A stretch of DNA of 64,000 nucleotides from contig NZ_ATWF01000001.1 in assembly GCF_000421105.1 (NCBI RefSeq), positions 468,930 through 532,929 of the forward strand, given 5' to 3'. The position numbers and the translations under genes were made by a program. Shown here in pieces: positions 1 through 64,000 of this stretch. Origin of the DNA: Limisalsivibrio acetivorans. Lineage in GTDB: Bacteria > Chrysiogenota > Deferribacteres > Deferribacterales > Geovibrionaceae. The first letter of the stretch is position 1; every line of letters begins with the position of its first letter. The notes under the pieces are model-generated. The model was not told the origin of the DNA. It worked only from the letters and a program-made list of their open reading frames with translations, and made no database searches.

Positions 1-2292
1 GCTCACACAGTCCACATCCATCTCAACGGCGTGTTCAAGGAACCTGTCCAGTAGCACCGGATGCTCCTCGCTGGCCTCAACGGCGAATTTCATATAGTTA
101 ACAAGGGATTCCCTGTCGTAGCATATCTCCATAGCCCTGCCGCCAAGAACATATGAGGGGCGGACAACAAGGGGGTAGCCAATCTCTTCTGCGATGGCGA
201 AGGCCTCTTCATCGTTCTTTGCTATGCCGTTGGGGGGCTGTTTGATACCCACACGGTTGATGAGGTCCTTAAAGCGCTCTCTGTCCTCTGCGGCATCGAT
301 GCTGTCCGGAGATGTCCCGAGGATGGGCACACCAGCCTTCTCAAGGGGCACAGCGAGCTTAAGGGGTGTCTGGCCGCCGAACTGGACAATAACACCCACC
401 GGTTTCTCCTTCTCCACTATATTGAGCACATGCTCCTTTGTGAGGGGTTCGAAGTAGAGCCTGTCGGAGGTGTCGTAATCGGTACTCACCGTTTCGGGGT
501 TGCAGTTCACCATGATTGTCTCGTAGCCAGCCTCTTCAAGGGCGAAGGAGGCGTGGACACAGCAGTAGTCGAACTCTATCCCCTGCCCTATCCTGTTGGG
601 GCCTCCGCCGAGGATTATTATCTTCTTCCTGTCGGTGGGCTCGGATTCACACTCACGTTCGAATGTAGAATAGAGATAAGGCGTGTGTGATTCAAACTCT
701 GCCGCACAGGTGTCCACTCGCTTGTAGACTGCCTTGTCCCGGGAGTTGCGTATGGTGTCTTCATCGGTTTTCAGGAGCTTAGCCAGCCTTCTGTCCGTAA
801 AGCCCATCTCCTTGGCCCTTCTCATCTCTGTAAAATTCTCAAGGCTTCCGGCATCCTTTATATCCTTCTCAAAGTCGATGATCTCCTGGATGTTATAGAG
901 GAACCAAGGATCTATGCTGGTGAATGTGTGGATATCCTCAAGTGAGTAACCCGCACGGAACGCCTCGCCTATGTAAAACATGCGCCGGTCTGTGGGGCGT
1001 TTGAGGTATTTATCAATCTCTTCGTGTGCCTTTTCTGTTTTGAGTTCCTCTTCGCTGAAGATCTCATCGAAGCCGTACCTATTTATCTCAAGTGAGCAGA
1101 TAGCCTTCTGGAGGGATTCCTTGAAGGTTCTGCCTATGGACATAACCTCACCGACGGACTTCATCTGGGTTGTGAGCCTGTCGTCACTTCCGGGGAACTT
1201 CTCAAAGGTGAATCTGGGGTATTTGACCACGCAGTAGTCTATGGAGGGCTCGAAGGATGCCGGCGTCTTCTTTGTGATATCGTTGGGGAGTTCGTCCAGC
1301 GTGTAGCCCACAGCGAGCTTCGCCGCAATCTTGGCTATGGGGAAGCCGGTAGCCTTTGAGGCAAGGGCGGAGCTTCTTGATACCCTCGGATTCATCTCAA
1401 TGATGATCTGTCTTCCTGTGGAGGGTTCTACGGCAAACTGTACGTTTGAACCTCCGGTATCAACTCCTATCTCACGTATAACCTTTATGGCCGCATCTCT
1501 GAGTTCCTGATACTCCTTATCAGTGAGGGTCTGGGCGGGGGCTACAGTGATACTGTCACCGGTGTGTACACCCATGGCATCGAAGTTTTCGATGGAACAG
1601 ATTATTACAACGTTATCCGCCTTGTCCCGCATAACCTCAAGCTCGTACTCCTTCCAGCCGAGGGCGGATTCCTCCACAAGTATCTCATGGACAGGAGATG
1701 CCTCAAGACCCCATTCCACGTAATCCCTGTATTCTTCAATATTGTAGGCAACGTTACCACCAGTTCCGCCGAGGGTGTATGAGGGGCGGATGATGGCGGG
1801 AAAGCCAATATCCTTAATGGCATCCATCGCCTCTTCGTAGGAATTAACGACGGCACTCATCGGCATCCCGAGCCCTATCTTGGACATAGCCTTCTTGAAG
1901 AGGTCCCTGTCCTCTGCCTTCTTTATAGCCTGTATATTTGCACCGATAAGCTCAACGCCGTGTTTGCTCAAAACTCCCTCTTCATGGGCATCAAGGGCAA
2001 GGTTGAGTGCTGTCTGCCCTCCAACGGTGGGGAGTACGGCGTCCGGCTTCTCACGCTCAAGGATGGAATCGAGCACTGCCACGGTGAGGGGCTCAATGTA
2101 TGTTGCATCCGCAATCTCAGGGTCGGTCATAATGGTTGCTGGGTTTGAGTTGATAAGAATAACCCGGTAACCCTCCTCTTTTAGAGCCTTGACGGCCTGG
2201 GTTCCGGAATAGTCAAACTCGCAGGCCTGACCGATTACAATTGGACCGGAACCGATAACAAGAACGCTTTTAATGTCTTCTCTTTTAGGCAT
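1..2292 (-). CDS. carB: Carbamoyl-phosphate synthase large subunit, 3' end cut by window edge
   Basis: It makes carbamoyl phosphate from bicarbonate, ATP and glutamine-derived ammonia for pyrimidine and arginine synthesis, with the small subunit CarA. The start ATG at 2290-2292 follows a GAGGGGG ribosome site. The N-terminus [17 protein letters not shown] and the ATP-grasp stretches ([39 protein letters not shown]) are diagnostic. The second synthetase half begins at [20 protein letters not shown]. About 764 of the usual ~1,070 residues are present, so the C-terminal allosteric domain lies outside the window. It is not preceded by carA here and is separated from the upstream gene by a terminator, so it probably has its own promoter in 2293-2540. 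Confidence 0.97.
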
Positions 2293-2540
2293 AAAACCCC
2301 CTCGATATATAGGAAAGCACTGTATATGTATGTTCTTTCATTCTTAGCATCTCCAGTATATGTCAAACTGAGTAATCTTAACCGGAGCTACTTATGTTAT
2401 TACTTTATCTATTTGATATATAGCATTGTCAGATAAAGCCCAATCTTAATCTATCCCAGCAGGAACATCCGTTCTTAAACAGGGGCAAAATTTGAGATTT
2501 ATAGCAGATTAAGCGATATATTACAACATAAGAAGGCGAA

Positions 2541-2563
2541 AAAAAAGGCTCCAAAAAGGAGCC
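2541..2563 (-). terminator. Rho-independent terminator after the SWIM-protein gene
   Basis: GGCTCC-AAAAA-GGAGCC stem-loop at 2547-2563. On the minus strand it is followed by a run of eight T. It closes the cheW-recG-SWIM operon before carB. Confidence 0.85.
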
Positions 2564-2579
2564 CTTTATTTAAAAGCTT

Positions 2580-3110
2580 TTACTGTTTTTCAAGCAGATA
2601 CAGACAGGCCAGCTTGAGGGGGTCGGTGAGCGTATGGTGCTTACCGCTCAGATCGTCCTTAACAATGGCCGAGAGCTGCTGAAGAGATATACCGTTAAGC
2701 TCTGCTATCTGGGCAGAGCCAATGGATTTACCCCTCAATTCCTCTATTAATTCCTTAAGTGTGGTGGTCTTTATATAGAACTTGATATCCTCAAAGCTGT
2801 TTATCTTGCTTCGCTCAATCTTCTCCGAGGCAAACACCCAGGGGGTGTATATGTAAGTAAGCCCGAGTGCAGCGGCGTGCTTACAGAAAACCTCCTTCGC
2901 ATTCTCACAGTCGCATTTGAATTCAATGGGATCCGTGTCTATGACCAGTTCCGAGGTATAGGAACCGTGGTTGCCTTTGATTGTGCCCTTAAGCACGTTT
3001 CCTTCGATGGAGCAGTCCACAAATTTTCCAACATAGTTTTCCGCTCTTTGAAGATTGATGGGGGTGGAAATGTTTTTGAGCTGTTCTTCGCTCAGTTTCG
3101 GCAGCTGCAT
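2580..3110 (-). CDS. SWIM zinc-finger protein
   Basis: A small protein of 176 residues. It carries a SWIM zinc finger, seen as CDCENAKEVFCKHAAAL (CxC...CxH), preceded by a YVGKFVDCSIEGNVLKGTIKG strand-rich stretch as in other SWIM proteins. SWIM domains bind DNA or protein partners; no enzymatic domain is visible. The ORF could extend to an ATG at 3167, overlapping recG. The ATG at 3108-3110 has a much better ribosome site (GGAGGG, 6 nt spacing), so I chose it. It is the last gene of the recG operon, and a link to recombination or repair is only contextual. Confidence 0.8.
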   Translation of the reverse strand: MQLPKLSEEQLKNISTPINLQRAENYVGKFVDCSIEGNVLKGTIKGNHGSYTSELVIDTDPIEFKCDCENAKEVFCKHAAALGLTYIYTPWVFASEKIERSKINSFEDIKFYIKTTTLKELIEELRGKSIGSAQIAELNGISLQQLSAIVKDDLSGKHHTLTDPLKLACLYLLEKQ

Positions 3111-3156
3111 CGGCGACCCTCCGTTATTCATTGTTCCCGCTTCATCAGTCACTTTA

Positions 3157-5454
<2,298 letters not shown>

Positions 5455-5457
5455 TCA

Positions 5458-5910
5458 CTAAAAGGCGTTAAGCTGATTGGATTCCCTTGTGGAGAAGATG
5501 TTGTGAACTTCAAGGATGATGATCATACCGTTTTCTGTTCTGGCCACACCTTCGATATAGTTGGAATCCACATTCATGGAAACCGCTGGAGCCTTATCCA
5601 CAACGCCGGGATCCAGCCTGAGAACCTCATCAACCTTATCAACGACAAAGCCGAGCTTCCGCCCGGATATGCCCACATTTATAATACGAGTGTTATGATC
5701 CTCTTCGGGAACGGGCAGGCCCAGCTTATTACGCAAGTCCACGATGGGGATAACCTGCCCTCTGAGGTTAATTATCCCTTCAACAAAGGGGGGAGCCTTC
5801 GGAACTCTTGTGATCTCCATCATACGGATAATCTCTTCAATATCCATGATGTTTATACCGTATTTCTCCCCCGCCAGGGAAAGGCTGACAATCTGCTTCA
5901 TTTCGGCCAT
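5458..5910 (-). CDS. cheW: Chemotaxis coupling protein CheW
   Basis: CheW links methyl-accepting receptors to the CheA kinase. The 150 residues form one CheW domain, with the typical EKYGINIMDIEEIIRM, GIINLRGQVIPIVDLR and GFVVDKVDEVLRL segments. A GTG lies one codon upstream, but the ATG at 5908-5910 sits at the better distance from AGAGGT. No other che genes are nearby. It lies in front of recG, an unusual operon partner. Confidence 0.95.
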   Translation of the reverse strand: MAEMKQIVSLSLAGEKYGINIMDIEEIIRMMEITRVPKAPPFVEGIINLRGQVIPIVDLRNKLGLPVPEEDHNTRIINVGISGRKLGFVVDKVDEVLRLDPGVVDKAPAVSMNVDSNYIEGVARTENGMIIILEVHNIFSTRESNQLNAF

Positions 5911-5980
5911 CACTCAAACCTCTAGTTTGTTTTATGTGATGATAGCAGTTAACATCAGCTTTTGCAACAAGATGGAGTTC

Positions 5981-6349
5981 TTAAACGAGAACGCCGTCCT
6001 TTGCAACAATCTGATTGTTTTCATCGAGCTGAACCACTGTGGGGCGGTAGTTATCGAGCTCTTTTTCATCAACCATGGAAAAGGTTGCGATGATTACTCT
6101 GTCACCGTGCTGTACATGCCTTGCAGCTGCGCCGTTAAGGCATATCTGGCCGCTTCCTCTCTCACCCTCAATAACGTAGGTGGAAAAGCGTGCGCCGTTG
6201 TTGATGTTCCAGATATCAACCTTCTCATACTCACGGATGTTAGCCGCTTCCATAAGGTTCTTATCTATGCCTATGCTCCCTTCATAGTGAAGGTCTGCGT
6301 CGGTTACGGTTGCTCTGTGGAGCTTTGATTTAAACATGTGTACCATCAT
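5981..6349 (-). CDS. panD: Aspartate 1-decarboxylase, pyruvoyl-dependent
   Basis: It forms beta-alanine from L-aspartate for pantothenate. The self-processing site is visible as [11 protein letters not shown], with Gly24-Ser25 in the same numbering as the E. coli enzyme, so cleavage would create a pyruvoyl group on Ser25. The length (122) is normal. The start overlaps the panC stop by four bases (ATGA) with GAGGTG at the right distance, giving translational coupling. It is last in the panB-panC-panD operon. Confidence 0.97.
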
Positions 6350-7197
6350 TTCTGCACCTCGAAGTAGTTATTATCTATTAGTCTTGCCTTGCCGACATAC
6401 ACCGCCAAAGCCATGAGGAAATCTCCCTCTATCTTTCTTACAGGTCTAAGGAACTCCGGATCTACAAACTCGATATAATCTATTCTTGCATACTCATGTG
6501 AGTTAATGAACTCCTCCACATCCGCCCTCAGCTCTGATACATCCTCAACTCCCTCTTTCAGGGCATCTTGAACGACTTTAAATGAACGGTTCAAACTCAA
6601 TGCGGACTCCCTCTGCTCAGGGGTAAGGTATACATTTCGGGAGCTCATGGCGAGACCGTCATCCTCACGGATAATTGAACCGCCTATTATCTCCGACGGG
6701 ATGTTAAGATCCCTGGCGAGCCTCTTAATGACCTGCAGCTGCTGGTAATCCTTCTCGCCGAAATATGCCCTCTCCGGCTGAACAATATTCAGCAGTTTGG
6801 TCACAACGGTGCATACCCCATCAAAATGACCGGGGCGGGAACGTCCGCACAGTCCATCACTCACACCGGCAACGGATATATTTGTGGAAAACCCCTCGGG
6901 GTATATCTCCTCGCGCTCGGGGAGGAAGAGTATGTTTGTTCCAGCCGCCTCAAGGAGAGCTGTGTCACGCTTAATGTCCGAAGGATAACTGTCCAGATCC
7001 TCCCCTGCACCGAACTGGGCGGGGTTTACAAAGATGCTTACGACAACAATATCGTTCTCATCCCTGCATTTACGCACAAGGCTCAAATGACCTTCATGGA
7101 GGAAACCCATCGTCGGGACAAACCCTATGCGCAGGCCATCCATGCGTGCTTTGTTCAGCTCTTTTCTTATATCTTCTATCTTTGAAACTGTCTTCAT
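6346..7197 (-). CDS. panC: Pantothenate synthetase (pantoate--beta-alanine ligase)
   Basis: It joins pantoate and beta-alanine using ATP. The N-terminal [16 protein letters not shown] contains the HxGH-type nucleotidyl-transfer signature, and [15 protein letters not shown] and [17 protein letters not shown] are conserved family blocks. Length 283 is typical. It sits three bases after panB and overlaps panD, so all three proteins of the pathway come from one transcript. Confidence 0.97.
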
Positions 7198-7200
7198 ATA

Positions 7201-8016
7201 TTACCTCAGGTAACTGTGCTTATCATCTGGGAATACTGAGCTTTTGACGTCTCCAATATAGTCCTGAGCCGCCTTCACAAGTTCTGTTTTTGCGTCCGCA
7301 TATCTTTTAACAAACTTTGGAATGAAGTCATCGAAGAGGCCGAAGACATCATGGAAAACAAGGATCTGACCGTCACACCCCTTCCCTGCGCCGATGCCTA
7401 TGGTGGGTATATCAACCGCTTTAGTTACAGATGTTGCGACATCCGCCACAAGTCCTTCGAGTACCAGAGAGAAAATTCCGGCTTCCTCAAGGGCCTTAGC
7501 ATCTTCAATGTACTTTTCAACACCGTCACGACCCTGCACCTTGAAGCCACCCATGGTATGAATACTCTGAGGCATAAGTCCGATATGCCCCATCACGTTT
7601 ATACCGGAATTAACCAGTTTCTTCACCAAAGGAGCCTTCTCTGCGCCCCCCTCTATCTTAACCGCTTCAGCACCGCTCTCTTTAATGGCCCTGATGCAGT
7701 TTGTAAGCGCTTTTTCCTCACTTTCATGGTATGTCCCAAACGGCATATCAAGCACAAGAAAGGAGCGTTTGAGCCCTCTTTTAACGGCCTTTGTGTGGTA
7801 TATAACCTCGTCCAACGTTACAGGAATAGTGTTCTCGTAGCCATTCATAACAACGCCTAGGGAATCTCCAACCAAAACAAGCTCAATGCCTGCTTCGTCA
7901 AGTATCATAGCAGAGGTGTAGTCGTAGGCTGTGAGGCAGGTGATCTTCTCATTCTCCTGCTTCATCTTTGCGAAGTGATTAACTGTTATCTTCTTGATTT
8001 CAGAGTGTTTGCTCAT
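7201..8016 (-). CDS. panB: 3-methyl-2-oxobutanoate hydroxymethyltransferase
   Basis: It makes ketopantoate from alpha-ketoisovalerate and methylene-tetrahydrofolate. Family signatures include TCLTAYDYTSAMILDEAG, VLVGDSLGVVMNGYENT, GGFKVQGRDG and IPTIGIGAGKGCDGQ. The 271-residue length is normal. It is the first gene of panBCD. A good sigma-70-type promoter and a ~100-nt leader able to pair with the ribosome site lie just upstream and are listed separately. No panE is present in the window. Confidence 0.97.
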   Translation of the reverse strand: MSKHSEIKKITVNHFAKMKQENEKITCLTAYDYTSAMILDEAGIELVLVGDSLGVVMNGYENTIPVTLDEVIYHTKAVKRGLKRSFLVLDMPFGTYHESEEKALTNCIRAIKESGAEAVKIEGGAEKAPLVKKLVNSGINVMGHIGLMPQSIHTMGGFKVQGRDGVEKYIEDAKALEEAGIFSLVLEGLVADVATSVTKAVDIPTIGIGAGKGCDGQILVFHDVFGLFDDFIPKFVKRYADAKTELVKAAQDYIGDVKSSVFPDDKHSYLR

Positions 8017-8118
8017 TCAGGCTTCCCCTTATGCAGTTTGGACGCAGATCGAGAGGCTTAAAGACACATAAGGGTACTTATATGGGAAAGCGTCTCGGTC
8101 CCGTCCGGGATCCAAGCA
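8017..8118 (-). promoter_or_regulatory. Structured 5' leader of panBCD that can hide the panB ribosome site
   Basis: On the minus strand the leader can form GG-A-TCCCG/CGGGACC (8097-8113), a hairpin with a bulged adenine. Two nested pairings then cover the AAGGGG ribosome site: 8067-8074 with 8026-8033 (CCCTTATG/CATAAGGG, perfect) and 8084-8091 with 8021-8028 (GCTTTCCC/GGGGAAGC, one G-T). This is the layout of a translation-control RNA. The published pan motif, found upstream of pantothenate genes and described as hairpins with bulged A residues, is a candidate identity that I cannot test here. Confidence 0.5.
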
Positions 8119-8124
8119 GTCCTA

Positions 8125-8153
8125 TGTATATGGAGTTTATCGGATTATGTCAA
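8125..8153 (-). promoter_or_regulatory. Sigma-70-type promoter for panBCD
   Basis: Minus strand: perfect -35 TTGACA at 8148-8153, a 17-nt spacer, and -10 TATACA at 8125-8130. Transcription would start near 8118, about 100 nt before the panB ATG. Confidence 0.65.
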
Positions 8154-8199
8154 TATCTAAATCTATCTAAGATAAATCCTTCCCTTGATTTTTCTTTAT

Positions 8200-9005
8200 A
8201 ATCTGGGAAATTCATAATCCTGAGAATTTTCCAGATTATATGGATGGAAATTCACAGATTAATGTAAGGGGAAATTTTTATGTAAAAAGTTCCCCTTAAG
8301 AACCCCTTAAAAACAAATTTGGGGTATATATTTAAGGTTGATATACAAAAGGCTTCCATGGATGGAAGCCCTGAAGTGAAGAATATGGAGCTATGCTTCA
8401 TATTCTGTAACGGAAGTAAGTGGAGCGAAGGCTTTGCCAAGCGTAGCGGCAGGGAAATTCTCAGGATGATGAATTTCCCAAGTCATATGGATGGAAGCCC
8501 TGAAGTGAAGAATATGGAGCTATGCTTCATATTCTGTAACGGAAGTAAGCGGAGCGAAGGCTTTGCCGAACGTAGCGGCAGGGAAATTCTCAGGATGATG
8601 AATTTCCCAAGTCATATGGATGGAAGCCCTGAAGTGAAGAATATGGAGCTATGCTTCATATTCTGTAACGGAAGTAAGCGGAGCGAAGGCTTTGCCAAGC
8701 GTAGCGGCAGGGAAATTCTCAGGATGATGAATTTCCCAGATTAATGTAAGGGGAAATTTTTATGTAAAAAGCTCTCCTTAAGAACCCCTTAAAAACAAAT
8801 TTGGGGTATATATTAAAGGTTGATATACAAAAGGCTTCCATGGATGGAAGCCCTGTAGGCGAAACTAAATTGAATTGTATTCAATTTATGTAGCCGGAAG
8901 TACGAGAGAGCGGGGTTCCCCCGCTCGAACAACAATGGAATTTCCATGGATGGTAAATTCCATAGATAAAATCGGATGATGAATTTCCCAGATTAAATAA
9001 ACAGA
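8200..9005. repeat. Mosaic palindromic repeat block R1 (with 3 x 129-bp tandem array)
   Basis: This 0.8-kb non-coding block between phoH and panB is built of hairpin modules. These include GGCTTCCAT-GG-ATGGAAGCC, GGGAAATTC...GAATTTCCC, GAATATGGAGCTATGCTTCATATTC, AATTGAAT-TGT-ATTCAATT and GAGCGGGG-TTC-CCCCGCTC. Units starting at 8358, 8487 and 8616 form a 129-bp tandem array. A ~119-bp direct repeat at 8255-8373 and 8737-8855 (offset exactly 482) brackets the array. An inverted copy of the TCAGGATGATGAATTT piece begins the block near 8207. Related blocks lie at 37.7-38.8 and 55.9-56.9 kb. Confidence 0.9.
8358..8744. repeat. Tandem repeat, three units of 129 bp
   Basis: Units begin at 8358, 8487 and 8616 with only a few substitutions (for example AAGTGG versus AAGCGG, GCCAAG versus GCCGAA). 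The last six bases of unit 3 diverge. Because 129 is a multiple of three, the array stays open in one plus-strand frame from 8319 to 8744. That gives a 43-residue repeat peptide which I regard as a by-product. Confidence 0.93.
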
Positions 9006-9013
9006 AGCCCATC

Positions 9014-10405
9014 CTAAAGCACTTTTGCTGCCTCGGAAGCAAGCCTGCTTCGCTCGCCCTTATCCAGATAAACCGTTGAGCAGTGTGCAAACTTAGATGA
9101 AGTAAACTTCTCTGATGCGTTTATAAGGCCGTTATCAAGCTCTGTAAGATAAGGATTGTCGATCTGCTTAAGATCACCGGTAAAAACGATCTTCGTGTTG
9201 TGCCCTGCTCTTGTTATGATGGTCTTCATCTCATGGGGGCTGAGGTTTTGGGCCTCATCGATAACCACAAAGGTATCCATGAGAGTCCTTCCCCTGATAT
9301 ACGTAAGCGCTTCTATCTCAAGGAGGTTTGCATCCTTAAGATACTCTATTGTCATGTTGTTCAGTTGATTCTTATGGGTTACACCGTCCTTACCTTCGCT
9401 TACGTTCCCCCTGCTTATGATGAACTCGAGGTTGTCGTAAATCGGTTTAAGCCAGGGATCCAGCTTCTCTGATATGCCGCCGGGGAGATAACCGAGATCC
9501 CTTCCCATGGGGATGGGTGAGCGTGTAACAACCATACGCTTGTACAGCCCTTCGCTCAGCACTGCATTAAGACCTGCACAAAGGGCAAGGAGGGTTTTAC
9601 CAGTACCAGCAATACCGATGGCAAAGACTATATCGATCTCAGGATCCAGTAGTGTATCAAGTAGATACCTCTGCTTTCTATTTGCCGGCTTTATACCGTA
9701 GACGTTGTCGGTCTCCTCCATCTTGAGGGTTTGAAAATACCGCTCACCTTCGGGTGTCTCAATATATTTCACGTATACGCTTAAACCGGGGTTCTCTGAG
9801 CTTTTCAGGATGAAATACTCGTTTGCCCTTGGCTGAAACTCCTCGGAGTCAATACCGTAAATCTCAGCAGGAAGATGCATCTCATGGGAGTTTCGCAGCT
9901 CGTTAAGGTAGGAATCCGCAACGATGAGTTCATCGTTTGTGTTATCAAGGAAGCTTCCTCTTCGTTCGTGGTAGTAGTCCTCCGCTTTAATCCCGAGCGC
10001 GTTGGCCTTGAGTCGGAGGTTAACATCCTTTGATATAACCACCGTCTCGTTACGCTTCGATTTCTTGAGCTTCATGGCAAGGCTCAGGATTAGATTATCG
10101 TTCTTTCGCTCAAACTCATCGGGGATAAGGCTTCTCGACTCCTGATCGTGGAAAGCGATATAGAGCTTACCGCCTGAATCGAGCTTAATGCCCTTTTGAA
10201 GGTCACCAGCCATGCGGTATTCTTCGATTCTGCGGATGAACTCCCTTGCGTTATAGCCGTTGAGATCAACGTTTTTCTTGAAGGAGTCAAGCTCTTCAAG
10301 AACTACTGCGGGCATGTAAATGTTGTTGTTTTCGAATGTTTCGAGGGCCTTGGGGGAATAGAGGATGACATTAGTGTCAACCACGAAGTTCTTTATTTTG
10401 GGCAT
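9014..10405 (-). CDS. PIN domain-PhoH ATPase fusion
   Basis: The 463-residue protein has an N-terminal PIN-type nuclease domain with acidic residues Asp10, Glu37/38 and Asp103 (FVVDTNVIL, VVLEELD, KNDNLIL). A PhoH ATPase domain follows, with Walker A GIAGTGKT at 264-271 and Walker B VVIDEAQN. This PIN-PhoH architecture is linked to RNA unwinding and cleavage in other bacteria. An ATG at 10423 is in frame, but the ATG at 10403-10405 has GGAG six bases upstream and I prefer it. It is transcribed divergently from the K+ channel gene. Confidence 0.92.
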   Translation of the reverse strand: MPKIKNFVVDTNVILYSPKALETFENNNIYMPAVVLEELDSFKKNVDLNGYNAREFIRRIEEYRMAGDLQKGIKLDSGGKLYIAFHDQESRSLIPDEFERKNDNLILSLAMKLKKSKRNETVVISKDVNLRLKANALGIKAEDYYHERRGSFLDNTNDELIVADSYLNELRNSHEMHLPAEIYGIDSEEFQPRANEYFILKSSENPGLSVYVKYIETPEGERYFQTLKMEETDNVYGIKPANRKQRYLLDTLLDPEIDIVFAIGIAGTGKTLLALCAGLNAVLSEGLYKRMVVTRSPIPMGRDLGYLPGGISEKLDPWLKPIYDNLEFIISRGNVSEGKDGVTHKNQLNNMTIEYLKDANLLEIEALTYIRGRTLMDTFVVIDEAQNLSPHEMKTIITRAGHNTKIVFTGDLKQIDNPYLTELDNGLINASEKFTSSKFAHCSTVYLDKGERSRLASEAAKVL

Positions 10406-10538
10406 CAACCACTCCGGACTCATAGACTATACTAAATTTTTATCGGTGAACGCCAAAATGTCAAGCAACAGTTTTACAAATCATTGTGTGTTTGGTATCT
10501 TTTAATCAAGGCAGAAATTTAGGGCACCGGAGCGGGTT

Positions 10539-11645
10539 TTGGCTGAGAAAGACGGTTATAGAAATGTTAAGCCGGTAAGTTTTAAAAGGATTTATGAGGA
10601 GAAGCTGTACGATGTTCTGGGTAATCTACGCCTCCCCCTCATGACGGTGATCTTCTTCACAACAATCGGTGTTCTCTCTCTGATGATCATCAATAAGGAT
10701 ACCGACGGTAAAAGTGTTCTCAACTATCTGTTCCACACTCTCATAACATTCAGCACCATCGGATTCACAGAGGGCTACAACAGCAATATCACCATGAACA
10801 GGGTGTTTATGGTTGTCTTTGTCATGCTCGCCTTCCCCCTTGTTTACTTCTACGGCCTTGCTGCCACAGTTCAGGTTCTTCTACAGGGGGATCTGCGCTC
10901 AATCTACAGATACTGGAGGAAATATTCAAAGATGGAACAGCTTAAAAACCATTTCATCATCTGCGGATACAACGATACCACAAAAGAGATAATCCGGAAC
11001 TTCCGCAGGAGAGGTATACCCTTCATCGTAGCCTGTTCTGAAACAAGCTGTGATAAGAACATTGAAAACTCCGGGGTTGAGTTCTATGTGTTTGCCGAGC
11101 CGCACAGACGGGATGTGCTTCTCGGTCTGAATATCGATGATGCGAGGGGGCTTATAACCGCCTACGAGGAAGGTACTACGGACATTGCCGTAATCGTTAC
11201 AGCGAGGCTCCTGCGCCCTGATAAGGATAATTTCACCATATACGCCACAGCGCTGAGCGAATACGACCGTGACAAGATGAAGCTCCTCGGCGCAAACGAG
11301 GTTATCGTCCCGGCTGTTACCACGGGCCGGAGGATCCTGTCATACGTACTTCATCCCCCCTCCCCCGTTCTTTCAGGCTTCCTCGAAAAGATAGCCTACG
11401 GGGAGCGCACAGATATTGATATCATCGAGTTGCAGCTTAGCGAATCATCGGATGTTACAGGAAAGGCACTCAAGGAGACTGGCGTTCGTGAGAATACAGG
11501 CGCAACCATCGTCGCTATATCCAACAAGGAAGGGAAGATGAAGGTTGCACCTCCCGGAGACATCGTGCTTAAAGCAGGATATTCACTTATCCTGCTGGGA
11601 ACACCATCATCGCTCAATAAGGCAAAGAAGCTTCTAGCATCGTAA
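10539..11645 (+). CDS. Two-TM potassium channel with RCK (TrkA-N/TrkA-C) domains
   Basis: It is a ligand-gated K+ channel subunit in the inner membrane. Membrane segments lie near residues 33-51 and 89-113, with the pore loop TIGFTEG at 73-79 between them. This is a variant of the TVGYG filter, so K+ selectivity is likely but unproven. An RCK domain starts at ~138 (HFIICGYNDTTKE) and a TrkA-C domain lies near 285-368. The start is TTG with GGAG six bases upstream; no ATG fits. The next gene follows 19 bases later, so the two are probably co-transcribed. Confidence 0.9.
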   Translation: MAEKDGYRNVKPVSFKRIYEEKLYDVLGNLRLPLMTVIFFTTIGVLSLMIINKDTDGKSVLNYLFHTLITFSTIGFTEGYNSNITMNRVFMVVFVMLAFPLVYFYGLAATVQVLLQGDLRSIYRYWRKYSKMEQLKNHFIICGYNDTTKEIIRNFRRRGIPFIVACSETSCDKNIENSGVEFYVFAEPHRRDVLLGLNIDDARGLITAYEEGTTDIAVIVTARLLRPDKDNFTIYATALSEYDRDKMKLLGANEVIVPAVTTGRRILSYVLHPPSPVLSGFLEKIAYGERTDIDIIELQLSESSDVTGKALKETGVRENTGATIVAISNKEGKMKVAPPGDIVLKAGYSLILLGTPSSLNKAKKLLAS

Positions 11646-11664
11646 TTTATGGAGGATTAACAAT

Positions 11665-12015
11665 ATGATAGAATGGGGAAGAGTCTGGTCCGATTTCTTT
11701 ATTTTCATAGCACTAACAACAAACGTAGGCTTTATATTCGGCCAGGATCCCTATCAGCTTGTGATAGCTGTGGGGGTAAACCTGATAGCGGCTGTTATGA
11801 AATTCAATGTTAAGAAGATCCTCGCCGCGGAGCTTCTGGCAACGGCTTTCGCCGCCAATCTTCACCTTATTCCTGCGGCTGTACTCTATTTTAACAACGC
11901 CCGCATGAGCCTTGTTCTCGGGCTTGCTGCCGGAGCTGCGGTGGCTAACGTAATCTCGCTCATTATTGTTCTTATAGACCTCATAGCGGGTTACAAAAAC
12001 CCGGAAGAATTCTGA
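11665..12015 (+). CDS. Small multi-pass membrane protein (DUF6394-like)
   Basis: The 116 residues hold three to four hydrophobic segments (about 8-24, 31-46, 53-73 and 81-108) and a short charged C-terminus (GYKNPEEF). It lies directly behind the K+ channel gene. A family of this size and placement is annotated DUF6394 as far as I recall, and I assign it on that basis only. A role as an accessory channel subunit is contextual inference. Confidence 0.7.
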   Translation: MIEWGRVWSDFFIFIALTTNVGFIFGQDPYQLVIAVGVNLIAAVMKFNVKKILAAELLATAFAANLHLIPAAVLYFNNARMSLVLGLAAGAAVANVISLIIVLIDLIAGYKNPEEF

Positions 12016-12060
12016 GAAGAAAGGATTGAAAACCAGTGAGCAGGGAGTGTACGATATGAT

Positions 12061-13263
12061 ATGGACAATAGAACTGCGTTCTTTTATCTGCTTGCAGGGA
12101 GAAACTACTACAAGCGCATAACCAGTACAAACCGTCACGAGAAGCTTAAAGAAGCGAGCAGAAAAGAACTAAAATACCTTTCTAAACTAAAGTATCACAA
12201 GGAGGATGAGTGGCATCCCGCATACCTCGACTTCCTCTACAGCGTACTCTGCGTCAATCTGCTTGGCAAGTATTACGAAAGAAGGCTGAAACACCTTTGC
12301 AGACTGTCAGATAAGCGGTTTTCACCCTTCGCTCCGGCCACATATTTCGCTTTGCACGACTATAACAGGAATCTTGATATCTTTTCATATCATCCAAACA
12401 GGGATGACAGCATAGAAAACCTTATAAACACGGCAAACAGGCGTGTTAACACCTTCCTCAAAGAGGCACGTTTTGAGAGGATACCGGAACGGATGATAGA
12501 CGGCTTGACCCCCATCGGGATTGAGCTGGAGTTTTCCAATGTGGGAACAAGAGCCGGAAACTTCTTTGAGCAGGGTGTTTACCCTTTCCGAAACTTCTCA
12601 AAGTACCACCATTACCACCTGCTTAAATTCCTCTGGCGCTTCGGTGCATACATCGATTCCAATTACTCTATGAAGCAGTACATAAAAAAAGGTGGCTTCC
12701 TTGAGTACACCTTTATCCCATCCGGAGGCTTTACAGGTCCCCTAACCTCCTCCGCTTCCCTTGCAGGGGGATTGATCAAGGAATCCCTGTTCTTCACACC
12801 GGTTAAGCCCCACAGCCTGCATTTATCCCTTGAAATCGACAGTCGCACTCCCAATATTGAACCGAAGTTCGAAGATGTGCTCCTTTTCATGATGATGAGT
12901 GGCGATCTGAGAAGGGAGAACGGCAGGGTTGTAGAAAAGAGGATACTGGACGGCGATGTGAAGGGTACGGCTGTTATACGGGACAGAATAAACCGTGAAG
13001 GCCTTAAGTTCACCGTAGAGTTCGCCCATTTACGCCTCTCTCCGCTGAGGGCGAGTGAAAACTATTACGAGCCTCTTATCCTGCTTTTGACAGCCCTTAA
13101 GAATATATTCTCCTTTTCAGATGTTGACATATACCGAAACCATCTGTATGATTGGGCACGAAATGCCAGACAGCCGAAAATATACCCGTTCCCGGTTTCT
13201 GGAATTGGCGGAAAAGGGCCTCTCCGCCGAAACATCCCTTCCTGGAGGCTATATCAGAGATAA
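12061..13263 (+). CDS. Amidoligase-like protein (glutamine-synthetase-fold), probably frameshifted at its 3' end
   Basis: The 400 residues look like the putative amidoligase class of the COOH-NH2 ligase fold. Support comes from TPIGIELEFSN at 151-160 (the GxExEF metal/ATP strand), a second acidic strand GFLEYTFIPSGG near 212-223, PHSLHLSLEID near 250-260 (HxH-type strand), and the arginine-bearing AHLRLSPLRA. These enzymes form isopeptide or amide bonds; the substrate is unknown. The annotated tail after about residue 372 (KIYPFPVSGIGGKGPLRR) does not look protein-like, whereas the +1 frame does and ends at 13318. A single base removed from AAAA at 13177-13180 joins them into 418 residues. 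Assignment is by motif only. Confidence 0.55.
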   Translation: MDNRTAFFYLLAGRNYYKRITSTNRHEKLKEASRKELKYLSKLKYHKEDEWHPAYLDFLYSVLCVNLLGKYYERRLKHLCRLSDKRFSPFAPATYFALHDYNRNLDIFSYHPNRDDSIENLINTANRRVNTFLKEARFERIPERMIDGLTPIGIELEFSNVGTRAGNFFEQGVYPFRNFSKYHHYHLLKFLWRFGAYIDSNYSMKQYIKKGGFLEYTFIPSGGFTGPLTSSASLAGGLIKESLFFTPVKPHSLHLSLEIDSRTPNIEPKFEDVLLFMMMSGDLRRENGRVVEKRILDGDVKGTAVIRDRINREGLKFTVEFAHLRLSPLRASENYYEPLILLLTALKNIFSFSDVDIYRNHLYDWARNARQPKIYPFPVSGIGGKGPLRRNIPSWRLYQR

Positions 13264-13318
13264 CCTGCAACGTCTTGGCGAAATATTCGATAAAAGGATG
13301 GCTTTGTTTAATGATTGA
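13177..13318 (+). pseudogene. Likely true C-terminus of the amidoligase gene, in the +1 frame
   Basis: Frame 2 from the AAAA run at 13177-13180 reads KYTRSRFLELAEKGLSAETS and ends GEIFDKRMALFND-stop at 13316-13318, with normal-looking codons. It overlaps the next gene's ATG (13311) by eight bases, the usual coupling geometry in this genome. The current frame instead stops at 13263 and leaves a 47-base gap. It could be a sequencing error, a recent mutation or a programmed slip. Confidence 0.55.
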
Positions 13319-13778
13319 AAACCTCACCTATCCTGTTAAGGTCTTTGTTTACGGAACACTCCGCAAAGGGTGGCACGGTCACAGAACTTTTTTAAAGGAC
13401 AAGGAACCCCTCTTTACTGCAAGGGTAAACGGAAGCCTTTACCATCTCCCCTTCGGCTATCCTGTGGCCGTTGAGTGTGAAGATTCTGAAATGACCGGAG
13501 AGGTTTACGAGGTTGATAAAGATACCCTCCGCTCCCTGAGAGAGTATGAGGGAGTTTTCGAGATTAATCCGGTATATAGAGAGAAGATAGTAAAGATTAA
13601 CGGTGTGGACGTAATAATGTTCACCGCAAACCCCTCCAAGGAGCGGGCTGTCAAAACCATGGGATTGCGTGTTGAGGGTGGCGACTGGGCGGAGTTTGCA
13701 AAGCACCATAAAACCGGAAAGGTAAAAACCATACTCAGTTCAGCGGCGGCGGCATTCGCCATATCTCTTTCATTCTGA
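13311..13778 (+). CDS. Gamma-glutamylcyclotransferase-like (AIG2/GGCT) protein
   Basis: The 155-residue protein has the family signature VFVYGTLRKG at 11-20, GEVYEV at 63-68 and the probable catalytic Glu80 in LREYEGV. Members release 5-oxoproline from gamma-glutamyl amides. Pairing with an amidoligase-like gene immediately upstream matches a reported association in which one enzyme makes, and the other trims, a gamma-glutamyl amide; the substrate here is unknown. The start at 13311 gives the family N-terminus, although the ribosome site (AAGGA) is rather far upstream. The stop overlaps the convergent bioB by nine bases. Confidence 0.8.
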   Translation: MIENLTYPVKVFVYGTLRKGWHGHRTFLKDKEPLFTARVNGSLYHLPFGYPVAVECEDSEMTGEVYEVDKDTLRSLREYEGVFEINPVYREKIVKINGVDVIMFTANPSKERAVKTMGLRVEGGDWAEFAKHHKTGKVKTILSSAAAAFAISLSF

Positions 13779-14705
13779 TAGCTTTTTTATCTTCTCCATA
13801 TCCTCATCGAGGGAAACGCCCTTGATAGTGAGATAATCCCCCACCATGAGCCCGCTCGCCCCAGTGTGCATTATAGAATCATCGCTTCCGAAGACAGCGT
13901 TTCTGCCGCCGCATATGCGTATATGTCTGTCGGGAAGGATCATTCTCATAAGGGCAGTTATTCTCAGCGCCTCGTTCTTATCAAGTATCCCCTTCCCTTC
14001 TGCTGGTGTACCGGGTATCGGAGTCAGAAAGTTAACCGGAACCGATTGAACTCCCAGTTCTTTCAGTGTATAGGCAAGTTCCGCCCTCTGCATCCACGAC
14101 TCCCCAAGACCAAAGATACCGCCGGAGCACACGTATAATCCGAGCTCCACAGAGTCCCGCACAGCCCGAACATCCTCTTCGTAGCTGTGGGTGGTGCAAA
14201 CTTCGGGGAAAAAACTGCGTGAGGTTTCGAGATTGTGGTGGTATGCGGACATCCCCGCATCCTTAAGCTCGATAAGCTGTTCCCTGCTCAATATGCCTAC
14301 AGATGCATCGGCCAGAAGGCCGTGGGAAACGATTATGCCTATCCCCTCTTTCAGCTTTTGAAATTCATCCTCTGTGGGTCCTTTTCCGCTCATCACGATG
14401 CTGAAACGCTCAACACCCTTCTCCGCCAGAGACTTTGCGGCTTCATCGATACGCTTCAGGTCGATGAACGGATATTCGGGTGCATCTGTGCTGTAATGTG
14501 CGGACTGGGCGCAGAAGGAGCAGTCCTCACTGCATAGGCCGCTCCTCGCATTTATTATGGCACATGTGGCCATCAAGGAACCGAAACTCTTCATCTTTAT
14601 CGATTCTGCCTGAGTGAATAATTCCTCATCCGGTAGCTTAAGAAATTCGTCTATGTACTTGCTGTTAGGCTTGTATTCATTCGCAAGCTTCTCTGATATG
14701 TTCAT
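13770..14705 (-). CDS. bioB: Biotin synthase
   Basis: A radical SAM enzyme that inserts sulphur into dethiobiotin. The [4Fe-4S] cluster motif CSEDCSFC is at Cys58, Cys62 and Cys65, followed by AQSAHY. The YHHNLETS motif and NFLTPIPGTPAEG are typical of BioB. Length 311 is normal. The start overlaps the upstream lipoprotein gene by four bases (ATGA). No other biotin genes are present. Confidence 0.96.
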   Translation of the reverse strand: MNISEKLANEYKPNSKYIDEFLKLPDEELFTQAESIKMKSFGSLMATCAIINARSGLCSEDCSFCAQSAHYSTDAPEYPFIDLKRIDEAAKSLAEKGVERFSIVMSGKGPTEDEFQKLKEGIGIIVSHGLLADASVGILSREQLIELKDAGMSAYHHNLETSRSFFPEVCTTHSYEEDVRAVRDSVELGLYVCSGGIFGLGESWMQRAELAYTLKELGVQSVPVNFLTPIPGTPAEGKGILDKNEALRITALMRMILPDRHIRICGGRNAVFGSDDSIMHTGASGLMVGDYLTIKGVSLDEDMEKIKKLSE

Positions 14706-14968
14706 TTAAGCTCCCTCATCTCTTCGATGGCGGCGTCCAACTCCCGCCTTGTGGTATCTATATCGGAATTCTGCTTATCCAGTTTTTCCGATACAGATGA
14801 AAGGCGTTTTTCAAGACTGTCCAGCCCCTCTTTCATCCTGGCTGTATCCTGACGCATAAGCTTGATCTGCTCTTCCAGTATACGCAGTTGATCCGCTGTC
14901 TCGCTTTTACCACCGCAGGATACACAGAATAGAATAGTGATAATTATAAGAAAGGTGTGTCTGGACAA
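14702..14968 (-). CDS. Small coiled-coil lipoprotein
   Basis: The 88-residue product has a hydrophobic leader and lipobox (FCVSC, Cys18). The rest is heptad-patterned and rich in Leu, Glu and Lys (LRILEEQIKLMRQDTARM onward), predicting one long coiled coil. It would be anchored in the cell envelope, and its size and shape resemble Lpp-like or tail-fibre-like spacer lipoproteins. The start is TTG, two bases after the upstream ATPase stop; no ATG precedes the leader. Function unknown. Confidence 0.75.
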   Translation of the reverse strand: MSRHTFLIIITILFCVSCGGKSETADQLRILEEQIKLMRQDTARMKEGLDSLEKRLSSVSEKLDKQNSDIDTTRRELDAAIEEMRELK

Positions 14969-14970
14969 GT

Positions 14971-16425
14971 TTAACCGCCGCAGTTTTCCGGGTTATCAGT
15001 TTCTTCAACGAAGGAGCCGTAAAGATAGCCCTCAATACCGTTATATTCTGCTCTCCACCACCCTGCAGGCTTATTCTCTATCAACACGGCGGACTCTCCT
15101 GAGGGTACAACGGTGAGCAGCTCTCCGTTTGTGGTGGGCTCTGCACGCATATTAAGCCCGCTGTTTGCTGTTATGCATCCGTAACGGACTGCCTCTGCCT
15201 GCTCTTCTAAGGGTTCCTCGGCAGGTTTCTCAACAGATGATTCGGGCTCATCCGCCTGCGTAGTCATGTTATCTGCGATGGGTGTATCTGCCTGCATAGC
15301 CGGCTCCGTTTCGGCGGACGGCTGAGCAGGTTCAGTTGCCTGATCAGGTTTTTGCTCAACAGGCTCGGAAACCTGCTCCGGCTTTTTCTCGGCTTCTTGC
15401 TGAACCTGTGGTTCAGGCTCTTCTGTTGTCTGCTCCCTTATCTCAGCCTCGGAAGGTATCCTCTCGGTAACGGGTTGTTGAGGCTCGGGCGCTTTCTCTA
15501 TTACTACAACCTTCTGCTCTGGCTCCTTAGTCATGTTCTGATACTGCATGAATCCCAGTATGAGCACTAGAACAAGGAGCACGGGAGTTACATATGGAGC
15601 TATGGTTGCGAAGCGGAGTGGCGGTTTAACGCCGGAAATGAGCTTTACAGCCTTTCGAACATGCTTGGGCCCGACCTTTTTGTCCTTAGCTTCTGCGGCT
15701 ACCTGAAAGGCCTTATCGGCAATGACATTTACTTCCAAAGGGAGACCGTGGCTGAAACGGTGGATCTCCACAACCGCTGTTCGCTTAAGGATGTCGGGAT
15801 CGGCACCCTTGGCCTGGTTTATACGGTGCTGTAGATACATAGCTGTATCCTTAAGACCGAGAAGACCCAGCTCCTGTACGAAAAAGACCCGTTCGTTCAG
15901 GTTGTTTATCTGTCCATACATGAGCTTGGAGCTGAGTTCGGGCGTTCCCACAAGGAGAACCTGTACAAGTTTACACTGCTCTATCTCAATCTCAGCGAGA
16001 CGCTCAAGCATATTGAAGGTTTCAACGGAGTATTCATCGGCATCGTCAATGATAAGGACGTTGTTCTTACCCTTCTTGTATTCATCTACGAAGAAATCCA
16101 TAAGCACGCCGAAAAGATGGTTGTCCTCGGAGGAGCTCTCTATCTCGATGCCGAATTCCGAGCAGGCGGTTTTGAGAATATCCTTATCAGGGCATTTTTC
16201 CACTAGGGCTGTGTTGCATTCCGCAAGTGTTTCCCGCAGGAGCATACACATAGTCGTTTTGCCCGAACCGGGTATACCGGTAAGCATCATGAATCCCTTT
16301 CGGCTGTTTATTCCATACTCCAAGAGGGTCATTGCCCTGTCGTGGGTGGAGGAGCAATAGAAATATGCCGGACTTGGAGTAAGCCGGAAAGGTTTGTCCC
16401 TGAAAGCAAAATACTCTCTATACAT
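14971..16425 (-). CDS. ExeA/GspA-like AAA ATPase with transmembrane segment and periplasmic SH3 domain
   Basis: The N-terminal MYREYFAFRDKPFRLTPSP is the ExeA/MshM family opening. Walker A GIPGSGKTT lies near residues 50-58, and Walker B is VLIIDDAD. A single membrane segment at about 275-293 (PVLLVLVLILG) is followed by a ~120-residue Glu/Pro/Gln-rich linker and a C-terminal bacterial SH3 domain (GLNMRAEPTTNGELLTVVP). ExeA relatives couple ATP to assembly of envelope machines through peptidoglycan. A TTG four codons upstream is possible, but the ATG at 16423-16425 has AAGG five bases before it. It is the first gene of an operon with the lipoprotein and bioB. Confidence 0.82.
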   Translation of the reverse strand: MYREYFAFRDKPFRLTPSPAYFYCSSTHDRAMTLLEYGINSRKGFMMLTGIPGSGKTTMCMLLRETLAECNTALVEKCPDKDILKTACSEFGIEIESSSEDNHLFGVLMDFFVDEYKKGKNNVLIIDDADEYSVETFNMLERLAEIEIEQCKLVQVLLVGTPELSSKLMYGQINNLNERVFFVQELGLLGLKDTAMYLQHRINQAKGADPDILKRTAVVEIHRFSHGLPLEVNVIADKAFQVAAEAKDKKVGPKHVRKAVKLISGVKPPLRFATIAPYVTPVLLVLVLILGFMQYQNMTKEPEQKVVVIEKAPEPQQPVTERIPSEAEIREQTTEEPEPQVQQEAEKKPEQVSEPVEQKPDQATEPAQPSAETEPAMQADTPIADNMTTQADEPESSVEKPAEEPLEEQAEAVRYGCITANSGLNMRAEPTTNGELLTVVPSGESAVLIENKPAGWWRAEYNGIEGYLYGSFVEETDNPENCGG

Positions 16426-16437
16426 ATCCACCTTCAA

Positions 16438-16837
16438 TAAATCAGATCATACATCTATTCACTATAATATCAAAAGAGGAATATTTTTCAATAAGATAGC
16501 GAAATAAATGGCATAAAAGACTGAACAAAGTTCCCTTCGAGATGATGTCAGGAAATATACCATCTTACATATTTTTTACTCAAGAAACTGCTTCTTATTG
16601 ATTTGTATCTTATTGACAGTCTTTTATACAGCGGGAAACACTCATCATTACTTGCAGAAGATGTATGAATGGTAGACACTACTTTATAATCACAACATAA
16701 ACTATTCATAATACGCTTGATTATCAGTTACGATCTAGACGGCTTAACCATCATTGTGGAGAAACAAACTCTTTTCCTGATTTTGAAATAATAAATATTT
16801 TCTGTATGACAGTACAGGCAAGGCTTTGGACGTAAAA
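16438..16837. other. AT-rich gap without a gene
   Basis: I see no open frame, RNA fold or repeat here. It must hold the promoter of the ExeA-like operon, but no convincing -35/-10 pair stands out. Confidence 0.5.
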
Positions 16838-16863
16838 ATGCCCCTCTTTGAGTCGAGGGGCAT
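16838..16863 (-). terminator. Rho-independent terminator of the fliD operon
   Basis: ATGCCCCTC/GAGGGGCAT stem with an 8-nt loop, followed on the minus strand by TTTTT. Confidence 0.85.
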
Positions 16864-16919
16864 TTGTGATCTTGTAATATATTTAAGAAATCTATCTCTA
16901 AAAGTTACTCTTCGTTAAA

Positions 16920-17258
16920 TCACTCAAACGGGTAAAACTGCATGACAGTATTCGGGTCTGCCTTTTTATGGGCATTGATAGACTCGCCGGTACTTTTGGA
17001 AAAGCTTTTCATAAGGTCGCCAAGGACCTCCTTAGCTTCTTCCTCAGAGCGTATGGAGCTGTCTGCGGCCATTCTGTTTTCATTGCGAATGCTGATAATA
17101 TCCGCAATGCTCTGGCTGGAAGATGAACTCTCACTGCTGCTCTTCCCTTTGCTCTCGATAGGCTCATTCTTTTCGTTTGCGGCAGCCTGTCCCCGTTTTT
17201 TCTCAACTTCCATGAGCTTTTCACGAAGATTGACTATTGGTCCTTCAAAGTTTATCAC
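16920..17258 (-). CDS. Unknown flagellar-operon protein with a flagellin-like C-terminal tail
   Basis: The 112 residues are unrecognised: a charged N-terminus, a serine-rich stretch (SSSESSSSSQS) and a C-terminal helix ending INAHKKADPNTVMQFYPFE. That end resembles the flagellin C-terminal pattern AxANxxPxxVLxLL, the part of flagellin that the chaperone FliS grips. The gene follows fliS by six bases and ends at the operon terminator. It could be a FliS client, a FliT substitute or a small secreted filament protein; all are inference. The start is GTG (17256-17258) behind GGATGATG. Confidence 0.7.
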   Translation of the reverse strand: MINFEGPIVNLREKLMEVEKKRGQAAANEKNEPIESKGKSSSESSSSSQSIADIISIRNENRMAADSSIRSEEEAKEVLGDLMKSFSKSTGESINAHKKADPNTVMQFYPFE

Positions 17259-17264
17259 TATGCA

Positions 17265-17681
17265 TCATCCGGCAAAATTAATTGACTTTGCCTCTCCACT
17301 TTGTTCGCCTGATCCCTCTTCCTGCTTTACAACCTCTTTCCAGGCTTCTCTAAGGCTTGCCATAAGCTCAATTACGGACTCGATCTTCTGCTTGTCCTTT
17401 GTCTTATTTGCCTCGATGAGTTGCCATATCATAAAATCGTAAAGCCTCATAAGGTTATCAGAGATTTCACCTGCATCCATGTTAAGCGTGGACATCAGCT
17501 CGTATATGATGTTCTCCGCTTTCATGATGTTGTTGTGAGCCTCAGGAACGTTCTCCTCATTGACGGCTATGATCGCAAGCTTCATAAACTTAATCGCACC
17601 ATCATACAGCAGAAGAACAAGCTTTCCTTTGGTTGCCCCTTCGACTTCCTGTTTGATGTAATTCTGATACGGGTTGGACAC
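17265..17681 (-). CDS. fliS: Flagellar export chaperone FliS
   Basis: FliS keeps flagellin unpolymerised in the cytoplasm until export. The four-helix protein starts with NPYQNYIKQEVEGATKGKLVLLLYDGAIKFM, the hallmark region, here split over residues 3-33. Length 138 is normal; the tail after ~120 is Gly/Ser/Glu-rich. The start is GTG behind GGAG. It follows fliD by 23 bases. Confidence 0.95.
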   Translation of the reverse strand: MSNPYQNYIKQEVEGATKGKLVLLLYDGAIKFMKLAIIAVNEENVPEAHNNIMKAENIIYELMSTLNMDAGEISDNLMRLYDFMIWQLIEANKTKDKQKIESVIELMASLREAWKEVVKQEEGSGEQSGEAKSINFAG

Positions 17682-17704
17682 TAGCTCAACTCCTTTTGAT
17701 TCTT

Positions 17705-20320
17705 TTATCCGGCCCCTGAGAGTGCCTGCGTAAGCGCATTTCCCTGTGCCTCGGCATCAGCTATGGCCTTTTCCATGGCCGTAAACTGCTTCCAATACCT
17801 TTCAAGCTCCATCTCCGCCCTGTCCTGCAGTCTTTCGATCTGCTCGCTGAGTCTCTGCATCTCTCTGTCGAGGCTGCCGTCCGCCTTCACCTTCGTCTGG
17901 ATCATTCCATCGTTTTCGGTGTAGCGTTCGATCATGTCCTCGTATTCATTCGTCCATCCGCCATCTTCTGCAAAGAAGTTGTAGACGTCTGCCGGCTGAT
18001 TACGGAGTGCATTGAGGAAATCGGTGTTCCCCTCAAGGGCGGCCACTATTTCATCATAATCGGTCGTATCTTTGATAAGATAACCAAGACTTTCGGTTTC
18101 TATATCACCATCGCCGGCAATCTCGATGCCGAGTTCCTGTAAGTTACTGAATGTGCTATTTAATCCAGGTATCTCATAAAACAGTTCAGCACGCACACTC
18201 TGATGAAGATTTCTCAGCTCCGAACTCTTGGAGATGATATCGTACTCGTTAACCTCGTAGAACTTCTCCATCCATTCCTTGTATTCAGTATCGGACATGG
18301 AGTTCTTCTCTTCATCGCTGAGGGTTCGCATGTATTCATCGCGATCATCATCGCTCACATCGGGAACGTTCAGCTTCTGCATAAGTTCGTTGTAGTGCTG
18401 AACAAAGCTTGCTACTGCCTTTATGGTTCTATCTGTGTCGGTTTCTATCGTAAGGGTTATGGGGGTTCCGTCCGTACCGCGAATATCCAGCTCAACACCG
18501 GGGATAATGTCGTCCACATTGTTGCTGTCACGAACATACGTAACACCGTCCACCTCTATTACCGCACTCCTTCCTTCGGTTCCCAAGGACTGCTCAACGG
18601 TGGTGTTGGTGGTAAGGTTAACGGCCTGCAGGAATCCGCTGGTGTCCGATGCCGAGCCGAAGGAGATCTTATCCTTGCTGTCGGATACGATATTTACCTT
18701 ATCCGTGGAGGTGTCGTAACTCATGGTTACGCCTGCGCCGGAGTTGTTAACCTTCTGCATAACATCGTTAAGGCTGTCGTTCTTAGAGTCTACATAAATT
18801 GACACCCCGTTGACGGTGAAAATGCCCGAATTAGGCACAGCGGACATCCCCGATTCTGAAAGGGGTGCTGTGGGGTCTATGGAGCCCTCTGTACTTCCAA
18901 GCGCCTTAACTCCACCTTCGTTGTAGGTAAGTTTCATTACGTCAAGCAGGTTGCTTGTGTCGCTGGATGTACCTAGATCGATATTCTTAGGACCTTTTTC
19001 ATTGTTTGTGAGAACTATCCTGTCCTGTGCGCTTTCGTAATTGGCTGTTACCCCTGCACCGGATGAGTTGATCTTAGCAAGCAGCTCATCAACGCTGATC
19101 TTGGTGTAGTCCTCAACCTCAATTTGGATACCGTTTATGGTGAAGTATCCGTTGGCTGAGTCATCTACAGTATTATCGAAACCGGCGTTATTAAGTCCGG
19201 TAACGTATGTATCAAGGGGGGCGGTGGTGGATACTCCGTCAGCTCCAAATACCTCAGAGTACGTATCACCTGCTACCTTCAGGGAGGCATCCTGCTTAAC
19301 GGAGAATGTCCCCTCCTCTATCTCAGAAGCATAGAGTTTAAGAGTAGCACCCGGTATAAGCCCACCCACAGCGTCATCCATCTTGGTGTGAAGTGAGGCT
19401 GCATCGGCGGCTCTATGATATTTCATTATGTTTGTAGCGCTTCCAGTGCTGTCAAAGCCGGCTCCGAGGCCGAGATCTGCTTGTGCAGTACCGCCAGTAA
19501 CGCTCATGTCGAGGTTAGATGTCGCCGGCTCGTAAAAGGATATGTTCCACTCCCCTGCTGCATCGTCGTAATCAGCACGTACCGCATAGTACTGCTTTGC
19601 GTTTGTGCCCATGGCAGTATTAAGCTGGGAGTTGATATCCTCCTCGATCTGCCTTGTTACCGTGTTTATATCATCGCCTGTGGCGGCGGTGAAGGTTGAT
19701 GTAACGCTGTAGGTGTCGGTACCATCGCTGAAATCCATGGTTAATGTAGCATCGGTGTAATCCGCCTGGAGATCGCCGGAAGCATCTACAACTGTTCCAG
19801 CCAGAACAGCACCGTTGCTTTTGGTCATGGTTCCCCAGTTATCGGGCTTAAATGTATTTGTGGACAAGAAATGTGTTCCCTTGTCGGATATCTCAACCTG
19901 ATGCAGACCCTCAATGTTGTCATCCGGCACACCGGACAGCCCCGCAACTCCTGCTCCTGTTTCAGCTACCCTTTGACGTGTATAGGAGCTGACCCAGGAA
20001 GAGTTCTTCGCTGTCTGCTCAACGTTTACCACATGCGTACCCGGACTCGCTTCCGTAGTAGCAGTAGCATAGAGTAGTGAAGAGTTTGAGGAGTTAACGT
20101 TCTTCGTTTTAAATGTTGATTCGAGGCGGAGCGTAAGAAGATCGGTCTCAAGCGTTCCGAGTTTCTCATTCACATCGCTGTAAATGGTCTTCTCAAGAGC
20201 CTTGACCTCGAGCTTCTGGTTCAGTCTGTCGATGGGAGCCTTAGTTGCTGAAACGAGTTCATCAACTATGGCATTGGTGTCCATCCCTGAGACGATTCCG
20301 CCCATTTTTATTGCGCCCAT
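17705..20320 (-). CDS. fliD: Flagellar filament cap protein FliD (large variant)
   Basis: FliD caps the growing filament and folds flagellin into place. The N-terminus GGIVSGMDTNAIVDELV and the C-terminal coiled coil (MQRLSEQIERLQDRAEMELE, then FTAMEKAIADAEAQGNAL) are family ends. At 871 residues it is much longer than the usual 450-700. The excess lies in the middle D2/D3 region, where short repeats of the type FTVNGVSIYVDSKNDSLNDV / FTINGIQIEVEDYTKISVDE recur (flagellin-hook IN-like motifs). The start has GGAGGG. A sigma-28 promoter precedes it. Confidence 0.95.
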   Translation of the reverse strand: MGAIKMGGIVSGMDTNAIVDELVSATKAPIDRLNQKLEVKALEKTIYSDVNEKLGTLETDLLTLRLESTFKTKNVNSSNSSLLYATATTEASPGTHVVNVEQTAKNSSWVSSYTRQRVAETGAGVAGLSGVPDDNIEGLHQVEISDKGTHFLSTNTFKPDNWGTMTKSNGAVLAGTVVDASGDLQADYTDATLTMDFSDGTDTYSVTSTFTAATGDDINTVTRQIEEDINSQLNTAMGTNAKQYYAVRADYDDAAGEWNISFYEPATSNLDMSVTGGTAQADLGLGAGFDSTGSATNIMKYHRAADAASLHTKMDDAVGGLIPGATLKLYASEIEEGTFSVKQDASLKVAGDTYSEVFGADGVSTTAPLDTYVTGLNNAGFDNTVDDSANGYFTINGIQIEVEDYTKISVDELLAKINSSGAGVTANYESAQDRIVLTNNEKGPKNIDLGTSSDTSNLLDVMKLTYNEGGVKALGSTEGSIDPTAPLSESGMSAVPNSGIFTVNGVSIYVDSKNDSLNDVMQKVNNSGAGVTMSYDTSTDKVNIVSDSKDKISFGSASDTSGFLQAVNLTTNTTVEQSLGTEGRSAVIEVDGVTYVRDSNNVDDIIPGVELDIRGTDGTPITLTIETDTDRTIKAVASFVQHYNELMQKLNVPDVSDDDRDEYMRTLSDEEKNSMSDTEYKEWMEKFYEVNEYDIISKSSELRNLHQSVRAELFYEIPGLNSTFSNLQELGIEIAGDGDIETESLGYLIKDTTDYDEIVAALEGNTDFLNALRNQPADVYNFFAEDGGWTNEYEDMIERYTENDGMIQTKVKADGSLDREMQRLSEQIERLQDRAEMELERYWKQFTAMEKAIADAEAQGNALTQALSGAG

Positions 20321-20348
20321 ATAGCAAACCCTCCAATGGTTATCACTC

Positions 20349-20375
20349 TATTCGGCAATAACGGGCTTAACTTTA
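20349..20375 (-). promoter_or_regulatory. Sigma-28 (FliA) promoter of fliD-fliS
   Basis: On the minus strand TAAAGTTA, 11 nt, then GCCGAATA, which nearly matches the flagellar sigma-28 pattern TAAAGTTT-N11-GCCGATAA. It ends about 28 bases before the fliD ATG. Confidence 0.8.
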
Positions 20376-20419
20376 GAAAAAAATTGCTTTTTCTTATTTA
20401 ATATATTAAACCCAGTGTT

Positions 20420-21034
20420 ATGAAAAAAATAGTTGTTTATGACTGCGATGGCGTACTTTTTGATAGTCTGGAGGCGGTTAAGGCCTACTATGATTATGTG
20501 TTCAATAAATTCTCACTCCCCATGCTGAACTGGGATGACCCGGAAACCCTTAATACTGCAATGATGAAGACTAATAGCGAGATAATAAGGGAGTTTTCCC
20601 AGGACGATGCAAAGTATGAGGAGATCATGGAGTTTGCCTCAAACCTTAATTTCAAGAAGTTTCTGGATAAGATGGTTCCGAATCCCGGTATCCATGATGC
20701 CCTTAAAGAACTGAGTGACAAGGGCTACCGTTTGGCTGTTCTCACAAACAGGGGTCTGTCCCTTGATTATCTGCTTAAACATTTTGATATGTACGACTAT
20801 TTCGAACGCCTCGTGTGCAGTTTCGATGTAGTTAAACCCAAACCGCATCCGGAAGGGCTTTATAAGCTCATAGACCACTTCTCATGTAGCAAAGAGGAGA
20901 TTCTCTTCCTTGGCGATTCCACAAACGATTACTATGCAGCCGAATCCGCCAAAGTCCCCTTCCTAGCCTTCGGCAATGACCTCTTCGAAAGCCCCAGAAT
21001 CGACCATCATATGGATGTTTTCGAATACCTTTGA
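20420..21034 (+). CDS. HAD-superfamily phosphatase (phosphoglycolate phosphatase-like)
   Basis: The 204 residues contain all HAD motifs: DCDGVLFDS (nucleophile Asp8 and acid Asp10), LTNRG (motif II), Lys in VVKPKPHP, and GDSTNDYYAA (motif IV). The helical cap between residues ~20 and 85 is of the C1 type found in Gph and PpaX. The substrate cannot be read from sequence. It is a single-gene unit between divergent fliD and a convergent nucleotidase gene. Confidence 0.85.
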   Translation: MKKIVVYDCDGVLFDSLEAVKAYYDYVFNKFSLPMLNWDDPETLNTAMMKTNSEIIREFSQDDAKYEEIMEFASNLNFKKFLDKMVPNPGIHDALKELSDKGYRLAVLTNRGLSLDYLLKHFDMYDYFERLVCSFDVVKPKPHPEGLYKLIDHFSCSKEEILFLGDSTNDYYAAESAKVPFLAFGNDLFESPRIDHHMDVFEYL

Positions 21035-21063
21035 TAATACACGAGAGGTTGTAATATAAAAAA

Positions 21064-21089
21064 GCCCCGGCACAGATGTACCGGGGCTC
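21064..21089. terminator. Bidirectional terminator
   Basis: AGCCCCGG/CCGGGGCT stem with a 10-nt loop. T-rich on the minus-strand side (TTTTTTAT), weaker on the plus side. It separates the convergent HAD and nucleotidase genes. Confidence 0.85.
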
Positions 21090-21112
21090 TATTACGGGGG
21101 TTGGTGTTTATT

Positions 21113-22918
21113 TTACCAGTCTGTGCCGGCTGTATAGATCTTTATGCAGTGCTCAGCAGCGGGAAGCTTCATCACTTCCTCACCCGCTTTTTCCCTTGCC
21201 TCAACATAAGCAACGAAGCTCATTGCATAGTCAAGGTAGGTGTCAACACCGGGGCCTCTCTCCTCCTGAACAGTACCGAAGGTTGTGTAACCGTCTTTTC
21301 CGGCAGCTGTATAGGAGTTTGTAACAACAACATACATCTCACTGTCCTCAAGAGAAGACCATGTCTTAGTCTCTCTATCCATAACCTCAAGGTTGCTTAC
21401 CCTGCTGCCGAAGGGCTGAGAGTTGTCCACATCATAACGAAGTGCATAGGCATAGGGGAAACCGCCTGTGGAGCCCCCCTGGTGTATACCTTCGATGGCA
21501 TCCTCAAGAACCTGCTTAATCTCGGAGCCGTACATCTCTATCTCGAAGAGAGTATTGGCAAAGGGAAGGAGTGTATAAGCATCACCGATGGTTATATCAC
21601 CTTCGTTTATACTAACCCTTACGCCACCGGCATTCTGGATGCAGAGGTCGGATCTGAGGCTGAGCTCGTAGAAGGACTTGGCAACAACGGGAGCAATATC
21701 AGAGCCAAGGGGAAGGCTCACACCGTAGTATTCCTGCCCGGGGATACGGTTGTGGAGAAGATCCTCTCCAGCCTCGCCTATCACCTGATTCTTAAGCTCA
21801 TCAACCTGGGAGGAATAAGCAGACTTTATCGTAGCCACAGAAGCGTTGTCGCCAACGATGTCTATGTTTGCATGGGCTGAGATTATATCATACACAGCGG
21901 CCCTAGCATCACCCTCGATCTCCACCCTGTTACCCTCTTCGTTTTTACGAAGGAAGCTGTCTCCAGAGATAAGAACAGGCTCGCCGTAGCAGCTCTCTAC
22001 CTTACCATCTGTATCGAATTTAACTGTAAGATCGCCCACAGCGTATCCGTAGTTCCATGCCTGAACGATACAAACCTTGTCGCCGTCTGCATTGGAAGCG
22101 ATTGTGGGGTAGTCGCCTGAGTTGGAAAGGCCGAGATAGTCGAAATCGCCGAGGAGTGTGTGTGAATCTCCATCAACAACAACGTCGATGGCGGGGATAC
22201 TCTTAACAAGCTCTTTTGTTTTGCTGTATCCGTAGTGGCTGAGAACAACGATCATCTCAACGCCTTTACCCTGAAGCTCATCCACATAAATCTGAAGTGC
22301 TTCAGCTTCATCAAGGAACGTGAGGTTGTCGCTGGGGCTGGAGGACTCAACGGTCTTCTGCTTAACTGTGAGACCGATTATACCAACCTTCTCGCCGTCT
22401 ACCTCTTTTATTACATAGGGGGAAAACTTGCCGTCCAGAAGTGAGCCCGCATCGGGAACAATATTTGAGCTGATAACGGGAGCATCAAGCATGTCGATGA
22501 AACCGCTGAGGAACTCATCGCCATCATCAAATTCATGGTTTCCGATGGCCATGGCATCGAAACCGATCTCGTTCATAACCTCAGCGTCAGCCTCACCTTT
22601 GAAGAGAGTATAATAGAGTGTACCCTGAACTGCGTCCCCTGCGTGGAGAACGAGGGTGTTGGATGACTGCTGTCTGAGCTCTTTGATCTTCTGGGCAACC
22701 TTCTCAATGCCGCCGAGCTCGATTCTTGTTGTTTCGTTATCGAGGGTAACATCATAGGTTGCTGCGTCGAGATGGGAGTGAACATCATTCACATGAACGA
22801 TCTTAATGCTTTTGCCACTGCTGTCGCTGTCGCCTGCACATCCGGAAAGAAAGAATGTTGCCGCAATAACAGCAAAGATAAGCACCCTGAGGATGCTTGC
22901 CGGTAATACCTTCTTCAT
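21113..22918 (-). CDS. 5'-nucleotidase / 2',3'-cyclic phosphodiesterase lipoprotein
   Basis: An envelope enzyme that strips phosphate from nucleotides, UshA-like. It has a lipoprotein signal (FFLSGC, Cys27), then the metallophosphatase domain with IVHVNDVHSHLD, GDAVQGT, GNHEFDDG and VLSHYG. The C-terminal 5'-nucleotidase domain follows (IQNAGGVRVSINEGDITIGD). At 601 residues the length is normal. It is monocistronic, with a terminator downstream. It probably salvages nucleosides from extracellular nucleic acid. Confidence 0.93.
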   Translation of the reverse strand: MKKVLPASILRVLIFAVIAATFFLSGCAGDSDSSGKSIKIVHVNDVHSHLDAATYDVTLDNETTRIELGGIEKVAQKIKELRQQSSNTLVLHAGDAVQGTLYYTLFKGEADAEVMNEIGFDAMAIGNHEFDDGDEFLSGFIDMLDAPVISSNIVPDAGSLLDGKFSPYVIKEVDGEKVGIIGLTVKQKTVESSSPSDNLTFLDEAEALQIYVDELQGKGVEMIVVLSHYGYSKTKELVKSIPAIDVVVDGDSHTLLGDFDYLGLSNSGDYPTIASNADGDKVCIVQAWNYGYAVGDLTVKFDTDGKVESCYGEPVLISGDSFLRKNEEGNRVEIEGDARAAVYDIISAHANIDIVGDNASVATIKSAYSSQVDELKNQVIGEAGEDLLHNRIPGQEYYGVSLPLGSDIAPVVAKSFYELSLRSDLCIQNAGGVRVSINEGDITIGDAYTLLPFANTLFEIEMYGSEIKQVLEDAIEGIHQGGSTGGFPYAYALRYDVDNSQPFGSRVSNLEVMDRETKTWSSLEDSEMYVVVTNSYTAAGKDGYTTFGTVQEERGPGVDTYLDYAMSFVAYVEAREKAGEEVMKLPAAEHCIKIYTAGTDW

Positions 22919-23153
22919 GATTCACCTCATTAAGATTTGGATTCTTCATCAATCATGAGGCTATTTTATGTGATCTTACTGATATTTATATTCATATTAT
23001 TGTGTGGTTTTTTTGAACTAGTTGTTGAGTTTTAGTAGTAAGCTTGAATTGGGCAGGTAACAATATCCTTTATTTACAATAATTACCTATTTGATAATCC
23101 TTCCGCTCTGATGATTTTTTCAGCATTTTCTTAACAATCGGCTCCACAGTTAT

Positions 23154-23179
23154 AACAAAAAAAGGCTCCCGAAGGAGCC
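23154..23179 (-). terminator. Rho-independent terminator of ompA
   Basis: GGCTCC-CGAA-GGAGCC stem-loop at 23164-23179, followed on the minus strand by seven T. Confidence 0.88.
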
Positions 23180-23188
23180 CTTTATTGA

Positions 23189-24322
23189 TTATTTGCTTTG
23201 GGATTCGACATTACCGCCGTATTTAGTAAGCAGTTTTGTCTCAATTCTTCTATTCTTCTGGCGGCCTTCGGGGTTTGAGTTGTCAGCAATGGGCTGTTCC
23301 TCGCCGTATCCTATGGAGCTCAGCCTTTCTTCTGCAATACCAAACTCACCCGTGAGCTTCTTCATAACAGCCTCTGCCCTTCTTTCTGAGAGAGCCTTGT
23401 TGTACTCTTCGGTTCCGATGCTGTCGGTGTGCCCCTGTATCTCCGCCTTAAGTATGGTGTTCTTCTTCATGAATCCGGCAAACTCAGAGATTCTTCCCAT
23501 ATACTTCTTCTGCACCTTTGCGCTATCGAAGGGGAAGTAGACTTCAAGATCCATGCTGTGGAAGCATCCGTATTCGTCAACCACAACGGAAGCCATGGTT
23601 CCAGGGCACATATCTTCATCGTCGTTAACGCCGTCGTTATCGGCATCGCCCACCGCAGCCACAGCCATGGTTTCCTTCTTCTCAGGCTCCTCAGCCTTCG
23701 CAAAGGACTCAGCAGGCTTCTCCTCAACGGAGGGTTTCACAGGCTCTTCCTTCACAGGTTCGGGCTTAGGCTCTTCTTTTTTAACAGGGATAACAACGGT
23801 TACAGGTTCCTTCTCATCCTTTACGCCGTAATAGAAATTAAGGGAAAGGGAAACAACCTGATCGTGTCGCCCCTGACCGAAATAGACATTCTTGAGATTA
23901 AGATCACCACCTATATTCTTATTATACAGATACTTAAAGCCGAAACCTGCATCAACACCCCAAAGTGTTTTCCCATAATTTCTACCCTCAATACCCGCCT
24001 GAACGTAGGGCATAACCTTCTTATCTTCTGATACTTTAAAATGATAGAGAGCATTGGCATCTAGAACAACAAGGTTCTCATCATCACCCGTATCTTCATA
24101 GTTTGAGTTTATGTACCCAAGTCCACCCTCTGCGGCGATATTCTCTGTAAGGAATTTGCCGAATCGCAGACCGAATTCCGGATTATTCTCAAGGTCCTCT
24201 TTATCATCGAAGAATCGGTATCCGGCATATGGGCTCACATACCAGGCATTTGACATATCGAATGCCACCGCCGTTCCAGCGACTGAAATCATCAAAAGTA
24301 TTGCAGAAATAATTATTTTCAT
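23189..24322 (-). CDS. OmpA/OprF-family outer-membrane porin with peptidoglycan-binding domain
   Basis: A signal peptide (cleavage after TAVA) is followed by a beta-barrel-like N-terminal domain to ~170. Next come a Lys/Glu/Pro linker and a calcium-binding type-3 repeat (DADNDGVNDDEDMCPGT), and then the OmpA C-domain with GHTDSIGTEEYNKALSERRA, which binds diaminopimelate in peptidoglycan. Length 377 fits OprF. It tethers the outer membrane to the wall. A promoter is seen upstream and a strong terminator downstream, so it is a single-gene unit. Confidence 0.93.
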   Translation of the reverse strand: MKIIISAILLMISVAGTAVAFDMSNAWYVSPYAGYRFFDDKEDLENNPEFGLRFGKFLTENIAAEGGLGYINSNYEDTGDDENLVVLDANALYHFKVSEDKKVMPYVQAGIEGRNYGKTLWGVDAGFGFKYLYNKNIGGDLNLKNVYFGQGRHDQVVSLSLNFYYGVKDEKEPVTVVIPVKKEEPKPEPVKEEPVKPSVEEKPAESFAKAEEPEKKETMAVAAVGDADNDGVNDDEDMCPGTMASVVVDEYGCFHSMDLEVYFPFDSAKVQKKYMGRISEFAGFMKKNTILKAEIQGHTDSIGTEEYNKALSERRAEAVMKKLTGEFGIAEERLSSIGYGEEQPIADNSNPEGRQKNRRIETKLLTKYGGNVESQSK

Positions 24323-24347
24323 CTAATCCCCCTTATTCATTTTATAA

Positions 24348-24377
24348 ATTATACCCATCTTGTTTTAATCGGGTAAA
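24348..24377 (-). promoter_or_regulatory. Promoter of the ompA-family gene
   Basis: Minus strand: -10 TATAAT at 24348-24353, an 18-nt spacer and -35-like TTTACC at 24372-24377. An AATCCCCCTT arm just upstream can pair with the AAGGGGGATT ribosome site, but only in read-through RNA from the upstream gene. Confidence 0.5.
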
Positions 24378-24386
24378 GGGGGATTT

Positions 24387-25355
24387 TCACATTTGAACAG
24401 TTTCTGGTGCAGGGGAGAATATGTATCTATGAAAGGTTTCTTTATCCATCCTGCTCACAGCTTTAGTAATAAGGAATATAACAAGTAGTGAGAACGGGAT
24501 TCTCATCCAGAGTATGCCGGATAGTTCTCCGCCGATAACCATGAGCAGGAGCGTATCCTCAATAAGGCTGTGCATTATCCCGAGAAGTGAAACGGAGAAA
24601 AAGACATCCGTCTCGCTCAGCTTACCGCTTCTGGCCTCCTTGATAATCATTCCGCCAGCGTATGATAGCCCAAGGGTTAAGCCGAAGATGGTAAGGGTGG
24701 AAGCCCTTGCACTCACACCGAAAACTTTCAAGAGGGGCGAAAGAAGCCTGTTCATAAGGTCTATGATGCCAAGTTTTGAAAGAATGCGCATAAAAACAAC
24801 GAGACAAAGGATAATAAAAGCGATATAGGCGAGGTTTGTTACCTGGGCAAAGACCCATGCCAGAAGCCCCTCTGCTCTGGGTTCGGGTGTCCATACTATC
24901 TGTACAGGATGTTGCAGCGTATTTGTGGCAGTGTAGATAAGGTGAAGTAGCCAACCATACAAGAGCGCAGAACCCAGACGAAGGATCAACATTACACGAA
25001 GCCTGGGACCAGATTTTCGCATTACCTGAAGCTCCACAGGCATCGAGTGTGCAATCAGTACCATAGAGGCAAAGATGGTTGCCTGGGCCGCTGTTATATC
25101 CATATCCCTGGCGAGAGCCACGAAAACAATGATTCCGCCGTATATATTCGTCACAAGGGCCGTTGCCCAAGCAAGCCCAAGTTCCCCCGGCAGTCCTACA
25201 ACCTGCATCGCAGGCGCAAGGAGACCCGACAACACATCGATAACACCTAACTCTGACAGTAATTTAACAGCGATTATGACAGGGATCATAATCTTAAAAA
25301 GTACATAGCAAATCTCGTAGGTTTCCTTTAATACGGAGCGAATATGGTTAAGCAT
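24387..25355 (-). CDS. Nucleoside-recognition (Gate) domain membrane protein
   Basis: The 322 residues carry about eight hydrophobic segments arranged as two related halves, each with a Gate-type segment (FKIMIPVIIAVKLLSELGVI near 21-40; CLVVFMRILSKLGIIDLMN in the second half). A polar motif HSLIEDTLLLMVIGG lies near the end of the second half. Gate-domain proteins such as SpmA/SpmB or YjiH are thought to move small solutes; the substrate is unknown. It ends 64 bases before the ompA start and probably has its own transcript. Confidence 0.82.
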   Translation of the reverse strand: MLNHIRSVLKETYEICYVLFKIMIPVIIAVKLLSELGVIDVLSGLLAPAMQVVGLPGELGLAWATALVTNIYGGIIVFVALARDMDITAAQATIFASMVLIAHSMPVELQVMRKSGPRLRVMLILRLGSALLYGWLLHLIYTATNTLQHPVQIVWTPEPRAEGLLAWVFAQVTNLAYIAFIILCLVVFMRILSKLGIIDLMNRLLSPLLKVFGVSARASTLTIFGLTLGLSYAGGMIIKEARSGKLSETDVFFSVSLLGIMHSLIEDTLLLMVIGGELSGILWMRIPFSLLVIFLITKAVSRMDKETFHRYIFSPAPETVQM

Positions 25356-25458
25356 TCAACGACTATAATACTCAAAAAAGATTAAGGCAATTTCAACTTC
25401 ACATACACCCTGCTGATAAGTTATATTCATATATCAATATATTCGCAAGGAGAGAGAA

Positions 25459-25803
25459 ATGTCTAAAACCAGTCTATTTGTAAACCTTACAAGCGATGAA
25501 GGATGGCGTGCTGCTAAGGCTCTGCGTTTCAGTACTCAGGCTCTTATGAGAGGCCATGCTGTTACAATCCTGCTTAATATCAGAGCTGTCTTCGTTGCCG
25601 ATATTACAAAGAAAGGCTTTGATGATGAACGTGATCTCATTCGGGGTGTTATTGAGAAAGGGGGAAGAATCCTTATCGGCCCAGACTGCATGAACGAAGC
25701 TGGCATGCCTGCGGAGAATGTAATGAAGGGTGTAGAAACAGCCACTGCGGACAGTGTTTTCGAAGCAGCCATGGCAGAGGATGCTAAAATAATCAGCTGG
25801 TGA
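25459..25803 (+). CDS. DsrE/DsrF-like small protein
   Basis: The 114 residues form one DsrE-like Rossmann unit (SLFVNLTSDEGWRAAKALRF, then HAVTILLNIRAVFVAD, and ILIGPDCMNEAGM with a single cysteine, Cys78). DsrE relatives carry persulphide on a conserved cysteine, and Cys78 is the only candidate. It is preceded by AAGGAGAGAG and stands alone. A role in sulphur relay or redox is inference. Confidence 0.82.
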   Translation: MSKTSLFVNLTSDEGWRAAKALRFSTQALMRGHAVTILLNIRAVFVADITKKGFDDERDLIRGVIEKGGRILIGPDCMNEAGMPAENVMKGVETATADSVFEAAMAEDAKIISW

Positions 25804-25811
25804 GAGTTATC

Positions 25812-25841
25812 AGGGGGAGCATGTTTAAAGGTGTTCCCCCT
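25812..25841 (+). terminator. Possible terminator after the DsrE-like gene
   Basis: AGGGGGA/TCCCCCT stem around a 16-nt loop, just past the stop codon. It has no clear T-run, so intrinsic termination is uncertain. Confidence 0.4.
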
Positions 25842-25887
25842 GCTGCCTTACCGGGCAATCAGTAACCGCACGCCTTGAACAAGATTG

Positions 25888-26727
25888 TTACCCGTACCTC
25901 AAGCTTAAATCTTTGAGGGTATCGTAGATACGCATAGGTTCTTTGAGATCCCCCCTGCCCTTGCCTAGCTTAACGCCCGGCTTGTTCGTTCCATGGAAGT
26001 CGCTGCCTGCGGAAACAGGGAGTTCCAGCTTTCTGGCTATATCACCGAAAAAGACCATATCCTGATACTGGTGCATAGAACAGTACGCCTCAACGGCGTC
26101 CAGCCCTCTATCTTTAAGATCCCCTATAAACGGCTCGTACTCATCCCTATCCAGCTTAAGGCTGAGTGGGTGGGCCAGAACGGCTACACCGCCGGCACCA
26201 TGGATAAGCTCAGCACCTTCATCAAAACTGAGCCTCCGCTTATCCCTGTAAAGGGGTTTTCCCTTGCCGAGATATTTATCAAACGCCTCATCGGTATCCT
26301 TAACGATACCCTCCCTGATAAGGAACTTGGCTATATGAGGCCTTCCCAGCTCACCACGGCTGTCGCCGGAGAGCTCCTCCATTGATAGTTCCCTACCCAC
26401 AAGCTCACCCGTAAGTCTTATCATAATCTCATTACGTCTTCTGCGTTCCTCAAGAAGGCTGTCAAGTGTCTTAAGAAGCTTCTCATCGGTATGATTCAGG
26501 AAAAGCCCCACAAGGTGGAAGGTTCCCTTATTGTAGTCTATACTCAGCTCTGTACCCGCAACACGCTCTATGCCTGTCTTTGCGGCGAAAAACTGGGGGA
26601 GTCCGCTCACCGTATCATGGTCTGTAAGAGCGAGGACTTTAAGGCCGATTCTTTCGGCATGCTCAATAAGTTGAGTGGGTGTATAAGTTCCGTCGGAGTA
26701 TACGGAGTGGCAGTGCAGATCTATCAT
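25888..26727 (-). CDS. PHP-domain phosphoesterase (RNase AM / YciV-like)
   Basis: The 279 residues carry the PHP metal motifs: DLHCHSVYSDGT at 3-14, LALTDHDTVSG, GTELS, the GRPHIAKFLI block, VLAHPLSL and SAGSDFHG. This arrangement is that of the YciV/TrpH group, which includes 5'-3' exonucleases on RNA and 3',5'-nucleotide phosphatases. The gene is single, divergent from the holin-like gene 47 bases away. Confidence 0.9.
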   Translation of the reverse strand: MIDLHCHSVYSDGTYTPTQLIEHAERIGLKVLALTDHDTVSGLPQFFAAKTGIERVAGTELSIDYNKGTFHLVGLFLNHTDEKLLKTLDSLLEERRRRNEIMIRLTGELVGRELSMEELSGDSRGELGRPHIAKFLIREGIVKDTDEAFDKYLGKGKPLYRDKRRLSFDEGAELIHGAGGVAVLAHPLSLKLDRDEYEPFIGDLKDRGLDAVEAYCSMHQYQDMVFFGDIARKLELPVSAGSDFHGTNKPGVKLGKGRGDLKEPMRIYDTLKDLSLRYG

Positions 26728-26774
26728 CCTGAAATCTCCTTGTTTTATATAGCTTTTAACAATATAGTTACACT

Positions 26775-27146
26775 ATGAATGATGGCAGCTATATCGTATA
26801 CAGAATTTTAGCAAATCTAGTAGGGCTTGCCGCTGCGGGTTTCCTGATACCTGGCTTCGACACGGGTACATTCATGAACCTTATCGGCGCTGCGCTCATC
26901 CTTACCTTTCTGCATATCTTCGTGAGGCCGATTGTGGTGTTTCTCACCCTACCTCTGCAGGTATTAACTGTAGGCATATTGTATCTTATCATCAATACAT
27001 TTTTTGTGATGATAGCTGCAGATCTGGCCGGAGATATGTATATAAAAGGCTTCTTCTCCGCCTTATTCGCCGCACTGATCATAAGCTTTGTAAACGTGCT
27101 GCTGGACGGCTACGCTTCTGCCAACAGGCTGGACAGGATTCAGTGA
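26775..27146 (+). CDS. Four-TM phage-holin-like membrane protein (PF04020 type)
   Basis: The 123 residues have four hydrophobic segments and the family features LIGAALILTFLHIFVRPIV, LPLQVLTVGILYLIIN and SFVNVLLD. Despite the family name it is chromosomal and widespread, with unknown function; no prophage genes are nearby. It starts a plus-strand run through lptG, and its stop TGA directly abuts the ATG of the next gene. Confidence 0.85.
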   Translation: MNDGSYIVYRILANLVGLAAAGFLIPGFDTGTFMNLIGAALILTFLHIFVRPIVVFLTLPLQVLTVGILYLIINTFFVMIAADLAGDMYIKGFFSALFAALIISFVNVLLDGYASANRLDRIQ

Positions 27147-27671
27147 ATGGACACCAAGAAGATCAAGGAAGACCTGGACCGCTTTGAGCAGCTGATGAAC
27201 AAGATGCGTATAAGCTACGATCAGTTCTTCAGAGGCGCAACCCCTACCCCTCCAAACTCCCAGGAACGTGAGATAAACCGGATTATGCAGGAGTATAACC
27301 GGGTTAAGATCCCGAACTCTGCCATGCGTTTCCGGTTCAATAATCTGGTGGCAAAGTTTGTGACCATGCGGCAGAAATGGAGCAGGCAGATGGCCGAGAA
27401 GGAGGGGATTATCAAAACCCCTCAGCAAAGGCAGGCGGAGATAGAGCAGGAGAAGCAGGGTATAAGCGATGAAGAAACCACGAAACAGACAAGCGCACCC
27501 GCTTACCTTAAGAAGATTGAAGAGCTCGACGGAAGCTACAACAGGGAAAAGGTTAAAGCTGCTGTTGAAACAAAGATAAATGAGTTGAAAAGCAAGGGAT
27601 ATACTGATATAGACGTATCCCTTAAGGTCGAAGATGGAAAGCCCAAGCTCCGTATCGTACCGAAAAAATAA
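27147..27671 (+). CDS. MXAN_5187 C-terminal-like protein
   Basis: The 174 residues open with a charged helix and the motif YDQFFRGATPTPP (35-47), then RFRFNNLVAKFVTMRQKWSRQM (82-103), a pattern I associate with the MXAN_5187_C family. The C-terminal part (YNREKVKAAVETKINELKSK, then VSLKVEDGKPKLRIVPKK) is a second small domain. It is soluble with no signal peptide; function unknown. It lies in the gene run leading into lptF. Confidence 0.7.
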   Translation: MDTKKIKEDLDRFEQLMNKMRISYDQFFRGATPTPPNSQEREINRIMQEYNRVKIPNSAMRFRFNNLVAKFVTMRQKWSRQMAEKEGIIKTPQQRQAEIEQEKQGISDEETTKQTSAPAYLKKIEELDGSYNREKVKAAVETKINELKSKGYTDIDVSLKVEDGKPKLRIVPKK

Positions 27672-27693
27672 TTGAATTTGAGCTGAATGAACG

Positions 27694-27984
27694 ATGAAAA
27701 AGAAACTCTTTAAAATAACCTTTGTAAACGGGGAGAAGGAGAGCATGACCATCCACGCCTCCAGTGTTAACCCCTCCTCCTTCCTCGGGCTCATAGAGGT
27801 ATCGGACATTGTCTTCATGGACAGTTCGGATATTCTCGTAACCCCCGGAGACGACAAGATAAAAACCGAATTCAAAAACGTTGAGCGCACCTTTCTTCCC
27901 ATCAATACCATCATACGTATCGATGAGGTATACATAGAGAAGGAAACCCCCATAATCAGGCTTTATAACGGGGATGATGATTAA
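27694..27984 (+). CDS. DUF1820-family protein
   Basis: The 96 residues match the DUF1820 pattern: a short N-terminal strand pair (LFKITFVNGEKESM), GLIEVSDIVF, then EFKNVERTFLPINTIIRIDEVYIEK, here about residues 60-84. The function of this family is unknown. It ends three bases before lptF, so it is co-translated with the LPS export genes; its connection to them is only positional. Confidence 0.75.
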   Translation: MKKKLFKITFVNGEKESMTIHASSVNPSSFLGLIEVSDIVFMDSSDILVTPGDDKIKTEFKNVERTFLPINTIIRIDEVYIEKETPIIRLYNGDDD

Positions 27985-27987
27985 CGG

Positions 27988-29037
27988 ATGAACACCCTCC
28001 AGCGGTATATATTCAAAGAGATTTTCCCCGTTTTTATCCTCGGCAACGTCCTGCTTGTCACCCTGCTCCTGCTTGAAAAACTGGTATCTCTGGCTGATCT
28101 CTTCTTCACAAAGAACGTTCCGGGTATTCTCATCGCCCAGACCATCGTCTTCTATCTCCCCTCGTTTCTGATGATAACCATTCCCACGGCGACCCTGATG
28201 GCGTGCCTTATCGGCTTCGGCAGGCTCAGTGCGGACTCCGAGGTTATCGTTATGCGAACCACTGGAGCGGGGCCTATGTTCTTCCTCAAACCCGCCATAG
28301 CTCTCGGTCTTGCCGCATTTATCGCCGGAATCGCCATAAGCACATACCTTATGCCGAAGGGGAGCAGTCTTGCTGTGGATAACCTGGCTGAGATCGCCAA
28401 AACGATATCCATCAATGATATGAAAGAGAAGCAGATGTATGACGAGGTTCCTGGGATGCTCTTCTACGCCGATGAAAAAACCGGTCAGGACAGCTTCAAA
28501 AACCTTGTTATCATAGACCGCCGTTCGGGGAGCATAGTAAGCGCAGGCTCCGGCAGGATAACCCCTTCTGATGAGGCGGGGCTTGTTATGGAGCTCCAGA
28601 ACGGAAGGATCGTGGGAACATCGGAGAGGTCTAATCATTCTGTGATAAACTTCGGCGAGCTTGGAGCCAATCTGGGATTTGATGTTCGTGACAAGTTCAA
28701 CAAACGCTACGAGTATTTCATGTATCTGGATGAGCTGAAAGCTAATTTCGGAGAGAGCCCCACCTTCGCCTTCGAGTATTCAAAACGCTTTGCCCTCCCC
28801 TTCTCCGCCGTTATCATGAGTGTATTCGGCATGTCGCTGGGGATATTCTTCCAGCGTTCGGGGCGTTCGGTGGGTATACCCGTATCCCTTCTACTGCTAA
28901 CTGTTTACTATATCCTGTTTTTCGTAGCGCTCAACCTTGTTCGTTCAGGGAAGCTTGAGCCCTTCTCCGGTGCGTGGCTCTCCAATATCCTTTTTGCCGC
29001 CGTCACCTTATTCACGCTGAGGAGGGTGCTTAAATGA
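27988..29037 (+). CDS. lptF: LPS export permease LptF
   Basis: A YjgP/YjgQ-family inner-membrane subunit of the LptBFGC exporter that pulls lipopolysaccharide out of the inner membrane. It begins with LQRYIFKEIFPVFILGNVLLV and has paired membrane helices at each end and a beta-jellyroll periplasmic part between (~135-265). Length 349 is normal. It overlaps the following lptG by four bases, and the gene order identifies which paralogue it is. lptA, lptB and lptC are not in the window. Confidence 0.88.
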   Translation: MNTLQRYIFKEIFPVFILGNVLLVTLLLLEKLVSLADLFFTKNVPGILIAQTIVFYLPSFLMITIPTATLMACLIGFGRLSADSEVIVMRTTGAGPMFFLKPAIALGLAAFIAGIAISTYLMPKGSSLAVDNLAEIAKTISINDMKEKQMYDEVPGMLFYADEKTGQDSFKNLVIIDRRSGSIVSAGSGRITPSDEAGLVMELQNGRIVGTSERSNHSVINFGELGANLGFDVRDKFNKRYEYFMYLDELKANFGESPTFAFEYSKRFALPFSAVIMSVFGMSLGIFFQRSGRSVGIPVSLLLLTVYYILFFVALNLVRSGKLEPFSGAWLSNILFAAVTLFTLRRVLK

Positions 29038-30116
29038 AGAGGTTCCACCTGTACATGCTGCGCTTGTTCATCAAATACACCCTTATAGTTCAGGTATTTG
29101 TGATAATCCTCAATGTAATCGCCAATTCCTTCCACCACACGAAGCTGATGGCGAAATACGATGTATCCTTCTATTCGATCCTCATCTTCGACATTATTAA
29201 GATCCCCTACTCCATACATGAGTCGATGCCCATGGCGATGGCCATAACGGCGATGCTCACTATGGTGACCCTTGTTCGGAGCAACGAGCTTTTAGCCTTT
29301 GTCACACTCGGAGGCAAGCTTCGCAGTCTTGTATATCCCTTTCTTATAATCGGTGTATTCACATCCGGTCTTCTTGTCTGGATGGGGGATACTGTGAATC
29401 CGTGGATCGAGCTTGAGAGGAAGCGTTACGAGACAGAGGTATTCGATCGTGAGCAGTTCGTTCTCAAGGGGAAGCTCACCAACACCTGGATGCGCAGTGA
29501 GGAAGGGTTTGTCCATTTCGAGCTGATAGACCCCATAGACAAGTCGTTCAGGGGTGTCAGCCGCTACAGGCTTGATAACAGCTTCGAGATAGACCGCCTT
29601 GAGAGGATAGAATCCGTTACCCCTTCGGGTGATAAATGGAAGCTTGAGAATATTGAGATATTCAGCCTTGTCCCTGTGCCGGAACTTGTGGAACAGATCG
29701 ATGTGGCTGTGGAAGATAACCCGATGTTCAGCGACCTGGCGGATCTCCCCGTAAATCAGCCGAAATTCCTTTCCATTGCGGAGCTTGGCCGGATCATCGA
29801 CATACTTGAGAATCAGGGGCTCGATGCCTCAAAATATAAGCTGATGCTGTATAAAAACTTCAGCCACGCCCTGAGCGTTATCATCATACTGTTGTTGGTG
29901 TTCCCTTTATCTGTGAACTACTCCCGCCACCGTTCCTATGTACTCAGCGCAGTATATTCACTCTCCGCCGCCTTCGGCTACTGGGTCATAATGGGCTCCG
30001 CCCAGTCCATCGCAAAGACAGGGGTTGTTTCCCCCCTCGTGGCGAGCATTACACCCCATATACTGTTTGCCGGGCTCGCCTTCTATCTCATATACAGCAG
30101 GGAAAGGTCTTCCTAG
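29034..30116 (+). CDS. lptG: LPS export permease LptG
   Basis: The second YjgP/YjgQ permease of the LPS exporter. It opens with RFHLYMLRLFIKYTLIVQV, has six membrane helices and a periplasmic jellyroll near 120-240, and ends with helices AVYSLSAAFGYWVIMGSAQS and TPHILFAGLAFYLIYS. At 360 residues it is normal. It overlaps lptF at its start and, tail to tail, the convergent glycosyltransferase gene by four bases, leaving no room for a terminator. Confidence 0.88.
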   Translation: MKRFHLYMLRLFIKYTLIVQVFVIILNVIANSFHHTKLMAKYDVSFYSILIFDIIKIPYSIHESMPMAMAITAMLTMVTLVRSNELLAFVTLGGKLRSLVYPFLIIGVFTSGLLVWMGDTVNPWIELERKRYETEVFDREQFVLKGKLTNTWMRSEEGFVHFELIDPIDKSFRGVSRYRLDNSFEIDRLERIESVTPSGDKWKLENIEIFSLVPVPELVEQIDVAVEDNPMFSDLADLPVNQPKFLSIAELGRIIDILENQGLDASKYKLMLYKNFSHALSVIIILLLVFPLSVNYSRHRSYVLSAVYSLSAAFGYWVIMGSAQSIAKTGVVSPLVASITPHILFAGLAFYLIYSRERSS

Positions 30117-31321
30117 ATACTCCTCAATTTCGGAGCGATCACCCCAAAGGCATCCGCCGGCTTTATCACCTGCAGACAACGGTTGTCATCGCAGGGGGTC
30201 TTGCGGTGGTTTGATGCGCTAACGCATGGTGAGCATGCAAGCCCTGCGTATATGGGCGTTGTATCCCCAAGAGAGCCATAGAGCTTCGGGGTTTCGGGGC
30301 CGAAGAATACGAATGTGGGCATGTCCGTTATTGCGGCAAAATGCCCCGGCCCAGAATCGTTTGTAACCATAAATGATGACACAGAATAGAGCAGAGGCAG
30401 TTCGGAGAATTTTACTTTGCCAGCAAAATTGATGCATCTGCTTGAACCTACATTCTTCTCGAGCTCCGCCGCCTCACTCCTCTCGGAGGGTGCACCTGTT
30501 ATAAGGAAAACCGTATCCTCACGCTCGGCGAGCATCATCTGGATAAGCTCCTTGAAGTATTCAGGCATCCAGCGTCTCTGGGGGAGGAGATCGCTGGCAT
30601 TGGGGTTAACAAGGACGATTCTCTTTTCCCCGAGTTCAGGGTAGATCCCCCGGATCTTCTCCCTCATTCCAAGCTTCTCCTCATCGGAGAAATACACCTT
30701 GGAGAGTTTTATATCCTCATCGCTTATAAGGGTCTTTGAATATGGTATCTCCTCATCATCTGCGAGCAGTGAATTGATCAGCGCCATAAAGTTTTTGGAG
30801 ATATGTATATGGGGATTATACGCCACCCTGTGGGTCAGCATCTCCCCCCGGAAAAGCCCTTCATTATGGAACCTGTAGAACCCGACACGATTCACTGCGC
30901 CCGAATAGCCTGTGAGCAGTGCTGTGAAGCGGGAGAAAAGCTCGAGATCGATAACCGTATCGATATCCTTTTCCCTGCACCATTTCAGGAAACGTAGCGT
31001 GTCCCTTGTGAGGCTGAAAAAGCCGCTCTCGCTGATGGTAAAGATATTATCCTCTGGGATGGTTTTCAGCAGATCGAGGCTCCCCTTGTTCTTCTCGAAT
31101 ATGACAAAATAGAGCTCTGCACCGGTTTCTTCTGCCAGTTTGCGCATAGCGGGATCGGCGAGTATCGTACTCCCCATCTCCGAAAGCTCGATAAAGAGAA
31201 CCTTTTCAGGCTTTTTAACCTCTTTCTGTATGGGGTTTATAACCTTAGTGATATATGTTGATAAGAAGCAGAGGGGCACACCCGCCAGGTGGTCTATTGC
31301 CCTCATAGTGTCGACTTTCAT
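30113..31321 (-). CDS. Family 9 glycosyltransferase (heptosyltransferase-like)
   Basis: It has the GT9 two-domain pattern: VLFIELSEMGSTILADPAM near the N-terminus, VNPNASDLLPQRRW in the donor-site region, FAGKVKFSELPLLYS, TNDSGPGHFAAI and the C-terminal PCDDNRCLQVI. GT9 enzymes add heptose or related sugars to the LPS core. An N-terminal extension (about 37 residues, partly hydrophobic) may attach it to the membrane. It abuts the flippase-like gene and closes a four-gene envelope operon. Confidence 0.87.
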   Translation of the reverse strand: MKVDTMRAIDHLAGVPLCFLSTYITKVINPIQKEVKKPEKVLFIELSEMGSTILADPAMRKLAEETGAELYFVIFEKNKGSLDLLKTIPEDNIFTISESGFFSLTRDTLRFLKWCREKDIDTVIDLELFSRFTALLTGYSGAVNRVGFYRFHNEGLFRGEMLTHRVAYNPHIHISKNFMALINSLLADDEEIPYSKTLISDEDIKLSKVYFSDEEKLGMREKIRGIYPELGEKRIVLVNPNASDLLPQRRWMPEYFKELIQMMLAEREDTVFLITGAPSERSEAAELEKNVGSSRCINFAGKVKFSELPLLYSVSSFMVTNDSGPGHFAAITDMPTFVFFGPETPKLYGSLGDTTPIYAGLACSPCVSASNHRKTPCDDNRCLQVIKPADAFGVIAPKLRSI

Positions 31322-32233
31322 CTAATACTTCCCCTTCCCCTTTACCCAGAAATACATACCGGGCAGGCTGGATACTATAAGTATGAGCCCGTAGAGGATC
31401 GAAATGGAGAGAACAGACTCCCTCGGTGCGCCCACGAGCATGAATATACCCACCATGGCTCCTTCACGAACGCCCCACCCCGCAAGGGATATGGGAACGA
31501 TGAGCAGAAGAAGCACAGGGGGCACAGTTACCATATACACATAGAGCGGATAGTCAAGCCCAAGGGCGTTGCCGAGGGCAAAAATCGAAAGTACGGAAAA
31601 AAGGTGTGTGAGCAGGGACAGCCCCGACTGAACAGCGATATTCTTCGCACTGTTATAGACCCGCAGGAAGCGTGCCCTGATATTATGAAAAAGCCTTAAC
31701 AGCTGATACTTCGTAAAGAACGGATGTCCTGCAATGAGAAGGAACATAAAGAAACCGCCGAAGCCAACAAGGCCTATACCCATGATAAGCTTATAGAGCC
31801 ACTCGGGGAGAAGACCACGGTTTATAAGGTTTGCTGCGAAGTTGAGAGCCAGAAGCCCCAGCAGGCCGACAATACGATCGATAAAAATGCCGTAGAAGGC
31901 TTCCCTTTTTTTGCATTTGTAGGCGTTGCTCACCTCAAGTATACGAACTGCGTCGCCGCCGATACTCCCCGGGAGAACCTGATTGAAGTAGGAGCCTTTG
32001 AAGTAGCTTTTGCCGTAGAAGAGCACAGACCCGGGAAATTTCAGCGCATTCATAATAAGATACCAGCGATACGAAGCAGTTATTGTGCTTAGGGTCTGCA
32101 AAATAAGGGCACCAAGAATAAGGGGTATGCTGGCGGATGCTGTTATCGCAAAGAACTCGCCGAAATCCACCATCCGGAAAACGAAGAAGAGCAAAACGGC
32201 GGATACGGCAAACTTAATTATGTTCGTGATCAA
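31322..32233 (-). CDS. Flippase-like membrane protein (LPG synthase TM / UPF0104)
   Basis: The 303 residues have about eight membrane helices and the conserved FNQVLPGSIGGDAVRILEV (84-102) and VPISLAGWGVREGAMVG blocks of this family. Members either move lipids across the membrane or serve aminoacyl-lipid synthases; there is no C-terminal synthase domain. It starts by overlapping the upstream GT39 gene by four bases. It may flip a lipid-linked sugar for the neighbouring glycosyltransferases (inference). Confidence 0.88.
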   Translation of the reverse strand: MITNIIKFAVSAVLLFFVFRMVDFGEFFAITASASIPLILGALILQTLSTITASYRWYLIMNALKFPGSVLFYGKSYFKGSYFNQVLPGSIGGDAVRILEVSNAYKCKKREAFYGIFIDRIVGLLGLLALNFAANLINRGLLPEWLYKLIMGIGLVGFGGFFMFLLIAGHPFFTKYQLLRLFHNIRARFLRVYNSAKNIAVQSGLSLLTHLFSVLSIFALGNALGLDYPLYVYMVTVPPVLLLLIVPISLAGWGVREGAMVGIFMLVGAPRESVLSISILYGLILIVSSLPGMYFWVKGKGKY

Positions 32234-33621
32234 CCTTTAACCCTGTATATATAGAATTCACGCTCTTTAAGCCCCTCTTGCCGGAACACGTAGCGCTCCA
32301 CAAGTTCAACGGAAGAGAAAACCTCCTTGAGCTTTTTATATTCATCACCTTCGCTGAGGAAAAGCCCCTCCATCTTTGAGAAGTCCTTTTCCTTGTCCCA
32401 TATGTCAAACTGGCTGAAACGCTCCCTTATGGGGATACTCACATCCGTACGCCCCTCCACATAGAAGGCTATCATCGAAGCTATGCGCAGATGCCCGCCA
32501 AAAAGCTCATCACCGGGCTTTATGTAGCTCTCATACCGCTCAACAGCCTGCTCATACCCCTGTATACGGCTGTGGATATTCAGGTTTGGCGGCAGAGGGA
32601 GGAGGTTTGAGAACTTCACCACAAAGGTCATCGTAAAGGCGAGAACAGCCCCCGCTATAAAGGTTTTCTTGAGCTTGTATCTCTGCACCGCATGGGCAAA
32701 GACGGCGGTTCCCGTGATGAAGGCGATGGCCGCCCAGTTCAGCTCCATGCGCTTGAACATTCCCTTATATAAAAAGAAGAGAAGCGGGAAGAGGCAGGAG
32801 ACCATAACGAAGAAGTATCTATCATTTTTGAACCAGTCCTTCACATCGAAAAAATAGCGCAGGAGTATGGCAAAGTATACGGGTGTAAAGACAACAAACA
32901 GACCGGCTATAAACTCAACAAGATACTTGGATCTGAATGTATTGCCTGTGCCATGAGCATATTGGAAAGAGAAGCTCAACCATTCATTCTGCATATTCCA
33001 TATAATTACCGGCGAAAACACGATAAATGCCACTACAACAGCCGCCCAGGGCTTGACGCTTATGAATAGCTTCGGCCGTTTTAACAGCACAAAGATAAAA
33101 AGTGATCCCATATACAAGACAGAGGTGTATTTGCTCAGCATCAGCCCGCCGAGCATCACCCCGGTGAGCATATAGTCCGTCCATGACCCTCTGAAAACAG
33201 CCTTGTATGAATGATACGCCGAGGCCGCCCAGAACAGGATAAGGGGTGCATCGGGGGTTATTATCGTATAGCCCATGTTGGTTGACGGAAGAGTTGCGGA
33301 AACCAGCAGAGCGAGCCACGCCGTTTCTCTGGAAAAGACATCCCTTGTCAGCAGATACATATACACCGATGCGCCGCTCATACAGAACACAGCAGCAAGG
33401 CGGACAGTGAATTCACTATCCCCGAAGAGCGTAAACGGCCATATTATCCATGCCACCATGGGTGGATGGTCGTAGTAGCTCAGCTCCGGGTATACGCTCC
33501 AGAGCCAGTAGTATGCCTCGTCCGGATGCAGGGGGAGCATTATGTTGTAAAAGGCCTGTAGAATACCGAATACTGCAATGGCTAAAAGTGCGTTTCTATC
33601 TGTTAGAATAGAGGTTTTCAT
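32230..33621 (-). CDS. Family 39 (ArnT-like) lipid-linked sugar transferase
   Basis: A multi-pass membrane glycosyltransferase of 463 residues. The first periplasmic loop carries LHPDEAYYWLWS and LSYYDHPPMVAWIIWP, the acidic motif plus YYDHPP typical of ArnT/GT39 enzymes that use polyprenyl-phosphate sugars. About twelve hydrophobic segments and a C-terminal periplasmic domain follow. It likely decorates lipid A or another envelope glycan. Both ends overlap neighbouring genes by four bases. Confidence 0.87.
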   Translation of the reverse strand: MKTSILTDRNALLAIAVFGILQAFYNIMLPLHPDEAYYWLWSVYPELSYYDHPPMVAWIIWPFTLFGDSEFTVRLAAVFCMSGASVYMYLLTRDVFSRETAWLALLVSATLPSTNMGYTIITPDAPLILFWAASAYHSYKAVFRGSWTDYMLTGVMLGGLMLSKYTSVLYMGSLFIFVLLKRPKLFISVKPWAAVVVAFIVFSPVIIWNMQNEWLSFSFQYAHGTGNTFRSKYLVEFIAGLFVVFTPVYFAILLRYFFDVKDWFKNDRYFFVMVSCLFPLLFFLYKGMFKRMELNWAAIAFITGTAVFAHAVQRYKLKKTFIAGAVLAFTMTFVVKFSNLLPLPPNLNIHSRIQGYEQAVERYESYIKPGDELFGGHLRIASMIAFYVEGRTDVSIPIRERFSQFDIWDKEKDFSKMEGLFLSEGDEYKKLKEVFSSVELVERYVFRQEGLKEREFYIYRVKG

Positions 33622-34301
33622 GGAAAGGCGTCTTTCTCCCTGTACATTGCGTAGTGCACGAGCTTGCTCACCCCGTAGGTGATCACAAAGGCGAATATAA
33701 CATCGCTCAGAAAATGCTTACCCTGAGCCACCCTTGTCATGCCGATGAGCCCTCCGTAGGTAAGGGTTATCCAGAAAACCTTGCGTCTCCATTCCCTTCT
33801 GGCAACGAGAGCCAGTGTTACTAGGAAGAAGCCCGCAGAGGCGTGTCCGCTGACGAATGAACAGTTTGAACTGCACTGATCAGCGAGGGTGAACGCCGGT
33901 GTAAAGATCTTATCACCACCGAATTCTGCAACATTAGTGGGTCTCGCCCTTCCTATTCCCTCTTTCATGACACCGTTCACCGTTATTACCGGCCCAATAA
34001 GCATGGCGATAAGCAGGAAAAGGCACGCCTTCTTGATACGCATAGCCTTTTCATTACCCGGCTTATGCAGTTTCGTTTCAACCACAACCACATAGGTGAC
34101 AATAACTATAAGGGCAAGCAGAAGAGCACCAACATGGGCGGACTGGTAGAAATAGTCGATCCATGGATAGTCGCTCAGATAGAACTCCCCGTCCTTATAG
34201 AATATGGATGAAAACCATATATCTATCCGGGGGAAATACTTAAATATGAGCCCGCCTATTACGGACAATGCGATAAATTTATATGACAGATTAAACAGCA
34301 A
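33618..34301 (-). CDS. PAP2-family membrane phosphatase (LpxE-like)
   Basis: The 227 residues carry the three acid-phosphatase motifs: KEGIGRARP, SFVSGHASAGF and TRVAQGKHFLSDV, with six hydrophobic segments. Relatives remove phosphate from undecaprenyl pyrophosphate, phosphatidylglycerophosphate or lipid A (LpxE). It is the first gene of the operon with ArnT-like, flippase-like and GT9 genes, which favours a lipid A or carrier-lipid substrate, but sequence alone does not decide. Divergent from leuB. Confidence 0.88.
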   Translation of the reverse strand: MLFNLSYKFIALSVIGGLIFKYFPRIDIWFSSIFYKDGEFYLSDYPWIDYFYQSAHVGALLLALIVIVTYVVVVETKLHKPGNEKAMRIKKACLFLLIAMLIGPVITVNGVMKEGIGRARPTNVAEFGGDKIFTPAFTLADQCSSNCSFVSGHASAGFFLVTLALVARREWRRKVFWITLTYGGLIGMTRVAQGKHFLSDVIFAFVITYGVSKLVHYAMYREKDAFP

Positions 34302-34412
34302 TTATTCTCTCCGAAATGGGTTATAGGATGTTTCAACCGGGAGATATTAGCAGGATACGCAGGATTTAGCAACGATGCAAAACATGTTCAATAACACTAA
34401 AAACAGTTTCAT

Positions 34413-34442
34413 TTGACTTTACATATTCGGGTGTATTAAAAT
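34413..34442 (+). promoter_or_regulatory. Promoter of leuB
   Basis: -35 TTGACT at 34413-34418, an 18-nt spacer, and -10 TAAAAT at 34437-34442. The start codon follows about 35 bases later with GGAGG; there is no leader peptide or attenuator. Confidence 0.6.
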
Positions 34443-34476
34443 GTCGGTTGATTAATCGAAAATATCGGAGGTTTTT

Positions 34477-35553
34477 ATGTATAAAGTAGCGGTACTCCCC
34501 GGCGACGGTATTGGTCCCGAGGTTATGAAGCAGGCAATCAAGGTGCTTGAGAAGGTTTCGGACAAATACGGTAAGGAGTTCCAGTTCACATCAGCAGATG
34601 TGGGCGGAATCGCCATAGACAACCACGGAACACCCCTCCCCGAGGAAACACTCAAGCTCTGCGAAGAGAGCGAGGCTATCCTTTTCGGCTCTGTGGGCGG
34701 ACCCAAATGGGAGAACCTTCCTCCTGAAAAACAGCCCGAGAGGGGTGCCCTGCTCCCCCTGAGAAAGCACTTCAGGCTCTTCTGCAACATCCGTCCCGTT
34801 AAGATATTCAAGGCGCTCATCGATTCCAGCTCGCTCAAGAATACACTCATCCCCGATGGTCTTGATATCGCATTCTTCCGTGAACTCACTGGCGGCATCT
34901 ATTTCGGCCAGCCCAAGGAGATCAGCGAAGACAGGCAGAGAGGAATGGACACTATGGTATATACCGTCCCCGAGATTGAGCGTATCGCAAGGCTTGCCTT
35001 CGAAGCCGCAAGAATCAGGGATAACAAGGTAACCAGCGTGGACAAGGCAAACGTGCTCATGACAAGCGTTCTCTGGCGTGAAACCGTTACAAAGCTCCAC
35101 GAAAAGGAATACAGCGATGTTGAGCTGAACCATATGTACGTGGACAACGCCGCAATGCAGCTCGTTCGCTACCCCCAGCAGTTTGATGTTGTGGTAACCG
35201 GAAACATGTTCGGCGATATACTCAGCGATGAAGCCGCCATGCTCACAGGGTCCCTCGGCATGCTCCCCTCCGCATCTATAAACTCAGACGGCTTCGGGCT
35301 CTATGAACCCATAGGCGGAACGGCACCCGATATCGCAGGGCAGAACATCGCAAACCCCATTGCGCAGATACTCTCCGCCGCACTCATGATACGCTACAGC
35401 TTCGATATGGATGATGCAGCAACCTCCATTGAAAAGGCCATCGAAGATATCCTCGAAAAAGGATACAGAACCGGCGACCTCTTCCGTGAAGGTGAAGGAC
35501 AAACTAAGGTTAATACCGACGAAATGGGCGACCTTATCGTAGAAAGAATATAA
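34477..35553 (+). CDS. leuB: 3-isopropylmalate dehydrogenase
   Basis: It oxidises and decarboxylates 3-isopropylmalate in leucine synthesis, using NAD. Motifs are [19 protein letters not shown] (LeuB-type, not isocitrate dehydrogenase), [16 protein letters not shown] and [25 protein letters not shown]. Length 358 is typical. It is a single gene with promoter and terminator; the other leu genes are elsewhere. Confidence 0.96.
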
Positions 35554-35576
35554 ACATATCTCTATATCAAATAATG

Positions 35577-35606
35577 AAGCCCCTTCAAAAACGAAGGGGC
35601 TTTTTT
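35577..35606 (+). terminator. Rho-independent terminator of leuB
   Basis: AAGCCCCTTC/GAAGGGGCTT, a 10-bp stem with a six-base loop, followed by a T-run. Confidence 0.93.
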
Positions 35607-35943
35607 GTTATAAGAATAATTGTAAGTAACTAATACATTGTTTAATCTTTATGTATAAAGCTCCTCTTAAAAACAGATTTGGCAAATATTGAGTTCGATA
35701 CGATAAGCTTTTAATATATGGGAAATTCCAAACATAAAATCAAGATTCAAACAGTCTAACGTATCTATCTGACAATAAATGCAGATACCAAACATGGAAA
35801 CACAAGTATTTTCCCCGTCATAGCGAGAATTTTTACAAACAGACATTATCCCCGTCCCGCAGATTATTCTAGCCAAAATAAGAGTAAATTGATAAAATTA
35901 TCGAAATCTTTATATAAAATCTTCATATATTGGAGCAGATTCT
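35607..35943. repeat. Gene-free gap with a decayed copy of the mosaic repeat
   Basis: From about 35642 the text TTTATGTATAAAGCTCCT, CTTAAAAACAGATTTGG and GGGAAATTCC matches, with deletions, the ~119-bp module seen at 8255 and 8737. No palindromic GGCTTCC core remains. The remainder, AT-rich, should contain the proC promoter. Confidence 0.55.
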
Positions 35944-36765
35944 ATGCTTAGAAACTACAAGATCGGATTCATTGGCGCAGGCAACATGACGGAGGCGATC
36001 GTCCGTGGTATCACCACGAAGACAAACCCCGCACTCATAGCCGTTTCGGACATCAATGAAGCCCGCCTCGATATGTTCAAAACCCAGTACAAGGTAGGCC
36101 AAGCCAACATAGATAATAAAAGAACCGTTGATTTCTGCGACATACTCTTCATCGCCACCAAGCCCCAGATTATCCCCGATGTGCTCGATGAGCTTAAGGA
36201 TGATATAGGTGACCGGCTTGTTGTATCCATCGCCGCAGGTGTCCAGTGCCCCACCATCGAGTCCCACCTCCCCGAGGGGACAAGGGTTGTGCGTGTAATG
36301 GCAAACACCCCTGCCCTCGTTATGACAGGCGCAACAGCGGTCTGCGCAGGAAGCCACGCCACAGATGATGATGTAGATCTTATCAAGTCGATTTTCGAGC
36401 TCGTGGGTGTGTGCGTTGTGGTGAAAGAGGACAGGATGGACGCCATCACAGGCCTTTCAGGAAGCGGCCCCGCCTTTGTATACATGTTTATCGACGCTCT
36501 TAGCGACGGAGGTGTTAACATGGGGCTCACACGTGCCAACGCAACCCTCCTCGCTGCCCAGACCGTCATGGGAGCTGCTAAGATGGTACTTGAGACAGGC
36601 GTACACCCCTGCCAGCTCAAGGATAACGTAACAACACCCGCCGGAACAACGATCAAGGCGCTCCACGCCATGGACAAGGCGGGCTTTCGTCCGGCGGTCA
36701 TCGATGCAGTTGAGGCTGCAACGCTGAAATCAAGAGAACTTGGAAAGACTAAGAAGGACGATTAA
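35944..36765 (+). CDS. proC: Pyrroline-5-carboxylate reductase
   Basis: It reduces P5C to L-proline with NAD(P)H. The Rossmann start IGFIGAGNMTEAIVRG and the C-terminal signature GPAFVYMFIDALSDGGVNMG, followed later by TTPAGTTIKAL, are typical. Length 273 is normal. It lies about 2 kb downstream of the hypD gene on the opposite strand. HypD also yields P5C, so in this cell P5C can be reduced here or oxidised by the P5C dehydrogenase at 46.7 kb. Confidence 0.96.
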   Translation: MLRNYKIGFIGAGNMTEAIVRGITTKTNPALIAVSDINEARLDMFKTQYKVGQANIDNKRTVDFCDILFIATKPQIIPDVLDELKDDIGDRLVVSIAAGVQCPTIESHLPEGTRVVRVMANTPALVMTGATAVCAGSHATDDDVDLIKSIFELVGVCVVVKEDRMDAITGLSGSGPAFVYMFIDALSDGGVNMGLTRANATLLAAQTVMGAAKMVLETGVHPCQLKDNVTTPAGTTIKALHAMDKAGFRPAVIDAVEAATLKSRELGKTKKDD

Positions 36766-36775
36766 TCAACTAAAC

Positions 36776-36805
36776 AGGCCGGAATGATTTTCAACCGGCC
36801 TTTTT
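36776..36805 (+). terminator. Terminator between proC and the convergent exporter gene
   Basis: AGGCCGG/CCGGCCT stem with a 12-base loop, followed by TTTTT on the plus strand. Confidence 0.85.
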
Positions 36806-37680
36806 CATGTCCTGTTTACGCTGAGAACCACAAGCCCTGCTATCAGCAGACCTATCCCCGTCACTGTCCCCGGACTCACAGCTTCACCAAGGAAGAATAT
36901 ACCGAGGCACCCTGCCGTAAGAGGCTCTGCGAGGGCAAGCGTTCCCGCAGTAGAAACCTTAACGTACTGCAGCCCCCTTGCAAAAAGCACATAGGACAGT
37001 GTGGTCACGATAAGCCCGAGGTGCGCCATCAGGAGTGCACCCTGAACGGTCACCGTCCAGGATATGTCGTTGATGAACAGGAAGGGCGCAAGCATGAATG
37101 CACCAAAAAAGAACTGGGATGCCATAACCTCGCTAGGTTTCAGCTTCCGCTCAAGGAGAAGCTTGCTTGTAAGAGTATAAAGAGCATAGGAAGCGCCGGC
37201 TCCCAGTGCGAGAAGGATTCCGTATATATTGATGCTGACACCCTCTTTGCTACCTGTTAGAACAAGAACAGTGCCGCCGGCTACTGCCAGAGCCGAAGAT
37301 ACGTACCATGCCTTAGACAACCCCTCTCTCATAACCAGACTGCCAAGCAGGCCGGCAAACATGGGTGAACTGCCGATGGCAACGATGGTTCCCACAGCCA
37401 CACCCGTCATATAAACGCCGCTAAAGAAGCATATCTGGTAAAGTGCAATGAAGAGTGCACCGGAGAGCGTCACACTGTTCAGCCATTTTTTACATGCGGA
37501 GAACCCGTTCTTGCTGATGTAGATAAGGAATAGTGCCGTACCGCCTATGGCAAGCCTTAAGGCACCAACTGCCAGAGGTGATGCACCTTCGGGTGAAAGC
37601 GCCTGTGTAGTGCCCGTTGTTCCCCAAAGAACGGCGGCGGAGATTACGAGAAGTTTTCCCGCTAAGTTATTATTAATCAT
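36805..37680 (-). CDS. EamA-family (DMT) transporter
   Basis: The 291 residues hold ten membrane helices in two EamA repeats (LLVISAAVLWGTTGTTQAL at the start and GILLALGAGASYALYTLTSK at mid-length). DMT proteins such as RhaT, YdcZ and YedA export amino acids or metabolites; substrate unknown. Convergent with proC. Upstream lies the second repeat block. Confidence 0.9.
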   Translation of the reverse strand: MINNNLAGKLLVISAAVLWGTTGTTQALSPEGASPLAVGALRLAIGGTALFLIYISKNGFSACKKWLNSVTLSGALFIALYQICFFSGVYMTGVAVGTIVAIGSSPMFAGLLGSLVMREGLSKAWYVSSALAVAGGTVLVLTGSKEGVSINIYGILLALGAGASYALYTLTSKLLLERKLKPSEVMASQFFFGAFMLAPFLFINDISWTVTVQGALLMAHLGLIVTTLSYVLFARGLQYVKVSTAGTLALAEPLTAGCLGIFFLGEAVSPGTVTGIGLLIAGLVVLSVNRT

Positions 37681-37727
37681 GACACACCTACAAAAATGAA
37701 TGAAACACGATTGTAATGATTTAGGTG

Positions 37728-38762
37728 CCCCAAGTAAAATGATTTTTTCTAAATGGGTTTTTAAGGGGTTCCTAAGGGGAAGGTTTCCCTACAATTTCCT
37801 AGATTAATGACGACGCAGACCGTTATAAAGTATGCTGTCACGTGCCCGGTGCGAGCAAAACAACGTGCCCCGTGTGGATCTGTTTGTTCAGTAGTCATAC
37901 ATTCGACCATGTAGTTGTTGCGTACACGTTCCTTTCTTTTCTTCCCTGAATGTTTTTAAGCCGAACGAGTACTCACTTTTCCGCCCGGAATATTTCCCGC
38001 ACGACAACCATTGCTGAATCTATGAATAGTGGCTTCGGTTAACTGTGATTAGTTAATAACCTCCTCAGAATCAGGAAATATTCAGGAAAAGGGAGTGCGA
38101 AGCAAGGGTACCGTCATCAGTTATCAGTATTTTATTAAAATGCTGGTAACAATGACGGATTAAAAACTCTGAGGGAGTAGTTTTGCATACTTTTCTAAAA
38201 AGTATGTGGCGCATAAGCGCAAGACAAATAAGTTAGTGACTTATTTCGAGTATAAGTGTGAAAGCAAAAATCGCAGGGAACTTTTTAGGGAACAAAGTTC
38301 CCCGCACCCCTCAAAAACTCCTTTATTTATCTGAATAATTTCCCGTCCATGGAAATTATTCTGCCGTTCGAAGAAAGAGGCTTCCTTCTCACTTACGCAA
38401 GCGCGCTTTCATCAATGAAAGCTTTTGCTAATCATACGTTTGGGGTTGATACGTAACAGGCTTCCATGGATGGAAGCCTCTGAAGTGAAGAATATGGAGC
38501 TATGCTTCATATTCTGTAACGGAAGTAAGCGAAGCGAAGGCTTTGCCGAGCGGAGCGGCAGGGAAATTCTCAGGATGATGAATTTCCCAGATTAGTATGG
38601 ATGGAAGCCCTGAAGGCGGAGCTGAATTGGGCTTTGCTCAATTCACGTAGCCGGAAGTGCGAGAGGGCAAAGTCCCTTTGCCCGAACAACAATGGAATTT
38701 CCATGGATGGGAAATTCCATAGATATATTAGGGGGAAATATTCATGAATATCTCCCCCTAAA
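37728..38762. repeat. Mosaic palindromic repeat block R2
   Basis: This 1-kb non-coding block lies between hypD and the EamA gene. It contains an inverted copy of the 8255-type module (TTTTTAAGGGGTTCC near 37760). Next comes a ~170-bp hairpin-rich stretch at 38160-38335 that recurs inverted at about 56126-56290. From 38459 a GGCTTCC module carries the GAATATGG hairpin, and a second unit from ~38599 carries GAATTGGGCTTTGCTCAATTC and GGGCAAAG-TCC-CTTTGCCC hairpins. It ends in a long TTAGGGGGA...TCCCCCTAA hairpin. Confidence 0.88.
38728..38762 (-). terminator. Long hairpin behind hypD, probable transcript end
   Basis: TTAGGGGGA-N-ATATTCATGAATAT-N-TCCCCCTAA folds as one ~16-bp hairpin starting about ten bases past the hypD stop. 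It lacks a proper T-run, so it may be a stabiliser or part of the repeat rather than an intrinsic terminator. Confidence 0.5.
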
Positions 38763-38770
38763 CGCTATAC

Positions 38771-41128
38771 TTACACCCCTTCGTGCTCAGTCCTCTTGAT
38801 AATCTCCTCCTGGAGCTCTTCGGTGATATCAACGAAATAGTCCGAATAGCCAGCAACCCTGACGATAAGGTCACGGTAGTTCTCCGGCTTCTTCTGAGCC
38901 TCACGGAGTTTATCTACGTTCATTACGTTGAACTGGATATGATGACCGTCCAACTTGAAGTACGAGCGAACAAGATTTGCGACCTTGTCTATCCCTTCAT
39001 ACGTGTGCATGAAGTCCACGGAGAAACGCTGATTCAGAAGCGTACCGCCGGTTCTGATGTGGTCTATCTTGGAGGCAGACTTGATAACGGACGTGGGGCC
39101 GTTCCTGTCGCTTCCTTGAACAGGTGAGATTCCTTCGCTGAGCGGTATCTTCGCTTTACGCCCATCGGGTGTTGCGCCGATAACGCTTCCGAAGTAAACA
39201 TGGGATGTGGTGGGGAGCATGTTGATCCTGTGGTGCCCACCTTTCGTGTTAGGACGTTCATTAACAGCTTCATAGAACATCTCGAAAACCTGAACGGAGA
39301 GCTCATCGGCATAGTCATCATCGTTGCCGTATTTCGGTGTATCCTCAAGGAACATGATGCGCTCGTCATCGTATCCATCGAAATCTGCATCAAGTATCTC
39401 ACGCATCTGCTTAAGGCTTACACGCTCCTTGTCGTAAACGTTATACCTGAGTGATGTGAGAGAATCTGTTATGGAACCAAGGCCCACACCCTGAATATAT
39501 GTGGTGTTGTACCTTGCACCGCCGTCATTGTAGTCCTTACCCTTGCTTATGCAGTCCTCAACAAGTATGGAAAGGAAGGGTACTGGGATATGCTCAGCAT
39601 AGAGACGCTCTATAACGTTATTGCCACGTATCTTAATATCTATGAAGTAGTTGAGCTGTTTCTCATAGGCCGCCATAAGCTCTTCAAAGGTGTTGAAGTC
39701 AGGTTCTATATTGAGACCGACCTGCTTCTCTGTTCGCTTATCATAGCCGCCGTAGAGGGTTAGCTCAAGGATCTTTGTGAGGTTGAAATAACCAGAAAGT
39801 ATGTAGCTTTCTGTGCCGAATGCACCGGACTCAACACACCCGGAAGCCCCGCCGTTTCTGGCATCCACAATATCCTTGCCCTGACGGACAAGCTCCTGAA
39901 CAATCGCATCGCTGTTGAATATTGATGGCTGGCCGAAGCCCGTCTTTATGATGTTTAGCGCCCTCTTGAGGAAACGATCAGGTGTTTTCTTGGAGATCTG
40001 CACCATCGAACTAGGCTGTAGAAGCCTCATTTCCTCAATAACGTCAAGGAGCACATAGGAAAAATCGTTAACAGCATTACTGCCGTCCGCTTTGAGCCCT
40101 CCAACGTTGATTAGGGCAAAATCAGTATATGTGTTAGACTCCTTCGCCGTAACTCCCACCTTCGGGGGTGCGGGATGGTTGTTGAACTTGATCCAGAATG
40201 AGCCGAGCAGTTCCTTTGCGCTCTCCTCGGTTATGGCTCCGGTATCCATATCATTGCTGTAGAAGGGATACAGATGCTGATCCAGCCTGCCTGGGTTAAA
40301 GGAGTCCCATGGATTAGTTTCGGTGATCACACCCACATGTAGGAACCAATAGAACTGCAGAGCCTCCCAAAAAGTCTCGGGTGCATTGGCGGGAACCCTG
40401 GAGCAGATTGCGCTCATCTCCTGAAGTTCAAGCTTGCGCTTCTCATCGGTTTCAAGCTCTGCAAGGCCTCTGAGTGCGTCTGCATGGCGTTCTGCGTAGT
40501 TTATAACAGCATCGGCGGCTATATCCATAGCCGTCAGCTCTTCCTTTTTATCAAAGGCTTCGGGGTCATTATAGAAATCAAGGGCGGCTATGGCATCGGC
40601 GATCTCTTCCTTGAGGCCGTTAAGTCCGGTGCGGAAAACCTTCTCACCGAGCACTGTGTGACCGGGAGCACGCTGTTCCTGAAACTCTGTGAAAACACCG
40701 GCAGCGTAGGCATTCTTCCACTCTTCTGTCATATGGAGCATAACCTTTTCACGGTGGGACTTGCCGTGCCAGTGGGGGTACACCTTCTCAAGGTGATCCT
40801 TGCGGTCCTTGTCGCCCACCTTGAAGAACACCTTTTCACGTGAATCGAGCATATCGAGATCCTGCTCGGAGTGGATGCACACCTCGGGGTATGTGGGTGT
40901 CGCCTTGGCGGACGGCCCCCTTTCGCCGACAATAAGCTCTCCGTCGTGGAAGCAGAGCTCCTTTTTATCCATTATATAGTAGAAGGCTTTAGCACGCTGA
41001 ACAGGTACGGAAAGACCGTCTGCGGCTCCGCTCTGATAGAATTCGGTTAACAGCACACCACGCTCTGATGAAACTGTGGGGACTGCATTAAGGCTTTGCT
41101 CTCTGAGCATTTTGATACGTTCTGTCAT
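38771..41128 (-). CDS. hypD: Glycyl radical enzyme, trans-4-hydroxy-L-proline dehydratase
   Basis: It would dehydrate trans-4-hydroxy-L-proline to pyrroline-5-carboxylate (hypD here is not the hydrogenase gene). The thiyl Cys431 and base Glu433 lie in GASGCVESG and the glycyl radical is Gly760 in RVAGYSDYF. Residues I recall from the Clostridioides difficile enzyme as His160, Asp278, Ser334, Phe340, Cys434, Glu436 and Tyr450 align here at His157, Asp275, Ser331, Phe337, Cys431, Glu433 and Tyr447, a constant offset of three; Thr645 matches near 641. Length 785 fits (789). GGAGGATAG precedes the ATG. It follows its activase by three bases. Confidence 0.88.
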   Translation of the reverse strand: MTERIKMLREQSLNAVPTVSSERGVLLTEFYQSGAADGLSVPVQRAKAFYYIMDKKELCFHDGELIVGERGPSAKATPTYPEVCIHSEQDLDMLDSREKVFFKVGDKDRKDHLEKVYPHWHGKSHREKVMLHMTEEWKNAYAAGVFTEFQEQRAPGHTVLGEKVFRTGLNGLKEEIADAIAALDFYNDPEAFDKKEELTAMDIAADAVINYAERHADALRGLAELETDEKRKLELQEMSAICSRVPANAPETFWEALQFYWFLHVGVITETNPWDSFNPGRLDQHLYPFYSNDMDTGAITEESAKELLGSFWIKFNNHPAPPKVGVTAKESNTYTDFALINVGGLKADGSNAVNDFSYVLLDVIEEMRLLQPSSMVQISKKTPDRFLKRALNIIKTGFGQPSIFNSDAIVQELVRQGKDIVDARNGGASGCVESGAFGTESYILSGYFNLTKILELTLYGGYDKRTEKQVGLNIEPDFNTFEELMAAYEKQLNYFIDIKIRGNNVIERLYAEHIPVPFLSILVEDCISKGKDYNDGGARYNTTYIQGVGLGSITDSLTSLRYNVYDKERVSLKQMREILDADFDGYDDERIMFLEDTPKYGNDDDYADELSVQVFEMFYEAVNERPNTKGGHHRINMLPTTSHVYFGSVIGATPDGRKAKIPLSEGISPVQGSDRNGPTSVIKSASKIDHIRTGGTLLNQRFSVDFMHTYEGIDKVANLVRSYFKLDGHHIQFNVMNVDKLREAQKKPENYRDLIVRVAGYSDYFVDITEELQEEIIKRTEHEGV

Positions 41129-41131
41129 GTA

Positions 41132-41935
41132 CTATCCTCCTACTCCGACCGTAAGGCCGTAGCTTTTGAAGTAATCACAGACCTTCTGAACCTCTTCTTC
41201 TGTTGGTTCTTTCACACCATCCATCATGTATGGCATGGAGAGTCTGCTGTATTTGTCACTCCCTATCCTGTGGTATGGGAGAACATCTATCTCTGTTTCC
41301 GTGAGCGATGCGGTAAGCTCAGCTACATCACGCAGGTTTTCTCTGCTGTCCGTTATCCCCGGTATAAGCGGGAAACGAACCCTGAGAGGTGTGCCGGATG
41401 CCCTTATCCTTCTAATATTGTCCAGTATCCGTTCGTTGGAAACCCCTGTGTACTTTTTATGCTGTTCATCATCCACAAACTTTATGTCATAGAGGAAAAG
41501 GTCTGTCAGCTCAATAGCCTTCTCCATATTGTCTGCGGAGGTGTAGCCTGTTGTATCGATACAGGTATGCATCCCTCTCCTCTTGGCCTCTTTGAGACAG
41601 CCGAAGAGGAAGTCTTTCTGGACAAATACCTCACCGCCGGAGAATGTTACCCCGCCGCCGGAGGACTCATAGAAGATAAGATCCTTCTCCACCTCGTCCA
41701 TAACCTCCCGGACGCTCATCTCGCGCCCGATGGTCTTATATGTTTTCTTCGTTATACCGTCCAGCTTGATGTTCTTCTCAATCTTCTCCGGTGCAGCGTT
41801 TCTCGCCTCCGGATTATGACACCACCAGCACTCCATAGGACAGCCTTTCAGAAAGACCGTTGTCCGGATGCCGGGGCCGTCATGAACGGCGTACTTTTTA
41901 AAGTTAAATATCATCCCTTTAGTCTTATTATCCAT
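41132..41935 (-). CDS. Glycyl-radical-enzyme activating enzyme (HypD activase), radical SAM
   Basis: It installs the glycyl radical on HypD. The cluster motif CPMECWWC (CxxxCxxC, about residues 32-39) is followed by HNPEA, then GGGVTFSGGEVFVQ for SAM binding and IDTTGYTS. Residues ~45-80, where many activases carry a ferredoxin-like insert with extra CxxC motifs, have no cysteines, so it is a compact form with one cluster. Length ~267. An ATG two codons upstream is possible; the one at 41935 has the better distance from GGA. It sits between an intrinsic terminator and hypD. Confidence 0.9.
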   Translation of the reverse strand: MDNKTKGMIFNFKKYAVHDGPGIRTTVFLKGCPMECWWCHNPEARNAAPEKIEKNIKLDGITKKTYKTIGREMSVREVMDEVEKDLIFYESSGGGVTFSGGEVFVQKDFLFGCLKEAKRRGMHTCIDTTGYTSADNMEKAIELTDLFLYDIKFVDDEQHKKYTGVSNERILDNIRRIRASGTPLRVRFPLIPGITDSRENLRDVAELTASLTETEIDVLPYHRIGSDKYSRLSMPYMMDGVKEPTEEEVQKVCDYFKSYGLTVGVGG

Positions 41936-41971
41936 TACCATTTTCCGTAAGCAACCGCAATATCAAGTTAC

Positions 41972-42002
41972 AAAAAAGGGGCATACGCTTAGCGCATGCC
42001 CC
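41972..42002 (-). terminator. Intrinsic terminator between the transporter genes and the hypD activase
   Basis: The stem GGGGCATACGC/GCGCATGCCCC (one mismatch) at 41978-42002 is followed on the minus strand by six T. The activase starts about 36 bases later, too close for a separate promoter downstream of the terminator. Confidence 0.88.
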
Positions 42003-42012
42003 GGTTATTATA

Positions 42013-42738
42013 TTAGTTTGCTGCCTTTTTACCGAGGTATGCCTCTTGGACCCTTGGGTCACTGAGGAGTTCACTCGCATCACCCTCAATGGTAACCTTA
42101 CCGACATCAAGTACATAAGCTCTGTCTGCAAGCTTAAGGGCTGCCTTTGCATTCTGCTCAACCAGAAGTACTGTTACACCGCTTGAGGAGATCTTCTTTA
42201 CTGCGGCAAAGATCATCTTAACAAGGATAGGTGCGATACCAAGGGAGGGCTCATCCAGCAGAAGAAGCTGGGGCTGAGCCATAAGTGCCCGTGAAATGGC
42301 GAGCATCTGCTGTTCACCGCCGGAGAGTGTTCCAGCGAGCTGTTTTCTCCTCTCCAGGAGTCTAGGGAAGAGCTCGTATATCCAGTCTATGGTTTCCTGG
42401 CTGGGCTTCTTCCTTGTGAAGGCTCCGAGGCGTATGTTCTCCTCAACGGTGAGCGTTCCGAAAACCTGTCTCCCTTCGGGGGACTGTGAAACACCCATCT
42501 GGACAATCTTATGAGCGGGAACTTTGGATATATCCGTACCCTGATAGATTATCTCACCCGATTTCGGCTTAAGCAGTCCGCTGATGGTACGCAGGGTGGT
42601 TGTTTTACCAGCACCGTTCGCACCGAGGATGGATACGATCTCACCCTTCTTAACACGGAAGTTGATACCCTTTATTGCCTGAATGTTACCGTAGTTTACA
42701 CAAAGGTCGTTTACCGAGAGGAGCAAATCATTACTCAT
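42013..42738 (-). CDS. livF: Amino-acid ABC transporter ATPase LivF
   Basis: A cytoplasmic ATPase of a branched-chain-type amino-acid importer. Walker A GANGAGKTT, signature LSGGEQQMLAISRAL, Walker B LLLLDEPSLGIAP and the LivF-type start VNDLCVNYGNIQAIKGI are present. Length 241 is typical. It overlaps livG by eight bases and is followed by an intrinsic terminator. Neighbouring proline and hydroxyproline enzymes suggest these imino acids as cargo (inference). Confidence 0.93.
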   Translation of the reverse strand: MSNDLLLSVNDLCVNYGNIQAIKGINFRVKKGEIVSILGANGAGKTTTLRTISGLLKPKSGEIIYQGTDISKVPAHKIVQMGVSQSPEGRQVFGTLTVEENIRLGAFTRKKPSQETIDWIYELFPRLLERRKQLAGTLSGGEQQMLAISRALMAQPQLLLLDEPSLGIAPILVKMIFAAVKKISSSGVTVLLVEQNAKAALKLADRAYVLDVGKVTIEGDASELLSDPRVQEAYLGKKAAN

Positions 42739-43519
42739 TTACGGCCTCCTCTTCATCGTCGTCATCAACACCGAGGTATGCTTCGATAACCTCGGGGTCG
42801 TTCTGTACATGGTCGGGTGTTCCTTCGCTGATTTTCTTACCGAAGTTGATAACGGTTATATAGTCTGTAAGCTCCATAACCATATCCATATCATGCTCAA
42901 TGAGCAGAATGGTAACACCCTGTTTGCGAATCTCGTATATAAGTTCCACAAGCTCGAAGGTCTCTTTATCGTTAAGACCGGCCGCCGGCTCATCGAGGAT
43001 AAGGAGCTCGGGCTCAATAGCGAGTGCCCGTGCGATCTCCACCCTTCTCTGAATACCGTAGGGGAGCGACTGTGTGGGGATAGTTGCATACTTTTCCAGG
43101 TCAAGGAACTTGAGGATCTCCTTAACCTGCATCCAGTTATACTCCTCATCCTTCTTATATCCGGGAGTTCTGAGGAGTCCCTGCCACCACTGCTGCTTCG
43201 ACTTGTGGTGACGTCCGGATATTATATTCTCCGCAACGCTCATCTTTCCAAAGAGGCGGATGTTCTGGAATGTCCTGACAATACCCTTATCTGCGATATC
43301 GCAGGGGTGTTTTCCAGCTATATTCTCACCCTTCCAGAGGATCTCTCCACCTTCTGGTTTGTAAATTCCTGTGATGCAGTTGAATGCAGTGGTTTTACCG
43401 GCACCGTTAGGTCCGATAATGCCGTATATCTGCCCCTCCTCAACACTGAAGGAGAGATCGTCCACTGCAACGACACCACCGAATACCTTGGTTACGTTTT
43501 TAAGCTCAAGCAGTGTCAT
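42731..43519 (-). CDS. livG: Amino-acid ABC transporter ATPase LivG
   Basis: The second ATPase of the importer. It has Walker A GPNGAGKTT, the LivG-type insertion around 85-130 (NIISGRHHKSKQQWWQGLL), a signature region PYGIQRRVEIARALA and Walker B LLILDEPAAGLN. Residues near the end are unusually acidic (VDDDDEEEAVNE). It overlaps livM by 14 bases and livF by 8. Confidence 0.93.
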   Translation of the reverse strand: MTLLELKNVTKVFGGVVAVDDLSFSVEEGQIYGIIGPNGAGKTTAFNCITGIYKPEGGEILWKGENIAGKHPCDIADKGIVRTFQNIRLFGKMSVAENIISGRHHKSKQQWWQGLLRTPGYKKDEEYNWMQVKEILKFLDLEKYATIPTQSLPYGIQRRVEIARALAIEPELLILDEPAAGLNDKETFELVELIYEIRKQGVTILLIEHDMDMVMELTDYITVINFGKKISEGTPDHVQNDPEVIEAYLGVDDDDEEEAVNE

Positions 43520-44459
43520 GGTTATCTCCAGTCATGTATTTAGGGAGTTTGCCGTATTTAGCGGGGAAGATACCCTGGGGACGCATAACCATGGTAAAGA
43601 TCATGGCGAATCCGAAAACGAAGTATCTCCATGTGGCAAACTCACGGAAGATCTCTGGAAGCACGAACATGATAAATGTTCCCGCCAGAATTCCGGGGAT
43701 GGAGGCTTTTCCACCCACAAGTACGATGGCGAAGAAGAGAACGGAGGTCATGAATCCGAAGGCCTCCGGGCTAACTGCCGCGTACTGGATTGTGAAGAGG
43801 AATCCTGCAAGACCCGCAATAGCTGCACCAAGAGCAAAGGCAAAAACACGATAGAACCTGGGGTTAATACCGATACTCTCCGATGCGAGGGGATCCTCCT
43901 GAACATAGTGGAGCGCCCTACCCGCTTTGCTCGCCTCAAGATTTCTGATAATTACGAGGGTAAGTATGAGCAGAGCGAAGGCGAGATAGTAAACCACAAG
44001 GGGTTCATCAAGGTAAAAGCCAAACACGTATGCGTCCACGCCGAAGATACCGTTGGGGCCTCCTGTGAGGCCGAAGAGGTTATTCTTAAGCACCTGCTCA
44101 AACACGATGTTGAATCCCACTGTGGCAACAAGGAGATAGTCACCTCGCAGATGCACAATGGGGGATGATATAATAATTGCGAATAACGCCGGGATGATAA
44201 TAACCAGCGGAATTGCAATAAGGACATTAAGCCCGAAGTGCGCATTTAGGATAGCTGTAATATAGGCTCCGAGACCAAAGAAGATCGCATGACCCATATC
44301 GAACATCCCAGCACGTCCGAGCACTATGTCAACGCTGAGAGCAACAACGGAATAGATACAGAATGTTGTAACAACCGTTATCCAGCGGGGATCGTCTATT
44401 ACGGGGAAAACCGCAAGGGCTCCCAAAAAGATTATGTATCCTATAGTTGATGTTTTCAT
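43506..44459 (-). CDS. livM: Amino-acid ABC transporter permease LivM
   Basis: An inner-membrane permease of 317 residues with about nine helices. Family stretches are VDIVLGRAGMFDMGHAIFFG (about 43-62), FGLTGGPNGIFG and the coupling helix region ESIGINPRFYRVFAFALGAA. Its start shares one base with the livH stop (TAATG). Confidence 0.93.
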   Translation of the reverse strand: MKTSTIGYIIFLGALAVFPVIDDPRWITVVTTFCIYSVVALSVDIVLGRAGMFDMGHAIFFGLGAYITAILNAHFGLNVLIAIPLVIIIPALFAIIISSPIVHLRGDYLLVATVGFNIVFEQVLKNNLFGLTGGPNGIFGVDAYVFGFYLDEPLVVYYLAFALLILTLVIIRNLEASKAGRALHYVQEDPLASESIGINPRFYRVFAFALGAAIAGLAGFLFTIQYAAVSPEAFGFMTSVLFFAIVLVGGKASIPGILAGTFIMFVLPEIFREFATWRYFVFGFAMIFTMVMRPQGIFPAKYGKLPKYMTGDNHDTA

Positions 44460-45358
44460 TACACCTTCTCCGCAACACGTTCACCGAGAATTCCCGTCGG
44501 CCTGAAGATTAGGATAACGATAAGCAGGATGAATGTGAAAGCCTCTGCCCATGTGGAAGAGACGTATCCTGATATCAGGGCGGTGAAAAGACCGAGAAGG
44601 TATCCGCCCACCATAGAGCCGGGGATGTTTCCGATTCCGCCGAGGATGGCGGCGATGAAGGCGTTTAGACCGTAGTTCCAACCGAGGTTGAATGAAATAC
44701 TCTTATAGTACATACCGATGAAAAGTCCGCCCACAGCACCGAGAACGGAACCGAGGATGAAGATTACAACGATAACCATATTTACGTTAATGCCCATAAG
44801 TTTGGCGGCGTCCTGATTGATGGCACTAGCCCTGATTGCAGTACCGAATTTGGTATAGTTTATAAACAGAGTGAGAGCAGCCATCAGGACGATGGTGATA
44901 ACAAGCATAACAACCTGAACAAAGGTAACCGTAACGCCAAAGATAGTCCATGTAGTAGTCGGCAGAATATCAGAGGGATAGATCCTGATGTTGGGACCCC
45001 AGATAAGCATGATACCGTTCTGGATCATCATAGACGCTCCAAGGGCGGAAACGACCGCAGAAAGTCTTGGGGCTGTCCTGAGAGGACGGTATGCAAGGCG
45101 TTCGAGGATAACACCAACAACGGCGATTACCATAGCAGTAACCAGAAACATAATAATTACAGCAAACGCACCGGGGATTGTGCCGGCTATCTGCATGTAA
45201 ACTACAAGACCAACATAGGCGGAAAGCGCCACAAGGTCTCCGTGGGCAAAGTTGATTAGTTTAAGCACACCGTAAACCATCGTGTAGCCGAGGGCAACGA
45301 GCGCATATATACTTCCTATTGTCAGACCATTAACGATCTGTTGCAGTAATATATCCAT
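44459..45358 (-). CDS. livH: Amino-acid ABC transporter permease LivH
   Basis: An inner-membrane permease of 299 residues with about eight helices. It opens with LLQQIVNGLTIGSIYALVAL and carries VYGVLKLINFAHGDLVAL and AILGGIGNIPGSMVGGYLLG, both typical of LivH. It follows the binding-protein gene after an 83-base gap that holds a strong hairpin. Confidence 0.93.
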   Translation of the reverse strand: MDILLQQIVNGLTIGSIYALVALGYTMVYGVLKLINFAHGDLVALSAYVGLVVYMQIAGTIPGAFAVIIMFLVTAMVIAVVGVILERLAYRPLRTAPRLSAVVSALGASMMIQNGIMLIWGPNIRIYPSDILPTTTWTIFGVTVTFVQVVMLVITIVLMAALTLFINYTKFGTAIRASAINQDAAKLMGINVNMVIVVIFILGSVLGAVGGLFIGMYYKSISFNLGWNYGLNAFIAAILGGIGNIPGSMVGGYLLGLFTALISGYVSSTWAEAFTFILLIVILIFRPTGILGERVAEKV

Positions 45359-45396
45359 ATGAGCTTCCTTTGAGACTACTACTTTGTAATTTTTAG

Positions 45397-45422
45397 ACTG
45401 GGGCCGAAGAAACGGCCCCAGT
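45397..45422 (-). promoter_or_regulatory. Strong hairpin between livJ and livH
   Basis: ACTGGGGCC/GGCCCCAGT, a 9-bp perfect stem with an 8-nt loop. The minus-strand side shows no T-run (CTAAAAATT). Such hairpins after binding-protein genes usually protect the 5' part of the mRNA so that more binding protein than permease is made. Confidence 0.7.
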
Positions 45423-45441
45423 ATTTAAGCAAAATGATTAA

Positions 45442-46569
45442 TTAGTTAACTTTGGGGAAGACTACGTCGTAGCTTGCGTCTTCCTGGATTTCGTAAACCA
45501 TGAATGCAGAACCAACACGCTCACCGCACTTGTCCCACTTAAGGGTACCGGAGTAACCCTGGATCTCATTAGCACGGAGCCACTCAGCCATCTTTTTAGT
45601 GTCAGTTGACTTTGTTTCTTCAATAGCTTTGAGGAAAGCCTGCATACCATCAGCGTTAAGAAGTGCCCAGATTGAGGGGATATCCTTGCCGTACTTCTCT
45701 CTGTAGTCGGCGAGGAAAGTCTTAGCGCTGTCGTAGGGGAGCATTTCGGGTGTGGGAACGTTGATGATCTTAGCACCCTTTGCAGCTTTGCCTGCGAGTT
45801 TGGCGAAATCTACGTTGTCGTTTGCGTCACCGCCGATAAAGTCAGCTTCGATTCCAAGCTGTACCTGCTGTGCACGGAGAAGACCGCCGTCAGCATAATA
45901 GCCGGAGAAGTAGATAACATCGGGGTTAAGAGACTTCACTTTTGTGAGTACAGGTGTGAAGTTCTGGCTTCCGGCCTTGATCTTACCGGAGTAAACGATG
46001 TTTCCATCACGCTTCTTGATCTCATCGGTAACTGCATCTGCAAGACCCTGAGCATAGCTGGAGTAGTCAGAGATTATAGCGATGCGCTTGAAATCCTGCT
46101 CTTTAACTATGTAGTCTGCAGTGAAAGCGGCAGCTGCGGAGTTGGGGTTGGAGTTTCTAAAGAAAGTCCAGTAGCAGTTCTCCACGAGCTCATCGCTTGT
46201 TCCGTCAGTTGTCTGAAGTACTTCAGCACGATAGTAGGTCTTCTGAGCTGCTGCTGCAGCGGAAGAAGTGTAGGAACCGATAATCATGATAACGCCTTTG
46301 TTAACGAGTTCCTTTCCGCAGATAGCTGCCTTCATTGCCTGACCTTCGTCATCACAGGTGAATACTTCAAGCTGCTTGCCGAGAAGTCCGCCGTTGGCGT
46401 TAACCTGGTCTGCGAGGAGACGGGCTGCGTTGTCGATTCCCTGCCCTTCGTTAGCGTACTGTCCAGTGATCGGGGCCTGAACACCGACTTTGATGGTTTC
46501 TGCAAATGCGCCAGTGGCGAAGACTGCCGCTGTAAGCATTACAGCTACCATAACCAAAAGTTTCTTCAT
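45442..46569 (-). CDS. livJ: Amino-acid ABC transporter substrate-binding protein LivJ-like
   Basis: A periplasmic binding protein of 375 residues with a signal peptide (cleavage after GAFA). KVGVQAPITGQYANEGQGID opens the mature protein, and VFTCDDEGQAMKAAICGKEL and IIGSYTSSAAAAAQKTY line the ligand cleft in this family. The ligand is not certain: neighbours argue for proline or 4-hydroxyproline rather than branched-chain amino acids. GGAGGG precedes the ATG. Confidence 0.9.
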   Translation of the reverse strand: MKKLLVMVAVMLTAAVFATGAFAETIKVGVQAPITGQYANEGQGIDNAARLLADQVNANGGLLGKQLEVFTCDDEGQAMKAAICGKELVNKGVIMIIGSYTSSAAAAAQKTYYRAEVLQTTDGTSDELVENCYWTFFRNSNPNSAAAAFTADYIVKEQDFKRIAIISDYSSYAQGLADAVTDEIKKRDGNIVYSGKIKAGSQNFTPVLTKVKSLNPDVIYFSGYYADGGLLRAQQVQLGIEADFIGGDANDNVDFAKLAGKAAKGAKIINVPTPEMLPYDSAKTFLADYREKYGKDIPSIWALLNADGMQAFLKAIEETKSTDTKKMAEWLRANEIQGYSGTLKWDKCGERVGSAFMVYEIQEDASYDVVFPKVN

Positions 46570-46659
46570 GCGATACCCTCCATAAATTGGTTTATCACTT
46601 TATTGTGTGGACAGGAGCTGGACAGTCGCCCGCTCACTACCCTCTAAAGTACCGATATA

Positions 46660-46694
46660 AAACGCATTTTCATTGTAACACTATTTATGCGTTT
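46660..46694. promoter_or_regulatory. Inverted repeat upstream of livJ
   Basis: AAACGCA (46660-46666) and TGCGTTT (46688-46694) flank a possible -10 (TACAAT on the minus strand). It could be an operator or a weak hairpin just past the P5C dehydrogenase stop. Confidence 0.35.
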
Positions 46695-46715
46695 AACGCT
46701 ACCGGAATTATAGAC

Positions 46716-48350
46716 TTACTCTGCTTCCATAAAAGGATATTCGTACGCAACGGGGGGTACGAAGGTTTCTTTTACGGTTCTGGTGTTTACCCAGCGGATG
46801 AGGTTAAGGTAACTTCCGGCCTTATCGTTGGTTCCGGAGCCTCTGCCGCCGCCGAAGGGCTGCTGGCCTACAACCGCTCCTGTGGGTTTGTCATTTATGT
46901 AGAAGTTTCCTGCGGAATCCTCAAGGAGTTCGATGGCGGTATTAACAGCCTCGCGCTCCCTTGCGAAGATTGCGCCTGTGAGTGCATACTCGTTGCCGCT
47001 GTTACAGAGTTTGAGATATTCTTCGTACTTCTCGTCATCATAGAATGTTACTGTAAGAACGGGTCCGAAGATCTCTTCCTTGAAGGTTTTGAACTCAAGG
47101 TTGTCTGTAACGATAACCGTGGGGTCAATGTACCAACCCTTGGAATCATCGTATGTTCCGCCGATTACAACATCTGCGTCGGAGGCATCCTTAGCGAAAT
47201 CAATATACTCGGTGATCTCCTGATAAGCCTTCTTGGAAACGCATGCAGTCATGAAGTTTCTGAAGTCGTAGGGTGTACCTATCTTGATGGTTGCGATCAT
47301 ATCCTTCATGCGCTTGAGGTACTCTTCCTTCATGGAGTTGGGAACATAAGCTCTGGAAGCTGCGGAGCATTTCTGTCCCTGGTACTCGAAGGCGCCCCTT
47401 ACGCTGGCTGTAACGAGTTCCTGAATGTCTGCGGATTTGTGTGCGAAGATGAAGTCTTTTCCGCCTGTCTCGCCGACGATTCTGGGGTATGAACGGTAGT
47501 TCCAGATGTTCTTGCCGATGGTTTCCCAGATGTTCTTGAAGGTGGATGTACCGCCTGTGAAGTGGATACCGCCGAAGTCTTTGTGGCTGAAAGCGATGCC
47601 GGAAAGTGAGGATGAACGGCAGGGTATAAGATTTATGACGCCGTCGGGGAGTCCTGCTTCCTTGAAGATCTTCATGAGCAGATAGGGTACGTAACATGCA
47701 TCGGAAGAGGGCTTCCAGAGTGATACGTTACCCATCATTGCGGGAGAAGTGGGGAGGTTTCCTGCAATGGCTGTGAAGTTAAAGGGTGTTACAGCGAGGA
47801 TGAATCCTTCGAGGGGGCGGTACTGGGTGGAGTTCCACACACCCTTGGAGTTGTGAAGGGGCTGCTCGCCGTAGATCTGCTGCATGTAGAATACGTTGAA
47901 ACGGAGGAAATCGATGAGCTCGCATGCTGAATCGATCTCCGCCTGGTGGGCGGTTTTACCGATGGAAAGCATGGTGGCTGCGTTGATCTGTGCACGATAC
48001 TTTGTGGAAAGGAGCTCTGCCACCTTGAGGAAGATAGCCGCTCTGTCATACCAGGGCATCTTGCCCCACGCCTCACGAGCCTTCATGGACTCTTCGATGG
48101 CGAGCTTAACTTCTTCTTCGCCTGCGAGGTGGTACTTTCCGAGTTTTATGGAGTGGTCGAAGGGTGCAGTGATCTCAACAGTGTTGCCGGTTTTGATCTC
48201 TTTCCCGCCTATTATAAGGGGGATCTCCGTGTAGTTATCCTTAAGTTCATTGAAAGCGGCCTTAAGCTCTGCTTTCTCGGGGCTTCCGTCACGATACTCC
48301 TTTACAGGCTCGTTCGTGGGGAAAGGTACTTTAAATTGGCTGTTGTTCAT
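46716..48350 (-). CDS. pruA: 1-pyrroline-5-carboxylate dehydrogenase
   Basis: It oxidises P5C/glutamate semialdehyde to glutamate with NAD. The 544-residue ALDH4-type enzyme shows VTPFNFTAIAGNLP, HFTGGTSTF, the general base Glu294 in GETGGKDF and the nucleophile Cys328 in GQKCSAASRAY. The ORF reaches an ATG at 48365, but the ATG at 48348-48350 lies nine bases from GGAG and is preferred. It lies 52 bases past proline dehydrogenase, with which it forms the full proline-to-glutamate route. The same product pool is fed by HypD. Confidence 0.95.
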   Translation of the reverse strand: MNNSQFKVPFPTNEPVKEYRDGSPEKAELKAAFNELKDNYTEIPLIIGGKEIKTGNTVEITAPFDHSIKLGKYHLAGEEEVKLAIEESMKAREAWGKMPWYDRAAIFLKVAELLSTKYRAQINAATMLSIGKTAHQAEIDSACELIDFLRFNVFYMQQIYGEQPLHNSKGVWNSTQYRPLEGFILAVTPFNFTAIAGNLPTSPAMMGNVSLWKPSSDACYVPYLLMKIFKEAGLPDGVINLIPCRSSSLSGIAFSHKDFGGIHFTGGTSTFKNIWETIGKNIWNYRSYPRIVGETGGKDFIFAHKSADIQELVTASVRGAFEYQGQKCSAASRAYVPNSMKEEYLKRMKDMIATIKIGTPYDFRNFMTACVSKKAYQEITEYIDFAKDASDADVVIGGTYDDSKGWYIDPTVIVTDNLEFKTFKEEIFGPVLTVTFYDDEKYEEYLKLCNSGNEYALTGAIFAREREAVNTAIELLEDSAGNFYINDKPTGAVVGQQPFGGGRGSGTNDKAGSYLNLIRWVNTRTVKETFVPPVAYEYPFMEAE

Positions 48351-48402
48351 AATGCTACTCTCCATTGCTGAAGTATTAAGGTTGTTGATTTATATCGCGG
48401 CC

Positions 48403-49308
48403 TTATTTGCCGCCCTTAAGAAATCCCTTTATAGCCGAACCGACTATGGCGGGGTTTTCCTTTAATCTTCTGATGCTGTATGGGAGCCAGTCCTCACCGA
48501 AGGGTGTGTAGATCCTCAGAAGGTGGCCGTCTGCCAGAAGCTTCTTCCTGAGCTCGGAACGAACACCGAGAAGCATCTGGAACTCATAATCATCCTTATT
48601 GAGCCCGTATTTCTTGATCAGCTCGTAGCTGCCGTCGATGAGATAGTCGTCATGGGTGGCAATACCCACATACGCCTTGTTCTTGAAGAGGAGATCAAGG
48701 GCATCAAGGAAGTTTTCGTTAACCTTCTTCTTGTCCTTGTATGCGACCTCCTCGGGCTCGTTGTAGATACCCTTGCAGAGGCGGATATTCGCCCTGTCGA
48801 TGTTCTCTGCGATGTATTCGATATCCTTAAGCGTCCTCTTCATATAGGACTGGAGTACCGTACCGCAAGAGCCGGGCATCTCTTTGTTGAGCTGAAGATA
48901 AAGATCGATTGTGAAATCGGTATAGGGGTGATCCTCCATATCGATCCTTACAAAGATCTTCTTCTCATAGGCATATTTGACAACCTCACGGATGTTTTCC
49001 GTGCAGAAGTCCATGTTCACCAGCGCTCCGAAGGCTGTGGGTTTGATGGATATGTTTGTACCGAGCTTTCTGGAAACGATGTTGTCCAGAACATGCTTGT
49101 ACATATCCACAGTTTCACGGGCCTTTTCGCGCTCCTCTGTGAATTCGCCGAGGAGATCGATTGTTCCCACGGCTCCCTCACGATTCAGATCCTCTGTGTA
49201 CTGGAAGGCATCCTCAGGGTACTTTCCCGCAACGTACTTCTGAGCAAACAGTCTCACAAAGGATTTGGGCATAAAGGGCATTGTGTTGGCAATAAGTTCG
49301 TTTAGCAT
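48403..49308 (-). CDS. Proline dehydrogenase (monofunctional, FAD)
   Basis: It oxidises proline to P5C and passes electrons to the quinone pool. The 301-residue barrel shows GTNISIKPTAFG, VRIDMEDHPYTD, NIRLCKGIYNEP and the C-terminal RIYTPFGEDWLPYSIRRLKE, which contacts substrate carboxylate (RRLKE). It lacks the DNA-binding and ALDH parts of PutA, so it is the stand-alone type found in many non-proteobacteria. GAGGAAG lies ahead of the ATG. Confidence 0.95.
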   Translation of the reverse strand: MLNELIANTMPFMPKSFVRLFAQKYVAGKYPEDAFQYTEDLNREGAVGTIDLLGEFTEEREKARETVDMYKHVLDNIVSRKLGTNISIKPTAFGALVNMDFCTENIREVVKYAYEKKIFVRIDMEDHPYTDFTIDLYLQLNKEMPGSCGTVLQSYMKRTLKDIEYIAENIDRANIRLCKGIYNEPEEVAYKDKKKVNENFLDALDLLFKNKAYVGIATHDDYLIDGSYELIKKYGLNKDDYEFQMLLGVRSELRKKLLADGHLLRIYTPFGEDWLPYSIRRLKENPAIVGSAIKGFLKGGK

Positions 49309-49332
49309 TCGCTTACTTCCTCTATCCGTAAA

Positions 49333-49881
49333 TTAAAATGTTGGGGGTGTATTCACCCATAACAGCTCTGTTTGACCATCGTTGATATTCCGCCAGCGGT
49401 GCGGAACGTTAGAATTATAGATAGCGCTGTCCCCTTCTGACAAAACGATGGATTCATCATCCAGGGTTATCTCAAGCCTTCCACTAAGGACTATAACAAA
49501 CTCTTCGCCAACATGGATGTTATAGTCGTCACCGCTGTAAGCACCTGATTCAAGGATCTGATAAAGCGGCTCGAGTACGGAGTTTGCTTCAAGGGGCTTC
49601 AGTGACTCGTAAATAACACGGGAGCCCTTTGAGGCAAACCGAACCCTCTCCCCTCTGCGGACAACAACGCTGCTCTTTGTGCTGTTATCCTGCTCAAAGA
49701 AGGAGGTCATGGTTACGCCGAGTGCATCGGCCAGCTTCTTGAGGCTTGCCACAGTCGGCGAGATTAAATCCCTCTCTACCTGAGAAAGGAATGAAGTGCT
49801 GCAGCCGCTCAACTCCGCAAGGGCCCGCAGGGTCAAATTCCTCTCCTGCCTCAGTTCTCTAATCATCTTACCAAACTTCAA
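49333..49881 (-). CDS. XRE-cupin transcription regulator (PuuR-like)
   Basis: The 182 residues combine an N-terminal helix-turn-helix (RALAELSGCSTSFLSQVERD, about 19-38) with a C-terminal cupin (VGEEFVIVLSGRLEITLDDE and NSNVPHRWRN, about 120-165). Such regulators sense small amino compounds or acids through the cupin. The start is TTG with AGAGGT five bases upstream; no ATG fits. It is the first gene of the proline/hydroxyproline run, and a palindrome sits just ahead of it, so it probably controls itself and the operon. Confidence 0.9.
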   Translation of the reverse strand: MKFGKMIRELRQERNLTLRALAELSGCSTSFLSQVERDLISPTVASLKKLADALGVTMTSFFEQDNSTKSSVVVRRGERVRFASKGSRVIYESLKPLEANSVLEPLYQILESGAYSGDDYNIHVGEEFVIVLSGRLEITLDDESIVLSEGDSAIYNSNVPHRWRNINDGQTELLWVNTPPTF

Positions 49882-49908
49882 AATAGACCTCTGTTATACA
49901 TCCTATGC

Positions 49909-49926
49909 TGTTCATTATAGTGAACA
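49909..49926. promoter_or_regulatory. Palindromic operator ahead of the XRE-cupin gene
   Basis: TGTTCA-TTATAG-TGAACA, palindromic at 8 of 9 base pairs, 28 bases upstream of the TTG start. Read on the minus strand it contains TATAATGAACA. That equals the core of the E. coli PuuR target as I remember it (AAAATATAATGAACA), and PuuR is also an XRE-cupin protein. Confidence 0.65.
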
Positions 49927-50358
49927 AAGAGTGATAGTCAACATTTTTTTGACCAGGAGGTACAATACATTATCAATTTCGTCATATCTTACTGCTATAA
50001 TTGTGCTTTTAATTATAAGCAAAATGAGCCCCCAATGTTTACAGATACGTTTCCAATGTTATCGCCCTACAATATCTTGTTTTTAATTCCTGAATTCTAT
50101 TCATTATACGAAACCATGTTTAGTCTGTTTTTTACGATACTGAACAAATTTGATCAGGATTTATAACGGAACAATGCACTGCCTAAAAGTACAGCAAAAC
50201 ACTGCACAATATTTCTTCACCTCATATTACACACTACGGTCAGTTATTTACAATACATTCCGAAGGCATCGAGACAATATCAGAACATAGTTATAATTAA
50301 ATTTGCATTTATTTTGAGCATTATCCTGAACACAGATGTCTTTATTATAGATTTAACT

Positions 50359-50374
50359 TGTTCAGTATATGAAA
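50359..50374. promoter_or_regulatory. Further operator-like site
   Basis: TGTTCAGTATATGAAA shares TGTTCA, TATA and TGAA with the palindrome at 49909. A related minus-strand copy, TTTGTTCAGTATCGTAA, lies at about 50132-50148, and TATTCATTATAC lies at 50098-50109. Confidence 0.45.
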
Positions 50375-50550
50375 TATAGAGGCATAACAGTGCTGCTTAT
50401 CATTAATATTGTACTAATTATACCAGCATGTTACAGTGCCGGTAGAGATAGAGATATTCGGATATTAATATAGTATATCCACCCTTAAATAAGAACTTAA
50501 GTTAAATAAAAAATAAAGGAATATAATGAAATAACAGACAGTTCTTTATT

Positions 50551-51441
50551 TCAGAAACGTTTAAGCCAGCCGCTGATCTCTGCGAACATCTCCGGTCGCC
50601 AGGGATTGCTCTCAGTTGTTAACGCATGGACGGATGTTTCGCCGTCATCATATATAATAAGACGCTTATCATAGGTTCCCAAATCCTTATGAAACTGCTC
50701 TGATGCACACGGCTCAACGGTTTTATCCAGACTGCACTGGAATGTCAGCGTGGGGACATGAACCCGGGGTGCGCATCCCTCCGTAAGTCGCATGAGCATC
50801 ATAAGCTGATGGAGCCCTTCGAGGGAGTATCTGTCGTAGAAGAACTCTCTGTCCTCCTCCTTAATCTCCTTTGTCTCGAACCTTTTAATATGCTTTGCAA
50901 AGGGAACTATCCCGATCAGGCGGTTTTTTACCCTGAAACATGGGGCAGAAAGTATAAGACCCTCCACTTCATGGTTCACTGCAAGATTAACCGCCAAAAG
51001 CCCACCCATGGACTGCCCGGCCACGAATATACGTTCGCAGTTATTTCTCAGAAGGTAGTATCCGTATTTAAGTGATTCGTACCAGTCCAGATATGACATG
51101 GTCTCAAGATACTCCGGTCTGGAGCCGTGTCCTGCTACCCTTGCAAGATAAACGGTGTAGCCATCGTTGTATAGATGATCCGCAAGGGGGCGCATCTCAT
51201 AGGGAGCACCTGTGAAACCGTGGATAAGAAGTACGCCGTCCCTGCCGTTTTTACGGAACTCCGGATAGTTTTCAGGCCTTGAAACCTCCTCGGTTTCCGC
51301 CCTTTTGATATCCATAACGGCCAGTTCGTCATCATCTATCCCCTCAAGGTCGATAAATGGTTCCAGAGGGTGTTTAGGCTTTGTGCTGAACAAGTTATCT
51401 CCCGAGGATTCCTTAGAGAATATTCCCTTCGAACCCTTCAT
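50551..51441 (-). CDS. Alpha/beta hydrolase (esterase/lipase-like)
   Basis: The 296 residues show GVLLIHGFTGAP (oxyanion region), the nucleophile elbow GQSMGG and a late SVHAL as possible His, with an acid at SLDKTVEP. It resembles carboxylesterases of the Est30 type. Cysteine-rich spots (NNCERI, CFRV, FQCSL) are not a recognised motif. The substrate is unknown. It overlaps the upstream metallo-hydrolase gene by 29 bases and is last of a five-gene operon starting with fbp. Confidence 0.85.
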   Translation of the reverse strand: MKGSKGIFSKESSGDNLFSTKPKHPLEPFIDLEGIDDDELAVMDIKRAETEEVSRPENYPEFRKNGRDGVLLIHGFTGAPYEMRPLADHLYNDGYTVYLARVAGHGSRPEYLETMSYLDWYESLKYGYYLLRNNCERIFVAGQSMGGLLAVNLAVNHEVEGLILSAPCFRVKNRLIGIVPFAKHIKRFETKEIKEEDREFFYDRYSLEGLHQLMMLMRLTEGCAPRVHVPTLTFQCSLDKTVEPCASEQFHKDLGTYDKRLIIYDDGETSVHALTTESNPWRPEMFAEISGWLKRF

Positions 51442-52402
51442 AAAGCCGCTTCATAAAAGCGGGGCGCATCCTGTCATAGCGTGGAGCGAAGTGGAAGAAG
51501 CGGACGAATTTTGAACCGCTCCTCCGGTATATCTGCTTTGCTAGGTCGAGGGTGAGGTGCTTCTTCTCCATGGCATGGAGGATATCCTCCTTCATGAACA
51601 CGCCCTCTATGAGCAATATGGTACTGTTTTCTGCAAACTCAACCGCCTTGCGGTAATTATCATAGCTGGGAGCAATATCCGTTATAAACGTTATACTCTG
51701 GGGATCGGTGTAGCGGATTATCATACCCTCAAGCTCGGCTGAGCTGAACTCCTTCGCACCTTCCACCGTATCGACAGTGAATCTGCGCTCCGGATCACCC
51801 GAAGCGGCCAGATGCTCCTTCAGCTCTCCCAACCATTTATCGGGTTTTAGTCCGTTTTCCGCCATGGCATCCTTATCGGCGGCAATATGCCTAGACTCGG
51901 TGAGCTTATAGCCGGCAGATGTCACACGATGATCGAAGAACTCGAAGTCAAAGATGAAACCATCCCCAAGGTCGATATCATCGTGGGCTATCTCGGAGTA
52001 TTCCGGCTCGAATCCATTCTCAGCCTTAAAGAATGCGTGTTTATGGACCATGCTTTTATCGAGCTCCACAACCTCGAGCCGAATAGGATAACTCTTGATA
52101 AGGTTCCATGTATATGACTCCACCTTCCCCCGTACGTTTCTTATTATACCGGGGGGACCGAAGATGCGGATGGTTTTATCCGCCATTATGGAGCCTCGCA
52201 AGATGCGGTCGAAACCGTAGAAGTGGTCTATGTGGGTGTGGCTTATGAAGATGTCATATATACTGAGAACCTCCTGATTTGTAAGACCGCCTATCTTGCC
52301 GCAGTCGAACAGGAGGGAACGTTTCTTATAGGTGTTACGCACAAAAAAGGCCGTGTCCTCAAAGGGTGAGTTGACCTGTGTAACGGAGAAATTAAGCTTC
52401 AT
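51413..52402 (-). CDS. Metallo-beta-lactamase-fold hydrolase, RNase Z-like
   Basis: The 329 residues have the zinc motif SHTHIDHFYGFDR (HxHxDH), an opening LLFDCG, later TFITDIAP and a C-terminal FFHFAPRY. The general layout is that of RNase Z/ElaC proteins, but it lacks the PxKRN exosite arm and has an insertion around 130-200, so it may cleave something other than tRNA. It overlaps both neighbours in the operon. Confidence 0.82.
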   Translation of the reverse strand: MKLNFSVTQVNSPFEDTAFFVRNTYKKRSLLFDCGKIGGLTNQEVLSIYDIFISHTHIDHFYGFDRILRGSIMADKTIRIFGPPGIIRNVRGKVESYTWNLIKSYPIRLEVVELDKSMVHKHAFFKAENGFEPEYSEIAHDDIDLGDGFIFDFEFFDHRVTSAGYKLTESRHIAADKDAMAENGLKPDKWLGELKEHLAASGDPERRFTVDTVEGAKEFSSAELEGMIIRYTDPQSITFITDIAPSYDNYRKAVEFAENSTILLIEGVFMKEDILHAMEKKHLTLDLAKQIYRRSGSKFVRFFHFAPRYDRMRPAFMKRLYEGFEGNIL

Positions 52403-53933
52403 CGCTCACCAGAAACTTAATAACAGCCGTGGCGTTGTCTCTGGGATCACCCGTCGTAACTATATCAAGGTCTGAGCCGATATCCTCGGCGGAATCCTTC
52501 TGTGCTTGATATATCTCCTCACGTCCGTCGGAGACGGTCTTCTTCTCAAGACGCTTCCTCAAGCGTTCCTGAACAACATCCTCTGGAGCGGAGAAGCGTA
52601 TAAGGCTGTAATCAAGCTCACCAGCGGAGAGGACATACTCAAGATACGCCTTCTTAGAGAAGCTGCCGTCCAGTATGCACATCCTGCCAAGTTCCCTACA
52701 TTTCTGCGCTATCCGACCCATCTCCTCATACATCCTTTGGGTGTGTTCTTTCGTGTATATCTCTGTCCCGTAGTCCACATATACCCGCTCTTCGGGGTCC
52801 ATACCCGCCAAGGTTTTGCGGAGGTGATCGGAATTTACGGCGTGTACAGGGTAAATCTCCTTGAATAATCGGGCGTTCTTGCTCTTACCACTGGCCATAA
52901 GGCCATGGAATACGAGTGTTTTAGGAGAATCCATATTCACAGCATAAACAACGGCAAGCCTTATAAGCTCATGGACCTGAGCAAGGACATCATTGAAATT
53001 CTCCCATTCCTCACCCTTCTCGGCGAGAAGGAAGCAGGTCACCTTCGCCCTTACGTAGGCACGATAGCAACGGTAGAAGTTCAGGAGCTTCCGGCTCCCC
53101 TCATCGTCGTACTCTGTGAAGAATCCCTCAAGAACGCCGTCGGAAAGGTCCGTTCTGCCGGCCTGGTCAAGCTCCGTGCTGAGAAAACCGATCTCGGACA
53201 TTACATCGTTAAAGCGGAAACGTCTGTTGAACTCGATACAGTCAATGAGCCCTATCTGATCGCCGTTGTAAAAGACATGTTCGATGCGGAGATCACCGTG
53301 CCCGTTCTTTACAAAACCCTTCTCCGCCCTTTCACGGAAAAGGTCAGCGTTTTCATCCAGAAAGGCCATTGTCTTCTTCTTTATGAAATCGAAGGCTTCG
53401 GGATCTATGAATTTATCCTTATACCCTTCGGTCTGTTGGAAATTTTCCTCACAGTTGAAGCGGACTACGGAGTAGTCCCCCTCCTCCTTCGCCTGCATCT
53501 CCGGGGTGTTGATCCCCTTGAAGAGTGAGCCGATATGCTTGCCGACACGCACAGCTTCTTCATAGCTTATTTCATTATTCTGTACACGGGTGGAGAAGAA
53601 ATCACCCTCGGGGATACGCCTCATCTTAACAACGTATTCCACCGTGTTCTGGGTATTGTCGAAGGGTGCAAGCTCGAAGCTCTTCTCCTTGCGGGCTATT
53701 TTGAGGACATCCTCATAAACCCCGTCACAGAAACGCTCGTTGAGCTCCTTTTCCATGAGGCAGTACTGCTTGCGCTGTTTTAGTCTGGAGAAGTCGAGGA
53801 ATCCGAAATCCACCTTTTTCTTTATCTTATAGACGTGGTCTTTAGTAAGAAGCACGTGGGATATATGGGTTTCTACCTCTTTTTCAACATCGAGAAGCTC
53901 TTTAAGAATCATCACTGCGGGGGAATCACTCAT
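52392..53933 (-). CDS. Fusion of an APH-like kinase domain and a P-loop kinase
   Basis: The N-terminal ~330 residues look like aminoglycoside phosphotransferase folds (GHGDLRIEHVFY catalytic loop, GLIDCIEFNRRFRFND metal site). The C-terminal ~170 residues are a small AAA kinase (FHGLMASGKSKNA Walker A, later RKTLAGM). This COG2187-COG0645 pairing is common in bacteria, with unknown substrate, and does not by itself mean antibiotic resistance. It lies in an operon between nfo and the MBL gene and overlaps the latter by 11 bases. Confidence 0.87.
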   Translation of the reverse strand: MSDSPAVMILKELLDVEKEVETHISHVLLTKDHVYKIKKKVDFGFLDFSRLKQRKQYCLMEKELNERFCDGVYEDVLKIARKEKSFELAPFDNTQNTVEYVVKMRRIPEGDFFSTRVQNNEISYEEAVRVGKHIGSLFKGINTPEMQAKEEGDYSVVRFNCEENFQQTEGYKDKFIDPEAFDFIKKKTMAFLDENADLFRERAEKGFVKNGHGDLRIEHVFYNGDQIGLIDCIEFNRRFRFNDVMSEIGFLSTELDQAGRTDLSDGVLEGFFTEYDDEGSRKLLNFYRCYRAYVRAKVTCFLLAEKGEEWENFNDVLAQVHELIRLAVVYAVNMDSPKTLVFHGLMASGKSKNARLFKEIYPVHAVNSDHLRKTLAGMDPEERVYVDYGTEIYTKEHTQRMYEEMGRIAQKCRELGRMCILDGSFSKKAYLEYVLSAGELDYSLIRFSAPEDVVQERLRKRLEKKTVSDGREEIYQAQKDSAEDIGSDLDIVTTGDPRDNATAVIKFLVSDEA

Positions 53934-53963
53934 ATCAATCAGACCTCTATGGAATAAGTATGG

Positions 53964-54794
53964 TTATTTTCTGTAGGATTTGAGGAGACGAACCTCTTCC
54001 AGATAGGTGTCATCACCTTTAACGGGGGTTTCCAGGACACCGAGCACATCCTTAAAACGTTCATCATTCACCACACGCTTGAAGAAATCCTCCCCGATCT
54101 CACCCTGAGCGATGAACTCGTGGCGGTCACGCTTACTTGCGTGGGGGAATTTTGTGTCGTTAAGGTGGAACACCTTGATCTTGCCCGGGAACTGGTCGAA
54201 GAGTTTGTCGAAAACCTTATCGTATTCATTAACAATATCGTAGCCAGCGGAGTACATATGGCAGGAATCGAGGCAGATGCCTATCCGCTCGTCCAGTCCG
54301 CATTTATCCATGATCTCCCCGAGCTGGTCGAAGGTGTAGCCGAGGTTTGTCCCCTGCCCCGCTGTAATCTCAAGCAGGAGCATGGTTTTGTAGTCTCCGT
54401 CATTATATATATCAGAGATAGAATCGGCGATCTTCTTGATGCCGAACTCCTCACCCTGGCCAACGTGACTGCCGGGGTGGATTATATAGTAGGGTATGCC
54501 GAGTTTATCGCATCTGTCGAGCTCGTCCTTCATTCCGTTGACAGACTTCTCGTAGGTTTCCTCCTTATCGGTGGCAAGGTTGATAAGGTAGGAGGCATGG
54601 GTGCAGACATTGCCCGCACCCAGCTTTTCTATCTCTGTATGGTATTTTTCTATCTCTTTGTCTGTGAGGGGTTTTGCCTTCCAGCGGTTGTTGTTCTTGA
54701 CGAACACCTGCATGGACTCGCACTCATCAGCCAGAGCACGATCCACAGCTTTGTAAACCCCTCCGGATGCAGATTCGTGGGCGCCTATCAGCAT
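53964..54794 (-). CDS. nfo: Endonuclease IV
   Basis: An AP-site endonuclease for base-excision repair. The 276 residues carry the three-zinc TIM-barrel motifs: GAHESASGGVYKA, THASYLINLA, HPGSH, ICLDSCHMYSAGYD and HLNDTKFPHASKRDRHE. Length is normal. It begins within the last bases of fbp (seven-base overlap). Confidence 0.96.
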   Translation of the reverse strand: MLIGAHESASGGVYKAVDRALADECESMQVFVKNNNRWKAKPLTDKEIEKYHTEIEKLGAGNVCTHASYLINLATDKEETYEKSVNGMKDELDRCDKLGIPYYIIHPGSHVGQGEEFGIKKIADSISDIYNDGDYKTMLLLEITAGQGTNLGYTFDQLGEIMDKCGLDERIGICLDSCHMYSAGYDIVNEYDKVFDKLFDQFPGKIKVFHLNDTKFPHASKRDRHEFIAQGEIGEDFFKRVVNDERFKDVLGVLETPVKGDDTYLEEVRLLKSYRK

Positions 54795-55789
54795 TTTACT
54801 TCACCCTTCATATACTGCTTATAAAGATCAACTTCATAGTTCGAACCTATGATAAGAGGCGTTCTCTGGTGGAGCTCCTCGGGGACTATATCGAGGATAT
54901 TCTGCTCACCATCGGTGGCCTGCCCCCCCGCCTGCTCGATAATGAAGGCGAGAGGTATAGCTTCATAAAGGAGCCTGAGTTTACCCTTGGGGTTCTTGGA
55001 ATCACCGGGATAACCGAATACTCCACCCTTCAGGAGGTTTCTATGGAAATCGGCCACCAGTGAGCCGATGTATCTTCCGGTGTACTGCCTTTCGGTCATA
55101 TTCCGCAGGCAGTTAACGTAATTCTGTATCTCTGGTGTCCAGCGGTTATAGTTAGCCTCGTTGAAGCTGTATATCTTGCCTGATTCAGGCATCTTTATAT
55201 TCTCATGGGAAAGAAGGAATTCGCCGATGTTGGGGTCAAGAGTAAAGCCGTTAACACCGTTTCCGGCTGTATAAACAAGCATAGTACTGGAGCCGTAGAG
55301 CACATATCCTGCAGCAACAAGGTTTCTGCCAGACTGTTTAAAATCCTCTTCCACACCCTCTTTGCATGAAGATATGCTTCTATAAACGGCAAATATTGTT
55401 CCGATACTGATATTTACATCGATATTACTGGATCCGTCAAGGGGGTCGAAAACAACAACGTACTTACCTTTTGGGTAGTGATCAGGAATCCTGATGATCT
55501 CCTCATCCTCTTCGGAACCCATGGCGCAGAGCTTGCCGATGTGGTCGAGAGCTTGTATCATCTTCCTGTTTGAGTATACATCAAGCTTCTGCTGTTCCTC
55601 GCCGTGGACATTCACATTCTTGGCCTTTCCAAGGATGTTCACGATTCCTGCCTTGTTTACCTCACGGCTTATAACCTTGCATGCGAATGCAATCTGCTCA
55701 ATGATAAGAGTGAAGTCTCCGGTGGCCTGGGGGTGTTTCCTCTGCTCTTCAAGCAGATAGCGCCCTAAATTCGTTACTCCTACTTCCAT
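54788..55789 (-). CDS. fbp: Fructose-1,6-bisphosphatase, class I
   Basis: A gluconeogenic phosphatase. The signature FDPLDGSSNIDVNISIGTIF covers the metal site, and YIGSLVADFHRNLLKGGVFG and GKLRLLYEAIPLAFIIEQAGG complete the sugar phosphatase core. Length 333 is typical. First gene of the operon fbp-nfo-kinase-MBL-hydrolase. Upstream lies repeat block R3. Confidence 0.96.
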   Translation of the reverse strand: MEVGVTNLGRYLLEEQRKHPQATGDFTLIIEQIAFACKVISREVNKAGIVNILGKAKNVNVHGEEQQKLDVYSNRKMIQALDHIGKLCAMGSEEDEEIIRIPDHYPKGKYVVVFDPLDGSSNIDVNISIGTIFAVYRSISSCKEGVEEDFKQSGRNLVAAGYVLYGSSTMLVYTAGNGVNGFTLDPNIGEFLLSHENIKMPESGKIYSFNEANYNRWTPEIQNYVNCLRNMTERQYTGRYIGSLVADFHRNLLKGGVFGYPGDSKNPKGKLRLLYEAIPLAFIIEQAGGQATDGEQNILDIVPEELHQRTPLIIGSNYEVDLYKQYMKGEVKC

Positions 55790-55904
55790 GATTTACACTC
55801 CTGAATAATAAACGTATGTTTTCAGTATCTTAATGATATAAAATCTGCAAATTTTTGTAAAGCATAGTCGGGATATAGTTGGCTTATTATGTAGCAACCT
55901 TAGC

Positions 55905-56880
55905 AGTTATTCCCAACGTGAGTTTTTGAGGGGTGCGGGGAACTTTGTTCTAAACCTATTTATGGAATTTTCCTTCCATGGAAATTCCATTGTTGTTCGG
56001 GCAAAGAAACTTTGTCCTCTCGTACTTCCGGCTACGTGAATTGAGCAGAGCCCTATTCAGCTAAGCCTTCAGGGCTTCCATCCTTGGAAGCCTGTTGAGT
56101 CGCAACCTTAATAGTTATCTACAAGGTGAGTTTTTGAGGGGTGCGGGGAACTTTGTTCCCTAAAAAGTTCCCTGCGATCTTTTCCTTTCATACTATAATT
56201 AGAAATAAGTCACTAATTTATGTGTTTCGTGCTAAAGCACGCCATACTTTTGGCGCAAAAGTATGCAAAACTTTTCCCTCAGGGTTTTCCAGCCCCCATT
56301 GTTACTCATTTATTAACATAAATTCGTAAGAGATGGCGGTGCCCTCATTTCACTCTTTTTCCACCTGAAGTTTTGCTGATGCTGAGGAGTGTAACCGCAC
56401 TTCATACATTTAAGATGCTCAACATTTAAGATTAACTCATCAGTCACGTGCGGCCAAAACTTCCGGGCGGTTCCAATAGAGCTCATTCGGCTGTAAAACA
56501 TTCGGGGAAGATTAAGAGGGTTATTAGCTAAACAGAATATTGGCTACTAGTTACCTGTTTAACGAAATACCTTTTTACGTCTCACGTTGTTTTCTCTTAA
56601 GTGTAAACGCTATAGCCAACATAATTCAATTCTAACGATAGAGATTTATGAGTAAACAGCTAACATGGATGTTGGCTTTATTGGTTTCAACCTTAGACGT
56701 ATGATTAGCAACTGGCTTCCACGGAAGTAAGCGGAGCGAAGGCTTTGCCAAGCGTAGCGGCAATGGAATTTCCATGGATGGTAAATTCTATAATAAAATA
56801 TGGAGAGATGGGTTTGCCGAGAGGAGCGGCAGGAAAATTCTCAGGATGATGAATTTCCCCATTTAATCAGAATCAAGGGA
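55905..56880. repeat. Mosaic palindromic repeat block R3 (inverted relative to R2)
   Basis: This 1-kb block lies between HU and fbp. At 55960-56095 it carries, reverse-complemented, the GGAATTTCC / GTTCGGGCAAAG / CTTTGTCC / GGCTACGTGAATTGAGC / GGCTTCC modules of R2. At 56126-56290 it carries the GAGTTTTTGAGGGGTGCGGG hairpin stretch found inverted at 38160-38335; a shorter start of this also lies at ~55920. Fragments of the GCGGAGCGAAGGCTTTGCC and TCAGGATGATGAATTTCCC units are near 56710-56860. Confidence 0.88.
56440..56515 (-). pseudogene. Possible remnant of a coding segment shared by R2 and R3
   Basis: The minus-strand frame reads SPNVLQPNELYWNRPEVLAA. The plus strand of R2 at 37941-38008 reads SLNVFKPNEYSLFRPEYFPH in the equivalent frame. 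Residues such as NV, PNE and RPE are kept although bases differ. Both are short and stop soon, so at most a decayed piece of a gene once carried by the element. Confidence 0.35.
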
Positions 56881-56884
56881 AATT

Positions 56885-56911
56885 AAAAAACTCCCCTCTT
56901 TCGGAAGGGAG
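56885..56911 (-). terminator. Terminator of the HU gene
   Basis: CTCCC-type stem (CTCCCTT/GAGGGGAG with imperfect pairing) at 56891-56911, followed on the minus strand by six T. Confidence 0.75.
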
Positions 56912-56957
56912 CTTTTTATTCCCTGATTAGCTGATTATCAAAACGTTGATAACGTGC

Positions 56958-57230
56958 TTAGTCAATGCTGTCCTTGAAAAGTTTACCAGCAACGAACTTA
57001 GGCACTTTTTTGGAAGGAATAACCATCTCAGCACCAGTCTGAGGGTTTCTTCCCTTGCGCTCTTTTCTCTCAGAAACAGAGAATGTACCGAATCCAACAA
57101 GGGTAACCTTGTCGTCAGCTTTAAGAGCTTCAACTACTGACTCTTCAAATGCCTTGAGAGCCTTCTCAGCGTCCGCCTTTTTAAGGCCGGACTTGTCTGC
57201 GATCATTTCAATCAGTTCCTTCTTATTCAC
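56958..57230 (-). CDS. DNA-binding protein HU
   Basis: A nucleoid protein of 90 residues: KKADAEKALKAFEESVVEAL helices, VGFGTFSVSERKERKGRNPQ (DNA-binding arm, including the RNPQTG motif) and PKFVAGKLFKD end. The ORF reads 13 codons further upstream, but GGAGG lies five bases before the GTG at 57228-57230, which gives the standard HU N-terminus. Single gene with its own terminator. Confidence 0.95.
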   Translation of the reverse strand: MNKKELIEMIADKSGLKKADAEKALKAFEESVVEALKADDKVTLVGFGTFSVSERKERKGRNPQTGAEMVIPSKKVPKFVAGKLFKDSID

Positions 57231-57323
57231 TACAACCTCCTCACTCAAGAAGTTTCTCTGTTTATACACAGAGGAACCTCTAAAATCAAGCTATAATAAC
57301 CTGCTAAATTAAAAATGCCAAGA

Positions 57324-58157
57324 TCAAAATACCTTTAAAATAAGCTCTCTGAGAACCTTTGACGCTGTGATGCTCGAAACACCACTGTGATCATAGTGCG
57401 GAGAGAGCTCCACAACATCACATCCAACAACATTCAAACCGCTGATGAATTGGAAAAATCCCACAAGTTCACTAAAGCTCCAGCCCCCGGGTTCCGGGGT
57501 ACCTGTACCGGGGAAAAAAGCGGGGTCAAGTACATCAAGATCAAGGGTAAAATAGACCGGCCTGTCCTTTAGAATGCTTTTGAGCTTCTCCGGCGGAGTT
57601 TTCATGGTCGAATTAGAGCGGATGTAGGCGAACTCTTCAGCCGTACCGGAACGTATGCCGTATTGGAATACGTTCTCTGCACCAATAACATCTGCAATCC
57701 GGCGCACAACCGTTGCGTGGGAAAGCTTCTCTCCCATATAGTCATCCCGCAGGTCCGCATGGGCATCCAGATGTATGAGAGCGGGATTCTCAAGCTTGCC
57801 CGCTGAGGCCATAAAGAGGGGGAGCGTAACAAGATGCTCACCCCCTACCCCGATAACCTTCTTGCCATCCTGAACAAAGCCAGCAGCCTTTTCTTCTATG
57901 GCAGCAAGGATACGCTTCTTATCGCCGAACGAGAGCTCCACATCGCCGCAATCGCAGATCCTGACATCCTCAAGATCCTTATCCTGGGCAGGGGAATATG
58001 TTTCAAGCCCATAGGATGCAGCTCTTATGCTGTCGGGGGCGAAACGGGAACCGGGCCGGTAACTGCTTGTACCGTCATAGGGTGCTCCGAAGATGACCCA
58101 TTCCGCCTCATTATATGGCGTATCGCAGGCGATGAAGCAGTTTGATACGGGATAAAT
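57324..58157 (-). CDS. speB: Agmatinase / ureohydrolase, non-standard start codon
   Basis: It hydrolyses agmatine to putrescine and urea. The metal motifs are VIGVGGEHLVTLP, HLDAHADLRDDYMG and TLDLDVLDPAFFPGTGTPEPGG. The usual start codons do not reach the family N-terminus: the only in-frame GTG is at 57939-57941 and would remove 72 residues, including EWVIFGAPYDGTSSYRPGS, which is clearly part of the enzyme. The open frame continues to the speE stop, where ATT (58155-58157) or CTG (58158-58160) lies; GAGGTG is five bases from ATT. I therefore place the start there (277 residues, near the usual 290). Confidence 0.85.
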   Translation of the reverse strand: MYPVSNCFIACDTPYNEAEWVIFGAPYDGTSSYRPGSRFAPDSIRAASYGLETYSPAQDKDLEDVRICDCGDVELSFGDKKRILAAIEEKAAGFVQDGKKVIGVGGEHLVTLPLFMASAGKLENPALIHLDAHADLRDDYMGEKLSHATVVRRIADVIGAENVFQYGIRSGTAEEFAYIRSNSTMKTPPEKLKSILKDRPVYFTLDLDVLDPAFFPGTGTPEPGGWSFSELVGFFQFISGLNVVGCDVVELSPHYDHSGVSSITASKVLRELILKVF

Positions 58158-58993
58158 CAGAGCACCTCTTTGGCGAAGGTGGGGAGTGCAAAACAGCCCC
58201 TCATTATATCTGAGTTGAAATACTTCAATTCGGGCTCCATCGCTTTTATGTCGTTCTCTCTCAGCTTCTCGAAGGGCTTATATACCTTGGATGCGAAAGC
58301 GAAGCTCCACATGCCGGAGGGATAAAAGGGTATGAAGGAGAGATACATATCCACCACGGGGAAAACCTTCTTCAGATCGGCAAACATCGCTTTCTGTATA
58401 TCCTTATACATCCAAGGGCTTTCGGACTGGGCGGAGAATATTCCATCCTCCTTCATAGCAGCAGAAACTGCCTTATAAAACTCCTCCTGAAACAGACCCA
58501 CTGCGGGGCCAATGGGGTCTGTGGAATCGATAAGAACCACATCGAAGGAGCCTGGGTTATCTTTTATATATTGAACGCCATCCTGAATGAGGAGAGTCAG
58601 GCGTTCGTTATCGAAATCGTGCAGATCGGGGAAGTATTCCTTTGATTTCTCCACAACAAGGTTATCGATCTCCACCATAACGCATTCCTTAACGCACTCG
58701 TGGCGGAGGACCTCTTTAGCAGTTCCTCCATCCCCGCCGCCGATAACAAGCACCCTTTGGGGGTTCGGGTGTGCAAACATGGGGACATGGGCGATCATCT
58801 CGTGGTAGGCGAACTCCTCGGCGGAATTGAGCATAACAAGCCCGTCGAGGGTCATAAGGTTGCCGAGGTGTTCGGTCTCATATATATCAAGCTTCTGGTA
58901 CTCGCTCTCCCCTGAATAGAGTTTTTTAACCTCGAAACTCAGGGAGGAGCCGTCTTCGTAGTGTTCGGTATACTTTTCGCTGTATTCAGACAT
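58157..58993 (-). CDS. speE: Spermidine synthase
   Basis: It transfers aminopropyl from decarboxylated SAM to putrescine. The 278 residues show LGNLMTLDGLVMLNSAEEFAYHEM, VLVIGGGDGGTAKEVLRH and VLIDSTDPIGPAVGLF. Length is normal. Its stop shares a base with the probable agmatinase start. Third gene in the speD-pdaD-speE-speB operon. Confidence 0.96.
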   Translation of the reverse strand: MSEYSEKYTEHYEDGSSLSFEVKKLYSGESEYQKLDIYETEHLGNLMTLDGLVMLNSAEEFAYHEMIAHVPMFAHPNPQRVLVIGGGDGGTAKEVLRHECVKECVMVEIDNLVVEKSKEYFPDLHDFDNERLTLLIQDGVQYIKDNPGSFDVVLIDSTDPIGPAVGLFQEEFYKAVSAAMKEDGIFSAQSESPWMYKDIQKAMFADLKKVFPVVDMYLSFIPFYPSGMWSFAFASKVYKPFEKLRENDIKAMEPELKYFNSDIMRGCFALPTFAKEVL

Positions 58994-58999
58994 CTATCA

Positions 59000-59467
59000 T
59001 TAATCCCAGAGAACAACTGCGGCGAAAGCTGCGCCTATGCTTTGCACTTCATGCTCGATAGAAACACTGCGGATCTCCTTTATCTTCTGCCCTCTCATCT
59101 CCATACCCTTCTCGGCCATGAGCCTTACATGCTCCTCAACCTTGCCTTTTCTGGCGGGTGCGGAGTATTCCATGATAAGCCCTGCCATCTCCTCGTCTTC
59201 TGGATAGGCGGCGGCCACCGCGGCGGATATGGTGATACCCGGCTCCGCAACAACTATGGACGCATAGGCAACGGGTATAAGGTTCCCCTGGGGGAGCTTA
59301 ACGGGCTCTATGAGTTTACACTTCGGGGGGACGATACTGCTCATCTTAACGAGGTTCGTATTGCCTATGCCTGCATCGAGCAAAGCACCGTCGAAGGCGT
59401 TCAAAGATGTGTATCCCTCACTGCTTCCTGTTACGTAGAAATGGGTGGTAGGTGTTTTAAAGATCAT
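59000..59467 (-). CDS. pdaD: Pyruvoyl-dependent arginine decarboxylase
   Basis: It converts arginine to agmatine. Self-cleavage would occur between Ser43 and Ser44 in KMSSIVPP, giving the pyruvoyl group. Further conserved pieces are [13 protein letters not shown] and a late [16 protein letters not shown]. Length 155 fits this family, best known from archaea and some bacteria. It follows speD by two bases. Confidence 0.95.
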
Positions 59468-59469
59468 TA

Positions 59470-59871
59470 CTATGCACTCCTGACTGCGCAGAGCTGCACA
59501 GGGGCGGGGTTCTCTTCTGCATCCTTAACGCTACCCCTTTTAATCTCCTGTGTTTGTACCTTGTATGCCTTAAAAACCTTTTCGAGGTGCTCAAAGGCTG
59601 TCCATGGGTTAACACTATCACCGCAGGTGAAAAGATCAAGTGCGGCATAGCCGAGTTCGGGCCATGTGTGGATCGTAAGGTGTGATTCAGCGATAACCAC
59701 AACGCCACTAACGCCGTAGGGGCTGAAGGTGTGGAAATTGCTCCCTACCCTTGTTGCTCCGGCTATATCAGCCGCATTTTCCATTTCCTGCTGGATAAGT
59801 TTTGTGTTGCTGAGGATATCCTCTTCGCATCCGTAAAGCTCTACGAGAATGTGTCTACCGAGTGAGTTCAT
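59470..59871 (-). CDS. speD: S-adenosylmethionine decarboxylase proenzyme
   Basis: It provides the aminopropyl donor for spermidine. The bacterial short form (133 residues) shows the processing site Glu62-Ser63 in [12 protein letters not shown] and the conserved [10 protein letters not shown]. First gene of the polyamine operon. The pyruvoyl group forms on Ser63. Confidence 0.95.
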
Positions 59872-60138
59872 CTTTACCCCGAAATATCATAATTACTGTT
59901 ATTTTTATTTAAACGCACCACACAGGAGCCGCCTATGGGTGACTGCGCCGAATATATTACCTGTTTTATGCAATGTCAATCAATATTTTGCATATTTTTT
60001 ACTCATTACTATGAGATAATTACGCTATTAATGTCATATATTTTTTCTTTCTTGTATCATTTTTTGAAAGTTTTTCATATTTACCTTATTTATTCTATTA
60101 TCATCCTGGAATTACGCAGAAATTATCAAATACAAAAA
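59872..60138. other. AT-rich gap ahead of speD
   Basis: No gene or repeat is visible. The polyamine operon promoter is expected near the speD end. Confidence 0.4.
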
Positions 60139-60162
60139 AAGGCGGCCCCGCAGGACCGCCTT
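60132..60162 (-). terminator. Terminator of asd
   Basis: AAGGCGGCCC/GGACCGCCTT stem (one mismatch) with a short GCAG-type loop, followed on the minus strand by a T-run. Confidence 0.85.
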
Positions 60163-60191
60163 TTATACATATTATGCTGATTTTCTGATAT

Positions 60192-61211
60192 TTACTTAAT
60201 GAGAAGCTCTGCAATCTGCACGGCGTTAGTCGCCGCACCCTTACGAAGCTGGTCGCCGACAACCCAGAAAGTGAGCGTGTTGTCATCGGTGAGATCCTTG
60301 CGGATTCTGCCCACGTAGCAGGTATCGTCCCCTGCGCAGAAGAGGGGCATGGGATACTCAAGGTTATCGGGGTTGTCCATAACCTCTATACCGGGAGCGG
60401 CGGCAAAAAGCTCCTTCGCCTTCTCTACGGTTATTTCATCCTCTGTGGTCACTGTGACCGCTTCGGAGTGTGCTGAGAGAACGGGAACACGAACGCATGT
60501 GGAGCTTACTTTAACGTCTTTATCACCCATGATCTTGCGTGTTTCGTTGAACATCTTCATCTCTTCCTTAGTGTAGCCGTTTTCCTGGAAGGAATCGATA
60601 TGGGGTATAACGTTGAAAAGTAGCTGGTGAGCGAACTTATCCACAGTGAGTTTCTCACCCTTGGTCCACTGGCGAGCCTGCTCCATAAGCTCTTCCATAG
60701 CCTGCGCACCCGCACCGGATGAGGACTGGTATGAAGAAACCACAGCCTTTTTGACCTTGCTGAATGCATGGAGGGGCTGGAGTGCCACAACCATTATGAT
60801 AGTTGTGCAGTTGGGGTTTGCTATGATCCCCTTGTGTTCTTTAACGGCATGGGGGTTCACCTCGGGGACTACAAGTGGAACGTCGTCATCCATACGGAAA
60901 GCGGAGCTGTTATCCACAACCACGGCGCCCGCCTTAACTGCTGAGGGTGCGAACTCCTTACTTCTTCCGCCACCTGCGGAGAAGAGAGCTATATCAACAT
61001 CGTCGAAGCAGTCGTGGGTAAGTTCCTCAACCGTGTATTCCGTACCTTTAAATTTTATCTTTTTACCCGCAGAGCGTTTGGAAGCAAGGAGCTTAAGCTT
61101 TGCAATGGGGAAGTTTCTTTCTTCGAGAATTTCAAGGAATGTCTCGCCTACGGCTCCGGTAGCACCGGCTATCGCCACATTGTAGGCATCTTTTTTCTTA
61201 AGTTCGGCCAT
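60192..61211 (-). CDS. asd: Aspartate-semialdehyde dehydrogenase
   Basis: It makes aspartate semialdehyde for lysine, threonine, methionine and diaminopimelate. It shows VAIAGATGAVGETFLEILEE, SAGGGRSKEFAP, the active-site cysteine in IIANPNCTTIIMV and the later HSEAVTVT and CYVGRIRKD motifs. Length 339 is typical. Single gene with a terminator downstream; AGAGGTG ahead of the ATG. Confidence 0.96.
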   Translation of the reverse strand: MAELKKKDAYNVAIAGATGAVGETFLEILEERNFPIAKLKLLASKRSAGKKIKFKGTEYTVEELTHDCFDDVDIALFSAGGGRSKEFAPSAVKAGAVVVDNSSAFRMDDDVPLVVPEVNPHAVKEHKGIIANPNCTTIIMVVALQPLHAFSKVKKAVVSSYQSSSGAGAQAMEELMEQARQWTKGEKLTVDKFAHQLLFNVIPHIDSFQENGYTKEEMKMFNETRKIMGDKDVKVSSTCVRVPVLSAHSEAVTVTTEDEITVEKAKELFAAAPGIEVMDNPDNLEYPMPLFCAGDDTCYVGRIRKDLTDDNTLTFWVVGDQLRKGAATNAVQIAELLIK

Positions 61212-61380
61212 TTTACACCTCTGTATATAGGATATATATGGATATTACTCATTGACCGGCTTGTCAACCTGTATTAAGGGTTTTGGACTCCGATAACATA
61301 GTTATGAACATAGGGGAGGCTTGCCCAATTCAGGCGTGTGTGGTATCAGGTATTTTCGTGACTAAAACAGGCGGTTTGGG

Positions 61381-61926
61381 ATGCAGCAGAAAAAGGTCTA
61401 TACAATCGACATAAATGATTCATGCAGTATGATAATACGTCAGGGAGCCTTCGGTAGCGGCGAGCATGAAACAACGCAGTCATGCCTGCGGAAGCTCTCC
61501 TCGATGGAAATAGAGGGGAAGACCCTGCTGGACATAGGCTGTGGAACTGGAATCCTCGGTATAGCGGCATCAAAACTGGGTGCTAGAATGGCTGTGGGGT
61601 TCGATCCGGACTTTTCATCATGTATAACCGCCCTTGACTGCAACCGGATGAACGATGTTTCGAACAACCATATAATATGCGGGTACGCCGAGTCTGTCAG
61701 CGGCGTTTACGATATCATCGTAGCGAACATTTATTATGACATAGCAATGGCTTTGCGGGATTACGTATCGGTACATCTTGCTGAGGGCGGCATGGTTATA
61801 CTTTCGGGCATTCCGATTGAGGAAAACTATGATGTAAGAAGATGTTACGAGCAGGGAGGCTTCAAAATCCTTGACTTGAACATACTCGATGAATATAGTA
61901 CCATTCTTTTGAAAAAGGGCGATTAG
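61381..61926 (+). CDS. Short PrmA-like methyltransferase
   Basis: A SAM-dependent methyltransferase of 181 residues. RQGAFGSGEHETTQSCLRKL (20-39) corresponds to the AFGTGxHxTT signature of ribosomal protein L11 methyltransferase (PrmA), and TLLDIGCGTGILGIAASKLG binds SAM. It keeps the catalytic domain only, lacking the ~120-residue N-terminal substrate domain of PrmA. A TAA at 61363 blocks extension, so it is not just a missed start. Its last ten bases lie inside the tRNA-Arg gene. Confidence 0.8.
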   Translation: MQQKKVYTIDINDSCSMIIRQGAFGSGEHETTQSCLRKLSSMEIEGKTLLDIGCGTGILGIAASKLGARMAVGFDPDFSSCITALDCNRMNDVSNNHIICGYAESVSGVYDIIVANIYYDIAMALRDYVSVHLAEGGMVILSGIPIEENYDVRRCYEQGGFKILDLNILDEYSTILLKKGD

Positions 61927-61990
61927 CTCAGTTGGATAGAGCACAGGCCTCCGGAGCCTGGTGTCAGGGGTTCGAATCCCTTATCGCCCG
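61917..61990 (+). tRNA. tRNA-Arg (anticodon CCG)
   Basis: All arms are readable: acceptor GGGCGAT/ATCGCCC, D arm GCTC...GAGC, anticodon stem CAGGC/GCCTG with loop CTCCGGA (anticodon CCG, reads CGG), variable GTGTC, T arm with GGTTCGAATCCC and discriminator G. CCA is not encoded. The methyltransferase stop TAG is formed by bases of this tRNA (61924-61926). Confidence 0.95.
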
Positions 61991-61995
61991 TTTAG

Positions 61996-63123
61996 TTAAT
62001 CCTTGGTAACGTTTTTCATTTTCTCAAGTATCTCAAACAGAGCTTTTATATCTGTCCTGTCATTGAGCTTAAGTTTATCCATCAGTGTAACTAAATCATC
62101 TACATTGGTTTTCCTGCCGTCTACCTTCAGCTTCTTTGTGGAATCGTAGGGTGAGCGGTACATAACAGAAGTGGATTCTTCAAGTATCTTATCTTTAACA
62201 ACCTGATCAACAGCGAGGTCTCTGAAAGTCGGTGTACTGGATGCAACAGCCTCTTTAAATCTGTATGCCTCTTCAATCTCACGCTCCTTGTTATACTGTG
62301 AGAAAGAAAAGCTAAGGATGATTAATGAGAATACTGCGACAAAGGAGCGCTTTATTATGAGTACACTTGGTATATCACTTGTATGCCAATAGTTATCAAA
62401 CAAACCTAAAACAAACAAAACTGAAATAATTGCAATGACAGAAAAACTAAGAGTTATCTTGAACCAATTATTCTTATTTTTACAAACAGTTTCTGCTCTA
62501 TCACTGAAAGATTTTTTGAGTTTATCTGTTACCTCCTGCTCTTCAACTTTCTCAACTTGTTTGATATTTTGTTCTAAAGAAGCAAGAAGTTGAGAGGCTC
62601 TTTTCTTAGTAGTGTCAATATATTCTTGTAATTCAAGGTTTTGGCGTTCACCATTATCTTTATTTTTAGATTTACTAACTCTATGCAAGTCACCAATGGA
62701 AATTTTTTTATTTGGATCTCTAGCTACAATGTTATAAATGTCATTTTCAACTTTTCTTAAAGTACTAAAAGTTGAAGAAGTAAATTCTTCTAATATCTTT
62801 TGAATTTCATAAGACCTTAAAGATTTGCTCTTATAAAGTATTGGACTTAACTCTTTCTTTGCTCTTGTCAACCAACTGCTATCTTTAAAGTCATAATTGT
62901 ATATCATATTATCTAAAAAATGATAAAATATAGTAATTAACTCACGTAGTATATCTTTATCGGTTTCTTCGAGATTTTTACTGAAATATTTAACCTTATG
63001 AATAAGGTTAACATCAATAAAACCTCTATCATGAAATATTTTTGGAAAATAACTAGAGAGACTAATACACTCGTCAATTATTTCATCTATACTTAGTTCG
63101 TTATGATCAATATCAATATTCAA
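61996..63123 (-). CDS. Unrecognised AT-rich membrane protein with coiled coils
   Basis: The 375 residues are not recognised. There are two hydrophobic segments near 225-245 (TLSFSVIAIISVLFVLGLF) and 262-280 (SFVAVFSLIILSFSFSQYN), with long charged helical parts on both sides, including Lys/Glu-rich stretches near 165-215. Base composition of the 5' half (62.4-63.1 kb) is clearly richer in A/T than neighbours, and it lies directly behind a tRNA gene, both common in acquired DNA. The start is TTG behind AGGAG (nine bases). No integrase or partner gene is seen in the window. Confidence 0.7.
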   Translation of the reverse strand: MNIDIDHNELSIDEIIDECISLSSYFPKIFHDRGFIDVNLIHKVKYFSKNLEETDKDILRELITIFYHFLDNMIYNYDFKDSSWLTRAKKELSPILYKSKSLRSYEIQKILEEFTSSTFSTLRKVENDIYNIVARDPNKKISIGDLHRVSKSKNKDNGERQNLELQEYIDTTKKRASQLLASLEQNIKQVEKVEEQEVTDKLKKSFSDRAETVCKNKNNWFKITLSFSVIAIISVLFVLGLFDNYWHTSDIPSVLIIKRSFVAVFSLIILSFSFSQYNKEREIEEAYRFKEAVASSTPTFRDLAVDQVVKDKILEESTSVMYRSPYDSTKKLKVDGRKTNVDDLVTLMDKLKLNDRTDIKALFEILEKMKNVTKD

Positions 63124-63181
63124 ATCGCTATACTCCTACACGTTATGCTGATTATTAGCATATATACTTATAGTACTCAAT

Positions 63182-63209
63182 AAAAAAGCGGCCCCAGTCG
63201 AGGCCGCTT
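63182..63209 (-). terminator. Terminator of the TRAP transporter operon
   Basis: AAGCGGCC/GGCCGCTT stem with an 8-nt loop, with T-run on the minus strand. Confidence 0.88.
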
Positions 63210-63234
63210 GTAGTAGCTATCTATTGAATTCCTA

Positions 63235-64000
63235 TTAGAATCCCTGGGAAATACCGAATATCTCCGGATAAACCGCAAGGATAATGAGGATAACCGCCTG
63301 TATCGCAATGAACGGCAGAACACCTCTGTATATCTCAGTTGTTTTAACCTGCGGCGGTGCAACCCCTTTCAGATAAAACAAACTGAAGCCGAAGGGAGGC
63401 GTCAGGAATGATGTCTGAAGGTTCATGGCGATTAGTATCGCAAACCATATGGGGTTTATACCTATCGCCTCTGAAATGGGCACCAGAATAGGCACGATAA
63501 TGTAGGATATCTCAATGAAATCGATGAAGAATCCGAGGACCATGATCGATATCATGGAGAGAATCAGAAAACCCCATTTCTCGCCGGGGAGCCCTAGCAT
63601 GAACTCCTCAACAATCATATCACCGCCGGTGTAGGTGAACACCATGGAGAACGCCGTGGCGCCAACAAGGATACCGAACACCATCGCAGTAATCTTAACC
63701 GTCTCCAGTGAGCTGTCGAATATGAGCTTAAAGGAGAATTCCCTGTACAGAATGGAGAGTATCACAGCTCCGACACCACCCACTGCGGCGGATTCCGTAG
63801 GCGTTGCAACCCCGCCGAAGATCGAGCCGAGTACGAGAATGATAAGCACAAGGGGGGGCACAATCGCCTTAATAGCCTTGAATACCTGCTGTTTCTTCGT
63901 TCCGTGGGAATCCTCTATACGAACGGGGGGAGCCGATTTCGGATTAAGGAATGAGATGATTACGATATAGATAACATATGCGCCCACAAGGTACACACCG
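63235..64000 (-). CDS. TRAP transporter large permease (DctM type), 5' end outside the window
   Basis: The C-terminal ~255 residues of a 12-13-helix permease that uses the sodium gradient and a periplasmic binding protein to import organic acids or similar solutes. Family stretches are GIFGGVATPTESAAVGGVGA-like text (GGVATPTESAAVGG), GFFIDFIEISYIIVPILVPI and AIGINPIWFAILIAMNLQTS, FLTPPFGFSLFYLKG. The frame is open past 64000. Substrate unknown. Confidence 0.9.
   Translation of the reverse strand, partial: GVYLVGAYVIYIVIISFLNPKSAPPVRIEDSHGTKKQQVFKAIKAIVPPLVLIILVLGSIFGGVATPTESAAVGGVGAVILSILYREFSFKLIFDSSLETVKITAMVFGILVGATAFSMVFTYTGGDMIVEEFMLGLPGEKWGFLILSMISIMVLGFFIDFIEISYIIVPILVPISEAIGINPIWFAILIAMNLQTSFLTPPFGFSLFYLKGVAPPQVKTTEIYRGVLPFIAIQAVILIILAVYPEIFGISQGF

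Follow-up and report, generated by a model that had tools for sequence, protein, structure and literature searches.

Dispersed hairpin repeats with drifting stems and a conserved CsrA-type loop in Limisalsivibrio acetivorans and its relatives

The gap between panB and a PhoH-like gene in the window (the whole 64,000-nucleotide stretch analysed here, whose positions are used throughout) is filled by hairpins whose arms differ from module to module and are nonetheless self-complementary. This raises the question of what is held constant in such repeats, and what might read it. To answer it, we compared the array, named R1, with copies elsewhere in the window, in the rest of the genome, and in related genomes. 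The exact coordinates of the arms written out in a first-pass annotation of the locus were recovered, R1 is a mosaic of modules as that annotation had described, and the window does hold three arrays of the family. Their features are as follows.

7201-8016, minus strand: panB, flanking R1
8197-8996, plus strand: array R1, between the PhoH-like gene and panB
8350-8372, plus strand: H1 hairpin aggcttcc-ATGGAT-ggaagccct, with an ANGGAX hexaloop
8358-8744, plus strand: three tandem near-identical 129-bp units, 129 from start to start
8381-8405, plus strand: inner hairpin A, GAATATGGAGC-TAT-GCTTCATATTC
8412-8417, plus strand: GGAAGT linker between inner hairpins, a candidate single-stranded GGA
8452-8479, plus strand: H2 hairpin gggaaattctc-AGGAT-gatgaatttccc, with an A-GGA-X pentaloop
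8581-8608, plus strand: H2 of unit 2
8710-8737, plus strand: H2 of unit 3
8832-8854, plus strand: H1 of the second element, whose reverse complement (8854-8831, minus strand) is terminator-like
8867-8887, plus strand: inner hairpin A of the second element, AAATTGAAT-TGT-ATTCAATTT
8908-8926, plus strand: inner hairpin B, GAGCGGGG/CCCCGCTC
8935-8963, plus strand: H2 hairpin atggaatttcc-ATGGAT-ggtaaattccat
9014-10423, minus strand: PhoH-like gene, flanking R1
37751-38725, plus strand: array R2, between an EamA-family gene and a pyruvate-formate-lyase-like gene
38333-38361, minus strand: H2 of a reverse element in R2
38458-38479, plus strand: H1 in R2
38561-38588 and 38692-38720, plus strand: H2 hairpins in R2
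38624-38644, no strand assigned: inner hairpin GAATTGGGC-TTT-GCTCAATTC in R2
38665-38683, no strand assigned: hairpin GGGCAAAG/CTTTGCCC in R2
55918-56859, no strand assigned: array R3, between FBPase and arginase-family genes
56658-56677, 56763-56791 and 56835-56856, plus strand: ANGGA hairpins in R3
56070-56094 and 55962-55990, minus strand: ANGGA hairpins in R3

Each element follows one plan, with an outer hairpin (H1), one or more inner hairpins, a GGA linker and a second outer hairpin (H2). The inner hairpin GAATATGGAGC-TAT-GCTTCATATTC occurs in the window letters at 8381-8405, 8510-8534 and 8639-8663, and again in R2 at 38490-38514, where its stem has one G.T pair. The second and third tandem units of R1 have their first base at the H1 loop and lack the left arm. 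A second, longer repeat module of several hundred bp, with the palindromes CGTGCTAAAGCACG and ATACTTTT...AAAAGTAT, is interleaved with the hairpin elements in R3 and in three arrays outside the window (L011, L026, L043).

Stems that change and a loop that does not

The 88 occurrences of the inner region, from the end of H1 to GGAAGT, comprise 62 different sequences. Arm shuffles and swaps took the place of a covariance model, for which the stems are too variable. Among the A hairpins, with 16 distinct arm pairs, an arm matched its own partner at 0.91 of positions, compared to 0.43 (maximum 0.68) when partners were swapped, and for the next hairpin, B, the values were 0.92 and 0.66 (maximum 0.87). 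In the sister genus (G001, G004 and G007), we took 113 unique 20-mers lying a set distance ahead of the element core, so that pairing was not a criterion for their choice; arm pairing was 0.737, compared to 0.554 (maximum 0.602) after shuffling, and 190 cells held changes in both arms, compared to a shuffled maximum of 99. The earlier claim that the arms change together thus stands: swapped arms fit far worse, and with so many double changes the copies are not ordinary duplicates that lack compensating changes. Two whole modules of the window folded with z scores of -4.9 to -6.9, on either strand.

What the first-pass annotation missed, while correct about a dispersed modular family with covarying arms, was that the loop, C-A(N)GGAX-G, is conserved, a feature that points to CsrA. 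The outer hairpins H1 and H2 have unrelated stems and this one loop in common. All outer stem classes in the L. acetivorans genome (GGCTTCC, GCCAAC, GGCTCCC, AGCTTTC, GGAATTTCC, ATAATTTCC, and the pentaloop type GGGAAATTCTC) carry A(N)GGAX in the loop, and among 27 unique H1 hairpins, picked by flanking sequence only, the counts position by position were C 26, A 25, any base, G 26, G 23, A 27, T or C, and G 27. In three species of the sister genus, 110 hairpins chosen blind to the loop had 55 different stems and gave C 109, A 108, any base, G 94, G 106, A 109, any base, and G 110. Roughly 10-15% of the sister-genus H1 loops depart from the consensus (e.g., ANTGAC), which counts against a CsrA role. 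An unbiased sample of 400 kb from G004 contained 21 perfect stems of at least 6 bp around the loop CANGGANG, and the control loops TNGGAN, ANGCAN and AGCAN were found on 0-1 stems; ANCCAN was dropped as a control, its form ATCCAT being ATGGAT read from the other strand. We conclude that these repeats form a real, dispersed family under structural constraint, with a CsrA-type loop at the centre of that constraint. A loop that is kept on stems that are free may favour selection on the fold over templated hairpin copying.

Distribution of the family and its CsrA context

At least 165 BLAST matches to the hairpin family were found in the L. acetivorans genome, a number that, like the own-arm pairing, is well above chance, and the stretches fetched contained at least 48 intergenic arrays, with one further array downstream of csrA; array counts are lower bounds, taken from among the matches listed. 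More than 200 candidate CsrA sites lie in the arrays fetched. The family is also present in relatives from two other genera. In the third of these three genera (G005, G008, G011), the same plan is kept, the H1 and H2 stems differ again, and the loops are A(N)GGAX, as in GACTTC-ATGGAT-GAAGTC, GGAAATTTTCC-AGGAC-GGATAAATTTCC and CATTATTTTCCC-ATGGAC-GGGAAAATAATG. Samples of a fourth genus (G003) contained 1 such hairpin, and those of two other families (G017, G020) contained 0 each. A scan of a contig collection with GGAATTTCCATGGATGG gave 45 scattered single matches where ∼30 are expected by chance (17 bases, 257 Gb), in a collection that may omit L. acetivorans itself; a search for plasmid or phage carriage of the repeats gave no match. 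Other repeats are found near the elements: TCATTGCGA...GCAATCT-type palindromes adjoin ANGGA elements in relatives (L046, L052, L070), and L. acetivorans arrays such as L021, L035 and L043 contain GGGAACTTTTTAGGGAACAAAGTTCCC and CTAAGGGGAAATTTTTAGGGAAAACTTTCCCCTTAG, which have AGGGA near the loop and no clean hexaloop.

The fixed and free positions of the loop, with its closing C-G pair, have the same pattern as the published CsrA/RsmE target. NMR and ITC studies of RsmE identified an ANGGAX hexaloop placed directly on a stem as a high-affinity target, with N and X variable, and the 127-nt sponge RNA RsmZ combines four A(N)GGAX stem-loops, of which two are AGGAX pentaloops, with a single-stranded GGA linker (PMC4005645). 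Every family genome tested encodes one CsrA. That of L. acetivorans is canonical, aligning with the solved structures of CsrA (1t3o) and RsmE (2jpp); its gene is adjoined by fliW, and an array starts directly after it. Elements or their remnants are likewise located 3' of csrA in G005 and G011, and, in degenerate form, in G004. Within csrA itself, early codons in two genera (g3 and g4) contain TTATC-AAGGAA-GATAA, an ANGGAX hexaloop hairpin ∼220 nt before the stop codon (L267, L268, L269, L270, L271, L274, L275, L279), which is a possible site of CsrA autoregulation.

What might read the repeats

Our preferred reading, to which the sequences lead us to give about even weight, is that the repeats are dispersed, rapidly turning-over CsrA-binding RNA modules, serving as sponges or as 3'-UTR sites, made from a transcribed ANGGA strand. 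The A(N)GGAX loops would serve as CsrA binding sites, two or more of high affinity being displayed by a transcript of an element's ANGGA strand, and the copies might act as dispersed decoys, or as CsrA sites within intercistronic RNA and 3' UTRs. Since it is the loop that CsrA recognises, with only some stem required beneath it, the stems would be free to drift, provided that both arms change together, and elements may spread by tandem duplication and exchange at the loop. A bolder form of this reading, which we put forward tentatively and with some doubt, is that the family is mobile-like and is selected for the high-affinity CsrA decoy that it yields, an RNA sponge spread genome-wide over many loci and operating beside FliW, with stems left free since only the ANGGA loop and pairing are read.

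The closest likeness is to the sponge RNAs of the Csr/Rsm systems (CsrB/C, RsmX/Y/Z). The module, of ∼100-135 nt, resembles RsmZ in its several A(N)GGAX stem-loops and its GGA linker (PMC4005645), but there are at least 48 arrays here rather than one gene, and the CsrA sites are candidates. No sigma-70-like promoter was found in R1, and an Rfam search matched no Csr/Rsm family or other known RNA; both results weigh against a CsrA role, as do arrays with elements on both strands and the G.U mismatches of the sister genus, which are about as frequent as A.C, with no clear excess on the ANGGA strand. The rhizobial sRNA families SmelA075 and SmelA099 also combine several hairpins and one loop motif with diverged stems (PMC3927594), although their loop is CCUCCUCCC (anti-Shine-Dalgarno) rather than A(N)GGAX, and here copies fill intergenic arrays.

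Strand and context were examined relative to the neighbouring genes, which were called by a crude longest-ORF rule. In G004, the ANGGA strand coincided with that of the flanking genes at 28 of the 36 loci whose neighbours are co-directional (p = 0.001). Of 21 L. acetivorans loci with type-I elements, 15 had the element on the strand opposite to the flanking genes and 6 on the same strand (p = 0.08), which counts against CsrA binding, and the reverse AGCTTTC type agreed with the gene strand at 4 of 5 loci. Terminator-like sites, consisting of the H1 reverse complement with a T-rich tail, are found on the opposite strand at 8854-8831 and 8372-8349. This opposite strand bias, the missing promoter, and the terminator-like reversed H1 weaken the simple sponge-RNA reading in L. 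acetivorans. The same sites, together with arrays that abut gene 3' ends, would suit terminators or 3'-end stabilisers of neighbouring genes, in which the loop is irrelevant. Arrays were over-represented in convergent gaps (20 of 45) and under-represented in divergent ones (3 of 45), compared to 39 and 40 of the 154 background gaps in the same stretches. We consider this explanation quite improbable, however, since only 2 terminator-like sites occur in the region where 1.0 is expected, the R1 H2 hairpins have no T run, and stem G+C and tail, not the loop, should then be conserved.

A rather unlikely alternative is a DNA-level mobile hairpin, in which a recombinase or transposase acts on the folded single strand, the loop is its recognition or crossover site, arrays grow by loop exchange, and the likeness to CsrA targets is incidental. 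Chimeric hairpins in the L. acetivorans genome, in which one stem class gives way to another right at the loop, such as ATGGAATTTCC-ATGGAT-GGAAGCC (L015), are consistent with this, as are half hairpins broken at that same point, such as the R1 units beginning at ATGGATGG, both orientations within one array, and orthologous gaps of G004 and G007 that differ in the presence and number of elements. But comparison of these gaps revealed no clean target duplication or empty site, a partner enzyme was not found, and free variation at loop positions 2 and 6 suits CsrA contacts better than an identity-dependent crossover. Near-identical genes for a 321-aa transposase, which we take from its domains and general knowledge to be of the IS30 family, are present in four arrays (L011:4816-5781, L017:2510-3475, L026:4515-5480, L041:4741-5706); this element is a passenger in the arrays, not the source of the repeats. 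In L041, it is inserted within a hairpin of the array (GGGGAACTTTGTTCCC / CCCTAAAAAGTTCCC), that is, in a palindromic target. MITEs and Rickettsia-type palindromic elements are, like these repeats, short, non-coding, multi-copy and palindromic, but no pairing of terminal repeats with a target duplication was seen here, nor a parent transposon, and the G004 and G007 gaps show presence/absence differences with no clean junctions.

The first-pass annotation had also suggested a REP-type Y1 transposase, and REP/REPIN elements mobilised by a RAYT (Y1) enzyme would share with our repeats an extragenic, multi-copy, dispersed distribution, stem-loop-forming palindromes and mosaic arrays (as in BIMEs). 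This we find hardly credible. Genome searches found 0 Y1 family members in L. acetivorans and in three copy-rich relatives (G001, G004, G007), a result that also counts against the mobile hairpin, and single members in the copy-poor G003, G006, G008 and G009. The loop is kept and the stems vary, the opposite of REP, and a common consensus palindrome is missing, with 55 stems in the sister genus and several unrelated stem classes in L. acetivorans. A REP/RAYT origin was rejected on the absence of Y1 (PF01797) from the copy-rich genomes. Distinctly unlikely, too, is passive spread without function, in which imperfect palindromes are corrected against a template and their arms thereby stay complementary. 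Correction of quasi-palindromes is known as a mutational process by which both arms come to change at once, and recent tandem copies and the near-equal G.U and A.C mismatches are in keeping with it. Passive spread leaves unexplained the constancy of A, G, G, A and of the closing C-G pair across three genera, on 55 or more stems, when loop positions 2 and 6 are variable and so are the stems themselves.

Where fliW occurs, the known antagonist of CsrA is FliW and no sRNA, which argues against CsrA decoys in these genomes. Whether FliW and sRNAs act jointly on CsrA in any species was an open question in a 2020 review (PMC7652899), and this genome, with fliW beside csrA and candidate CsrA sites in the hundreds, may provide a test case. 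Dispersed bacterial repeats are usually known by a conserved stem, often with no known function. In this family, the invariant part is the loop, which agrees at each base with a known protein site, so that the function of the family is directly testable.
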